Source: Thelonectria olida (lineage: Eukaryota > Ascomycota > Sordariomycetes > Hypocreales > Nectriaceae). From it: a stretch of DNA of 64,000 nt. Of the stretch, positions 1 to 64,000 are shown piece after piece; position 1 is the stretch's first letter, and each line of letters opens with the position of its first letter. The stretch is from NCBI GenBank assembly GCA_020736575.1, contig JAGPYM010000088.1, forward strand, positions 1-64,000, written 5' to 3'. The translations under genes and the position numbers were made by a program. The notes below the pieces were generated by a model. The model was not told where the DNA came from. It was given only the letters and a program-made list of their open reading frames with translations, and did not search any database.

Positions 1-2200
1 TATTTATTTTATTTATTTTATTTATTTTATTTATTTTTTTATTTTATTTTATTTATTTTATTTATTTTTAGCTTTTTACTATTAAATATTTTAACTATTT
101 TAAAAAAGTATATAATTAAAAATAAAAATATTAATTTAAATATTTTATAACTTATATTTTAAAAATAAAATTCTTTTTAATATTTTATATTATATATTAA
201 GCTATTATAATAAAAAGAAATATTATATTAATTTTTAAAAAAGTAAAATTTATTTCTTTTAATTTAAAAAATATAATTTTAAAACTTAATATATAAATAT
301 AAATTTTAATACTTATTAAAAAGTTATTAGCTTTATATTTCCTTAAGCTTTAAAAACTTTAAAAATTATTTTTAAAGTTTAATTCTAATTTATATATTTT
401 AATATTTAAACTTAAAAGTATTAAAAAAGCTTTTTTAAATTAATTTTAAAAGCTTTTAAGTTTTTTATTAAAAAAATTAAAATTATTATATATAAAAATA
501 CTTTATTAAAAGCTATAATTTAAAACTTTTAATAAGTATATAAAATATTAAACTTTTATATTTAATAATATTTATTATTATATAAACTTTTTAATATATT
601 TTACTATTTAATTATTTTATTTTATTTCTATTAATTTATATACTTTTAAACCTATTTTAACCTTTTTTAACCTTTTTCTTTTTATTTAGCCTTTTTAACT
701 TTCTACTTTTTAACTCTTATATTTATTTAACTAACCTTTTATTTGTAAATTTTCCTTTCCTTTTAAATAACTATTTAAATTATTACTATTATATATAATA
801 GCTTTTAAAATTATAACTTATAAGTATTTAATTAAATTATTTTAATAAATTACTTATTATTATTATTAAAATAGTTTTTTCTTTTCCTTTTAAAAAGTTT
901 TATAAAGTTTTTAACTTTCTATTTAAAAATATTATAATAGTTTTAATTTTTATAATTAATTATTTTTATTATTATATTAACTCTTTTATATATTTTTCTA
1001 CTTAATTACCTTACTTATTTTTATTATTTTTTAAATATAATTTACTTAATAAAAGTTTTTATTTAAAAGCTAATTATTAACCCTATAAAAAAGCTTATTA
1101 TAATAGATTTAAGGCTGGGTTTTACTTATATTAACTTTTATTATATACTAGTATTAAGCTTATTTTAATAAATACTAATAGTATTAATATATATTAAATC
1201 TTTTAATTAAAATCTTATAACTTAAAATAATTAAATTAATCTTTTAATTAATATTTAATAGTATATTTATATTAAATAATACAAAAATACTTAAAAGTTA
1301 TAACTCTTTTATATACTTATTAAAGTCTTTTATTAGCTTAATATATTTAAAAGAATTTATATATTTTAATATATAGTAAGTAGCTATATAATTTCTATTA
1401 CTTAATTAAATTATATTATATTTAATTAATATAAAGTTAAATATTTTAATTATTATATATTATATTATTAGTTAAGTTATATAAACTAGAGTTAAATAAA
1501 AAAATAAGTACTTTTATATTAAAAGCTTAAAATAACATTTTTTAAGAAAGGTTTATTTAAAAAAAAACTATCACTTTAAAACTAATTATAAGCTCTATTA
1601 AAAAGCTTATTATAATAAATATAAAGCTAAAGTTTAATTTATATTAATTTCTATTATATATTTAAATTATTAGCTTTTTTAATAATAATAAAATATTAAA
1701 CTAATATTAAAAATAAACAGAATTTAATTATATAAATAAAAAATAATAATAGTAAAAAAGAAAAAATAAATAATTAATTAAATAAATATTAATATATAAA
1801 TAATAGTAAAATTATTTAAAAGTAATAATTAAATAAAGTTAATTAAATTAAAATTTAATTTTATAAATTATAAAATAAGCTTAAATATAATATAATATAA
1901 TAAATAGTTTTAATTAATTAATTAATTAATTATACTTTTATATTAATTTATAATAATAAAAGTTAAAAAAAGTAATTTACTTATTTAAATAGTTTACTTA
2001 TTTATTAAATATATTATATTTATTTAATTATATATAAAAGTTTTTTTATAAAATGCTCTATTTTTTAATTAAAAGTTAAAATTCTTTTAATAATCTTTTC
2101 TAATAAAAAATACAATTAAAAGGTATAAAATACGTAAGCTAAAATAATTAATCTTAATAGCTTATTTTTAAGCTAGGCAAGTATTTCCCTATTAATTATA
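1..2200. repeat. AT-rich RIP-type block
   Basis: This stretch is almost pure A+T with scattered AGC/GCT words. CA, TG and CG dinucleotides are nearly absent while TA is abundant, which is the dinucleotide pattern left by repeat-induced point mutation of duplicated DNA in ascomycetes. No open frame of note exists. The first 70 bases are a (TATTT/ATTT)n microsatellite. Internal segments around 1090-1210 and 1595-1700 resemble each other, and 1381-1680 resembles 42050-42370, so this is a decayed copy of a dispersed repeat. The original element type cannot be recognised. Confidence 0.85.
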
Positions 2201-2283
2201 GCTAGCCCTTACTATAAATAGAAAGAAATGTGTTTTTAGCAGACAGACCTATTACTTTTATCCAGTTTAAAACGTTTTATTAT

Positions 2284-2370
2284 TAAACCGATCAGGGCAT
2301 AAAAGTCACTTTATTGCTTTTTAACAAAACGGAATTTTACTTTATTACCGAGCCGATTAGGGCATAAATG
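2284..2370. repeat. imperfect direct repeat at AT-block edge
   Basis: Two copies of GATCAGGGCATAAA / GATTAGGGCATAAA lie about 65 bp apart, each preceded by an AACGTTTTATT / AACGGAATTTTACTTTATT-like stretch. They sit between the AT-rich block and the first gene. They may be the end of the decayed element or just a local duplication. Confidence 0.4.
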
Positions 2371-2403
2371 AGCTTTGCTAATCCCGCCCGCATTTGACAT
2401 CCT

Positions 2404-5215
2404 TTACATTGACCCTTGCTGCCACTCTTGTGCCCAAATTTGCGATATATCCTGCTCTAACAATCCCATCATATTGCGACTTCCTGACATCCAGTTCGCT
2501 ATATGCGTCACTTGAGAACTCTTAACAACCGTTGCATCGGGAGTCCCCGTAGCATCGATGGCAGTCTGCACCACAGGCAAAAGTCCCAGCTGGCTTAGGT
2601 ATACGTCGAACTGGTCCCCGATCGGTACCATGGCTTCGTCCTCTTGCGTTTGTGACTTGGCCTCAACATAAAGCGTCGCGACGTTGCTCATGACTTGCCA
2701 CAGGTGCCATAGCTTCTGTACAGTCTCAGACGAATCGATAGCCGCTTCAAGAGACGCACTGAAGGCTTTCAAAAGTCGAAGATCTTCTGCTGACAATGTC
2801 TCGATGACATAGCAAAAGATAACAAAGAAGGGAGCGAAGGGAGTCAGGACCAAGTTCCTGCGAAACGATATTAGCGATATAGGTCAATATTCGTGGCAAT
2901 TAGCCTTGTCATACCAATGCAGATAAATAGACTTCGCCAAAGCGTCACGTTGAACAAGTTCCATGCACGACAAATGCTGTTGCATCGCTCTTCGCGCTGC
3001 GTCATCGCATTCGTCAGAGAATCCACTGTTAGATCCTTCGGGCGGAGGAATGGCTCGGTAGATCAGTGTAATAGTTGACAACAGTTGAACTTCATCTCCT
3101 TTGACGTAGATATCCACTAGAGGGGAGGTTCCGATCTTCTTGAGTGAGCTGACGGCCCTTCCTCGATACTCTATCGCATCTAACTCCACCTGGCGACACT
3201 CGGCTCCCAGCATGCGAGCTCGCTCTGCCAGTTCGGAGTGCGGCTGCGCCAAGGCAGCGGGGCTATATCTGCTGGCTCGTTAGCTTTGGTGATTCTTGTG
3301 GCAGGCGTGTGTAGAACTCTGGAGGAAAGACGGACAGTCGCTCATAGAGGTGGCCTTGAAGCGTCGCCAGTCTCACCCACATCATCGCCACGCCAGACAT
3401 CTCAAGGCTCATTGTGGTTTCAAAGTTGAAAGCGCGGGGAACGTCGACATCCCAATCTTGGATCGCAGGTGCGCGGCCAAGACGTAACCCAAGCGCTTTA
3501 TCCTGCGTGTAGATGCACCAGAACAAGGTGGATTTGACGTCTGAAGTAGCAGGGTCACGTTTCAACTGTTCTTGTCGGTGGAACCCTGCTGTCTGACATA
3601 TTTGGGCGGCGGCGCAGTTAAGATGCCAAGCGACGGTTGGCCTACTCACATCAATCGCGTACAGAGTCTATCCTGCAGTCAGCGATGTTGGGCTATTTCG
3701 GCTACGCGACAAATTGCCTCAGCTTACACCCAGCAAAAGAGCCTGGACGCTTTCGATCTTCAAAGACATAAAGAGGGAAACGTTTGCGAGCGACGTCTCA
3801 AGGTTAATTCGACATAACTGGATCAACGGCTCGAGTTCGTCCTTGGTCGCCTTGCCTGGGGCGAGCGTGTGCTGTTCTAAAAACAAATAGTACAAACCAG
3901 CATTGACAATTACAAAGGTTGCATCAGTAAAGTCGTCGGTAGAGAAGTAGACCAGTCGGCAGAGTTTTGCGAAGTCACTAACCCCCACAAAAGAGCAGAC
4001 AAAGGTGAAGAGACCTGGTGAAGACGCTGGCTTGATCTGTCAGCTGCAAGACCAGACAAATACGAAGCGAGCTAGGGCGGAGCACAAAACTTGCCTCTAA
4101 TCTGTTTAAGAAGGCGCACAACAACGTCCATGGGAGGCATCGGCAGTTGGCCGAGACCACCCACGGGAATGCGTTGCTGCAAAGGAAAGCGAGGCCCGCA
4201 GCTGATGGACTGGTGCGCTTGGAGCTCTACCAAATGCCTCAGACTTGACAAGGCCTCTCGCATCTCGGGGTTGGAATCATGGAGCGAGGTACGCTCGACG
4301 GCATTCACGAGGAGCTCGCTGGCATGGGTGGTGTGGGAGGTGAGGAAGGAATCGCCGCCAATCGCCGACTCATCACCGGAGCTCGCATAGTCGATAGTCG
4401 AGCCTGCAGCCGTGCCTGCACCACTGCTGTTGCCGGTGGAGAGATGAGGAATGCCAGGGAGTAGGAAATTACAACCGGTGGTAAAGGCGAGGCGCTGGGG
4501 GAGGTTACGGACCAGGGTCTCGATGTTGTTCAGGCGTATCTCGATCTGGTCGACCTTGTGCTCACTGCAGATAGTAAATGTCAGCAATGTGTCCGCTTGA
4601 TTTGCCTGGACGGTGCAGTTTGAGAATGGACAAGTCAAGGTCAGAAGAGGAGCGCAGACAAGAGGGGGACTGACTATTGGGACGAGATCAAGACTCGCTG
4701 GCGAGGTTCTCTGGGCCGCTTACCAACACCTATCGATGTACAGGAGCGCTCAGCGGTCCGACAGTTGGAGCATGGCAGTTCTTTATCGCAGCGAATCTGC
4801 AAAAGTGGTACGGCCGAGGTTATTCACTGTGTTCACGTTGCCATTCCGCGCCATGCAAGAGGCAGCGTCATCGGTAGCCGGGACATTTGCTTACCTTGCG
4901 CGTACGGCATTGATCACACTGGAAAAATAAATGAAAGGGCTTTAGTTAGCACAGACTCAGAAACTATAGGGAAGTAAAAGACCGCGACAGCTTGTTTCTG
5001 TACACCAATTTCTTTTTTGAAGAGCCTAGAACAGATGAGTATTCATGCTATCTTCAAAGTCCTAAATCTGAGTGACAAACCGGACCACACAACCAGAAAA
5101 AGAATCAGCTCTCGATGGGATTCATTGAGAGATGACTTACAGCTCTTCGCGCCAAGTCATCGGAGGCCGGTCTTTCACCGCCCTCATGTCCTGGATCAAT
5201 GCTCTGTTGATCCAT
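2404..5215 (-). CDS. Zn2Cys6 transcription factor (eight exons)
   Basis: A fungal binuclear zinc-cluster regulator, nuclear by family. Exons on the minus strand: 5141-5215, 4895-4918, 4675-4796, 4095-4564, 3728-4026, 3336-3667, 2915-3262 and 2404-2857. All phases close, giving 707 residues. The zinc cluster is split by introns: CDQC begins at residue 26 on a 24-nt exon, and the rest (IRCDKELPCSNC, last Cys at 52) follows on the next exon. A linker GKRPREPRQRVLISSQ and a short heptad-like helix (YEHKVDQIEIRLNNIE) come next, then a fungal-specific transcription-factor middle region (VYFSTDD, GTLYAIDVSRP, LYERLPAALAQP). The intron at 4027-4094 appears to be GC-AG, and two donors are weak (GTCAGT, GTCCGT). 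Its target is unknown; it lies next to the monooxygenase/hydrolase pair and could control it. Confidence 0.88.
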
Positions 5216-5885
5216 GGGATTATTAGACCTTCTACACAGAATCAACTTCTGTCAACGGAAAGGAGAAAGAAAATCAAAAGACTGGCGATGGTGAAAGCGG
5301 CAAGGGGGGCGTGAGTGGCACGAGAATGTATCACAGTGCTTTTATTTTCTGCTGGGATTTCGGGGCATCTTGTCGACTGGATGAGCGAGGGCGCCTGGGG
5401 ATGACTGAAGTCATCATCGGGATCTGGTGGGCCACGGTGGCCGCGGACAGCCGATGATACGAAGGATAGACAAGGTTTCATTGGTGGGCAGCGGGTTTGG
5501 GCAGAATGTCAAGGGCATCCCTGCATTGGGGGAGTTTAGTGCGTTTAATCACAGCGGCAAGAAGTTTTGACTCATTAATCATGAAATTATCTCTTGGCTG
5601 CTGTAGCCCTTGATACGGCGTCATGGATCGTACACGGTCGCAATCAGCAGCGGAGGTAGGAGGGCAGCCACAAGGTTGTTATTCATTTCAGTTCCCTCAG
5701 CTACGTGCCATGGCACTTGTCGCAAACCTCAACTGCCTGTTATTTGCCATCCCAGTTCTAAATGGCAGCAACAACTGCGAATTATTAAAGCGTCTTGACT
5801 TCAATTCCAACATCTTTCGCGGCCAGTCTTTTGTCATGCAGGCTTCAACGACAAGCAAGGTGTCTACTAACTCTATCGGACCCAG
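5216..5885. other. upstream region of the first regulator, no gene seen
   Basis: No coding region is recognised. A CCGCGG palindrome lies at 5451-5456, about 236 bp upstream of the regulator start codon. Short open frames on both strands here show no family features. Confidence 0.5.
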
Positions 5886-6955
5886 CAAAAGATGAGGTAC
5901 GGCCATGACTGGGTAGTCGAAGGCTCTGTTTGTACCGGTGTGCCTGTTGAAAACGGTGATCATTATGTTAACTGTTGCGTTACGGGAACCTGCTGCCTCG
6001 GAGTCTTAGGTGTAAACTCCACTGAGTTTGGTGTTGTTAGAGTCGCATTGGGGGCCTCTATCGAGCTGCACAGGATTTTCTCCCATATAGGTTCTAACGG
6101 CTATGGCAATTCTATCAAGTTCTCCCTAGCCATTTACGAGAGAGGAGTTGACATTATTACTTGTGGTGTGAGTGGCTTCTTTATGCTGTTCCCGAAGGTG
6201 AGGAGTACCCTGGTGGGATCGTCATGCTTGCGCGCTGGAACAGCTGCTTGATGGTCAAGAGACAGACAGCCTGGTCAGCTCTGGGAATCAGGTTTCTGCT
6301 CTTCTACGGGCTTTTGGTTGCCAGAGACGGACCCTTCTTTCCCCAGGTAGATCATTCTAATCCGCGCCGTGGGCTTAGCATCTGGATTACGAGACTTCAG
6401 TAAAGCTTCTGTCGTTGGCCAAGGGTAAAGGAGAAGTTAGGTTGACTCTGGCCGCTATTATGCGTTTGAAAACGAGGTGGGAAAGGCACTAAATGATGTT
6501 AACCCAGGTCTTATCTCTACATGAAGTGCCTGTTTCCTAGAAACAGAGGCGGATTTGGCGTCGCATAGGTAGATGTGGCCACGGCGGCCATGTCTAGAGG
6601 GATTGCGGCCTTATAGTTAAGTAGACATATCCTGAAGACGATGCTAGCACTTTACGTAACATTATGGCCACGACGGCAAAACCGGCTGGGTTCAACGACA
6701 CGATCAAGACCCGTTATGATTTCTTGGATCCAGTTTTTCAGCAGGGCAGTGGTCTTGTAGATGATTACGCCGCAGTCCACACATCAACACTTGTCATACA
6801 GCCGGTCTGTCATTTAACGACGCCCATGCCCAGCCTCGCTCTCACTTTGAGATGAAGAAGGTCGGAAAGGCGACCATATCTTATCGTCTGAGTCACCGTG
6901 AAGCAAGGAACAGCGCTGCAGCGTCTACAGCAAACCCAGATATAACGTGAGAACC
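5886..6955 (+). pseudogene. subtilisin-like (S8) serine protease pseudogene
   Basis: Fragments of a secreted subtilase are readable on the plus strand in shifting frames. At about 5890-6180 there is YGHDWV, then TGTCCLGVLGVNSTEFGVV where an intact gene has the HGTH catalytic-His motif, then LHRIFSH and YERGVDIITC. At 6664-6790 comes MATTAKPAGFND, DFLDPVFQQGSGLVD and YAAVHTSTLV, the region following the catalytic Ser. A frameshift near 6805 leads into SFNDAH, HFEMKKVGKATISYRLS and a stop. The catalytic His is lost, most of the segment between about 6250 and 6660 does not align, and no start is seen. The family assignment rests on motif recognition; the break points are approximate. Confidence 0.75.
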
Positions 6956-7104
6956 TATCAGATAGTAGTGGGAACATCACAAGAAGATAATACCGAATAA
7001 TTTCAATTGGTTTTAAACAAGGGTTTGAAACCACTAGTCCAAGCCTCGACCTGGAGATTAACGCCCCAAGTTTGCGTCAAGGCCGTTTTGCCACTCCTGT
7101 TGTA

Positions 7105-8574
7105 TCAGCGATATTCCAACCCAGTCTTGACATCCCCCCAAACTGACTTCCAGTAATCGGCCAAGTAATTCCACCTGTGCGCCCATGGACCTGTACCCCC
7201 TTTTGGCATTATCTGGTCTACGTTACGCACATATGTGGATGAGATTTGGAAAAAGGGCCGCGACTGCATGCGTTCCGAGTGCTGGAGACGAGGTACAACA
7301 CTTGAAGCTCCCTCTCGCTTGATTTGACGAAGAATCCGGACAATGGCCTTCCCTGTTATCTCGGCGCCCAAGGTCCAGGACGCGTTAACGTAACCAAGGA
7401 CGAGCGCTAGGTTTGGCAGGTCTTGAATCATGAAACCTTTCCAGAGGAACTTCTTGGAGCAGTCGACGACGTGGCCATTCACGGACAGACGGATACCGCC
7501 AACCGCAAGCAGCTTCAGGCCCGTAGCGGTAATCACGACATCCGGCCGCAACGTCTCTCCCGAATGTAGTTGTATTGCATCCTGTGTGACCTCCTTGATG
7601 GTGTCGGTAATCACGCTTGCCTTTCCGGACCTCAGGGCGGCGAAAAAGTCGCCGTCAGGGCAAGCGCAGAAGCGTTGAGTCCAAGGCTCATAACGCGGCG
7701 TGAAGTGCGGATCGATGGGGACAGACGGCGGGAGAAGTTTGGCCGTCTCGCCGAGAATCATCGATCGAGCGAACTTAGGAAAGAAGATACAAAAGTAGTA
7801 AAACAGATAATCAAACACCATGTGGCGAAAACGGGTGACCCGCCAGGCGAGACTAATCGGAAGGACAGCCTTCTCCAGCTCGGCTACGCTGTCGTGCTGA
7901 GGGACCGCGCCGATATAGGATGGGCTTCGTTGAAGCATGGTGACGTGCTTAGCCGCCTCAGTCATTCCCGGCACAATTGTGATGGCAGTGGCACCGCTGC
8001 CGACGACGACAACATTCTTATCGGTGTAATCAAAACCCTTCGGCCAGAACTGCGGGTGAATCACGGTACCCTTGAAGTTTTCGATCCCCGGTATATGAGC
8101 CTGGAGGGGTTCGTCGTAGTCGTAGTACCCGGTACCTAAAACGAGAAACCGGGCGTGTAAACTATGCATCTGGCCTTCGCTGTCTTGGACATCCACGGCC
8201 CAGAGACTGTGCTTGGAGGACCAGTTCGCAGAAACGACTTTGTGTTCGAACTTGATCTTCTTGTCGATGCCGAACTTTGCAGCCGACTCAGCCACGTACG
8301 CAGCGATATCTGAACCAGGTGCGAGGATGTTTTCTCTATTCCAGGGGTTCCAGGGGAAGCTGAATGTGAAAATGTCCGAGTCGGACCTCACGCCAGGATA
8401 CTGGAATAGGTCCCAGGTGCCGCCAATGTTGCTTCTTGCCTCGAAGATGGCATAGGATGTTGGTTGAGGAGCTCCGGTCTGGATATGGAATGCTGTGTTG
8501 ATACCGGAGATTCCTGCTCCCACAATGACGAGGTCGAAGTCGACTGTAGGAGTGTCGTTTGTGTCGGCAACCAT
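7105..8574 (-). CDS. Baeyer-Villiger / FMO-type flavin monooxygenase
   Basis: Class B flavoprotein monooxygenase of 489 residues in one exon. It should use FAD and NADPH to insert oxygen next to a ketone (ester or lactone formation) or to oxygenate a heteroatom. Visible motifs: FAD-binding GAGISG (19-24), GGTWD (51-55) followed by YPGVRSDSDIFTFSF, the BVMO fingerprint FKGTVIHPQFWP (167-178), and the NADPH-site VVGSGATA (190-197), where the last Gly of the usual GxGxxG is Ala. The length matches the EtaA-like single-domain group. The start ATG at 8574 precedes VADTNDTPTVDFDLVIVG, a normal beginning for the fold. It is divergent from the alpha/beta hydrolase across a 499-bp shared promoter, a natural pair since hydrolases cleave BVMO products. 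The substrate is unknown. Confidence 0.93.
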   Translation of the reverse strand: MVADTNDTPTVDFDLVIVGAGISGINTAFHIQTGAPQPTSYAIFEARSNIGGTWDLFQYPGVRSDSDIFTFSFPWNPWNRENILAPGSDIAAYVAESAAKFGIDKKIKFEHKVVSANWSSKHSLWAVDVQDSEGQMHSLHARFLVLGTGYYDYDEPLQAHIPGIENFKGTVIHPQFWPKGFDYTDKNVVVVGSGATAITIVPGMTEAAKHVTMLQRSPSYIGAVPQHDSVAELEKAVLPISLAWRVTRFRHMVFDYLFYYFCIFFPKFARSMILGETAKLLPPSVPIDPHFTPRYEPWTQRFCACPDGDFFAALRSGKASVITDTIKEVTQDAIQLHSGETLRPDVVITATGLKLLAVGGIRLSVNGHVVDCSKKFLWKGFMIQDLPNLALVLGYVNASWTLGAEITGKAIVRILRQIKREGASSVVPRLQHSERMQSRPFFQISSTYVRNVDQIMPKGGTGPWAHRWNYLADYWKSVWGDVKTGLEYR

Positions 8575-9073
8575 GGTAGTAGTGCTGGTATTAGATTTCG
8601 TTCGTTGACTTGACTAGGAAAGGAGAATGATGAAGAACGGTCTCTGCGGCAGACAAAGGACAGTTCGGCAACATTGATCTGACTTTGGATAAATATCCCA
8701 ATGCCGTCGTGCTGTGATTCTATCTCGGGGTCCGCGGAACTCCATGCAACCGCGTCTTCCCTCCGGCATGGAGGGCCTCGGTACTTCCACCTTGTCCTTC
8801 CCCGCAAGGTCTATGCGTGATCATTTGGGCATTGAGATGCGGGGATGAATCTTCGAATAGTGTTGCGTCTGCAGGGTGAAGCCCCCGCGGAGTCCGAAAT
8901 GCACGAACGCCGAGGCTTTGTCCCGAGGTTGCGGGGGAGAGGATGGGGGCAGACGTCTTGGGACAGTGAACCTTTGGTAAATAGGACGCCCACCGTTGTA
9001 CTCAGGGCTATTTATCTCTGGTTCTCACCGTCACCTGTGATGTAAAACCTGTCATTCTCGCCAATATCTCAAG
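8575..9073. promoter_or_regulatory. shared divergent promoter with PDRE-like palindromes
   Basis: This 499-bp interval separates the monooxygenase start codon from the hydrolase start codon. It contains TCCGCGGA at 8731-8738, identical to the yeast Pdr1/Pdr3 element, and a second CCGCGG at 8885-8890 within CCCGCGGA. Such palindromes are typical zinc-cluster targets (inverted CGG triplets). That one regulator drives both genes is an inference. Confidence 0.5.
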
Positions 9074-10198
9074 ATGTCGTCCTTGTGGTCGAAACAGCCT
9101 TTCAAACTCGTGTATATTTTCCTCATCGTACCGCCAGCCATCGTGGTATCCTCTATTCATGCCGTACTGTTCAGCCTGTTACGATGTGGTAGGCCGCACT
9201 CCAACTGGTCGTTCCGACAGGCAGTTGCCGTGCGGCTCGTCAAATCCCTGATCCGGCACCAGTCTGAGCTCCGCATGCCAACACCGCTTTCCCTCGCTCC
9301 CGGATCAGAGGGCGACAGATTCGTCGTCATATCTCCAGCGGCCCCAGCTCGGTTCAGGGGACTAGCAGACGACATTGTCATCCAGCCGAGCAGGGTCGGC
9401 GGAACCTGGTCGCCGGCTCCCATACCCGCGCTGCCGAGGGAGCAGCACGACCAACTCGTAGTCCTGCACTTCCATGGTGGAGCGTACGTCATGGGCAACG
9501 GCAGGGACAGCGACATGGGATTCCTTGCTAGGACACTACTCCAGAATACGCCGTGCACGCACATCTTCACGCCACAGTACAGGCTATCTAATAACCCGGG
9601 GGGCCGCTTTCCCGCCGCGCTCCAAGACGCCATCTCCACCTACTCCTACCTGCTCCATGATCTTGGAATTGCTGCGTCCCAGATCATTGTCAGCGGCGAC
9701 TCTGCCGGTGGCAACCTTGCGCTAGCCCTGCTACGCTATGTAGCCAGTTTTGGTTCCGAGACCGATCTGCCCGCGCCGCGAGCCGCGCTTCTCTGGTCTC
9801 CATGGGTTGACCTCGCCTTCGACCAGGATCCGCGTAACTGCCGTCTGCTCCCCAACTATCCCACGGACTACATTCACGCGAACTTCGCCTGCTGGGGGGT
9901 TGAGACGCTCACGGGTGGCGGAGTCGTGTCGGTGACGGATTCATACATCTCTCCTGTAAATAGCCCCTTTCGAAGTGAGACGCCAATTTGGGTGCACACC
10001 GGCGGGAAGGAGGTTCTCTATGGCGAAAACCTGCGGCTGGTGGAGCAGTTCCGCCGCGTGGGAAGCACGGTAGAGTTAGCTGTCGAGGAGCTTGCCCCTC
10101 ACGACATTCTCAGCGTGGGACCTCTGTTGGGGTTTGAAAATGAGGCGGTTTTGGGTGCTAGAAATGCTGGTGAGTTTCTTGGGCGGATTCTAGACTAA
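9074..10198 (+). CDS. alpha/beta hydrolase (HSL/arylesterase type)
   Basis: Single-exon gene of 374 residues in the alpha/beta hydrolase-3 (hormone-sensitive-lipase-like) family. The oxyanion motif HGGAYVMG starts at residue 134, the nucleophile elbow GDSAGG is at 208-213 with Ser210, and the catalytic His is probably His343 in APHDILS. The acid is less clear (Glu313 or Glu318 in GGKEVLYGEN). A hydrophobic segment at about 11-36 suggests an N-terminal membrane anchor, so it probably works at the ER or another membrane. It most likely hydrolyses esters or lactones, and its divergent pairing with the BVMO-type monooxygenase suggests it cleaves that enzyme's product. The substrate is not known. 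Confidence 0.92.
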   Translation: MSSLWSKQPFKLVYIFLIVPPAIVVSSIHAVLFSLLRCGRPHSNWSFRQAVAVRLVKSLIRHQSELRMPTPLSLAPGSEGDRFVVISPAAPARFRGLADDIVIQPSRVGGTWSPAPIPALPREQHDQLVVLHFHGGAYVMGNGRDSDMGFLARTLLQNTPCTHIFTPQYRLSNNPGGRFPAALQDAISTYSYLLHDLGIAASQIIVSGDSAGGNLALALLRYVASFGSETDLPAPRAALLWSPWVDLAFDQDPRNCRLLPNYPTDYIHANFACWGVETLTGGGVVSVTDSYISPVNSPFRSETPIWVHTGGKEVLYGENLRLVEQFRRVGSTVELAVEELAPHDILSVGPLLGFENEAVLGARNAGEFLGRILD

Positions 10199-10919
10199 AG
10201 CGATGAGACCCTTTTGACAAATGGGAACAATCAATGTCTTATTTTGTCTTTTGAATGAATGGAGATGTAATGTATAAAATGAAGGCGCTAGGCCTAATCT
10301 GTCTGGAATTCCTATTTTGCTCACACCTCCCTGAAGAGGCGGCTTGCTTGACTACTGAGATTTGGGGTGCTCTCCCCGCACTCCACGGCACCCAGCATTG
10401 CTAAAATGCGGGGTGCATGGCGCTAAGACGGACGATTGCCGATTTCAGGAAACGAGAGGCGGGGAAGCGGGGCTAGAAATTTCACCGGTGGGGTGCGAGC
10501 AGCCCGGGGACGGAGGCTCACCGTGAGCGCAACGAAAATATCCAGTTACGACACCTCGTTTTGTAATACTCGAATTCGCATTGTCCTCTTATTCACCTAC
10601 TTCACAATTTCAGACAATGTAAAGGCATCCTCAGTCATCCCCCTCCCCAAGAAGTCATCAACAGCTCTACACCTCCGAATTAGCGACAATGCGGTTCCGT
10701 TATGATCAATAAAGGCATAGGACCCATCACAGTTATTGGCCACCACACCGTCTTCGCCCATGCTGTCTCTTCAACTATCTAGGAAAGATGCAGAGCATTA
10801 TCTCACAGAGGCCAATTGGGCAACCAAGAGACACGCCAAATGCCTCATAATGCTTCACGCCTCAGCATGCTCCTGCAGGGTAATTCTTTGTTGTCAAAAA
10901 CATGTTGTTGCCTTGAGCC
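10199..10919. other. intergenic region between convergent genes
   Basis: Convergent 3' ends of the hydrolase and the P450. The stretch 10310-10520 is GC-richer, but I see no gene, repeat or RNA. Short open frames at 10436-10705 and 10736-10930 show no family features. Confidence 0.5.
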
Positions 10920-12776
10920 CTACAGTATGACCTTCTCAAGTCGGGCATAGGCCTTGCGCGGCTTCCGGGTAACACCAACGATGGCCTCATAGCCCGACAA
11001 CTCCGGCGGACAAGTTAAAAGCTTGTAATTCCAAATCATGAGCGTGATGAGGAGGCGCATCTCCACATACGCCAGCCTTTTCCCATAGCAACCACGAGTG
11101 CCCAGCCCAAAGGTCAGCACCGGTCCGGAGAGCGCGTCAAATACCTCCTTTCCATTTTCGATTTGGAGCCAGCGCTCTGGCGTGAAAGCAGCCATGGCGG
11201 TAGACTCATCCCAAGCCCGGACGCGACCCTCAGCGCTGACCTTTTTTGAACTGGCGCTGCGGAGGTTGTCCTCTATCTTCAAACATGGCTCGAGCATGCT
11301 GGGTCCCATTCCGAGCATCCAGAGCTCAGTGCCCTTGGGTATAAGGTGGCCGAGAACCTCCGTGTCCATCGTGGCGACCCTCTGGATGGAGTCAGACGTG
11401 CCAGAAAGGCGAACGATTTCCTCGATAACTGCCTCGAGGTAAGGGACCGGGGTGGTCCCCATGACTTCAGCCGCGGTCGGATTTCTCTTCTCAGCAAATG
11501 CATCGGGATGGGCGGCCTGGAGGGTGGCGCGGAGTTTGGTTTGGGCATCCTGATTGTCGGCGAGGAACTTGACGCCCCAGACTAGGGTGGTGCTTGTAGT
11601 ATCATGACCAGCAACGATGACCACAAAAACCTTGACAGCATCGTCAGCATTGAGACTCCATGGATGATCTTCGCCAAGACTTACCTCGTCAATCATGCTC
11701 TCCGTGTAGTACTGGGGTTCACGCCCCTCTTTGGCAGCAGTCAACTTCTCCCGGCGGACCATAAGATCAATCGCAGAGCGAGCCCAAGAGTCGTCGTCGC
11801 CGCGTGCGTCAAGCTTAGAGACAGCTCTCGCGATCTCTCGCTTGCAAAGCTCTCTCCTAGTTTGCACTGCATCGCGGAGGCTAGATTCGAACGTTTGCCG
11901 TCGCCACCACTTGAATTTCGGAAACAAAGTAGAGTGTTGGCCCTCAACGGCATCTGTAATGGTCAGCACGGCCTCAAGCTCGTCGCCAATGTGTGCTTTT
12001 GGAAAATGAAGAGGCGAATCCTTGCTGGTTGTGCCAGCTTGGAGGGCCTTGACGCCCTCTTCACCAGCCGCCTCGAGTTCCTTGAGTTGTGGAGCAATCG
12101 CTCTGTGCTCGAACGCCTCGCCAAAAGAGAAGCTGTTGACAGCGTCCAGCGCGACGTAAAAGATGTCCTTTTCTACTTCAAATGGTCTCCCGTCGGCGAT
12201 TCTGGACTTCGCATCCCAAAGACGGAGCATGTCCAAAGCGTTCGAGTGAATTGCTGGTGCCGCCACGTTGTTGAGAAATGCAGGAAGCATAAGATCCTGG
12301 AGCAGGCGCCGGTGTCCTTTCCACGCCCTATTAGAAGGGAAGTGGATGTGCCCGAGAGGCGCGGGTCCCGCAAAGATATCAGCCCAGTACGGGGAACGGT
12401 CGAACTCCCTCGTCCGCCGGAGGCAGATGTCTTGTGTCTCCTGGAAGTCTGCAATGACGACCCATGGCTTTCCGAAGGGCCGGATGAAGGCTTGGTAGAT
12501 GGGACTTTTGTGCTTCTTGATCTGCTCCGACAGCCAAAGAGTCACCTCTCCAGTTTCGAGGTAAGACTTCGTCAGCTCCGGACCATCGCCAAAAAGACTT
12601 GAAAGTGCCGATTTGTTGTGCGGGATACCTGGGATCGGGCGTGGGAGAAGTGACTGATAGATTGCGTAGAGGGCGATAATGAGTAAACCTGAGAGGGCAG
12701 TATACAGACTAGTTGAAGAGTAGGCTTCGAAGACAAAATCGAGAGCTTCAGTTCCATTGAAAGCGATGCCTTCCAT
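10920..12776 (-). CDS. cytochrome P450 monooxygenase
   Basis: Microsomal-type P450 of about 600 residues from the ATG at 12776; the open frame extends further upstream only through a non-ATG codon. A hydrophobic anchor (LYTALSGLLIIALYAIY) and a PRPIPGIPHN hinge start the protein. The I-helix carries AGHDTTSTT, the K-helix EEIVR (ExxR), and the heme-binding loop is FGLGTRGCYGKR with the Cys thiolate at about residue 545. A 54-bp intron lies at 11631-11684 (GTAAGT...CAAG, branch GCTGAC). It is a multiple of three with no stop, so the unspliced frame stays open, but splicing restores the continuous helix MIDE-VFVVIVAGHDTT. It is divergent from the SDR gene over 751 bp. Fungal P450s of this kind hydroxylate secondary metabolites or xenobiotics; no CYP family can be assigned. 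Confidence 0.93.
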   Translation of the reverse strand: MEGIAFNGTEALDFVFEAYSSTSLYTALSGLLIIALYAIYQSLLPRPIPGIPHNKSALSSLFGDGPELTKSYLETGEVTLWLSEQIKKHKSPIYQAFIRPFGKPWVVIADFQETQDICLRRTREFDRSPYWADIFAGPAPLGHIHFPSNRAWKGHRRLLQDLMLPAFLNNVAAPAIHSNALDMLRLWDAKSRIADGRPFEVEKDIFYVALDAVNSFSFGEAFEHRAIAPQLKELEAAGEEGVKALQAGTTSKDSPLHFPKAHIGDELEAVLTITDAVEGQHSTLFPKFKWWRRQTFESSLRDAVQTRRELCKREIARAVSKLDARGDDDSWARSAIDLMVRREKLTAAKEGREPQYYTESMIDEVSLGEDHPWSLNADDAVKVFVVIVAGHDTTSTTLVWGVKFLADNQDAQTKLRATLQAAHPDAFAEKRNPTAAEVMGTTPVPYLEAVIEEIVRLSGTSDSIQRVATMDTEVLGHLIPKGTELWMLGMGPSMLEPCLKIEDNLRSASSKKVSAEGRVRAWDESTAMAAFTPERWLQIENGKEVFDALSGPVLTFGLGTRGCYGKRLAYVEMRLLITLMIWNYKLLTCPPELSGYEAIVGVTRKPRKAYARLEKVIL

Positions 12777-13527
12777 ACTGGGCGCTGGTATTTCAAGTAA
12801 CAAGCGTGTAAGAAGTAGTGAGTAGAAGGAAGTTTTGAATAGATCCAGAGTTGTGACAAGGAATCATGTTATATGCTCTGGAGTGGCCACTCTACTCGAC
12901 CTCAAGACCAGGGTAACCCTTCGGGTCAAGCCTCAACTCTCGGCAGTTCGGCTCGCCAAGGGGGCTCAGATGGCGGCGATCCTTCCTAGACAGCCTTCTT
13001 GGGGGATGTTCAATGACGATTCGAGTCGATTGCTGGAAGACTGCGGATCCCGCGGATCCCGCGGGTTTGGGTTTCAGAGTAAACTCGCCAATTATCACCA
13101 TCTGGATGGACAGCGTCCCGAGGGCCTCGCACCGCAGTGGGTGAGACGCCTCGGCCACCCGGGGCTCCGCGGGTTCGGGCTTCGGAGAGACTTGCCAATT
13201 ATCCACACCTGGACGGACAACGTGCCGGGCGTCACTGCGTCCGCTCTGTTACTCCACGGCAAGCACACCATCGCGGGCCAACGTGTCCCGTCAGAGCTTG
13301 TCGACACCGCGGAGTTGAACATGACGGGGTGTCCGCGGCGACGGCTCGGCTTGTTTACCAGCGAGTCCAAAGAAGAGGATGAAGTAGAAAAAGGGTCGTG
13401 GGGTCCCAGATGACCACGGTAAGCAGGTCCTACACTAATCAACCCAAGCCATAATTAACACTTGCGCCCTGCATCCATACTATTCGATTCAAACTCGGCC
13501 CTTCTAACAATAACTAAACACCCCAAC
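12777..13527. promoter_or_regulatory. divergent P450/SDR promoter rich in CCGCGG
   Basis: This is the shared upstream region of the P450 and SDR genes. CCGCGG occurs at 13050-13055, 13059-13064, 13167-13172, 13307-13312 and about 13333-13338. Two adjacent CGG-N3-CCG sites (CGGATCCCG) occupy 13044-13052 and 13053-13061. These fit binding sites of dimeric Zn2Cys6 regulators. No plausible gene is seen; the open frames here are low-complexity shadows of the GC-rich DNA. Confidence 0.55.
13061..13238. repeat. 108-bp-spaced tandem duplication in promoter
   Basis: Two copies of a roughly 70-bp unit start at 13061 and 13169. Each begins GCGGGTTYGGGYTTC, contains GCCAATTATC, then a CTGGAYGGACARCGT-like stretch. 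By eye they are about 75% identical. The unit carries a CCGCGGG palindrome and a CCAAT-like core (GCCAATTATC), so the duplication doubles candidate regulatory sites. Confidence 0.7.
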
Positions 13528-14357
13528 ATGGCATCTGTCACTTTCAAACCCTTCGCTAGCAAGGTCATTGCCGTCACAGGAGCCGGCAGTGGCATTGGAC
13601 GCGCCACGGCCATCTATCTAGGCCGCCACGGCGCCTCCCTCGCCATCTCAGACTTGAACAAGACCGCTGTTGACAAAGTCGCAGCCGAAATCATTGCCGA
13701 CCGTCCCGATGCCAAGGTCATCGCCTCAGCCGTTGATGTCAGCAAAGCGGACCAGGTCAAAGCATGGGTCAACCAGACCATCGAGGCTTTCGGACGACTG
13801 GACGGTGCCGCCAACATTGCCGGTACCGGTGGTCCACCGAGCCAGCCGGCCCTGGAGAGCCAGTCCGATGCAGTGTGGAAGATGATCATTGACGTCAACC
13901 TTTCGGGCGTCATGTATTGTATGCGCGAGGAACTGCGGGTGTTATCTGAGGGCGGTGCTATCGTCAATGCCTCGAGCGTCCTTGGGCTGCGCAGCGCGCC
14001 TGACGCCGGTGGGAGCCCGTATGTGGCCAGCAAGCATGGAGTACTCGGGTTGACCAGAACGGCCGCGAGGGAGTATGGCCACAAGAATATCCGCGTTAAC
14101 TGCGTGAACCCGTAAGTTGAAGCGTTCCAATCTTCTGGAGTACCGACTATGGCTGATACTGATACAGAGGTGCCATTGACACGCCCATGATGCAGCCGCA
14201 GGAGGGTACAGAGAACCCCATGAACGACATCCACCCCCCTATTGCCAGAATGGGAACCCCGGAAGAGGTCGCCCAACTCGTTGGATTTCTTTTGGGCGAG
14301 GAGTCTCGGTACATCTCGGGAACCTCAGTGGTGATTGATGGTGGGCTGATTTGCTAG
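13528..14357 (+). CDS. short-chain dehydrogenase/reductase (SDR)
   Basis: Classical SDR of 257 residues in two exons, 13528-14111 and 14168-14357, with a 56-bp intron whose splicing gives NPGAIDTPMM. Motifs: cofactor loop TGAGSGIG (17-24), Asp42 after the second strand (favours NAD), NIAG where most SDRs have NNAG, catalytic Ser149/150 (NASS), Tyr165 and Lys169 (YVASK), and the C-terminal RMGTPEEVAQLVGFLL...ISGTSVVIDGG. It oxidises an alcohol or reduces a ketone; the substrate is unknown. An in-frame ATG exists upstream, but the ATG at 13528, in an AACATGGC context, starts directly before the Rossmann fold. Divergent transcription from the P450 suggests shared control and consecutive steps on one substrate. 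Confidence 0.94.
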
Positions 14358-15422
14358 ACTCGAACCTTGCTGGGGCGAGTACGATGTGGAATACGCAAAT
14401 TAGCTTCGGCGACTGCTTTGCTGCCGAGTTGCGTACAATTACAATTACAATGTATTAACGCCTGGCGGCGGAACCGAAAGGGCACTGCGTGCTGGTATAC
14501 ATACACGTTTCTCAAAAGTGTCCTGTTCTCCTTAAGCTCATACTGTGCCCATCCTTGCTTTTGCCTTCTCATCTGTTCTCTCTGTCTCTGCGGATTCCCG
14601 TGGCTTAACTATAGAACTAACAGCATTTGTCTTCTCTTCTAATAACATTTAAGCGCTAAAACACTTTCGCTTTAGTTTGTAATCTTTAAGACTCTTATTA
14701 ACTAGCCTACTATTAGGAGATATAAAATTAATACTACCTAGTTTTATACTATATTGCTCTATTTAGAATTTTACTTATAGCTTAAAGCTTAAATAAAAAA
14801 ATAAAAATAAAAGTATATATAATTTTTAAATAGTAATTATATAAGTTTTTTTTTAAACTTTTTTATATATTTTTATAAATAAACTAATTTAAATTTTTTT
14901 TAAAAAAATACTTTTATATATTTTACAAATTCTTTTATTTTTTTAATAGTTTTATATATATTAACTTTCTTATAATAAACTAAGTGTTAAAGTTTTCCTT
15001 TTTTAAAAATTTCTTTAAAATAGGGCCGCAATAAAAAGTGCTAGAATTTCTATATTCCTATAATAGATACAAACAAGGGGGCTATGGTCGGGCCCCATTG
15101 GTTTATTAAGAGCCCGATAGTAGGAATCTAGTGTTCCCCTAAAACCATTTAGTTACTTTATTTATACACAAGGTCTTATATATAGACTAATTGTAAAACG
15201 ATATCTTTTTCCTATTTCCCATTTCCCATTCTATCTTGGATGGTTTCTGTCTTCTATGTCGATTATACTCTAAGAAATATTACAAGCCTTCTCCACATCC
15301 GAATGTGGGATATGCATGGCTCTCGAAGTTTACTTCATTCCAGGCAACAAACACCAAACTCTCGCGCATCGCACACTAGGCTTATTGGTTGATATTACGC
15401 TATTACACACCCATGTATTGCT
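14358..15422. repeat. small AT-rich block in intergenic region
   Basis: 14640-15010 is strongly AT-rich and depleted of CA/TG, like the larger RIP-type blocks. 15011-15420 returns to normal composition and includes the 3' flank of the ABC gene. No gene is recognised. Whether the block derives from the same repeat as the others is not clear by eye. Confidence 0.6.
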
Positions 15423-18400
15423 TTAGTCCTTCTTGGCCTTCTTGTTCTTGGGAACCCTCGACAGCCAGTAGATAGCCAGTGCCATGGCGACGTTGAAGAT
15501 GCAGTACGCCCACATGAAGCCAAAATCTCTCCACCTGTTGCTGAACTTGACATGGATACCATCCAAGAAGGTATTGGTCTCGTTCATGGCACAGTATTGA
15601 CAGGTACTGCCGCCGGAATTGGCAAGGTACCCTCCGACCTCGGATATGTACTCAGACATGTACTCTCCACAGGTTGTACCATTCGGGGCCTCGAAAGGAA
15701 TGAATTCGTTGGGCCCGCAGTGCATCGGGGCGTTGGCCAGCGTCGTCCCGAGGAGACCCTCAATGACATAGGTGAAAGGGTTGACACGGTACATGAAGAT
15801 CCAGAATCCGGGAAGAGTGTCTGGGCCTGCAAGGACACTATCAAAGAAGGTCAGTCACGGATCCTCACTAAGCGCTATATACAAGGCAACATACCCGCAG
15901 AATGTAAACATCATGACCATGAATAGATTCACGATTCCTCCTGCCACGTCCGCACTTCCAATGCCGGCAATGATCATGTGCGCGAACGTGCTGGCAAAGA
16001 GGAAGAAGACCCAGATATGCATAAAGGTTGTGAATCCTCGCGAATCAACTGAGTTTGTATGCTCTGCATTCTTATAAAGACCAATTGGGAAATACCAGCA
16101 GATAAAGCATAGCACACCCATGAGCTGTTTATAGTTAGCATGGCGTGTGGTAATAATAGATTTTATCACTTACCGAGTTCCAGGCCAGTTCCACAGCAAT
16201 ATTTGCAACCATGAAAGCCTTCCAGGAGTATGCCTTGGAGGGACGTTCTCGAGCTTCATACATAGTACGTTGCGAAACAAAAACAGGCATGATTTGGTTA
16301 ACAATCTGCGGGAAGATGCTGAGGAAGAGGAAGACGCCAAACAACTGGTTCTGAAGCCCACGTTGAGTGTTGACGCCATTCAAGAAAGAGAGACCGATAA
16401 AGAGCGCCTAGCAAGTTAGTATATCTCGTCGCGCACTATGAGACAGTGGGCAGCAACTTACCGCGCCAACCGCCAGCATCATCTTCGAGTAGATGTACCC
16501 CGGGCTGCGCCAGTACTGCTGGAAGACTCGCTTGGTAACCTCCATGTACTGACGAATTGCGGGAGAGGCAAACTCATCATAGATCGAAGAGTCTTCTCCC
16601 GACTGATTTTGGTTCGGGGATTCCCCGGCAGTGACCAAGCGGTTGAGCTCTTCCTGAACTTCCTGATACTCCTGGCTCTTGCTCCAAACTTCCGGCCAGT
16701 CAAATTTTGTCTGAGAGCCAGGTGCAGCGCCAATAATTCCAAGCATGTACTCAGCCGGGTTCGCTCCTGCAGGAAGCTTGGGAGCACCATTGCGGGTGAA
16801 GTAGTCGACAAGAACCTTCGAGTTGTTGCCGATATCACCAAAGTAGACCGTCTTGCCCTTGCTCAGGAGCAGAAGCCGGTCGAACCTTTGGAAGAGCATA
16901 GCAGAGGGCTGGTGGATGGTGCAGAGAATAGCCTGGCCATTTTGTGTGAGCTTCTCCAGCAGATCACAGATAGACCACGACGTCTGGCTGTCCAGACCGG
17001 ACGTAGGCTCGTCGAGGAAGAGAAGAAGCTGAGGGCGGGCGGCGAGTTCCACGCCAATTGTCAAGCGCTTACGCTGCTCAACATTGAGACCTTCTCCGGG
17101 GACACCGATAATCGCATCTGCATACTCCTCCATATTAAGAAGGTTAATAACTGTATCCACATAGTCAATCTTCTGCTGCTGAGTATATCGCGCGGGTTGT
17201 CGAAGAAGGGCGCTAAATGTAAGGGCCTCTCGCACGGTTGAGGTATGGAGGTGGAGGTCTTGCTGCTGAACATATCCAGTCTTGCGTTGAAACGACTCAT
17301 CCCGAAGCTTGCCATCGACGAGCATGTCACCACTCACAACACCCATGGTCACACGACTCGCAAGCACATCGAGAAGTGTAGTCTTGCCGGCTCCGGACGA
17401 TCCCTGTATTGTACAATTAGCCAACACGGTCCACCCCTGAAGCAGGTTTGTTTACTCACCATAAGCGCTGTTAGAGTGCCAGGCTTCACCCAACCGTCAA
17501 CATGGTCCAGGATCCTGCGAGGTTCTCCCTTGATCGTGACGTCGTAACAAACGTTCTTCCAGTGGAAGATGGAAGTCTGCTTATCAACCTGTGAATCCGA
17601 AGTGTTGCCATCGGTAGCGTCACCTGCAACTGCAGTCACAGCGCCACTTTCGACGTCCTTTACGCCCTTATGCTGACGCTTGTTCATGGACTTGCGGCTG
17701 AACACCAGCACCTCTCCCTTAGACCGTTCAGATGTGACGTACTCGGTGGCGAGCAGGTGCAGGAGCATGTATCCAATCATGAAAGCTACCAAGATACCGA
17801 AGTTGCGCCATTTGTGAGAGTTATCGTATTGGAAGGCGGTAGCGAGATACGTGGCACCATCGACACGATCTCGGCCGGGAACTGAGCCAAGCGCTGAACA
17901 GGCTCTTCCAGTCGCTGATACGTTGTCATACCCAGGACCAGAAGGCACAAAGGTCGAACAGGCGAAGTCTCTTCCGACGAACTCGTTAAGCAGGACGCTT
18001 TCCAGGCTGTAGTAGATGGGGTTGCCCCATCGACACCAGCCGATCCAGTCCTTCATGTACTGAGGTGGAATCGCGTAACCAGTATACAGGACTAGAGCCA
18101 GTAGGATAATCGATGCCGGGGCCAGAGCTTGTGCGTTCGATTTGGTTGTGGAACCAATCAACCGGAAAAGCATTGACATGACGAGAGTCGTGGTGAAGGA
18201 TATAAGCAAGAAGAAGAAGAAAGGCCCAGCTTCCCGCCGAAGGTTTGACATAAAATAGAGGGTTGTGTTGATGATGATGGCATTGAGTATCTTGTATGGC
18301 AAATCCACGATTATCGATGCGAGGGCCTCGGCGCTGGGGTGGTAGAGGGCATACCTTGCATGCTTCTCTACAATGCTGCGTTTTGCGTATAGAGTTATAA

Positions 18401-20106
18401 TTTCCAAGATGCTGCCAAAAGCGTTCATAAGAATAATAAAAAACATCAAGATGGCGCGCTTGTTGAAGGTGCTTGTGGTCTGGGAAAGGTTATAGAAGAT
18501 GCTGCTAACAACGAGCGCTTCAATAAAGTTGGTCACCAGCATGGTGATGGTCATACTGGGGTCGGTCTTGAGCATAGTGTAGCTCCTCCACATTGTCAGC
18601 CGCATCTGCTCCAGGTAAGACAAGGTGAATGGAGACTTTGGGCGTTGCGAATCCGCCTGGTCCATCTGCCGAGTCTCCAGGAACTTGTCATAGTGTTCTC
18701 CGTGGAAGGGGTGGTTTGCAGCATAATCCTCGATCTCCTCCATTAGGCGGGCGCGGTGCTTGCTCTGCTTCCATGCCTGCGCAAACTCTTCCGGCGATCG
18801 TGAGGTTCTGTTTTCCCAGCCTGGGCGGATTACACGCTCCTGTTGGCTCGTCATGGATGTCAGGAAGTCGGCAGTGGTCTGCTGCTCGGCGCAAACAAAT
18901 CCGAGATTTTCAAAGTATGCCTTCGCTTCGTTGGCTTTTCCGAAGAAGATCTGTCGACCCTGGTATAGGACTATAACCTTGTCGAAGAGCTTGGAGTGTG
19001 TTAGCCTCGCGTCGGATCCAGAAATTATTAGCATGACTTACATCATAGGCGCCCTGAGGAGCCTGATAGATGGCAACGCAGGAAGTGCAGCTCATTACGT
19101 CGGCCTGGGTCCTCAGTGTCCGGCAGAACTCGACGGCGTTTGCGCTGTCGAGACCTCGCGTGCTGTTATCCCAGCACTGCAGTGGCGAATAGCTCAGAGA
19201 TGCCTCCGCAATAGTAACGCGCTTCCGCTCGCCACCGCTTACACCTCGAACAAAGTCGTCACCTACGCGGGTGTTCTTGGTGTGGGAAATGCCAAACATA
19301 GCCATAGCTACATCGCGCAGATGCTCCACATACTCCGCCCGACTGATACCCTGGGGAATATTCTTAGGGCACCGGGCGCAGGCAGCGAAATACAGAGTAT
19401 CTCCGACAGTTAGCTGCGGGAAGTGGTGGTCAACCTCAGCGGTATAGATGGCTTCGCCTCTGAAAGCACTCCTCATCTGTTTCGGGTGGATACCCTGATA
19501 GTTAATCATGGAGTTGCCTTCGATGTGAAAGCCGTGCGTGTCGCCAGCAATAGTCTTGAGAAATGTCGAGCATCCAGAGCCGGGAGGTCCAAGCACACAA
19601 AGCATCTCGCCGCTATGGACGACGCCCTCCAGTCCGTGCAGGATATCGACTCTCTGCTGCTGCTGGCCCAACACCTTCTTGACCAGCGTGCCGGCCTTAA
19701 GGAAGGCATTTCCCACGCTCTTCTGGAAATCAGTAGCGGTGCCATACCCAAACACATTGAGCTCTTTGAAAGCAACTCCGGTGGTTTTGGGCGGGGTGCC
19801 CTCCAGGGTGTCCTTTCTAATATCGTAGAAGGCCCTTGCCCACCTCTTTGCATCGAATTCGGGGCTGTTCGGGTTCAGAGGCCCGTCTCCGGGGACAGGG
19901 AAGAGCGATCCTGGTGCTCCCAAGGATTTCGTGGTGAGCCGTCGTGCCAGTTGAAGTACATCGGCGTTTATGCGCTCTTCCTCCTGTTCTTGCTGGGTGG
20001 CTGCCCATTCCTGATTGGCGGCAGTGACTGCTGTGTCCATCGACCCAGAACGTGACGGCGACGGCTTGTCCGACTTGGGAGCAGGTTGTTCAGATAGCTC
20101 GCTCAT
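15423..20106 (-). CDS. PDR-type ABC multidrug transporter (ABC-G)
   Basis: Full-length pleiotropic-drug-resistance exporter of 1471 residues in the plasma membrane, order (NBD-TMD)x2. Exons: 19042-20106, 17460-18989, 16462-17403, 16174-16407, 15895-16124 and 15423-15837; phases all close. NBD1 has the fungal PDR-degenerate Walker [10 protein letters not shown] (Cys for Lys), signature VSGGERKRV and a Walker-B-like [16 protein letters not shown]2 has canonical Walker [10 protein letters not shown], a degenerate signature (LNVEQRKRL) and Walker [15 protein letters not shown]. This asymmetry is normal for the family. The TMD ends include [11 protein letters not shown] and [15 protein letters not shown]. 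It should export hydrophobic drugs, toxins or the product of the neighbouring enzymes. Candidate zinc-cluster sites lie upstream. Confidence 0.96.
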
Positions 20107-22720
20107 CGTTACGGGAAAGTCTGAGGCGGTAGTAATTGGACTGGTGAGCGATGATAATATCGCGGTATTAAAAAAGTTAAAGATTAGAAAAACAAGACCA
20201 GTGAATGCTAATAGCTGAGATCTATGGATGGGCCGGATTCAATTGCGTGTTGATTCGATTCAATGCTGTAAGGTTGCAGTAGCCAAATGTACGGATGAAT
20301 ACTTTCACCCCTTTGTATTAATACCTCGCTTCGGCCTGCAGAATTTTGAGTCACACTCAAATGAAGCTACGTAAGGGGTCGTAAGCCACCCTGTTGGCCT
20401 CCGGACTGTGAGCCCCGTATCACCGGGGCCGAAGGTCTCCCGGACGTCCGGGAGTTCCAGAGACCGAACGGCCAGCCAACATGGCTCCGCCTCACAGTCA
20501 TCTGCCAAGCACTGAAGGGCTTCGGGGACCTTGCTAAGTCTGGCTAGACCATTCATGGCGAAGGAATCAGGGGTATGGAGGAAGTCCCAGACCTTTAGAG
20601 CTTAGCTGCGTCATAGCCTCCAACGTGCTGAGCTGAATTCAGGTTGCGGAAATCCGCGGTTACCGTTTGGTTCACATATCTCGTCTCAAGAGTCTGACGT
20701 CAACCTCGGTTCCAATTTGCAACAATCCTCGGAGTTTTCCCTGTCAATGACGGAGACTGTTTCGACAAGCCGAGACGCGTATGCGAGAACCACCATAATC
20801 AACTCTTTGGGATCAACTCGTCTAGTGCGAGGCTCAAGCAACCGGGCTCGTTTGATTATGTTAAGGCAGATTCGGAAACTTGAGAGCAATAGGAAGAACT
20901 CGTTGGGTAACTTGGAAAGCACACGACTAGCTATGGGGGGCGATACCGACTATACCCCCTCGACTGATACAAGGACAAAACAAAGCAGGCGGGGTTCTAC
21001 CGGACGAAAAACGACTTGTTCTACTGAAAACCCCTGTGGTGTGCAAATTTTGCGTGTAACAGGTGTAGGGAGGACTATGTAACGACGAGCTAATTGCTGG
21101 TGCTGTCAAACTAACCACTGTGCCATTGAACAGAATAATAGATCTTCTCCCCTCTTGGCATTTTTGGAGTTGTCTGAGTTTAGCATCTAACAGGTGCACG
21201 CCTCGCTCTACCTCGGCCTTCCACTAACCATATATATCAAGCGTCGGCGGCCGAGGTGTCGACCCCCGAATCTAGGCGGGGGCCGGCCTTCCTCAGGTTG
21301 GAACAGAGCTGGTCATTCGGAGTCCGCGGGTCCCATCCTTGACAATAGCCTGCAGCCGTCAGCGTCGTCACGCTTCCAGCTATTTTCTCCTGAGATACCC
21401 AGGTGCCGACATCACACGGCCAGGTTCTCCTGTTATCCCGAGGCGTAGAAATTCAAGACATGTCGTACTCCCAAGCTAGCTTCCAGTCAAGGTCTTCCGC
21501 TCTGCGATACTACGTCTTGTTGCCTACCTTGGCCGCAAGTCAACCTTACGAAGCGATAGGAATAGTTGGTCTATGTGTAAGAGAGGGCCAAAACCCCGAC
21601 CAAGGCCCGCTGTTTTGCTTTGTATCGACTCGGTGGTGAGAAAAGGGACGTACCGCCGTAGGACAAGAAGACTCAGTGACTGGGGGCAGAGTTTGTCCCG
21701 GAAACAGAGTCTGCTGGCCAAAGTCAATTGCCATCACAGAATGTGCCATTGCCGAAACGGCCCAGCTGCAATAGGATAGCTCGTTGCCGGTTAACTTCAC
21801 CATGCTGATGTCAAGGCTGTGTCGGCCTGGGTGCTGTCTTAATCCCGAGTAATGGCTTACCGATAAACTCGTAGTGAGTAGGGAACTCTTCTCATTAAGC
21901 AAGAGCTTTACAGTGGCAGGTATATATCTCCTGCTGGTTACACTTCGCTTATGGTCTTCAAGTATCACCAGCCACGGCATTCATCAGGCCTCCGTGGCGT
22001 GGGATATGCACGTTGCCAAGAGTGCTTGCCGCGAGACTCCACCGACTTGAGCAGCCCCGAGTTGAGATTTTCTCAGGCTTCCGAAGCCACGATCCGCATG
22101 CTGTCCGGCATCGATCAGCTGCAGTAATGTATCCCCACTCGGTGCTGAAGGTGGCCATCGCGCTTAGATCTGCCCAAGCCAACGGCGTCCTCGGTCCCCG
22201 AGGCGTCCGATCTTCGATACCGCGTTCACATCGGTCAGCCAGAGCATCGAGTCTATCTCGGCATTGGACCCACGAGATCACGTTGGAGTGTTACTCCTCA
22301 GCTTGGTCAGGCGAATTGGAGCCATCTCCTCGGACACACGCTCATTTTCTTGCATGTGCGTGTGTGTGAACGGTTTCGGAATGACACATGGCTATGCTTG
22401 TAAACACATCTCTTACTGTGTGCGGTATGTTGACTTGTCGCCAGATGGAGCCACGCAACGTAGCTTGAGTGAGGTGAGTAGTTGGTGCCGCGGCCTTCGA
22501 GTTCATTTAGTCTCGTTAGACCAAATTTCCGTAGCCTAAAGGAAAAGCAGGACTACGGCTAGGGACATCGGGTCCTGACCTCTTACTTGAGCTGCAAAAA
22601 ACTTGCCCATCCTTCTCCACAGCCTGCCCGCATGGGTTTGGTTATGTTGCGCCTGCAAAGTCGCGTGATGCAAGCTGGAAGCCACTCGAAACCATTCTAT
22701 TTTCCACTAAAGACCTCCCC
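20107..22720. promoter_or_regulatory. long upstream region of the ABC transporter
   Basis: No gene is recognised in this 2.6 kb. It holds an exact 18-bp palindrome CTCCCGGACGTCCGGGAG (20437-20454), TCCGCGGT (20653-20660) and TCCGCGGG (21323-21330); the last fits the PDRE consensus TCCGYGGR. The rest has short, unremarkable open frames. The 22.0-22.3 kb part has overlapping frames on both strands but no family motif. Confidence 0.45.
20437..20454. promoter_or_regulatory. 18-bp perfect palindrome, zinc-cluster-like site
   Basis: CTCCCGGACGTCCGGGAG is fully self-complementary and contains inverted CCGG/CGG triplets. It lies about 330 bp upstream of the ABC transporter start, a normal position for an activator site of a PDR pump. 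Confidence 0.6.
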
Positions 22721-24852
22721 TCATCCAAAGCAATATGCCTCATTGGCCCCAACCACTTTCGACAGACCATCCAGCCCGAAGATGTCGTCGGGCGAATTCC
22801 ATAGTTCCTTCAGCAGCTCGATCCCCCGTGTGACAATCCCCATGGGAGGGCTAAATTCTTCGAGATTAGCCAAAAGCCGTTGCCGTTGCTCTGAGCTCCT
22901 CGCATACGATCCTACAACAATGGTCGGCCACCAGGTGGTGTTTTCCCAAGTCGTGCTTTTGATTCGATCCAGAATGTCGAGCGTCTCGTCAACTATCGGC
23001 TGTGTTGCCACAACAAGACGGCTCTGGTCTTCCTGGTGGCGTAAATACGCCGAATAAAGGAAAACGAGGAGCGAATTCTGGATGGCGAAAGCCGAGGCGA
23101 CCATGGGTGATTCATCTGACTTACGACCCCTCTCCGTCTTCTCCCGGCCAGCCCGTTCCTCCGGCGCCTCGTAACCACCCAGACCATTAAGCCAGGTGTC
23201 AGTATACTTGTACTGTGTCTCACATGGGTCCTGAGGTGGCTGCCAGAACGAGATATCATGTAGGAGCCTCTTGAATTCCACTGCGCACCCGAGATCCCGG
23301 CCCGTCGAGATTTCCAAGTCCCGGGTTGAGTAGAACTTGTGGAGGGTCGGAATCATCTCATAGAGCTCCGCAGCGCATCCAAAATATGCCCCAAACGTCT
23401 CATAGCTCTTGAGGAGCGTGAAGCGTCCCTCGTAGATTAGCCTGACCAAGTCGATCGAGTCGTTGCCGCTCTTGTCGCCGGGTCGTGGGAATCGTAGCAC
23501 TGACAAGAATTGCAGGTACGCTGTGTATTCAAGCAAGTGGGCAACCAGCTCCATACGGCTGTTTTTATGCTCTGACTCGAGGGCTCTGGCCACAGGGTAT
23601 ATTGCGCGAAGATGAAGCTGGAGGGTTCCTTTGAAGTTTCCGCTGAGGCACTAGTTAGAGAAGTTTCCCACATTAGCCACAGCGGGTTCCAAGGACTTCA
23701 AGATGGCAGTGTTTCCGTTATCAGGGTATATGAAATCATGTTTCACGCAAGATATATCAATCGAGCGAGGCAAGCAGAGAGAAACAGAGGGACGGGAAAA
23801 CTGCAAGGCTCGAATAGCAAGAGAAGTAAGTTGGAGCTCACCTCGTGCTCCGCGAGCAGGCAAGTTACCAACATCAAGCGGAGAGTATCATCGCCCATTG
23901 TCGAGCTACCACCAACCCAGTTCTTCAATGCCAGTTGCAGCCCGGTAGTAGAGTGAAGGACGTATCTGGTGGTGGCCTCTTCGATTGCTTGGTTGCCGTG
24001 CATGCTAGCCGCCAAATGAACACTCCCCACCGCTAGCACTGCGTTCATGACCAGTTCGTCCGACTCTGCGAGCTGCACAACGGTGCTCTTCCAGACATTT
24101 GTTGCGCCTGGCTTTTGGGACATCATCCTGTCAGATGTGTGTTCCACATAGTACCTCAAAACGTGCTGGGACGTCGAGTTCAGAGCTGCCCAGGTGCTAC
24201 AACGTGTGGTAAGGAAAGGCGAGTTTGGAACATCTGGATGTTTCTTGCGACTGGCTTGCTTAGTGGAACGCCTAAGGGGCGACGTATTGGGCAATGTCTC
24301 CAAGTTTGTTGATGTTTTTGCGGCTTTCGGAAGTGTGCAAGGCGGAGTTATCTCGACCACGTCGTCCCATGGCCCTAAGATGAAGTCGGACAAGGACCAA
24401 GGGGGCGATGACGCCGACGAGGAGGTTGATGTAAACTCCAAATATGCTATTGGCGGTGGCAGACTCTGGGGGGTCGTTGACGCGTCCGACTTGCGCCTCT
24501 TGTTGATTCCACTCGACACCTCTGACAGACATTTGATGGCGTCTCGCGCAGGCGTATCGCCCCCAATGCCCATATTAAGGCGCCATGCAAACTCATCAGA
24601 CTGCGGCCACGAGCAGGGCAGTCCAAGCTTCTTGCAGCTGGTGCAAATGGGCTTCTCCTCGGTGCACTTCTTCCTCCTCAGGCGACAGCAGAGGCAACCC
24701 GTCTTGAATCGCGCGAGCCTGGGATGGGCCGCCTTTGTGAGGGTCAGGGGAGGCATGGCGCAAGATTGGGGGTTCATTGATGCGTCGGCGCAGTTCCCGG
24801 ACTGGGGCAAATCACCAGTCTGCTGAGAAAAGCATGCCATGCTGCTGGTCAT
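22721..24852 (-). CDS. Zn2Cys6 transcription factor, Fungal_trans_2 type
   Basis: Zinc-cluster regulator. The first exon, 23842-24852, starts MTSSMACF and carries CLCCRLRRKKC...CTSCKKLGLPC (CX2CX6CX6CX2CX6C), then a long Ser/Thr/Pro linker and a helical region ending LVTCLLAEHE. The last exon, 22721-23642, reads GNFKGTLQLHLRAIYPVARALE through TWWPTIVVGSYARSSEQRQRLLANLEEF and a C-terminal ELWNSPDDIFGL, typical of PF11951. Between them (23643-23841) the model is unsettled: a 41-bp intron, a short exon containing HDFIYPDNGNTAIL and a 54-bp intron with a GTCCTT donor would keep the frame, but both introns are unusual. The gene may be functional with odd splicing or recently damaged there. A CCGCGG lies at 24948-24953, about 96 bp upstream of the start. 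Confidence 0.8.
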
Positions 24853-25451
24853 CGATGTCTTTGTTGGTGATACATACAACGGGTCACGGCTCCTGGTCAA
24901 TCCATTGCAGGTCACGTCGCAGTTCCCCCGCATTTCGGACCCGGGGCCCGCGGATTTTGACCCTCTAGCCGTGCCTTGTTTAGAAACATCAACCGATGCC
25001 GAGGCGGAGATTCGAGTTTGGGGATACCTCAGCCCGGACCTCCTTGATCTGGACTTCAGGACCTCAAGGTTGCGTCACAGTGGAGAAGTACATACTCGAG
25101 GCCGTGCGTCGGTTTGTGCTCTGTACCTTGAGAGACGAGACCCCGATCGCTGGTGCTGGTGTTTCTCGACTTGTCCGGCTCATACTAACATCTGGGCGCT
25201 TAGATAAGAGATTGGAATCAAGCGGGCAGCTCTGGACCGCATCGATGTCCTTGTCTGCGGGAGCCATCCTCGTCAAGCTCCAGGATCATGCTGGATACCA
25301 GGTAAAGCTGCTCCACTGCCGAGATCAGGACTCTAGTCCCATTATTCACGTCTTGGCGACGTATAATTAGTGCTTGAGTGTATTGCCTTTGCCATGATGG
25401 CCGTTGAAGGTTCCCCAACTTCATGCTTGACACGAGGTTATCTCAGCCAAC
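24853..25451. other. upstream region of second regulator, no gene seen
   Basis: Contains CGGACCCGGGGCCCGCGG at 24936-24953 (GC-rich, with a CCGCGG palindrome). Open frames on both strands at 24996-25370 show no recognisable motif. Confidence 0.45.
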
Positions 25452-26460
25452 GTGCGTCAGATTCATCGCACCTCCTGTGCTGCCCTTCTCACAGCATTGC
25501 TGCCCGCTTTAGGTAGCATTAGTAGCTTCTATGACAGCACACGCTCCATCCAGAGTCTTATAGGCATCTCGGGTAATGCTTCACACGGCCAGGAGTCTTT
25601 GCCCTGGGCGGCTGCGATGAGAGCTACCATTACTTGACTTCTACAAGAACTCAAAGGGCCAGCTAACGCCACCTTCCAGTGTGAACTGCTATCGTCCATT
25701 CAGCCTGACGAGACCCTTTTCCCCGGTACAGCTGCCTGCGAAGGCGCGAAAGCTAAATATTGAGATCGCTCCCAAAGAGACTCCAATCCTGGCTGCATCT
25801 TTCAACCACGCTCACCCGAAGATATATCCCTCTCCCTCATCATCTTCCAACACACCAAATGCCCCTTTGCCATTAAGAGCGGCGGCCACGGTCAATGCTA
25901 CGGTGAATCCTCGATCGATAGAGGCGTGACTATCGATCTAGCCCGCATCGCCCACCTTGAGCTCGACGAGAAGTTCCAAAGCCTAAGCGTCGGGCCAGGT
26001 AATCGGTGGGTGGATGTGTACACTGCTCTCGAGCGCTTGGCCTGACCGTCATCGGAGGTCGTTCTGCTTACGTGGGAGTCGGGGGGTTTCCGCAGAGCGG
26101 TAAGTTACACAAGTTCCATTTTGCAGCCAGCGGCACCGGCTAAGCTGAGCCATATAGGTGGCATTTCCTTTCATTCCAATATGTATGGATGGGCTCTCGA
26201 TAATACCAAGGAGTTTCAAGTCGTTTTGGGCAACGGTACTATTACTCGGACAAGCCATAGGGCAAATCCGACACTGTATAAGGCGCTCAGAGGTGGTGGT
26301 GCCAACTTTGTCGTCGTCACCTCGTTCGTTCTTGACACCTACCGATACACTGGAGGCTGGGGAGGGATATGGGCCACTACGATCGACCATGAGGATGGCG
26401 TCATTGATGTGCTTTGATGCTCTCACAGACAGGTTTGTGGAATTGGGTGCAGAGTAAGTA
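25452..26460 (+). pseudogene. BBE-type FAD-linked oxidase pseudogene
   Basis: Remnant of a secreted berberine-bridge-enzyme-like flavoprotein. 25452-25560 encodes a signal-peptide-like start, now with GTG rather than ATG. From about 25680 the frame reads CELLSSIQPDETLFPGT, then AKY followed by a TGA at 25761-25763 where the family has YW. It continues PGCIFQPRSPEDIS, CPFAIKSGGHGQCYGESS (FAD-binding GGH) and ALERL. A one-base deletion near 26036-26042 breaks GLTVIGGR. An intron-like gap (about 26100-26158) leads into GGISFHSNMYGWALDN, RGGGANFVVVTSF and a further frame break at about 26415. The substrate-binding C-terminal half and BBE domain are absent. At least three lesions make it non-functional. 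Confidence 0.85.
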
Positions 26461-26494
26461 GAGACATCAATTTCCTTTGCTGCATTACTGAGTA

Positions 26495-27245
26495 AAGGCA
26501 GCCAAATCGTGGATGTTTGGCAGAACGGGTGTAGAACGGGATTCTATAGGGGGGGTCCTGTGACAATGAGTGCACTATCAGGAGTTGATATCGCCCTGTG
26601 GGATCTCAAGGGTAAGGTTTGCGTTTCGGCCTTGGCTCAGTACGGTAATACTAACTGTACGCTAGCTGGCAAAATGAATGTACCGATTTTTGAGCTACTG
26701 GGAGGCAAGGTCCGAACCAAGCTGAGGGTTTATGCCTCGATCGGAGGTGACCGCCCGAGCGAGGTTGAAGAACATGCGTGAGCATCCAAACCCTCAACTG
26801 TGAAGCAAGATGGAACTGAATAATGTTGGCTTCTAGGAAATCACCCATCAGGTAAGGTTTCACTGCAGTCAAAATGAAGGTAACTGAAGATTTAGGGTGG
26901 TTGGACTCACCGGGCGCTCCAAACTCGTCCGTCGAGCGACCCAAGAAAGCTAGGCTTACTGATCTCGATGTTGCCATGGATTTCCATGGGCGGGTTCACA
27001 AAGGCATGGCAAAGCAACTTCCACACAAGCTTGAGCCATTTGAGCCCTTATTTACCGAGGAGCCACTATTGCCCGAGAATGTAGAGGGCGTCCAAGCCTT
27101 ATTAAAGCCAACAACTATTCCCATTGCCCTTAGAGAAAGGCTGCATAGTCATTGGGACTTCAAGCGGTACTTTAAATTGGCTGCTATTGATATTGTACAG
27201 CCGGGGTGTTTAGAGGGTCTGGAGAGGAGCTTCGATAATGGTAGG
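26495..27245 (+). pseudogene. galactonate-dehydratase-like (enolase superfamily) remnant
   Basis: Fragments of a mandelate-racemase/muconate-lactonizing enzyme related to D-galactonate dehydratase. At 26500-26780 there is FYRGGPVTMSALSGVDIALWD, then an intron-like gap, NVPIFELLGGKVRTKLRVYASIGG and DRPSEVEEHA. At 26870-27220 there is EDLGWLDSPG, AMDFHGRVHKGMAKQL, LEPLFTEEPLLPENVEG, IPIALRERLHSHWDFKRYF and AAIDIVQPG. The N-terminal capping domain is missing, the protein stops after DIVQPG without the C-terminal part, and the usual Gly of ALGERL is Arg. This is a truncated gene corpse, readable but incomplete. Confidence 0.82.
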
Positions 27246-28389
27246 TAGATATCTTCACCTTGTCTTAATTCGACGACTGCGAAACAAGATGGCTTTTCGC
27301 GGGGGCGGTGCATTAATTCACGGAATACATGAGCCAACAGGGCTATATATCGTGCTGTTTGCCTAAGAGCGGTGTCAACTATGCTTTATATATCAACTGC
27401 AGTCTTTGGGGGCCGAACTAGATCGCAAATGTAGTCCATCCACTGTCGTCTAAAAGGTTATTCGCTGTGCTTATCCGGAACATGATATGAGTGCGAGCTC
27501 CTCGAGAAAACGTCTAGACAAAGCCTTATATTGTACGTCTAACTAGGAGGGTATCATTCAGCAGTGTGAGTCCCACATATAGGGATAACTTCTAAAGGGC
27601 TTTAGATATTTAGATACATCTCCATTCGTCGGACAGTGTTAGTGAGGTCCAGTAAAGAGGAAATCAATTGATGAGAAACACTATTATCCATTGCTGGAAG
27701 TGAGCCCGGCAACTCTCGTCTCGGCAGATGGTATAGATTTGTCTATGAGGATTATTAGGATCGAAACAAACAATCCGTCCCTAGCCAATTCACGATAACT
27801 CCATGGTGTTAGTATATGATTCTTGAAATGTGATAATGCCCTGCTGAATAGAACCCTGGACATGGAGCCTGACCGTTTAGTGCTGCGGGTTGAGACCCGC
27901 ACGGTGGTTTCCGTTCGTTAAGGATGGTATTCTGTCGCCTGTTAGTCCAGACGCATGCATTTCATATCTTAATATTAATACCTATTCTCCGCAACACTTC
28001 TAACCCGCTTCCTTTCAAGATACTATATTATTATTGGGGCTCCACTTCTATTCTTGTTCTTGTATATGAGCGCTGTTATTTACCACGCAGCTGTTATGAT
28101 TGTCATGTCTTCATCTCAGTGAACACCCATAATTAGGCGACGCCTGTACATACCTAACAAGGTCACAGACTTCAAAAAGACCTTCTCTTCGGGTAATGAA
28201 TACAGGCTTTCATATCCTCAGTTGTCCTCGAAAGGATCCAGCAGGGGGTAAGAATGATTTTCTTCTGCCATGAACCAGCGTGGTTGCGTAACAATAACGG
28301 TATGATTTCCGTAATGTCTTGACTAGCCAAGTCCATTCCTGCGATCTATGCGAGTATCCTGAGTCTACCCCACACTCCGCTTCATTCCG
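27246..28389. other. intergenic, no gene seen
   Basis: Moderately AT-rich sequence between two pseudogenes. I see no coding family motif, RNA gene or repeat. Confidence 0.5.
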
Positions 28390-28940
28390 GTGTCGCCTTC
28401 TCTGGTGTGTTTCAGCCATTTGCTATTGAGTCCGATCCTATCTCTGGTTGCAGCCGCCCCTATTCTTTTCAGGTCTGCTAACTCTGGTAACAATAGCGTT
28501 GGAGGTCATTTCATTTATGGCAGCTGGTACAACAGGTCGGAGCTGGGCACACGCGCCGCTGTCTTTTGCTGCTTCGGTCACTTGGGTAGCATGGCCGGAG
28601 GGTGGATCCAAGCCGGATTGCTCAAATCCCCCGACGGCCATGGTAGTCTGGCTGCCTGGAGATGGCTGTTCATCATCGTTTCCATCTTGACCAACCCAGT
28701 TGTCGTGTTTGGTGAGTCCCTTCGCCGCCTGCACTCTCCTTCACGCTCTCTACCATGGAGAACAGGCTGGCTTGTTATCCCCAATCTTCCCACCCGTAAA
28801 AGCGCGTGGTTCCTGACCGACCAGGAGAAGCAGCGGGCTATTGATCGAGGTTGAACAAGCAGACATGGGATCTGACCGTCTTCCGAAGGGTGTTGAGAAG
28901 TTGGCAATTTTACCTCCTGCCTCTCATCTTCATGCGTAAG
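28390..28940 (+). pseudogene. MFS permease (Dal5/allantoate type) fragment
   Basis: Central part of an anion:cation symporter-family MFS permease. 28490-28720 gives FIYGSWYNRSELGTRAAVF, GHLGSMAGGWIQAGLLKS and AAWRWLFIIVSI. An intron-like gap then leads to WLVIPNLPTRKSAWFLTDQEKQRA at 28768-28848. A stop and frame change at about 28852 precede KQTWDLTVFRRVLRSWQFYLLPLIFM (28860-28935). The N-terminal transmembrane segments and everything after this are missing. Together with the two preceding pseudogenes it looks like a relic of an uptake-and-catabolism gene group. Confidence 0.82.
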
Positions 28941-29453
28941 GAACCCCTGCTAAAGAGCATCTTTGCCGAACAGACTGGTGGGCCTACTGTACTCCGTACT
29001 AGTATAAGAGGCTGTCCGCTCCATTAAGGGATGAGTTGCTGTTACCACGAGTCAAAGAAACACACACTTATTCTTCACATTTCAAGCATTTTTAAGAACC
29101 AATGCTTTCACGTTTGCTGTACTCTGTACCTGGTACATAAGTGTTCCAATATGGTTTAATAAGTTAACCTTTGCGATACTTATGCTAAAGCACCATGACA
29201 TGATGCTAACGACCCATATTTCTCGGCACCAACTTAATGTCCGGGCCGTAGTCGATTACTCATTTTTCCAAGCCGTCGCTTATTAAACTCGACTCTAAAG
29301 CGGCTTCAAAATACTCCCGAGTGTCGTTATTGTCCCTGGCCGCCGGGTACATAAGTAGTTCCAGACCCATCTTCCTTCTCAACAAAAATCATCCTTTACT
29401 ATCAAAACTTCGAAACCCCTACATCCATCCCCTCACCTAGAAACACTAATACC
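28941..29453. promoter_or_regulatory. upstream region of the NmrA-type gene
   Basis: About 510 bp without a gene; it probably holds the promoter. The 60 bp before the start codon are CT- and A-rich (ACATCCATCCCCTCACC), typical of fungal 5' UTRs. Confidence 0.4.
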
Positions 29454-30498
29454 ATGACTGTCATTGCTGTCGCCGGAGGCGCGGGCAAGCTCGGCCGTGC
29501 CATCGTTGAGGCCCTTGTTGAACAGGGTCAGTACGAGGTGGTGGTGCTGGCTCGAGACGTGAGCACAATCATGATTCGAAACATCAAGAACAAAAACGTG
29601 CTCATCCAGCTCTTCCTAGGCTAAAGATGCCAAAGGTGCCCGAGTTGTGGCTGTGGACTACACTGACGCCAGTGGACTCGCTGCCGCACTTGAGACAAAC
29701 AAGATTGAGACTGTCATCTCCACTATCAATGCTCTGGGAGACATCTCGGCTGAATTGAGCTTGATTGAAGCTGCTGAGAAGTCGGCCCCTACCAAGCGAT
29801 ATATCCCTAGCATCTGGGGAATCAAGTACAACCCCGAGTAGGTGCTATCCTGCTCGCAAGACTTGACATGCGGACAAGATTTAACCATTTTGCCTAGGAT
29901 CGCATCATACTTTCCCATTGCCCAGGCCAAGCTTGATGTACTTGCCGCCTTGAAAGCAACCTCGACCCTCGAGTACACGGCCGTTCTCAACGGGTACTTT
30001 GTCGATTATTGGGTGGCGCCCAAGGTAAAGTCTTATCAAGACCCCCTGCCCCTTGTCGTTGACGTCCCCAACAACTTTGCTGCCATCCCCGGATCCGGCA
30101 ACGAGCTTGTGGTCTTCACCCACACCTTTGACGTCGCCCGCTTTGTCGCAGCCCTCGTTGGGGCGCCAAAGTGGGAGGAGGACTCGTACATTATTGGCGA
30201 TAAGGTCTCGTGGAACCAGTTCGTGCAGTACGCCGAGGAAGCCAAGGGTGTCAAGTTCATCGTCAAGACCGACTCCGTTGAGGAGCTGAAGAAGGGTCAG
30301 ATCACGGAGCTGCCCTCTCATCCGCACCTGTATCCGTTCTTTCCCAAGGAGATGCTACAGGGCTTGTTTTCGGCTTTTGGGCGCATGTTTGCGGAGGGGG
30401 CCTTTGATTTCCAGCCTGAGCACACCCTCAACGAGGCTTTCCCTGAGGTTCAGGCACGAAAGGTCAAGGATCTCCTCTTCGAGGCTTGGAAGGAGTGA
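29454..30498 (+). CDS. NmrA-like NAD(P)-binding reductase
   Basis: Isoflavone-reductase/NmrA-type atypical SDR of 307 residues. Exons 29454-29558, 29620-29837 and 29898-30498; phases close. The N-terminal dinucleotide loop is VAGGAGKLGRAIVEALVE (GGxGxLG). STINALGD marks the usual T-I-x-A strand; IPSIWGIKYNPE stands where SEFG normally lies, and AKLDVLAAL follows with a Lys at the position of the family's active-site Lys. YTAVLNGYFVDYW and FTHTFDVARFVAALV are family-typical. Such proteins reduce aromatic or secondary-metabolite substrates or act as redox sensors; the role here is unknown. No partner gene is evident, the next gene downstream being a truncated nuclease-like gene 130 bp away. Confidence 0.92.
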
Positions 30499-30584
30499 GG
30501 CTTAAGAGGTCAATGTGATCCATCCAAACTTTGGGGTCAACAGCAGGCTAGAGAGCATGTAGAACGAAATACCAATAGCATCGG

Positions 30585-31471
30585 GTGCATCGTCACCTAC
30601 CAAGCAGTTCTGCGAAACAAGACACTGGGTTTCAGCCTCTAAACTTCGAGCCGCACCTGCATTCTCTGCCGCAGCCGTTGCGGACACTGCGTCAGGAGTT
30701 GGCCGAGATCGCCTTTAGAGAGGCTTTGCTACCTCGTCAACTTCGACAAGAGGTGAGACTTGGGCCTGAACAATGATGACCCTGTGGCTTCATTTCTGAC
30801 GACATAAATCTCGCAGGTCCAGGAGCTCGATGACTTCCCAGGCTTCGTGTTTTACGACCCCACTATAAGCGAGAAACAGTGGCGCATCCCCTCGACGGAC
30901 CTCGTCCAAAGCATCGTCAAACGTGCTGCCGAGTGCGACCAAGACCACGAGGGAGAGTCTTCCTGGAATATGGATGTACAGTCCCTCCTGCTTGACTCTG
31001 GTTTCCGACAACGCTCATCTAGCTTTATTGACTTTCGATATTGGTTTGTGCTCCACTCCCATGAGATACTCATTGATACTAACTCTAGCCTGTCATAGCA
31101 CCGGAGCACAAATCTTGCACGGGTACAAACCACATGGCGTCTCGCCAAAGGCAGTTGGCTTTTGCGACTGCATCAAACCCGACGCCTCCAGCACAGAAGC
31201 CCAAGCAATAGAAGCCCTGACACTGTCACGACCAGGCTTCTCCATCAACCACACAGACTGGGGCAACTTCAGCAAGCATCCCATCGCCCTCTCCGTCGAG
31301 ACTAAGCGGCAGGCCGAGTGGGACAGGGCGTTGTTTCAAATTGGCACTTGGCATTCCTCTCAGTGGAGGGCTTTGCAGCGAGAGTCTGATGCTGCTGTGG
31401 TGGGAATTGGCTGTGTGCCTGACTTCGCTCGCCTTGTCTCTGAGGCATTGGTACGATTGTGGCTGATATGA
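30585..31471 (+). pseudogene. PD-(D/E)XK nuclease-like gene, truncated
   Basis: Three phase-consistent exons (to 30752, 30817-31043, 31099-31471) encode the core of the fungal PD-(D/E)XK nuclease-like family. Recognisable parts are LPQPLRTLRQELAEIAFRE, FYDPTISEKQWRIPS, FIDFRYCTGAQI, VGFCDCIKP and the catalytic-type strand HPIALSVETKR, followed by LFQIGTWHSSQWRAL. No ATG fits upstream before the neighbouring gene ends, so the usual N-terminal region is missing. The frame ends at VRLWLI, lacking roughly the last 90 residues seen in relatives. Expression cannot be excluded, but the gene looks cut at both ends. Members are numerous in fungi and their function is unknown. Confidence 0.7.
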
Positions 31472-31761
31472 AATCTCCGTCGTGCGGACCAAAGGCCATT
31501 AGCGCAATGCTACGCTTTGCTGGCCTTGAGTAGCTTGGAAACGGGGGTAGGAATTGCAAAGCACTCACAAACATGTTGCCTATCAGGAACGATATCGTTG
31601 ACTTCCCTTCTACATGACAAAACACCTGACATATAACAGAGAAGCGAATACAGACGGGAGAATAACATGAGAAAGTACAGGTCAGAAAATATCGATGGCA
31701 CAGAACAGCCTTGCCACTACGAAATCAATCCCCCACAGATAACCTAAGTATCTATAACCGT

Positions 31762-33176
<1,415 letters not shown>

Positions 33177-36100
33177 TGTGCCGATAGTTGTAAGAGTCCC
33201 ACAAGAAAGTTGGATGTTGTGGTTCTTCTATTGAATGGACAGAGTAGAATGGGACAGACAAGATCGTGAAGTCTTCAGTACCAGGGTACAATGAGGAATG
33301 ACGACGACAAATGGGATAAGAGGGTACGGTTGACTCTTATATACCTGTTGCCACGTTTTTCAGATTTTATAAAGGAGTACCTCATTGTTACAATCGATAG
33401 CAAACGTTCGATCGTGGCAGTAATTTTCGGATGAATTAACAAAGACTATCATAGTCATGCCACTCCACCTCCACAGACAATAAAGGTATCACGCCGCCTC
33501 ATACATGTAGCTCATCTGATTTACAATTCATGGACATGATCAATTTCAAGAGTCCAGACGAAGGCCCGACTCGTTTATCACAAGACATCGCAACGTTACA
33601 TACCAAGATTCACCATGCGGGAGACTCCTTGAAGGCGAGCAACAAGATCATCTCAAAGTTTGAGAACCTAAACTTTGACGCTAATGGCAGGGTCGCGGCT
33701 TCGACTTTCACCTGATACTATAGAGGGCAACAGAGGGAAAGATCGACTAAATAATGGTCACGTCCTATTGTCCTGCAGCCATCGGGCTGTAACGTAGCGC
33801 AAGGGACCTGCTGGTCGCTTGACGGAATAGGAAGGTTAGTTATACTATATGGCAGTACAGGGATTAGGAGATTCCTGGTGATCATAGCGACGACAGAAAC
33901 AGCCCCAGTCGACTAGTCATAAGATGAAGAGTTGGTGTGGAGGGCGGGATGTTGGGCCTGTGGCATACCGTTACATTGCTAGGGAAGGGAATGGTGATGG
34001 CCAATAGAAGAAGACAAATAGCCGCCGGGACAACTTACAAGGCACCACACCACGTCTTGCAACCACTCCGGATTCATGGACTTACAGGTATGACCACGAT
34101 ACATAGTCAGTTCCAAGATACGTTTATTCTCATGGCCTCGGTAGTATAAAGGGGCTGATGAACTAAGACGCACAAGATAGGCCTTTTGTCGGCCGGTTCA
34201 AGGGAATGATACGCTTGATGAAACATTTGGTAGCAACACTGCACATCCTAGCCGATGATTCGTCACTGTTACGACGTTCAGTCCCTTTCTAAAAACGTGT
34301 TTACCAACACCGAAGGTGCAGACAGTCTCATGATGGTAGCATCAGGCGAGGAGCCTTTCTCAGTTACCCACTTGATAGAATGGGAACGCGCTGGGCATCG
34401 TGGGAAACTGATAAGGTACGAGCATCCTAAGTGTAAGAACGGGACGTCTCAGCACTTGGACCTGGCTAAGCTGACACGCGAGAGGTACTATGACCGTGGT
34501 GTTGTCATGGCGCTGCGTGCGCTGGCATGCCCAACACGTAGTGGTAGGCGGGCTCTCCCCCGTCTCACACCAGCCCCGTTGCCAGGGAAGTGAATGAGCC
34601 TGATGAAGAAAGAGCGGCTGGCCACGTTCTCTAATTATAATAGGTTCTAGTGGTGGGTAGACGTTTCGTTTTGCACCGACCCTAGCCAAGTGATTTGTCA
34701 TTTGCGTAGTAAAGTTATGTCAGGGTTCTTATCGATGGTTGTAAAGACAAAGATATGAAGATGCTCAGATAGTAGTTTGGACCGGTCGGAAGGCATTCAT
34801 TTAACTGCTGGATGGGTAAGGTAGATATCCTTTAAAACCACCTCCCTAATGATCCACTATCCGCGTCTCTTTGTGTATACTCATCTATATCAAGATCGCA
34901 AACCATATATAATTTTGCAACAGAGGTCGGCTTCCAAGCTTGCTGCCGTGATAATCGAGGTCTTGGACCAGTTGACACTCGTAACGGGTTTCCTTTGTGC
35001 AAGCCCTACAATTTTCTTTTTAATGTAGCTGATTAGAGGGCCGTAGAGTGTCTGTTTGCCGCCCTTCCTTCTCATCGGTTTAGCTTTACCACACGTCTGA
35101 TAGCGCGTGTGATAGCTTTGAACGCGTCGAGGAACAGGCAGAGATAACAAGTGAGGCTTTAAGGCTGCTGTTGTGTTTAGTAATTCCCATCACGGGTAAC
35201 TAAGGTAACTAGTGATACCAGGCGAAAGGTCGATGACTTGGACGTGTACAGGGCAACATGCAACGACCGCGAGAACTGTATGCGACACACCTAAGATGAT
35301 CACATGGACTGCTCCTGCATCCTGTACGGCCTCGCGAGAGAACGGGACCAGGCCCACCAACGGCTTCCTGACAATCGCGTCGCCCAGAATCGGTGACTTG
35401 CACGGCACCTCTGCGGCCCACGAGGTGCTTGAGAAGGGACTAGGGTTAAGGTTACTAAGAGAATTGGATCTCTGGATTTTCGTGATGATGAGTCTCGAAG
35501 AGATGACGCTGGTGGCGAGATGTACGAGCTGATATTTCTGAATCCAAGGTACCAGAAACGCATGCCTAACGCCATGACTTCGAAGAGCTACAGGAAGCGT
35601 GTTTTAACCATGGCCGAGGAGTGGTTCCCCGAAGAGTAGTTCCCCAAGGTCGGTATGAGAATCACAGGTTGGCCATACTGCGCGGCAGAATGAGGATGGG
35701 ACACATGATACATCAGTGACTTGGATGTCTTGGCCTTGAGCCCATTGTTTCAATATAAAGGCCCCAACTCCTGGGATCTTAGCGTCCCTAGAAGTTTCAC
35801 CGTAGCCCATCTCGCCAAGCTCCTGTAGAATATCTTTTATGTGCGGTTGAAGTTCACCCCACGCAATCCGCTTCTCTAGCACGTTTTGGCGCTTGGCCCA
35901 CTGCCTTCCAACTTCCCAGTTCTTTCTCTTGCTATCTATCTATGTCGGCTCGCTAGATTTCTCATGCTTCGTCTGGGTCACCGAGCTGTCCGTAATACGG
36001 TGCTCTCTCGGAAAGTGAGATTGAAACGTCTGTCATTGTGTATTAAGAGTAGAACACAGCCTCCAAAATGCGGAGATTGGCCATGACCTGGTTCTTGTTT

Positions 36101-36699
36101 TTGACAGGTTCCGCAAATTGTCCAAGAGAGGTCCAGCCGGCGCAGGCAACATAGAATGGAATGGGTTTGCTTCCATGCGCAGAGTCTCCGGTTGAGTGAA
36201 TGTGTGGCTGCCAGGTCCAAACCGGCACCCGGTGACAACCGGAAGGCGATGCTCCTGCATCCAGTTTAGGTCTGACCCTGGCATGTGTTGAAGTATCGTC
36301 TTAGCTCCAGCCCGAGCACCTCAGGCGAGGAATAACTGGATTGGAATTCATGCTCCGGAGTGTATCTTAGGGCTTGGGTTGTGGAAGGTGACGACCCGCG
36401 ATGCCTTTGCTAGTAGTAGCATACCACCGACATCTCGACAAGTGAAATACGTATTGTTATTACTGAATTCTCCCTTTAAGTAAGAAATAGCAATTTATTT
36501 ATACACAGTTGCTCTTATATTATTAAAGTAAGCTGTAATACTTAATCTACTTACTTCTAACTTATTATCTTCATAAAAGTTCCTCATTGTTTTCAGCTAT
36601 AATACAAGCAGGATTATATGTAGCAATCTCAGCCTATATCTCCAGCGCTCTATTCTTATATCTCTTGTTTATGGGAATTTCATCAACGGCATGTCATAG
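33177..36699. other. 3.5-kb gene-free region
   Basis: Nothing can be assigned. The part next to 33176 is the chitinase promoter. Open frames at 33530-33715, 34255-34593, 35212-35532 and 35978-36238 carry no motif I recognise, and the composition is normal except for an AT-rich patch at 36480-36600. It may contain highly decayed genes or transposon remnants. Confidence 0.45.
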
Positions 36700-37880
36700 T
36701 TGTTGAACTGAAGGGTAGGTAACTCGAAGGTTCACTGTAACACCCACTCACTCAGCCCCGGCAACTGTGTCAGGCTTCTCTTCCGTCATTCCAGCAATCT
36801 CGAGGAGGGTACCGTTATTACGCGCGCGCTGGAGCGACCCGTATTCTCCTGTCATAACGAAGACATCGACGTGGGGCAGTATAATGTCATAAGGGATATA
36901 ATCTGCCACCTGGCAGTTCGAAGGGACCAGCACACCCATTGGCAATGTGACGTTTGGTCTGCCCAGTGCGATGACCACGATGATGTCCGAGCGATCTTTC
37001 AGCGTAGTCATGATGGGGACGACCAGCTAGTCTAAGTCCTATTCGATGGTTCCTTGGCAGATAAAGACAACGTTCTTCTTGGTGGCTGTGCTGCTATTTG
37101 TGATATGATCCCATCAGAATGGCCTCTCCCACCTGCCCGCCGTCCCTTCAGAGATAGCCGTAGTAGGATAGCTACCAGCAAAACGCAGAGTGTTTGGAGC
37201 GTCACTCCTTGGGTACTCCGTGCCGGGTGTGCACATTTGTGAGAAGGGATCTGGTAGAGTGTAGAGCGAATGAAGCAAGAAGTGCGCATCTGGCTCTGCT
37301 CTGACGCTCGCGAGTGCTTCCACATATGCCGCTTGGAAATGGGCAAAGAACTACTTCTAGGCTGCATTCGCAAGCTTGTTCCGCTCTCGGCCCTCTGGAG
37401 ACCTGTCTGGCAGCATGCCACTTCCAAAAGGCGAGTGGTCCACGCTAGTGGGGTAGGATTGGGTTGAGACTGATGGCAATAAAGCCATCGGGGCGAAGAC
37501 CTGGTGCGCCGAGCATGATGGCCAAGGCGCCAAATTTCAAGCTCTCGGTCATGAGAATGATGGACCTGTAGGGACATCGGGCGCAGAACGTTTTCATAGC
37601 TTTCTGGATAGCCTCGTGCTGTGAAGGCAACGATTTGCAAAATATGTCGATCAAGTCGTGGTTGAAAAACGCGGCCCTTCCAGATGTTTTTGACCTGCGG
37701 GCCCTTGAGAGAAGATTTTCCAGCTTAGCTCGTGAGCTCCAGATCATCAGTGGTGCTGATGAGCTCGAATTCGCCGTCGTTGAGAATGGGCAGATGAGGT
37801 CTGATCTTGGATTAGAAAGCCGGAAATACCTTCTCGGGCATCTCTGCAGCTTGCACATGGCAGGTGATGATGTCTCTCGG
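36700..37880 (-). pseudogene. UDP-glycosyltransferase pseudogene
   Basis: Decayed MGT/sterol-type family-1 glycosyltransferase. Reading the minus strand, pieces in changing frames are HDLIDIFCKSLPSQHEAIQ, LMTESLKFGALAIMLGAPGL, GFIAISLNPILP, then SQMCTPGTEYPRSDAPNT and LRFAG, KNVVFICQGTIE, LVVPIM, RSDIIVVIALGR, and the donor-sugar region YDIILPHVDVFVMTGEYGSLQ and TEEKPDTVAGAE. Stops interrupt it at 37039-37041 and 37027-37029 (both TAG) and at 36748-36750 (TGA where Trp is expected before VGVTVNL). The N-terminal acceptor domain is largely lost. It once would have glycosylated a lipid or secondary metabolite. Confidence 0.82.
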
Positions 37881-38090
37881 ACCATCGGAGAATACTCTCG
37901 TCCTGGTTGGCTCTCCAAGCCACATGCAAACCTCCGCTCTGGAATATATCTTATCCATCAGCCCTATTTGGCCTTCTTTCTCCTTTGCATCACCCTGATT
38001 CATGCACAGAGCATCACCCCAGAAGCGTCGATGCTTGTTTGACTGCCTCAATCTCTTTAAAGCGTTGCAGAGGTTTATGTAACGTCGTGT
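37880..38090 (-). pseudogene. HET-domain (heterokaryon incompatibility) fragment
   Basis: A short run on the minus strand reads RYINLCNALKRLRQSNKHRR, then FWGDALCMNQGDAKEKEGQ and LMDKIYSRAEVCMWLGEPT, the conserved core of HET domains (usual form WIDALCINQ). Neither the start of the domain nor a continuation is present. It abuts the glycosyltransferase remnant at about 37880, so a rearrangement has joined pieces of two unrelated genes. Confidence 0.75.
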
Positions 38091-39789
38091 TCCTTGCGGT
38101 CACCCCAGGCCCCCAGAGTCACCCCAGCTAAAGAACAGTGCCTAGGATTCCATTAGAGTCGAAGACACACGGTTGGTGTTTTAAAAACCAGATCACTCAC
38201 TGTATTACGCATTTTTATGCTAAGTTCCAGCGAACCGTACTTTCCCGAGGGGCGTAATTCGCGATGCAGTAGTCGAGAGAGAGACAGGCCAACGCTGATG
38301 GATACAACTTTTGTTCGTCAGCTAAGTCCTGTGGGCCTGAGATAGACTCAAGGTGTCGCATTGCCAGCTACGCCAAAAAGGAATGCGCACTCCGCTGGAA
38401 CGTCGTGCAAATACTATGGGTATGCTGGTGCTAACACAAGGACCTCTTGCATTACCCCGAGGAAGTCTTGGCAGCTTTGGATTGCCCTTCGAGGTCCTCG
38501 GCATTCTTGGTAAGTGGGTAGAAACCAGCTTTGCTCAAGCCCAGCAGCCCGATGTCTTGGAGAGTCCGAGATGCTGGGCCCATGTTCGACTTCCACTCGA
38601 TTGCATCCACAAGTCGTCGGGCATTCTGCGAGTTCTCGATTGTATGCCGCGCAGAAACCTGCAGAAACACATACCTATCCCCGAAGGCCTCGTCGTCCGG
38701 CTCGCGAAATAGCGGGTCCTCGCTTCGTGAAGTTATCTGCGCGTTGGCTGGGTCCGAATAAGACAAAGCCTCCTCCAGGCAGGATCCGTTGCACAAAACA
38801 AGCAGTGCGCAGTCTGGTGAGGCGGTCGAGATGGTTGAACCAAGCGACCGGCTCTTCTGGAATATCACCCTCATTGAGCCTCAACGCCCCCAACTGCTGC
38901 TGAATGATCGCAAGCAACTTAAAAGGTGAGACCTATGGGACAGTGGATTGATTCGATTGACTGGAGAGATTTCAGCCTCACAAGCTATTGAAACACCATT
39001 GACCCCCTATGCGATGCTAATGGCTGAAGATCTGCCCGTATTTCAAGGCGAGCAGCTGAAAAGGACGATAGGAGGCCGGCGCACGAGGCATTTCGTGCTG
39101 CCGTTTCCACACCGCAGAGGGCTTGTCGCAGATCAACCCTGGCCAACTACCTAACCCTTCGTCACACGGGAAGTGCAGGTCACTTGGTGAGGCGCCTGTT
39201 TCATAGCTGAGGAAATGACATCCGAGATGCTGATTAGTCAATGATAGTGAAATGAATCTATCTCTCCGGCATCTAGTCGATCTATTCGAACTAGCCGAGA
39301 TTTCTGTAGTTGCATTGGTATGTCTTCCGCCCGACCAACAAGGATCAGCCGACAGCAACTCTCATCGCTGGATACTAAAGATGTATCCACAATGATACGC
39401 AACGAGAATGATGCTTCTCAATCAAGCCATCGGCAACGGCGGAGAAGATGGAGGTTTATCATGGAGGACGCGGGGACCATAAATATGGCCGTGTCTCTCA
39501 CCGAAACGTCTCGCCTTGGGTGCAAGTGCGGCTACGATGGACGCCAAGTGACTGGCCATTTTGGGTTGTCGTTTGTTCCAATTTCCACCGAACCGTGATG
39601 CGATGAATATTTGCGCTTAGGAAGTTGAGGACGCTGGTTCTAAGAATGATCGTGTTAAGGCTATGTGCTTCATCAACTTCAGCAACAAGAGTAATCTCTA
39701 CCAAACCACAGCCATCGCTCTTGAGCATTTTGCCTAGCGCGGTTATGACCGAGCTGCCTTATGCCTGGTGCTTGTAACCTGCCTGCCGT
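38091..39789. other. gene-poor region with unassigned open frames
   Basis: Overlapping frames at 38452-38917 (minus) include EDPLFREPDDEAFGDRYVFL and HLDRLTRLRTACFVQRILPGG, which look protein-like but match no family I can name; they may be decayed. 38948-39760 shows nothing recognisable. Confidence 0.35.
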
Positions 39790-40871
39790 CTACAGCTCAT
39801 CATTTTCCGTTGACTGTTTATTAGGATCATCCAAGCCTTCAAACAAGTCGACCCCCCACTTCTTCCCGGGATTGTTGAGGCGAATCCTCTTATCCTGCAC
39901 CGCAACTTGAGCCAGCTCGTCATTTGTAAATCTGATGTCCTGCGATTTGAAGTTCTCATCGATGTATTTCTCATGCGTACTCTTTGGAATCACAACCGTG
40001 TCTCTCTGCTGCCCCCAAGCCAGCACCGCCTGAGCGACTGTGGCGTTCTTGCGCGCGGCTATCTTCTTCCAAAAGGGGTCGTCCAGGATGCTGGGGATGT
40101 TGGGGTCATACGTAGGGTTCGTGTTGGCGAGCGGGGAGTATGCAATGACCTTGATGCCTTGCTCAATGTGAAAGTCCACAAAAGCCTGCTGCTGAAGGTA
40201 TGGGTGTGTCTCAAACTCGTGGGCGTACGGGCGGATAGTAGCAACCTCCAGGATCTTTTTAATATCGCGCGGGGCAAAGTTGGAAAGTCCAATGTGACGA
40301 GTCAAGTTGGCGGGAACCAGGTCTTCCAGTGCAAGCCAAGTATCGACGATGGAAGTGTCTTTGTCAAGCTCTGTTTCCCCAGGGACAAAAGCGACCGGCC
40401 AATGGATCAGGTAAAGATCGAGGTACTCAACTCTGAGATCGGAGATGGACTTTTCGATGGCTTTGCGCACCAGCTCAGGGCGATGGTCGGTGTTCCAGAG
40501 CTTGCTAGTCACCCAGATGTCGTTTCGAGAGAGTCCCGAGGCTTTGATGCCCTCTCCAACTTCTCCTTCGTTGCGGTAAATAGCCGCAGCGTCAATGTGA
40601 CGATATCCGGACCTCAGGGCGTACTTTACTGCATGAGACACCTGCCAATAGCGATCAATAGAGGGTCAAGAATTGACGAACAAGAAAAGCAACAATGAGA
40701 ACACAAACATACCTCGCCTTTTTTTGCAAGCCAGGTTCCCAAGCCAAAGGGGGGGATCTCCGCCTGATGGTTAGATATAGAGAGTGGCTTTGGACCAATC
40801 GCGAGTGAAAGGAATGTGTAAAGAGCCAGGGAGAGACAGGCAAGCCCGGAAACAGCTTTAACAAACCCCAT
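39790..40871 (-). CDS. aldo/keto reductase with N-terminal hydrophobic segment
   Basis: AKR-superfamily NADPH-dependent oxidoreductase of 336 residues, two exons (40713-40871 and 39790-40641, intron 71 bp). The TIM-barrel signature is RHIDAAAIYRNE; the catalytic tetrad is Asp70, Tyr75, Lys100 (VTSKLWN) and His133 (LIHWPV). GLSNF and the cofactor motif VIPKSTHEKYIDEN are present. It reduces aldehydes or ketones to alcohols; yeast Gcy1/Ypr1-like enzymes are the nearest type. Unusually, residues 1-26 (MGFVKAVSGLACLSLALYTF and following) form a hydrophobic segment ahead of the normal barrel start IPPFGLGTW, suggesting ER targeting or a membrane anchor where most AKRs are cytosolic. Confidence 0.93.
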
Positions 40872-41539
40872 ATTTAACTGTTAGAACTGGTAAGAATTTG
40901 AGGAGCCAAAATGTCTTAATAGCGCAGAAAGGGCCAAAACCTGACATGAAAGCCTTAAGAGACTTCATGGAGCGTTGTATTTGCCAGGGCACACTCACGT
41001 GATATTGCAGCATACAGGGATGCCATGACATCAACGACTAGACTTGTCACACAGAGCAGAATGATTATCACTCCAGTCAAAGAAAGGGAAAAGATCAACC
41101 GAAAAGTTCTTTCGTTCAAACCCAGATTGAATATGAGTGCGTACAATTCTCGCCTATCATTTCGCTTGGACATATGCTAACTTACTAACTTACATTCTTC
41201 GGACCCCTGAGTGTTTGCCGGCCGTAAACGTCTTGCTCCTAGCCAACCTTGCCACTAACAGACATGACGAGTTCATTGCGGTATTTATTGACCGGATTTG
41301 TAAATACATTATCCACCGGTCCGGCGGTCAGTATACCAAATTGTGTTGGCCAACTTGGCCTTGTACTCCCGGACTAAGCATGACACGATGTTTTTTTAAC
41401 TTTAGATGGCAGTTGTTAAACTTGACAATAGCGTCTCCGGCAAGGCTCTCAATTCTTCCCAGGTACCCTAAGATTAGAATCACAAGCATGTAATTCTTAG
41501 CATTGTTAAAATTCCCAGTGTTCTCTTAGTTATAGAGAG
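40872..41539. other. upstream region of the AKR gene
   Basis: No gene recognised. The open frame at 41137-41493 has no motif. The end grades into the AT-rich block. Confidence 0.45.
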
Positions 41540-42490
41540 CTATAATATTATTAGTGTATTTAGACCCCGATTAGCTCGCGCACTTTGTGAAAGGACTTTA
41601 CTTTAAAATAGGAATTAAACTTATTATTATAGCTTTTATACCTTTTAAAATATAAGTGTTTTTTCCATTTAAGTGGTATTTCTATTAAGCTTTTAAATAA
41701 CTTTTAAATAGCTGGTTTTTTAATATATTTAACTTTTAGCACTCTTTTTTAAACTTAAAAAAGGAAAAGTTATTAAAAAATAAAAAGCTAATATTTACTT
41801 TTAAGCTATTTTTAAAGTTTTTTTTTTAAATTATATTAAAAAAATATTTAAATTATATATTAAATATATTTAATATATTTATAGCTTTTATTTTACTTTT
41901 CTTTTTTATAAATCTTATAAAAAAGCTTATTATAATAAATATAAAACTAAGTTTTACTTATATTAAGTTTTATTATATATTAATATTTAAGTTAGCTTAT
42001 TTTAATAAATAATATAAAAGTCTTTATTAATTAAATATATTTAATATAATTTATATACTTTTATTTATAATATTTAACTTTTTAATTATTACTATTTTTA
42101 ATTATAATTTATTTAGTTAATTAGAATTTAATTATATTAAATATATATTATATAATTAGTTTAATTATTTAAATTAAAGTTAAATAAAATTATACTTTTA
42201 TATTAAAAGTTTAAAATAAAGTTTTTTAAATATAGTTTATTTAATAAGACTCTTTATTTTAAAATTAATTATACATTTTATTAATAAATATATTATTAAA
42301 AATATAAAGTTAAAATTTAAATTATATTAACTTTTATTATATATTTAAATCTTTAGCCTTTTTATAAATATTATCTTATTATTTACTATATAAACCTTTT
42401 TTTAAATATAGTAAAAATTTAAAATAAGTTAATTTTATATACCCTATTTAACACTTTTCTACTATTTATTACTATTAATTCTTATAATAG
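41540..42490. repeat. second AT-rich RIP-type block
   Basis: Same composition as 1-2200: nearly only A+T, with CA, TG and CG nearly absent. 41925-42030 matches 1090-1200 (AAAAGCTTATTATAATA followed by a TTTTACTTATATTAA-like stretch), and 42180-42370 matches 1490-1680 (ACTTTTATATTAAAAG, then TTAAAATAA and TATTATATATTTAAAT). The two blocks are therefore diverged copies of the same repeat in the same orientation. Confidence 0.8.
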
Positions 42491-42929
42491 AAAATATATT
42501 CTATTTCTAGTAGTAATACGCCACGCAGCAAGCGAAACAGGTCGCTTATAATCCGTCACGGCCTGATCCTACCAAATGTTAATAAGGCAGCTAAAGCTCC
42601 TTATTAATTGCTACAATTGCAACCAATACCCAACCTTTGCCCTGTGGCGTGGTGGTTAGATGTGTGCTATGACATATCGTCCCACTTTACAGTAAGAGAA
42701 GCAGATCGAATGTCTACTAGAAGGCCGTGGCTGAGACTTAGAAGTGGTATTGGCCGTTGGATGTCTTGATCATACCATACCCGCCAGCCACAATAGTCCA
42801 ACAGCCCGAAGTCGACCAGTATAAAAAGTCTGCATCAGATCACACCGTGGCCATGTGTGACTGACTCTGAGCCATCGCCTTGAAATACAAGATTCCTCAA
42901 AGAAACCAACTCCCTACCGCTTTCCAACA

Positions 42930-43538
42930 ATGGGGCTTATGAGTGTCTTCAGGACTAAGAAGGATAAAGCGAAGAATAATGACGTTCGTGACTCTCATTG
43001 CATTTGCTATTCGCCAAGAGCTTTCACTGAACTAATTTGGCCGGGCAGGAAGCCTTCCTGGAAGTCGCAAATCAAAGAGGAGAGATTGCGACTTTTAGTA
43101 CCAGACAAAACTCTCACTTTGGGATTTCTAGAGAACACGAGAGGCAAGTAACATATAGGCCGCATGACAAGAACGGAGGGTATGTATCACCCCAGGTAGT
43201 CCACAAACCCACGACATTATCCTCTCCGCTTTATGTCAACGTGTCAGAGGCTCTCGGGCTGACTCACTTTCTTTAGAAGTGAGAGTGATGAGGATGCGGA
43301 CAATGCGTCCTTGAATATCTCACAGCATCGGAGCAGTCACCGAGGCCAAGCACAATGGGGAGAGCGAAAAACTGACCAGGACACACGGTATGTTCTCTGA
43401 GGCGGCCTGCGAGGTCCCTTTCCCATGGCATCTAACAGGCGGGGCAGACATATCCCGAGTCGCCGACGCACCGAGCGAATCACGCAGGAAACCGTGGGTG
43501 CGAGATTGACCAAGACAGAGCTGTCCAGCTTCAGTTGA
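42930..43538 (+). CDS. small hypothetical protein, four exons
   Basis: Hand-spliced model: exons 42930-42983, 43049-43179, 43277-43387 and 43439-43538, giving 131 residues with all phases closing. The third and fourth exons are preceded by textbook branch/acceptor signals (GCTGAC...CTTTAG, TCTAACAG); the first donor is GTTCGT, which is weak. The product starts MGLMSVFRTKKDKAKNNDEA, has EVANQRGEIATFS, an acidic SESDEDADN patch and a basic RGRHIPSRRRTERITQE end, and is hydrophilic without membrane segments. I do not recognise the family. A basic/acidic disordered protein is all that can be said. Confidence 0.5.
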
Positions 43539-46500
43539 ACACAGCCTCAACAGCAAGGCCGAGGGTGGATGGAACCGATTAGCCAGGGGGGTTTAACTGT
43601 TATAGGAGCTGCTGCGACCATGGCAGTCATGGGGTGGGCGAGGGACAGAATCATGTCTCCAAGTCAAACGCGCGATAAAGATTGAATGGACCATGGTGAA
43701 GTCGGATGGGAGAGGACCTTCAAAACGGTCCCACGGGCCGCAATGCAGAGAAGGTTCACATCGACTCCGCATCAACAATTGAAGCAGCCTGGTGTTCCTT
43801 TGAGTATTTGAGATGGGCTTTAAGAAAGTCTCCTGAATGAGTCATGTTCCATTGCCGACTTGGATTTCTTGTAATCTCCTTGCCCTGTTCAAGCACACAG
43901 TTGACAGCTGAATGGTTGGACGATATTTCATCAGAATCCGGGGGGGTCGAAGGGGAAATCTGCCTTTCATTTTCCTGCAATCCATCAGCATCCATGTCTA
44001 TTTCTACTTCCATCATTCCAGGTGCTATTCCTCCCGGAGGTCTAGGGCGTAACGCGCTTGCTGGCAATTAATCGGATGCCTGAGGACTTGGTTAGTGGAT
44101 TGGCTCGGCTTGTAGAACGCGAGACTCCGCTCCCACTCCGCTGGAAGAGAAAGCTGCTTTGATCTAGCCGATCAGGACATTGGATTGGTGCTGGATGATT
44201 TGAAGGAGGAGTGTCGCGTGAAAAATTCGCTCTGCAAGGCGGCTCTCTAACTTACGAGATTGAGTGGGATCATTATCGTGCATGCAGCACCTCCGCCCCT
44301 TGGTTTCCCAACAGGAGAGGTGTATGATCTGAGCAGACCCGGAGACGTGTCACGGCAACATCCGACAGTTTCTGGTTTGTTTGCCTTCTTACGCCGTGCT
44401 CTGGTTCACTTCTGAACGCCGTCACCGTTTCCCCCAGTCACGGCTACCAAACTGGCATTTATCATTAGAATACCTAAGGGATCTTAAGGCACGGCCACTA
44501 TGCTGGAAAAAAGCCAGCATTGTCCCTAATCAGCATAACCACGTCCTTTCCGTCAAAATCCCCCTCGACCTCTCTGAGTAGTCCTTCATGACGACTATCA
44601 TCAGGATCCAACACAAAGCCCCGCGCAAACGATATAGAGATCTATATGTTATGGGTCAGAGCCTCTGGGGCATGTTCTTCTCCTTTCAATGGAGCCTCCA
44701 GCCAATTTTGACATTCCTGATGTGAACAAACATTCGGCACGGCTTCTCACAGATAATAAGGAAGGCAATCCCAAACCCGGCGGGAAGCCCACGCAGTCCG
44801 TACCCTGCCGTCGGGTTCTCCCTCAGCGTTCAGACGAGTCATATACTCTGCCCAAGGCAGGTGCCATAGACACGCACGCAGTGAGCTCTGGAGATCTCTG
44901 AGGTCTTGCCGGTCGAGGCACGTTCTGCGGTACACGGCTCTCAGCCGGGCATCCCCGCTGCCGCTCTATTAGCACACTGCCTCCATCCACAACCCAAGTT
45001 GATGAATTACTAGATTCTGTTGCCAACTGAGCTTTCGGACAGAAATTCATGGTCGACCTTGTCAACCTCCGCGCTAATCTTCTCGAAGTCGCCTCCATCC
45101 GTCTTCAGACCAATCTGGATCCCGCGCTGGAGGCCATATATCCATTTTGGTCGCGGGTACGGATGAGTATGTATTACGTAAGATGATTGTAAAGATGTGG
45201 TTTCGCCAAGTTACAGCTGAAGCGTGATGGCTTGGGCACTTGGCGGCGTTGCAAATCAAATCTACGCAGAGTACTCTCGTACTGTCTTTTCCAATGTTGG
45301 AAGTCAACTTACGACGATCGTATGGTTTATAGCCATGGGAAAAGTGGTGTGGGAGGCGTCGGCGCTAGGTGCTCAGCTGAGCTGATGGCCAGGTCACCGT
45401 CACCTGTTCTATACACCCAGCTGAAAATCGATGGTGGGATCAGGCTTTGTCTGAGGACTTTTGGTGGCAAGGTGTCAGGACACTGAGCTTGGACGCGCAT
45501 TTATCAAGCCCAAGTGAAGGTCAGGTTTGGAGGGCCTGTGCTGCCAAATATAAGAACCTAGAGCGTGTCTCTCAAACCAATTCAACTCCAACTTGGTATT
45601 ATCACAACCGACAATAATACTATAATTTCCATTTATATGCTGACCACACGCCGTGCCTTCTTGGATACAGTCGAGGGAGTCCTGCCCGCCTCGTTCCGTA
45701 TCCGGATCCCACTACCGACAGATTCAGTGCGGCTTTATAAAACACCTGCTTAGTACTGCCAACAGATTAGATAAACAATTAGAAATATTAATTAGCTTAA
45801 TCAATTTAACTTAAGAATTGAATTTAATGAGATTAAACAAACCAGATTTAAGTCTTTAAACATTTTAATATATTTAATATTCCCAAGATGCTCTTAGAAT
45901 AATTGAAGTATATTTACTTTAACTGCCAGTTGAACGCGATTTTAGTACTGCTTAGCCACACCTTCCTTTATTATTTTACTTTCTCAAGACAATTCCCATT
46001 TGTGCCTGAGCAAAAATTTACACGTAGTCGCTCGTATGATCTACTAAAGTAAAGGAAGTGATACTTGAGAGACGCGTGGCAAGCGGTCGAATGCTTATAA
46101 TTAAAAACTGCTAGTAGAGCTTCAATCGGTAGCTGTTAAAACTCGTCAAAGAGTCAGCTTTATCGAAGATATAGTGTAATACTGGGACAGCTCAGGTGTA
46201 GGAAAATAATGTTTAATAGCTTATATTACTTATTGAAGATAAGCTTTAGAGTAGTGCTAAGAACCAGAAACTGCAAAGGCGATGAAATAGAAGTCTAGGC
46301 GCCTACTATTCTTCAGGACTGGGCTCCACGACTTGCTACTATTTACCCTGCTAGCATCTGTGTGTCGATTGGCTTTTGGGTTGGTTTTGTTGCTGCTGCA
46401 GCTAAGGCTGTAATGCTAGAAACGTCCGCGCCAAATTTTACAACACGGACGTCTCTCCCTCAAGAGCGCTTCGAAGCTGGACTCCTTTGGCATTTTGCCT

Positions 46501-46721
46501 CTTGCTCGAAGACAATGTGCTACCAACAACTTGGGAGCATAAACCTACCTAATCCTTGCAGCGGCGCTGACCATTGGTACAGTCTTGACGCTTCACGAGT
46601 ATACCTGGCGAAACCCCTCCGCCACTCCGTTACAATAAAAGTGATATTTATCGAGCCGTGCTGCAAGCGTAGGGTCGAGAACTTCATTGGAATACTATTT
46701 TAAGCTTCTGCCATCACCGGC
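43539..46721. other. gene-free or unassigned region
   Basis: The minus-strand frame at 43756-44067 has a Met-rich acidic start (MMEVEIDMDADGLQE) but no family features, and its longest form needs a non-ATG start. 45052-45183 on the plus strand reads MVDLVNLRANLLEVASIRLQ, too short to classify. 45780-46330 is AT-rich. Nothing else is seen. Confidence 0.35.
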
Positions 46722-47054
46722 TTATAGATGTAGACATGCGACTTGGGAGATAGCATTTCCCCAGCTACGCCAGTTTGTCAAGCAGACACACTTTCCTTCC
46801 CATCCACCCTCATATATCACTTTTTCAAAAGTCCGCTTCCCAACATCTGGTAAGGGTATTGTATAGTTTGTCAGGAGCTCGTGAAATTTTGAGTTAAGAT
46901 AAGTACTGAGGTGGCCATAATATCGACATGGAATCAAGCTGCGCAACTTACGAGCGGTGTAGTGGTATCCTTCTCTCAGTTCACTTGCTAAAGCTGCGGC
47001 TACACATCCGCCAGTCGTGCTAAAGCAGGCAATGGTATATTTCACAGAAGACAT
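46722..47054 (-). CDS. possible hypothetical ORF, 110 aa
   Basis: ATG-started open frame (MSSVKYTIACFSTTGGCVAA) with no recognised domain. An alternating helix-like region ELREGYHYTARKLRSL is visible. It could be a fragment of a longer decayed gene; there is no supporting neighbour. Confidence 0.2.
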   Translation of the reverse strand: MSSVKYTIACFSTTGGCVAAALASELREGYHYTARKLRSLIPCRYYGHLSTYLNSKFHELLTNYTIPLPDVGKRTFEKVIYEGGWEGKCVCLTNWRSWGNAISQVACLHL

Positions 47055-47273
47055 TCTTCAGACGGTCAAGCTCGCTCCGCTGTGAATAATCAACAGGGGC
47101 TGTGCGGAAGAGGTGAATTTCAAGAGGCTCGTTGCAGGCTCGCAGCACAAGTGGGGAAGATGGGTTTCTCAATATCTAACGGGTACATTCTGCAATCCCG
47201 GAGGCTTTAGATACGCGTTCAATAATAGTAACCAGGCTACTCTTTGACCAAACATTCGGTCCATCTAGGCTGA

Positions 47274-47486
47274 TTAATATTGATAGAAGTCAGGCTCATA
47301 CTTCCCATCCCAGTCCTCTATCCAGACTAGTGCTAGCAAGTAACGCACCTGCATTTGACGGCCTCGATGAGGCCCCGAACGGACTTTAGCCACAAGTCTT
47401 GGCCGGACCTGGGTGGCATTTCCCGCGTCTACTTTGATAGTAAATGCAGAATTATTGACGTAAATTTCGCCGATTCTACTGGCCAT
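47274..47486 (-). CDS. possible small protein, 70 aa
   Basis: ATG-started frame MASRIGEIYVNNSAFTIKVD...DGKYEPDFYQY. The N-terminal half looks like a compact beta-rich small protein, while the middle (RSGPHRGRQMQVRYLLA) could hide a short intron (GTCCGT...GCTAG, 56 bp). I cannot name it. Confidence 0.3.
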   Translation of the reverse strand: MASRIGEIYVNNSAFTIKVDAGNATQVRPRLVAKVRSGPHRGRQMQVRYLLALVWIEDWDGKYEPDFYQY

Positions 47487-48119
47487 TTGAGCTGTAAGAT
47501 CGCCTTATATGCAAGCGGGATTCTAGTGTAACCAAATGTATAGAAAGTCTGCAGATAGCTCCGAATATCCCTAGTAAAGACCAAAAAAATACATCTTAAG
47601 ACTAGGTTAAATGCTAGACTGCGAACCTAATAGTATAGGTATGTAAAGATAATAGCATTAAGATAGTCGATCGTCCTTTAGAAGTTAGATATAACAGCTG
47701 AAATAAAGCCATTACATTTAATGCCCCTTATATTACTATAGCCGGGCGTAGGAGTAATTGGAATCACCTTCCTATATAAGACAGATAAAAAGGGTCAGAT
47801 ATGGAAGCATGTAATGATCTGAGTGCACTTACCGCGGCCACTGGTCGCCGTAAATATGGCCACAATAGCCTTGTTCTGATCGTGATGTCTGCAGCACAGA
47901 TGCTGGCTCATACTCGGCTGCAATGTTGACCGGTTCTTCTTGGATTGAGAAAGAGACGTGCGGCTGTTTTGGTAGAGCTCGATCATCTGGAGGCCACGGA
48001 AGACAGCCGACGCGTGCGGTCAACGTCGAGCAAGCTCCACGCGGACAGTCCTATTATTGTTTTGGCCTGAGAATCACTTCGTGCCATTATTACACCTCAA
48101 AAACCTCGTAAACCCTAAG
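47487..48119. other. intergenic, no gene seen
   Basis: AT-leaning sequence downstream of the third zinc-cluster regulator. A frame at 47829-48023 has no features. Confidence 0.4.
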
Positions 48120-50269
48120 TTAACGCAAAAAACTCTGTGATATGTCTTCATCATAGAAAAACATATTCCAGTCCATCTCTGTCAACTGATCATCAGCCAA
48201 TCCAAACAGGCTGTCAGTCACCGACGGCGTCCGTATGGTTCCCTCAGCCCCTTGAGACACAGCCTGGAATAGAACAGCCACAATATCAGGGGCGCGATCC
48301 GAAGCCCGCATCCATGGTTTCATCTCAGCAAAGATTTCAAGACCTTTGTTCAAGCTTGCATACCAAGATACGACGCTGTCGGACTCAACGTTACCGGCGC
48401 TTGACGAGCTTTCCATAGCAATGGAGAGCAGCGGCACCATACATGCTTGAAAGAGGTACCATGCGGAATTCCAGACGTGAATGCGGTTGGGAACCCAGTG
48501 GAGGGCAATGGAGTCGATAGCTTCAGCCGCAATGGTACGGCACAAACTGGTCACTCGTTCCTCCACCTGGCTCCGCACATGTCTTTTTGGATCCTCATAG
48601 GCGATGTATATGAGAAAACATCGAGAGAGCATGAGGCGTGCGTTATGATATCTGTTGCGTAGGAACTCGGCTGCAGCGGTGATACGTGGCGGTGGGTTGA
48701 TAGTATCTTTGAGGACTGGGGACAATGAGTCATGCCATTCCTGGAGTTCACGATCAAGAGCTTCAGCTTCAGACATGTTGATGCGAGTACATTGGGCAAA
48801 ACGATGCTGAATACGGTTGCAGATATGGCAGAACCGGCAGCTGGCTCTGAGGGAGGTTGCAAAGTGATCCTCGGGACTTAGAGCAGTCGGGAACAGCGTA
48901 TTCATGGTACTACTATCCCACCGTCCACAGGTCGGGCGGCCCAAAGTCATGCTAGCCCACGTGTCAAGGCAGTAGAGACTCCACCATGTTCGTCGTCGGG
49001 TCTCAATTCGAATCGCATAACGCTGGCTTACGTCGGGATCCTGGTGGTGGTGCCGGGCCGGGGATTCTCTGTGTAAGCCTAGAGCTATAGCCAAGCGCTG
49101 CGCGGCGCCGAGAATAGCATACGCCATATTAGGTGAGTTCCTGTAATGGAGATAGTACCCACCCAGCAGACAAAGAGCCTGCAAGGTCTCCAAGTTCCCT
49201 GACCCCAAGGAGTCCAAGTCGAGGAACGAACGGGCTTGGTTATAGTACTGGATGTGAGCAGTGTCACTTCCCGACGCAATGGAGCCCAGAGTGAGGACCA
49301 TGTTACACAGGCCCAGCCATGCTGGAGTCTGATTCTCGCCAGCAGCAAATGTTGCTCTAAAAGACTCCTCGTGTAGCAAAGGTGTTATGGCATGGATGTG
49401 CTCGAAGTAGAAGCCAACGTAGCGCTGCTCTCGCAAAGAGTCTGAAGCTGTACGGGCTCCGAATGTTGTCTTAGGCAAAGTAGAAGCGCTAGGCTCTTCT
49501 GGCTGGACCTCTGGCCACGTCTGGGACTGCTCGACAGTGCGGTGCTTGGCAGCGGGACAGAGCCGGAACAGGACTCTCAGAACAGCGCTGACCGACGTAA
49601 TACCTAGGTAAGAGCGGCGATGTCGATTGCCTGCGAGACTGATGGCATTTATGTCGTCGCTGGCGGCAATTCCGGCGGGGTTGTGAGCCGACTCTTCCCA
49701 GTGCCTCTCTTCTCCAGGTTCTCCATCGTCAGACTCTTCAGGGGAGTCATGGGTATCTTGGGCGTCTCTAGAAACAGCGGGGGAAATAGCATTAGTAATA
49801 GTCAGGGCTTCTATTTGAGTCTCCTGCGGCCTATCTTCTGAAGCGCGAAGAGGGATCAGCCTGATGAGCTCGGATCGGTCCTTCTCAACCAAATGATCCA
49901 GTGAGTAGCTAGGGAAGAGAAGCTGAAGGACTCCGGCTTGGCGACGTAAAGTGTGCGTAGCTTTCTCTAGGGCACTTGAAGATGCCGAGAACCGAACGTC
50001 AGTCAAGCACCAACGTATGCGATTGAGGCTGTGTGAGTGAGTCCTTACCTCCTACTTGTAGCTTGGCGTCTGCTCCGTTGTCTATAGAGGCATGCTTCGG
50101 AAATTTGGTAGTACTGACAGCTTGAACAAGGATGGCCCCCATCGCATTTCACCTTTCGACGCGTGCATTCAGAACATGACTTGTTCACTTTGCGTGAGGG
50201 TAGTTGAGAATCGGCCGAAGTTGCTGTCACAGGTTCCGCGGCATGGTGAGCGTCGAATGAATGGAACAT
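48120..50269 (-). CDS. Zn2Cys6 transcription factor, Fungal_trans type
   Basis: Zinc-cluster activator of 691 residues, two exons (50049-50269 and 48120-49974, 74-bp intron). The DNA-binding domain is CSECTRRKVKC...CSSC...C with Cys at 32, 35, 42, 48, 51 and 60. An acidic, Ser-rich linker (EESDDGEPGEERHWEE) follows. The PF04082 middle homology region includes YVGFYFEHIHAITPLLHEES, LCLLGGYYLHYRNSPNMAY, LAIALGLHRESP and RRRTWWSLYCLDTWASMTLG. The C-terminus ends in an acidic/aromatic stretch (EMDWNMFFYDEDISQ) that could be the activation domain. It lies 795 bp from the 3' end of the MFS permease, same strand, and may control the permease, the FMN dehydrogenase and the beta-mannosidase, as sugar-responsive XlnR/GAL4-type regulators do. 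A TCCGCGGT palindrome lies about 195 bp upstream. Confidence 0.94.
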
Positions 50270-51063
50270 GATGAAAACGTAAATGGCACTTCACCAGAGG
50301 GGGGGAATGATCCTCGCCGTGAGAGATATAGGGGGTATTAGAAGTCACACAAGGGACGTTCGTCTTTCTCTGGCAAACCAATTGTCGAACAGATTGCATA
50401 ACCGTGTGATGCTGAAGAGGAGAAGAAACAGTGGCCACCATTCACAAGAGGGGGGATCCAATATCCGCGGTTTTTCCGAGGCCAGCGACAAATTGTTCAA
50501 TAATCGTTATCTCATCTCAGCTGGGCAACCTGCAGCCTACATATAACCTCTATAGCAGCATCCAGCCTTTTTATCATCTAATAGAGAGGGCATGCAGCGA
50601 TGATGGCCTCGAGAGCGTTTTACTAGCGGGAGTTGCGCTGACTGCGGGCAAAGAATTGGCTACCCTGAAGAGACGTCGTAGATATACAGCTTGGGGAAGT
50701 TGAGCGTCTGATCTCGAGTCTTCGGCTACTCAGTCAAGTGCTCGTAGCAGAATACAATACGAATTATCGAGGCGTATTAGAATTAGCGGTAGCTCTTGAC
50801 AGTCCTCCGGTCTGCCCAAGAAACTAGTGGAGTAGAAGAATTCATGGACAGAAGCCCCTCGTGCTACTTTGCATTGGACTTGTGTTGTTGGGCCGGCCGT
50901 TCACTTCGCTGCATCATCGCATCATTGGGAATATCAGACTCCCTCCAATTGGTACGCTACATCGTAAGGCATTGGCCCGATTGCTATGCCATTACTATAG
51001 AAAATTTCCAGCTCGAATGCTCCATCGCGAGAACCACGCTATGCCTCAACAGTCTAAACATGC
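50270..51063. promoter_or_regulatory. regulator promoter / permease 3' flank
   Basis: About 800 bp without a recognised gene. TCCGCGGT occurs at about 50462-50469. Several G/C-rich GGGGGG and AGAGGGGGG runs lie at 50290-50460. Confidence 0.4.
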
Positions 51064-52985
51064 TTAGACTGTGCCACCACCCTCTCTGATGATTCTCTTT
51101 CGTGCCTTTGCAGCTGCAACACTGGCTTTTCTCGGATTCTTCGCTTCAAAGATGACATCAAGTTCCTCTAGCGTAGATCCCTTGGTCTCGACGAACAAGA
51201 AGTACATAAACGTCATCTCGAAGGTGTCCCAGAACACGAAGAAAACATAAAACCAGTAGCCGATCTTGTCGAAATATTAGCTGCGAGCCACGCTGGTTCG
51301 AGAAGGAAATGTGACTTACATTAGAGAGAGCGATGGGACCAACAAATGTGTTGAGAAATCCGGCCGCTCCGGCCGTAAGCTTGAACGTACCCATGGCCTT
51401 GGCTCGCATCTTGTTGCTCACTACTTCCGCAGGATAGATGGGCTGCATGGGAGTGAAGCCACAGGCAAAGATCGCGCCAAACATGAATATGAAGACGATG
51501 CTGACAGTCGATGCGGTCTTGTTGCCGTATTCCGTGTACCCAGCTGCACAAGCCGCAACGATTGCCAGGCAAACCGTCATACCTGCCGTGGTAGTGATGA
51601 GCATCTTCCGGCGGCCGACGACGTCGTGGAGACGAGAGCCGATGATTGAGGATACCCAGCCAACAACCGCGTACACGATGTTGAGGATCAGCTTCATGTT
51701 GGTGTCTGTGATTCCGATGCCATTGAGCATGATAGGGAGGTAGTAAGAGACGATGCTGATGAATCAATGAGTCTCTTGTATCATCATTATCACGATGAAG
51801 GATTGCCGCGACTTACTTGTTTCCGCTGAATTGACCAAACCAAGAGAAGGCGATGTTGAGCATCAATCTATAGCGGCTAGAACGAGACTCGACAAGCACC
51901 CGGACATCGAAAAGATCTTTCCAAGAGGCTTGGTGTTCAACATCTACAGTTGCAACCATCTCTCTCATTTGAAGGGCAACAAGGGGATGGTCAATGTCGC
52001 CGTTGGCGTGATAGGTAGCGATAATGGCTCTGGCTTCTTCATGTCGATCCTTGGCAACGAGCCTGCACCGCAATGCGGGTCAGTAATGAATTGACATATT
52101 CAGCGGGCCGATTGACTTACCATCGAGGAGACTCGGGGTAGAACTTGATGAGCACACAAACCAATGCGGGACAGACCATCTGAAGCCACAGAGGGAGTCG
52201 CCAATCCAAGTCGCCTTTATGGTCCAGGTGTTTGTGGCAAGCGTACACTGCCGAGGTAGCAAAGACAGAACCCTGTGAACGGGCTGGTTAGTAAAGGGGT
52301 AGATTTCCTAAGCTCAAAGGCAATACGTACAACATTATAGAATGTGTTATACATTCCCGCAATGGTTCCACGATAAGCCGCCGGGGCGAGCTCAACCAAA
52401 TACAGGGGAGCAGCCGTGTGCGCGCATGTCGCGAAAAAGGACAAGAGAAACCTCCCCGCGATGAACATGGGCAGAGAGGTCGACAGGGCTGTCACAATAG
52501 TACCGATGCACACGCCTAAGCAGCCAAAGAAGATGTGCCATGTTCGTCCGTACCAGTCCGTCATCCAGATGAAGAGAGCGCCGCACATTTGACCAACCTA
52601 TTAAAGCATTAGTATTGTAATGTCATCGTTCGAAACTGGTTGTAGTACCTGGAAAATAGCAAACACAATGCCGGTGCTGGCGTTGCCATTTTCTGGCAAG
52701 TGGAAGTAGGCGGTATAGTTTGGAAGCGCATTGATGGATCCCATCAGGCTACTGTCAAATCCTAGAGAAGTGTCAGCGTATCTGAGAGGCAGTACTCAGT
52801 CCGTGCCATTACTTACCGTTCATGGTCGAGCACAGAAATACCGCTGCGGAAAGAAGATACAGCTTGATGTAGCCAGGCCCGCGTGGGTCTGGCTTGTGCT
52901 TGGCCATGATGTTGGCGTACGTCTCGATCGAGATCTCCGTGTCTTCAACCTCCTTTAACATTGTGTTTTCCTTTGCCTTGTCCAT
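51064..52985 (-). CDS. MFS sugar transporter
   Basis: Twelve-TM sugar porter of 527 residues. Exons 52817-52985, 52649-52761, 52331-52597, 52121-52272, 51817-52062, 51320-51755 and 51064-51264; all phases close. Family marks: [15 protein letters not shown] in loop 2-3, [25 protein letters not shown] (TM4-5), FYPESPRW after TM6, the HDVVGRR motif in loop 8-9, [18 protein letters not shown] and the closing [13 protein letters not shown]. The ATG at 52985 ([10 protein letters not shown]) was chosen because the longer frame lacks an ATG. It resembles fungal lactose-permease/hexose-type porters in the plasma membrane. The substrate is uncertain; neighbours suggest a sugar or hydroxyacid. Confidence 0.95.
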
Positions 52986-53531
52986 GGTGGTTGTGGACTT
53001 GAGGCCCTGAACTGGATAAGGTGACGAGTATGGATGCTGCGAGAGCCTCAGGAAGGGATCTAGCAAATTTCTATTAAAGATAACACGTCTCGTAAAGATT
53101 GAGGTGATATGATTGCAACGCTGGATTCAATAAGACTCACACAGATTCTTATAGTTCATGCTGGAGTGAAGATCCTTGGCTGGGGCGACCCCATGGGGAG
53201 TTTGCTTCCCCACAGACTAGACCTAAAGCAGCACACGGGGCTTTATATCTTCGTGCTAGGATCCAAGCGGAGGCAAAGTGCGAATCATACGACACTAATC
53301 TATAGAGCACGCCACTCACTGGCAGCGAGAGAGCTCATGTGGACTTCTCTGCGAGCCAAGGTCGAGGAAAAGTACTAGGAGTGGGCCATTTGCAGTTTCG
53401 ACTTGTTGTTGAATCACGCTTGCTTGGTCACTTTGATCTCATGATTCAGTTCAAAATCAGGCATTCATTCAATTAGCTACCATATACCACAATCTTCCCT
53501 TTCTGCAGAAGCAATGAAGCCCCTGAAATAT
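52986..53531. promoter_or_regulatory. permease promoter / dehydrogenase 3' flank
   Basis: 546 bp between the permease start and the dehydrogenase stop. No gene is seen; the frame at 53109-53378 has no features. Confidence 0.4.
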
Positions 53532-56500
53532 CTACAACTTGGCCTTCAAACTGTCGTCTACTGCGTCTAGACCTGATGGCCCATCATAAAGCTGAGGTTT
53601 CAGTAAAGCGGCGTTGACCTGTTGGGTCGCCAATCAGTCCAGTGACCTTCTCCAGCTATACGGGGAGGAAATACTCACATGACACGGTCCAAGGTCACTC
53701 ACACGGCTGACACCGAGCAGTCTCATCGTTGTGATGGCTTCATCCACCAGTACTGGGATGCAAAGTTAGTACCGCGAGCAAGGGGTCGTCTGCATCAGTG
53801 ACTCACTTTGCAGTGATCTGGAAACGCCTTCCTCTCCGCCCACTGCTAGTCCATACAGTGCCGCTCGACCAAGTCCGACACCCTTCGCACCTAGGGCCAG
53901 CGCCTTGATAACATCCGAACCCCTCTTGATACCTCCGTCAACCAACACCTCTAATTGATCAAGAACCTGCGGGCAGAATTTCCTGATTTCCAGCAACACT
54001 TGCATTGGCGTGTTGGCAGTGTCCAGGGCCCTACCACCGTGGTTGGAGAGAATTATGCCCTTGACGGCCGGGAATTTGGTTGCTGCGTAAGCATCCTCAT
54101 GAGTCTGAATGCCCTTCAGCACAATCGGAAGATCGGTGTGCCTACACAGCCAGGATAACGTAGTGTGCCAGGTGAGGGCTGATTCCGTCCCCCAGACCTG
54201 CGGAGGTGCCCCTTCTGCGACTTTTGCGGCTTTGTAGCGCTCATCGGCTTCCCTTTTCCCCGGGAATGGAGCATCGAGAGTCAGGACGATGAATTTGATC
54301 TGCGAGATTGCCTTGATCCGAGCCAGGGTCCTCTCTGTAGCTTTTATATCCTTGAGAACGTAGAGTTGCCAGGCAAAGACTGCATCAGGGCCTCCACGCA
54401 CGATGTCTGCCACCGAGATGGATGCGTTCTTGCTGATGATCTGGAGTGCATTGAACTTGGAGCAGGCGGCTGAAATGCCAATTTCGCCTGAAGGATGTGC
54501 TAATTTGGCCATAGCTGCTGGGGCAATGAAGATTGGAATGCCGACCCTGTTGCTTAAGATGGTGGTGGATAGTGAACAGTAGGAGTTGTCAACAAAGACC
54601 CTTGGTCGGAGCAAAATGGACTTGAAGATGCTTCCATTGGCGACTTTCGTGATCTCATCATCTGTTCCGGATGCGTAATACGCGAGAGCCTTCGGACTTA
54701 GTCGTTCAAGGGCTAGGCCTTCCATCTCTGCAATGCTTTGTATAATTGCTATCTGAGGAGACGCAATCGTCGTTGAGGCCGTGCTTCCCTGATTTCTTGC
54801 AGTGGGTTTGTCCTGGCTAGTGGACTCTAGCTTGCCCAAAAGCTGCTCAGTATCAAGATACTCATCTAAGAGTTCAGCTGGATGCACCTCTTTGAAGGCA
54901 TTCGTTGCGTCAGTGCCGGCGTGTCGAAGAATGATGGCCTTTCCTCCAGGGTGATTACCCAGGAAACTGGTGACCTGAAGCTGGTTAGTCGCAGACAAAT
55001 GAAGCCGAGACCGGTATATCCATATCGATCGTTTTGTTCGCTCACTCACATTGTAGACGTTGTCATGGATTGCAATCCAACAGTCGTCTTCGGTCGCGTG
55101 GTTTTGCACTGGTGTGGTCAGGCCCTTGGCTGTACGTGATGAAACAAAAAGGGTTATGTGGTGATATTGAAAGGTCTAAGTTACATGTGTCTGTGAGGAG
55201 CACGGCTCACTAAATATCCACATCCCAGCCAGCAGCAGATTGGACCATCTTAGTCATACGGTCTCAACACTCCCACTCGAGCTGCTGTTGGACTTCATGT
55301 GCAGGCCTGTCGAGTCTCGTTAAAACCCCAAAAACACCTTCGTGGGTGAAAACTGCAGGGAAAGAGCCATCTCGACTCAGGCACTTTGGAAATTCTTGAC
55401 AGCTCCATGCAATCTTGGGGCAGTGGGTCTTCCTCCATCCGCAGAAGATCTCCCACCTAGGTTCATCTTTGCACCTTTTTTCTCGGTAGTGCAATCTTAA
55501 AACCATGGGTCTTCTTCTGTCCACAGACGATCCCCCACTGAAGCCCATCTTTGCACGCTCTGTTCAATACAGCGCAATCTTGCGACCACAGGTCTTCTTC
55601 TGTCCGCAGAAGATCTCCCTCTAAGCTCATCTTTGCACCTTCTTCCCAGTCCAGTACAATCTTGAACCCATGGGTCTTCTTCTAACTATAGAAGATCTCC
55701 CACTTGAGCTCATCTTTGCACCTTCTTCCTAGTCCAGTGCAATCTTGAGCCCGTGGGTCTTCTTTTTGTCCACAGAAGATCTCCCGCTGAAGCCCATCTT
55801 TGCACCTTCTCGCGAATCCATGCAATCTTGGGATCGCAGGTCTTCTTCTACCCGCAGAAGATCTCCCACCAAAGCTCATCTTTGCACCTTTCCTCTCAGT
55901 CCAGTGCAATCTTGAACTTATGGGTCTTCTTCCGTCCATAGAAGATCTCCCACTGAAGCCCACTTTTGCACGCTCTTTTCAACTCAGGTACAATCTTGAG
56001 TCCATGGGTCTTCTGTCCATGGTAGGTCTCCCACTTCAGTCCATCTTTGCACGTTCCTCACGCTCAGTGCAATCTTGGATCTGTGGGTCTCCTGTCTGTC
56101 CATGGTAGGTCTCCCATCCATGCCCATCTTTGCACGTTTTCACAATCGTCGTTCTTTGAGACCCAAAGCTTCCCGAAATAGTAAGAAGCGATCCTTCGGC
56201 AAAGCCTTCGTCAGCCCGTCAGCGACCTGCTTGCCTGTTGGAATGTACTGGAAGTCAACGATTCCATCATTGACCTTCTCCCTGCAGTAATGATGTTGAA
56301 TATCAATATGCTTGGTTCTTGCATGGAACTGGGGATTCTTCGACATTGCGATCGCTCCTTGGTTGTCCCCAAAGATCACAGTTGTCTTCAGTTCTGGGAC
56401 CTCCCTGTACTCTTTCAACAGTTCCTGGAGAAGGCTTCGCAACCAGACTGCTTCCTTCGCTGCTCCCGTTTGCCCCATGTATTCTGCTTCACATGAGGAC

Positions 56501-59500
56501 AGGGCAACAGTCCTTTGTCTCTTCGAGCTCCAGCTAATAGCGCCCGTGCCAAGGTTGAACACGTATCCAGACGTTGACTTTCGAGTCTCCAGATCTCCCG
56601 CCCAATCCGAGTCGGTGTAGCCGAGAAGAGGTTGCAGCTTTCCTTGGTACATCAGTTCCAGATTGTTGGATCCTTTGAGATATCGAAAGATACGCTTGAC
56701 AGCGGTCTGATGTTCGTTGGTTGGGTTTCCCAGGTGTCGACTGCATAGAGAGACGGCAAAGGCAATGTCGGGTCTCGTCCCAAGCATGAGATACATCAGG
56801 GATCCAATCGCCTTCGCATACCACTGCTTGAGTTCATCGGTTGCCTTGTAGTCGGAGTCTGGTTCGCCGAATTTGCTTGTGGCAACTGGCGTGGCATTAG
56901 GGGCGCATTGATCCATTCCAAAGTCTCGAAGTATTTTCTCCAGGTACGTTGTCTGCGACAAGGAAATCGATCGGTTCGCCCTGTCTCTTCTCAAGGACAT
57001 GCCTAGGTAATATTTGCATGGGCCCAGGTCTGTCATCTTGAACTTGTTGCACAGAGCTTGCTTGACTGCTACGATCTCGTCCTTGGAGGGTCCAGCAATA
57101 AGCAGATCGTCCACATACACCGCAATGAACGTGTGACCTTTCACGAAGACCCCCAAGTCTGAAAGTAAAGGCTTGAACTCGAGTGTCTCGAGGAAGGTCG
57201 AGAGGGTCTCGTACCACACCCTTGGAGCTTGCTTCAGTCCATATAATGCTCTCAAGAGCTTACAGACTCTCCCACTTCCATCGTCGAATCCTTCGGGTTG
57301 TTCCACGTATATCTCCTCAGTTACGAGGCCATAGAGGAAGGCTGTCTTGACGTCCATTTGTTCCAGTTCCAAGTCGAGTGCCGCCGCGATGGCAAATATC
57401 ATCTTGTAGCTCATCGGCTTGACAACAGAGGCGAAGGTTTCGTTGAAGTCAATTCCTTCCCTTTGCTCGAATCCTCTCACGACAAAGCGGGCTTTGTACC
57501 GCAGAACCTCCCCATTTTCCCCTCGTTTGAGCTTGAACACCCATTTGCCTCGAAGGGCCTTTCGTCCTGGTGGAAGCGTAACTAGGTTCCAGACACCATT
57601 CTCGATTAGAGATCCGTGTTCATCCTTCAGTCCTCTCCACCAGAGTCTTCCATGAGGACCCTGAGTGGCTTCCTTGAAGGTTCTTGGTTCTGACTGGTCG
57701 ATGTCGCGAGCAACTAGGTACAATTGTCTTGCAATTGTTGCGAGGAAGGCGAAGTTTGTGCTGGCCAGTATGTATCTCGATGGCAGCTGTCCTCTGGTCG
57801 ATCTCTCGGGCAGCCGAGACTCTGCGTGCCGTTCTGTTGCTTCCGGTGGCGCCTCGTGCTCATCTGTGGCAACATGGATACTCGACCTGGTTGACTCTTG
57901 GTCCAGATCCCATCCTGGATCTCCCACTGAGGACTCATCCGAGGTCGTCTCTCCACGGCCAATCTCCTCAGTTCCATTTGCCTCTCCTGACGCGATCGGA
58001 AGCGGCGACGGTTCTAGAATGACAGGATTTTCCACGCCGGTGTTCTGTTCTCTGTCTACCCGTCGTCGTTGCAATGGTCTCTGGTCACTCATCTGATGCG
58101 TGAGATTGTCGAGTGTTGGTTCGACACTTTTGATGTTTTCAGAGAAGACGACATTGTTAGACACAAAGACTCGCCCCCTTTCGTCAAGAAGAAAATAGTT
58201 CGTACTACCCTGATAGCCGAGAAGCTGACAGGGAGTGCTCCTGGATTGCATCTTCTTTCGTTTAGAAGATGGAAGTAGAGCCCATCCTCGTGAGCCAAGG
58301 ATTCGCAGGTGGCTGAGATCAGGAACATCTCCATACCAGGCTTGGTATGGAGTGGTGGAGATGCTCGCCGTGGGACAGAGATTTCGGACGTGGTTCACTG
58401 CCTTGAGGAAGTATGGCCACCATTTCAAAGCAAGTCCGGATTTGACCAGTGTGGGCGTGAGTTTTTCCATGATGATTCGATTGAGAACCTCTGCCAATCC
58501 GTTTTGTTCGTGTTGCTCTGTCGCTGTGTACGAGAGATGAATTCCTCTGTCCCGGCAGAACATAATCAGGATGTGGCTTCGATTTTCTCCTCCTCGATCG
58601 AGATGAAGGAAATGGCATCGCCTTTCCGGTCTTTCGAACTGCTCCAACAGATGCTGGAAACATTCTTCGAACTCTGACTTTTCTTTGATTGGATATACCC
58701 AGGACATTTGAGTAAAGTCATCAATAAAGCAGGCCCAGTATCGGCTCCCGTCTACTCCCACTTCCGGGAAGGGGCCGGCAATGTCCGCATGAATACACTC
58801 CAGGGGGTAAGTTCCTTTCTTGATCGGTCGAACATGGGGGCATTCCTTGAGTTTGCCTTGCACGCAAGCTCCACATGGGTTTGATGTAGACTCGTCCGGT
58901 CGAATTCCAGTAGACATCTTCATCAGTCTCTTAATGTTTCTCTCTCCCAAGTGTGCGAGTCGTTCGTGCCAAAGATGCAGTCGAGGGTCTCCCACTGAAA
59001 AGGAGGCCAAAGCGGTTTGAAAGTGATCTTCCTCAGCTTCGTCGACCACATAGACGCCTGAGATCCTTGTTGCGGTGAGGACGACTTTTCCTTTGTTTGT
59101 GACCACTGCCTTCCCATTTCGGAAAAGAACTTCTGCCCCATTCTTCTCCAGTGCTGACACGGACAGTAGGTTTGAGCATCCTTCCGGAACATACAGAGCG
59201 TTCTCGAGAGTGACATTCTGTGGCCCCTTGGGTCCTTGCACTCGGAGGGAGTATGTTCCACGTCCTCCTGGCATAACTGTTGCGTTTGCAATGCCATTGA
59301 TTGGGAGTCCCTGGTACTTGTGAAGGACTGTAAAGTACGTAGACCGGCAGAAAATGTGTGAGGAGGCACCACTATCCAAGACATGGATCCGTTCGAGGGC
59401 CCGAGCTTGGGGGGATGCCTGAGATCCGGAAAGTCCGAATGACGAGCCAATTAATCCAAGGTGACCTTGGAAGTCATTTTGCCAAAGAGCCAGTCTCGCT

Positions 59501-61321
59501 TGATCAGGTTGGAGGTATGCAGGAGTCGCAGCCATAGCGGATTCCGGTTCATCATTCGTCTTCTCCTTTTCCTTCTCCCGTCTCTGCATTTTTCGTTGTC
59601 GTCTCTCGTGACCTGTCTTTTCATGCTCCCTTCTGAGTTCCGGGTGAAGTTTCCAGCAAGTTGACTTGTTGTGCCCTTTTCTTCCACAGTGTCCACAACC
59701 TAAGGTATCCTGGGCCACCATGGCTCTTTGAGCAATCCTTGCAGTGGCCCCTCTTTGTCTGTCCTCTTCTTGGGATGCGGCAAAGATAGCAGTTTCGAAC
59801 GTAACGGCCTCATTGAGGATAACGTTGCGGTTGTTTGGATCTCGGATAGGAAGGATGTTATGGTTCTGATTGAAAGCAGTGAGGAAGACTTCATAGTCTG
59901 GACCAAGTCCGCAGAGGAACTTGTTGACAAAGTGTGGTTCCCCAATCTGGCAGATTTCATCCATCTCTAAGAGTTCCGCCCTTACTTGACGAAGCTTGTT
60001 TGCATATTCCATAACCGAACCACAAGAGTCAAGAGTGAGTTCTTGGTATCTTCGGTCGAGTTCTTGAAAGATGGCGCTTCCAACGGGGCGGTAACGGGTT
60101 TCGAGGTGACCAATCATGCCTTGGGCCGTTGGGATCCCCGTGGTGAACACTCGGGCGTTGTATCCGAGCCGACTTCGGATGGCGCCGCATGCTCGATCCT
60201 GACGGCTCCTCCAGGCCTCAATCTGTGTTGTGAGGTCGTTCCCTTCTGTTGGTGGTTGAGCGTTCCTGGTCAAAAGGTCTCCGTATCCGCACATGTCCAG
60301 GAGGTCCAGCATTTCTCTCTTCCAGGTCAGCCACTGGCTGGTTTGCTCCAGCTTTGGAATGGTGCTGGAATTGCTAACGAGGTTGAGCGATTCCTTTGAA
60401 AGTGACATTGCGATTTTTCCGAGAGGCTGGTGATCGAGGTACAGTGGGGACAGACAGCTTTCGACAGGTTTTAGATCGAGGGTTTGGGAGTCTTCTTGTC
60501 TTCGTTAGGCGATCTCTGCTGCAAGAGTTTTTATTAGATCGGAGTCATCTGATTCGCGCTCCGAAGGAGTAAGATTGATAGTGTCACTCCCATTGTCTGG
60601 GGAGGGGGCAATAATCTGATTTCGACCATCTGACACACCACTTCGGACGGTCTTGCATAATCTGAGTCAGCCTGAGTAGGCTGATTTTCCAGCCGTTGGC
60701 TGGCTCCACCTCGCAATGTGAACAAAAATAACGGGACGTGACGTGTCCTCACGGGCGACTTTCGCGTGATACCGTTCATCTCGAGGTCAAGACTGGCAGA
60801 CCGAGGGGCTGGTCAAGATCTGTCAGCTTATCGGCCAGGCTGTGGTCTGAGAATCCCTCGGTGATTTGGGGCCGATGGTTAGAATTTGGTGTCTTGGACA
60901 CAGTGGTTAAAGGCTCCTTCTCGAGATATTTCTAGACATATCTTATCAGCTGATTTGCAAACTCTGCGAAAACCAAAGAAGGAGGTAGGTCCAGGTAAGC
61001 TGAATGTGCATGCGCAGTGAAAGGAAGTCTTTCGACTTCTTGTGCTGTCCAGGGAAAGTAAAATGGAAGACAGAAGACACTCAGCTTTTGCGGTTGGAGG
61101 AAGATGGTGCCCTCCGGGCTCATAACCTGATGAAACAAAAAGGGTTATGTGGTGATATTGAAAGGTCTAAGTTACATGTGTCTGTGAGGAGCACGGCTCA
61201 CTAAATATCCACATCCCAGCCAGCAGCAGATTGGACCATCTTAGTCATACGGTCTCAACAGTACGTGCGTCATGATGGTTGATCACTTACGTTCTAACAG
61301 TGAAATACGGTTGCTTGCCAT
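53532..61321 (-). CDS. cytochrome-b2-like FMN-dependent hydroxyacid dehydrogenase, split by retrotransposon
   Basis: Flavocytochrome of 472 residues when spliced. Exons 61291-61321, 55050-55108, 53807-54974, 53679-53752 and 53532-53618; phases close exactly. The N-terminal cytochrome b5 domain has DDCWIAIHDNVYN and heme ligands His38 (HPGG) and His61. The FMN domain follows with PIFIAPAAMAKLAHPSGEIG, AWQLYVLKD, the catalytic-His motif SNHGGRALD, VLVDGGIKRGSDVIKALALG and VGLGRAALYG; the end reads LVDEAITTMRLLGV. It oxidises L-lactate or a related 2-hydroxyacid and passes electrons to cytochrome c. No mitochondrial presequence precedes the b5 domain. Intron 1 (55109-61290) would be 53 bp but contains a 6.1-kb copia element, which may reduce or abolish expression. 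Intron 2 (54975-55049) is 75 bp and in frame, so retention would not cause a stop. Confidence 0.9.
55137..55269 (-). repeat. 3' LTR of copia element
   Basis: 133 bp; begins TGATGAAACAAAAAGGG and ends GGTCTCAACA on the plus strand. It reads identical to the copy at 61128-61260 and is flanked outside by GTACG. Confidence 0.97.
55270..55278 (-). other. polypurine tract of copia element
   Basis: GAGTGGGAG on the element strand directly abuts the 3' LTR, where plus-strand DNA priming occurs. Confidence 0.7.
55385..56135. repeat. 83-bp minisatellite in the copia 3' region, about nine copies
   Basis: The marker GCAATCTT (or ACAATCTT) recurs at about 55409, 55491, 55574, 55656, 55739, 55822, 55906, 55990 and 56069, a period of 79-84 bp. 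Each unit also contains GGGTCTTCTTCTGTCC, AGAAGATCTCCCAC and CATCTTTGCAC. TCTTCTGTCCGCAGAAGA-like segments can fold into a short hairpin in most units. The array lies between the pol stop codon and the 3' LTR and has no long coding frame of its own. Confidence 0.9.
56140..60408 (-). CDS. copia gag-pol polyprotein
   Basis: Uninterrupted frame of 1422 residues. Order: gag (SQWLTWKREMLDLLDMCGYG), zinc knuckle CGHCGRKGHNKSTC (CX2CX4HX4C), aspartic protease (VLDSGASSHIF), pre-integrase HxxH region (LWHERLAHLGERNIKRL, CGACVQGK), integrase D-D-E (HADIAGPF, LDRGGEN, EQNGLAEVLNR), reverse transcriptase (ARFVVRGFEQREGIDF, YVDDLLIAG) and RNase H (YTDSDWAGD, SSCEAEYMG). Integrase before reverse transcriptase identifies Ty1/copia rather than gypsy. 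All key catalytic residues are visible, so it could be autonomous. The gag/pol ratio must be set without frameshifting, since there is one frame. Confidence 0.97.
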   Translation of the reverse strand: MSLSKESLNLVSNSSTIPKLEQTSQWLTWKREMLDLLDMCGYGDLLTRNAQPPTEGNDLTTQIEAWRSRQDRACGAIRSRLGYNARVFTTGIPTAQGMIGHLETRYRPVGSAIFQELDRRYQELTLDSCGSVMEYANKLRQVRAELLEMDEICQIGEPHFVNKFLCGLGPDYEVFLTAFNQNHNILPIRDPNNRNVILNEAVTFETAIFAASQEEDRQRGATARIAQRAMVAQDTLGCGHCGRKGHNKSTCWKLHPELRREHEKTGHERRQRKMQRREKEKEKTNDEPESAMAATPAYLQPDQARLALWQNDFQGHLGLIGSSFGLSGSQASPQARALERIHVLDSGASSHIFCRSTYFTVLHKYQGLPINGIANATVMPGGRGTYSLRVQGPKGPQNVTLENALYVPEGCSNLLSVSALEKNGAEVLFRNGKAVVTNKGKVVLTATRISGVYVVDEAEEDHFQTALASFSVGDPRLHLWHERLAHLGERNIKRLMKMSTGIRPDESTSNPCGACVQGKLKECPHVRPIKKGTYPLECIHADIAGPFPEVGVDGSRYWACFIDDFTQMSWVYPIKEKSEFEECFQHLLEQFERPERRCHFLHLDRGGENRSHILIMFCRDRGIHLSYTATEQHEQNGLAEVLNRIIMEKLTPTLVKSGLALKWWPYFLKAVNHVRNLCPTASISTTPYQAWYGDVPDLSHLRILGSRGWALLPSSKRKKMQSRSTPCQLLGYQGSTNYFLLDERGRVFVSNNVVFSENIKSVEPTLDNLTHQMSDQRPLQRRRVDREQNTGVENPVILEPSPLPIASGEANGTEEIGRGETTSDESSVGDPGWDLDQESTRSSIHVATDEHEAPPEATERHAESRLPERSTRGQLPSRYILASTNFAFLATIARQLYLVARDIDQSEPRTFKEATQGPHGRLWWRGLKDEHGSLIENGVWNLVTLPPGRKALRGKWVFKLKRGENGEVLRYKARFVVRGFEQREGIDFNETFASVVKPMSYKMIFAIAAALDLELEQMDVKTAFLYGLVTEEIYVEQPEGFDDGSGRVCKLLRALYGLKQAPRVWYETLSTFLETLEFKPLLSDLGVFVKGHTFIAVYVDDLLIAGPSKDEIVAVKQALCNKFKMTDLGPCKYYLGMSLRRDRANRSISLSQTTYLEKILRDFGMDQCAPNATPVATSKFGEPDSDYKATDELKQWYAKAIGSLMYLMLGTRPDIAFAVSLCSRHLGNPTNEHQTAVKRIFRYLKGSNNLELMYQGKLQPLLGYTDSDWAGDLETRKSTSGYVFNLGTGAISWSSKRQRTVALSSCEAEYMGQTGAAKEAVWLRSLLQELLKEYREVPELKTTVIFGDNQGAIAMSKNPQFHARTKHIDIQHHYCREKVNDGIVDFQYIPTGKQVADGLTKALPKDRFLLFREALGLKERRL
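61116..61127 (-). other. copia primer-binding site (half initiator tRNA-Met)
   Basis: GGTTATGAGCCC on the element strand directly follows the 5' LTR. It is complementary to the GGGCTCATAACC anticodon arm of eukaryotic initiator tRNA-Met, as in Drosophila copia, where an internally cut tRNA primes reverse transcription. No match to a tRNA 3' end is apparent. Confidence 0.85.
61128..61260 (-). repeat. 5' LTR of copia element
   Basis: 133 bp, reading identical to 55137-55269 and followed by the target duplication GTACG at 61261-61265. It should carry the element's promoter. Confidence 0.97.
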
Positions 61322-61792
61322 GGTGTTTATGGTATAGAGTACCGTCACTGAGCCATTCTCTCATGTACTACCCTTCCCTTTTGTTGGTTGGGACGCAAGA
61401 CTCAACAGAGGCGAGGGTTCAGATCGACATTCTCCACACTTCGGGTTTATCCCAAAACGAGTACGGGCTTTTGGATTTCCGTACCGGTTTGGGTACGGGA
61501 ATACCACTCTTCATCACCAGACTCTCCTCCGGGCAGGGTCATGGATTAGTGAACGACCCAAGGCTTCTGCAAAACAAGGTGCAGGACACGCCGAGAAAGT
61601 CTGAACCATTCTGCCGTTTTAAAATACCGCATCGTTCTTCGTCTAGCGCGGTAGCAAAATGGGGAAGTCAGCTTGACCCAACTTCGTGAGTCTGGCCAGC
61701 CCCAACCAAATACTAAAAGGCGTAAAGGCGCCTTCATTCACCGCGGCCAACCACTCATCTGCAAGACCTCGATCCTCCCTTCTTCCGCCACG
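61322..61792. promoter_or_regulatory. divergent promoter, FMN dehydrogenase / beta-mannosidase
   Basis: 471 bp between the start codons of the two divergent genes, which may be co-regulated. No separate gene is supported. The copia insertion lies within the dehydrogenase intron, so it leaves this promoter intact. Confidence 0.5.
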
Positions 61793-64000
61793 ATGCAACT
61801 GTCTACGCAAGAGTTGAAGACCGGCTGGTCCATGCGGCGGCGGGAGGACCAGTCCCAAGATCCTTGGCTTCCTGTTCAGCAAGTTCCCAGCCAGGTTCAC
61901 ATTGATCTTCTCGCCAATGAAAAGTACGCGCCACTCACTGCCAATCCACCGAAATGCTAACCAACGACCAGAATTCCTGATCCTTTTGTGGATGCCAACG
62001 AGCTGTTGGTACAATGGATCGCGGAGAAGGATTGGGTCTACCGAACTCAGTTCAGGGCGTCTCCATCTACACTTGTCAGAACGGACTTGGTCTTCTTAGG
62101 ACTTGATACCTTCGCCACAGTCAGTCTCAATGGAAAACCGATTCTGGAATCTCAGAGCATGCACACGTCTCACCGGGTGAACATCTCTGAGCTTCTGCTC
62201 CTGAACCAAGCCAATGAGCTCCAGATCGTGTTTGAATCTGCACTCCTTCGGGTCCGAGAGATTGTCCGTCAGCATCCAGAGCACACCTTTCACGTCCGCC
62301 AAACCGAAGAAGGCCGCATTCCCGTACGCAAATCCCAGTACAACTGGGGCTGGGATTGGGGTCCCATCCTGATGACAGCGGGGCCTTGGCGTCCAGTTCT
62401 TCTTGAACAATACGTTTCAAGAATTGACGATATTTGGGCGCAGTATCAAGTTTCGCCAGATCTCACAACTTGCTCTGGAGACTTGTACGTGAGGGTCGGC
62501 GACGATTCGCAGGCAGGCGACAAGGTACTCCTGTCACTCATCTACGAAGACAAGACAATCTTTCAGAAGGAGTGTCAAATTGACTCGGATGGCCTAGCAA
62601 AAACAGCGTTCCATATTGATGAGCCCTCGCTATGGTATCCGCACGGCTATGGGCCACAGTCCCGCTACCAACTATCTGTAGGACTTATTCGCACAGATAC
62701 GACACTAGATACTAAAAGCAAGCTTCTTGGCTTCCGCCACTGTGAGCTCATTCAAGAGAAGGATGAGTTTGGAAAATCCTTCTACTTCCGCATCAACGGA
62801 GTGGACACCTTTGCTGGTGGTTCGTGCTGGATCCCCGGCGATAGCTATCTCGCGCAGATGTCCAAGGATCGCTACGTTGACTGGGTGAAGCTCATGGTAG
62901 AATCGAACCAGATCATGGTCCGTGTATGGGGCGGCGGTATCTACGAAGACGATGCCTTCTTAGACGCTTGTGACGCCTACGGTATCTTGATCTGGCATGA
63001 TTTCGCATTTGTCTGCGCCAGCTATCCAGTCTACCCCTCATTCCTCGAGACTGTGGAAGAGGAGGCACGACAGAATATCAGACGGATGAGATCTCACCCT
63101 TCTGTGGTCATCTGGGCGGGCAACAACGAGGACTATCAGGTTCAGGAGAGGTACAAGCTGGAGTATCAAGCAAACGACACTGATCCAGACTCCTGGCTGA
63201 AGTCAACTTTCCCAGCGAGGTATATTTACGAGCATCTGCTGCCAAAATGGGTGAAGGAGGAGGACCCCTCGATCATCTATCATCCAGGAAGCCCGTGGGG
63301 TGATGGAAAACATACTACTGATCCTACTGTGGGCGATATTCATCAGTGGAACAGTAAGTCATATCAAATCCTTCTTTGTCGCGACATGGTCTCTGACAAG
63401 AATTAGTCTGGCACGGACAAATGAGACGGTATCAAGACTCTGACCAGCTTGCTGGTCGCTTTGTGAGCGAGTTCGGCATGGAAGCCTATCCCCATCTCGA
63501 GTCCATTCGCCGAGTCATCACCAATCCCCAACAGCAACGACCAGGTTCGATGATGATGGACTTCCGAAACAAGGCCGGCGATCACGAGCGCCGTCTCCTC
63601 ACATACGTCGCCGAGAACTTCCTCGTCCCATCCGATTTGCCATCCTTCACCCACATCACCCAGATACTTCAAGCCGAGACAATGCGGTATTCGTATAAGG
63701 CTTGGAGACGGATGTGGGGACAGGCTGGAGCTCGCATGTGCGGCGGCGTGCTGGTTTGGCAGCTCAACGATTGCTGGCCAACCATGTCATGGGCTGTTGT
63801 TGACTATTATCTTGTCAAGAAGCCAGCCTTTTATGCCATTTCGCGTGCTTTAAGACCCTTGGATGTGGGCATTGCTCGCACTTGTCCGGTGTGGACTTCA
63901 GGCCATGCCAATACAACGACCACCAACACGAGCGACTTTGACGTGTGGATTGCGAGTAGCCATCAGAAGGCAGTTGAAGTCAGCCTGACAGTCAAGTTCA
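61793..64000 (+). CDS. GH2 beta-mannosidase (partial, runs off window)
   Basis: N-terminal ~702 residues of a family 2 glycosidase of the fungal MndB (cytosolic) type, which removes terminal beta-D-mannose from mannan or N-glycan oligosaccharides. Exons 61793-61923, 61972-63353 and 63407 onward; introns are 48 and 53 bp. Sugar-binding domain: WVYRTQF, DLVFLGLDTFATVSLNG, YNWGWDWGPILMTAGPWRPV. Catalytic barrel: NGVDTFAGGSCWIPGDSY, MVRVWGGGIYEDDAF, WAGNNED with acid/base Glu430, and FVSEFGMEAYPH with nucleophile Glu526. LVWQLNDCWPTMSWAVVDYY follows. There is no signal peptide, consistent with intracellular action. It is divergent from the FMN dehydrogenase and close to the sugar permease and regulator. 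Confidence 0.95.

What the first reader, a model, noticed from the sequence alone, without database searches (positions are those of the whole stretch)
55109..61290. Retrotransposon inserted inside a 53-bp intron of a cytochrome-b2-like gene, sense orientation
Removing the element and one GTACG copy restores an intron of exactly 53 bp (GTAAGT donor at 61290, branch CTGAC, acceptor CACCAG) whose flanking exons join in phase to a normal cytochrome b5 start. The insertion therefore spares every codon but makes a 6.2-kb intron, far longer than usual in such fungi, with an internal same-strand promoter and terminator. The gene may be silenced, partly spliced, or driven from the LTR.
Basis: partly seen in the sequence, partly recalled or inferred. 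Interest (0 to 1): 0.8.

Follow-up and report, generated by a model that had tools for sequence, protein, structure and literature searches.

The report
Young jumping gene inside fungal intron
A very recently copied jumping gene sits inside a tiny intron of a fungal enzyme gene without touching its code, which probably shuts the gene down; this is an ordinary kind of insertion, but the jumping gene looks as if it moved between fungal genera.

Summary
A 6124-bp Ty1/copia retrotransposon (55137-61260, minus strand) with identical 133-bp LTRs and a 5-bp target duplication lies in intron 1 of a five-exon, 472-aa FMN-dependent dehydrogenase with a cytochrome b5 domain. With the flanks joined the intron is 53 nt, GT-AG, and the exons join in phase into a peptide start shared with orthologs. 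The organism is Thelonectria olida. The element is young: five other complete copies differ from it by one base in all, and its 1422-aa frame is open. Intron targeting is not supported: of eight loci with identical LTRs, one is in an intron, two appear to be in coding exons, and at five I recognised no coding sequence. The likely effect is loss or strong reduction of full-length enzyme, since the element should bring a same-strand terminator and makes the intron over 100 times longer. This is inferred; no RNA was available. The public gene model lacks exon 1 and begins out of frame in exon 2. A side result interests me most: the element's protein is 95% identical to one of Fusarium falciforme, while two host proteins are only 73-77% identical to Fusarium proteins, which points to horizontal transfer.

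The parts
55137..61260 (-). Ty1/copia retrotransposon, 6124 bp
   Evidence: LTR pair, target duplication, single ORF with copia-order domains
61128..61260 (-). 5' LTR, 133 bp
   Evidence: Identical to the other LTR over 133 of 133
55137..55269 (-). 3' LTR, 133 bp
61261..61265 (.). Target-site duplication GTACG, copy beside the 5' LTR
55132..55136 (.). Target-site duplication GTACG, copy beside the 3' LTR
61114..61127 (-). Primer-binding site, 14 nt complementary to the anticodon arm of tRNA-Met(CAT)
   Evidence: Two tRNA-Met genes in the same genome, among five places fetched
56140..60408 (-). Single gag-pol ORF, 1422 aa, open
55404..56140 (-). About nine tandem units of 82-83 bp between the pol stop codon and the 3' LTR
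   Evidence: rows 55404-56135 and 55424-56140
55270..55279 (-). Purine-rich stretch CGAGTGGGAG next to the 3' LTR, probable polypurine tract (role recalled, not tested)
   Evidence: Sequence printed
61291..61321 (-). Exon 1 of the FMN-dependent dehydrogenase gene
   Evidence: In-phase join and ortholog N-termini
55109..61290 (-). Intron 1 as enlarged by the element, 6182 nt (53 nt without element and one duplication copy)
55050..55108 (-). Exon 2
53807..54974 (-). Exon 3
53679..53752 (-). Exon 4
53532..53618 (-). Exon 5, to the stop codon
55205..55210 (-). Donor-like GTGAGC in the 3' LTR that could splice to 55108 (prediction only)

Best explanation
A recently transposed, sequence-intact Ty1/copia element landed in intron 1 of an otherwise intact FMN-dependent dehydrogenase gene of Thelonectria olida, in the sense direction, with a 5-bp target duplication as left by integrase (structure shown; enzyme inferred). 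The allele most likely makes little or no full-length enzyme (inferred). Transcripts from the host promoter should meet the element's own 3'-end signals in the LTRs, and donor and acceptor now lie 6182 nt apart, beyond the reach expected of intron-definition splicing. A minor correctly spliced fraction is possible because all splice signals of intron 1 are intact.
For: Identical LTRs, target duplication and 53-nt empty intron; intact five-exon gene; ortholog N-termini match exon 1; five other complete copies with one difference in all; no CTRAY-plus-YAG acceptor within 250 nt of the host donor; other introns of the gene are 54-75 nt; intron-definition length limits as described in PMC2397502 (passages).
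Against: No RNA data. The soybean RAC copia element in an intron is spliced out without visible effect (PMC6712407, passages), though it is antisense and in a plant. Only one AATAAA was found in the element's sense strand, at element position 726, and none in the LTR, so the assumed terminator is not seen as a motif. The length limit in PMC2397502 is cited there from Drosophila. No reads were available to exclude misassembly.
Confidence: 0.7

Rival explanations
1. The element is spliced out as part of a 6.2-kb intron and the gene is expressed at a useful level.
For: Donor, branch and acceptor are intact; no competing acceptor with a branch motif near the donor; the gene has no other lesion; soybean RAC precedent.
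Against: Intron far longer than the gene's others of 54-75 nt; sense orientation implies a terminator inside the intron; an intact reading frame is also expected if the insertion is merely young.
Confidence: 0.15
2. The 3' LTR acts as promoter and first exon: the donor-like GTGAGC at 55210 splices to the exon-2 acceptor over 102 nt, giving an in-frame ATG (MWIFMQNHATEDDCW... or MQNHATEDDCW...).
For:: of two donor-like sites scanned in the LTR this one gives an in-frame ATG, and the intron length is ordinary.
Against: The LTR's transcription start is unknown and may lie downstream of the ATG. An exon ending in A is a one-in-four chance. In 7 of the 30 LTRs aligned (L024-L030) the place reads GTAAGG instead, so the exact letters are not kept, although that is also donor-like.
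Confidence: 0.07
3. The public model is right: the gene now starts at 55066 within exon 2 and makes a protein lacking the first part of the b5 domain (MTTSTIFLGNHPGG...).
For: P0001 is the deposited model, and its start can be reproduced from the sequence.
Against: It needs another reading frame and another acceptor; its b5 match covers profile positions 26-73 of 74 only; the nearest orthologs start with the exon-1 peptide.
Confidence: 0.04
4. The element family targets introns or splice sites.
For: This one insertion.
Against: Of 8 loci with identical LTRs, 1 is in an intron; 2 appear to be in coding exons (C98, rhodopsin-like, Pfam match below its cut-off; C79, FAA hydrolase); at 5 I recognised no coding sequence at the junction, C82 being seen from one side only. 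The seven duplications seen (GTACG, GATAA, CGATG, AGCCG, ACCAA, AGTCC, TCTAC) show no obvious common motif by eye.
Confidence: 0.02

Closest known systems
Ty1/copia elements with half-tRNA priming (Ty5 of yeast, copia of Drosophila)
   Same: Copia domain order with RVT_2, single ORF, short LTRs, primer-binding site matching the anticodon arm of tRNA-Met; Ty5 and copia priming from PMC5371799, passages
   Different: 133-bp LTRs and a tandem array of 82-83-bp units in the 3' untranslated region; no sign of the special target choice of Ty5 (that choice is recalled)
Copia proteins of Fusarium falciforme (P0121) and F. oxysporum (P0123, P0125)
   Same: 95.1%, 90.0% and 89.2% identical over the whole ORF
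   Different: Other genus; their DNA, LTRs and locations were not available here
RAC, the intronic copia element of soybean Rhg1 (PMC6712407, passages)
   Same: Intact copia element with an open frame inside intron 1 of a host gene
   Different: RAC is antisense, in a plant with long introns, and is spliced out; here the element is sense in a 53-nt intron
Flavocytochrome b2 (yeast Cyb2; PDB 1fcb, 1sze and others)
   Same: Cytochrome b5 domain followed by an FMN_dh domain
   Different: Hardly any N-terminal extension before the b5 domain; substrate unknown; probably linked to a beta-mannosidase gene

Membership tests
Ty1/copia LTR retrotransposon | Two LTRs with TG...CA ends and a short target duplication | tested here: met
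   133-bp LTRs identical, GTACG on both sides
Ty1/copia LTR retrotransposon | Integrase before reverse transcriptase, RVT_2 family | tested here: met
   gag_pre-integrs 452-519, rve 535-630 (28.8 bits, below its cut-off of 32.6), RVT_2 937-1175
Ty1/copia LTR retrotransposon | Copia-type gag domain | tested here: inconclusive
   Retrotran_gag_2 at 20.9 bits, below its cut-off of 27
Half-tRNA-primed element (Ty5/copia type) | Primer-binding site complementary to the inside of initiator tRNA-Met | tested here: met
   14 nt match the anticodon arm of two tRNA-Met(CAT) genes; use as primer not tested, and initiator identity is recalled
Recently transposed element | Near-identical copies at different sites with different duplications | tested here: met
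   Five other complete copies, one difference in all; different duplications
Flavocytochrome b2 type FMN dehydrogenase | b5 domain plus FMN_dh domain | tested here: met
Flavocytochrome b2 type FMN dehydrogenase | L-lactate as substrate in mitochondria | not testable with these tools
   No presequence visible in the predicted protein; substrate cannot be told from sequence here
Horizontally transferred transposon | Element much more similar between species than host genes | tested here: met
   Element 95.1% against 73% and 77% for two host proteins; proteins only, and other Fusarium species stand in for F. falciforme
Horizontally transferred transposon | Patchy distribution, absent from closer relatives | tested here: inconclusive
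   No row named Mariannaea, Ilyonectria, Dactylonectria or Neonectria among the 120 listed of 7913; many rows are unnamed and annotations often leave transposons out

The most novel reading that the evidence does not exclude
A copia element that recently crossed between Fusarium and Thelonectria and is still spreading has taken over the gene it entered: its 3' LTR acts as promoter and first exon, and the start codon is assembled across the splice junction (A from the LTR, TG from exon 2), keeping most of the cytochrome b5 domain in frame.
Probability: 0.07. Interest if true: 0.7.

Novelty: new member of a known kind. Interest (0 to 1): 0.4.

Why it matters
The case is a clean natural test of how a filamentous ascomycete handles a 6-kb sense retrotransposon in a 53-nt intron: all codons and splice signals are intact, so a loss of expression would be due to length and to the element's own signals. 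It also shows how a young insertion can distort an automatic gene model, which here loses exon 1 and starts out of frame. The near-identical copies and the 95% match to Fusarium make this element a good candidate for horizontal transfer between genera of Nectriaceae.

Tried and rejected
Intron targeting: not supported by the other young insertions. Repeat-induced point mutation of this family: not seen; the differences of four older copies from the young one show no excess of C-to-T and G-to-A and lie mostly at third codon positions, and the dinucleotide indices of the element are not those of mutated DNA (thresholds recalled). Cryptic acceptors near the host donor: five YAG between +40 and +250 but none with a CTRAY branch. 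Poly(A) motif in the LTR: none of four motifs scanned was found there, which does not help my reading. Literature on sense LTR elements in introns of filamentous ascomycetes: searches (20 of 96 listed; 6; 20 of 62; 5) listed no such case that I recognised from titles and abstract beginnings; the library lacks most subscription papers, so I do not claim that none exists. Searches (20 of 64 listed; 12 of 770 listed) showed no title on this Fusarium-Thelonectria element. PMC13148404 (passages) showed no intronic element. PMC3248453 (word search of the main text) does not contain 'intron' or 'horizontal'. One search (9 listed) showed no title on the Thelonectria olida genome, and one search found no paper. 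DNA of other fungi was not searched: the searchable genome collections offered here are of bacteria, archaea, viruses and plasmids, apart from the window's own assembly.

Full report
What is there. A direct repeat of 133 bp frames 55137-61260; the two copies are identical, end in TG...CA and are flanked by GTACG on both sides. Between them lies one open frame of 1422 aa on the minus strand with domains in copia order; RVT_2, SH3, Pol_BBD and gag_pre-integrs pass their Pfam cut-offs, while rve and the copia gag model fall below theirs. The 14 nt next to the 5' LTR are complementary to the anticodon arm of tRNA-Met(CAT); two such genes were found among five places fetched from the same genome. 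Ty5 and Drosophila copia also use a primer cut within the tRNA (PMC5371799, passages). A tandem array of about nine units of 82-83 bp separates the pol stop codon from the 3' LTR.

The host gene. Joining the flanks with one GTACG leaves a 53-nt intron with a GTAAGT donor, a CTGAC branch and a CACCAG acceptor. The gene then reads 472 aa in five exons; its other introns are 75, 54 and 60 nt. Scanned with intron 2 retained, the frame shows a cytochrome b5 domain and an FMN dehydrogenase domain. The database holds the locus as P0001 of Thelonectria olida, on a contig of 72256 bp, which is the length of the window's contig C153. The nearest ortholog, from Mariannaea, is 87% identical over the full query and begins with a peptide like that of exon 1. 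P0001 begins with MTTSTI. I could reproduce that start from an ATG at 55066, in another frame of exon 2, joined to an alternative acceptor; its b5 match covers positions 26-73 of 74. The public model is probably wrong because of the insertion.

Age and family. The LTR search listed 41 places in the 52.5-Mb assembly, a lower bound because 40 of 61 candidates were scored. Eight loci carry LTRs identical to those of the window: six complete elements including this one, one cut by a contig end (885 bp, no difference) and one solo LTR with duplication TCTAC. The other five complete copies are 6124 bp long; four have no difference from the window copy and one has a single difference. Four older copies are 94.9-96.7% identical to it in the ORF at the DNA level, with most changes at third codon positions and no excess of C-to-T or G-to-A. 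So the family has been present for some time and has amplified very recently.

No sign of intron targeting. At the eight young loci one insertion is in an intron. Two appear to be in coding exons: C98 in a rhodopsin-like gene, where the Pfam match is below its cut-off, and C79 near the start of an FAA hydrolase gene. At the other five I recognised no coding sequence at the junction; C93 lies close to a Zn_clus gene, C105 close to a frame without a Pfam match, and C82 was seen from one side only. The flanks of the complete copies were read over about 1.9 kb each. One intron hit in eight is unremarkable if introns make up several per cent of such a genome (a recalled figure).

Likely effect. The element reads in the same direction as the gene. 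A sense LTR element must end its own transcripts within its LTR, so host transcripts are expected to be cut short. This is general knowledge of LTR elements and was not shown here; a scan for four poly(A) motifs found none in the LTR. The intron is now 6182 nt. Fungi are thought to recognise introns mainly across the intron, and a limit of 200-250 bp is cited for that mode from Drosophila (PMC2397502, passages). I found no alternative acceptor with a branch motif within 250 nt of the host donor. I therefore expect little full-length enzyme, with some correct splicing possible. The soybean RAC element shows that an intronic copia element can be spliced out without visible effect, but it is antisense and in a plant (PMC6712407, passages).

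A testable alternative start. The 3' LTR has a donor-like GTGAGC at 55210. Spliced to the exon-2 acceptor it would remove 102 nt and join A to TG, making an in-frame ATG just before QNHATEDDCW; a second in-frame ATG lies 12 nt upstream. Chance could easily give this, and in 7 of 30 aligned LTRs the place reads GTAAGG instead, so I hold it as a prediction only.

Horizontal transfer. The best database relatives of the element's RT region are Fusarium proteins: 97% for F. falciforme and 92-94% for F. oxysporum, followed by a fall to 71% or lower (120 of 7913 listed). Over the full ORF the F. falciforme protein P0121 is 95.1% identical (1352 of 1421), with gag at 284 of 300; F. oxysporum P0123 and P0125 are 90.0% and 89.2%. 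T. olida's own older copy on C132 is 96.3% identical in protein, hardly closer. Host proteins are far more diverged: the dehydrogenase is 73% identical to Fusarium sp. LHS14.1, with a partial F. nematophilum row at 80% over 78% of the query, and the neighbouring beta-mannosidase is 77% identical to F. solani. Neither host list has a row named F. falciforme, so other Fusarium species stand in for it. Mariannaea, at 87% for both host proteins, and Ilyonectria, Dactylonectria and Neonectria are not among the named rows of the 120 element relatives listed. This favours horizontal transfer. It rests on proteins only, on two host genes and on annotations that may leave transposons out.

The gene's setting. 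The dehydrogenase and the divergently transcribed beta-mannosidase (ATG at 61793) are probably an old neighbourhood. Of 120 contig lengths, 41 recur among the 120, the window's own included. Six pairs carry consecutive locus tags, for example NCS52_00290400/00290500 and FE257_007375/007376. A sugar-transporter fragment lies on the other side. The enzyme may therefore belong to mannoside use rather than lactate growth, and further FMN dehydrogenases in the genome could mask a lactate phenotype.

Verdict. It is a new member of a known kind: a young copia insertion in an intron. The functional consequence is inferred and not shown. The match to Fusarium is the part most worth following up.

Noticed in passing
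P0001, public model of this gene; window 55066 and 54966: The deposited protein starts with residues read out of frame from exon 2, uses an alternative acceptor and lacks exon 1.
   Followed up: yes
56140-60408 and P0121, P0123, P0125: The element's protein is 89-95% identical to proteins of Fusarium falciforme and F. oxysporum, far above two host proteins; possible horizontal transfer.
   Followed up: partly
53532-61321 and 61793 onward: The dehydrogenase and beta-mannosidase genes seem to stay linked across many ascomycetes, with a sugar transporter nearby; possibly a mannoside-use cluster.
   Followed up: partly
55404-56140: Tandem array of about nine 82-83-bp units in the element's 3' untranslated region; the older copy C132 also has nine marker motifs. 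Function unknown.
   Followed up: partly
G000 contigs C81-C83, C87, C92, C93, C98, C101, C102, C113 against C13, C88, C116, C117, C159: Reverse-transcriptase matches with long open frames crowd on a set of middle-sized contigs, while matches riddled with TAA and TAG lie on others; the genome may have a transposon-rich compartment that escaped repeat-induced mutation.
   Followed up: no
1-4000: Very AT-rich stretch, GC 0.27 against 0.49 for the window, perhaps old mutated repeats.
   Followed up: no
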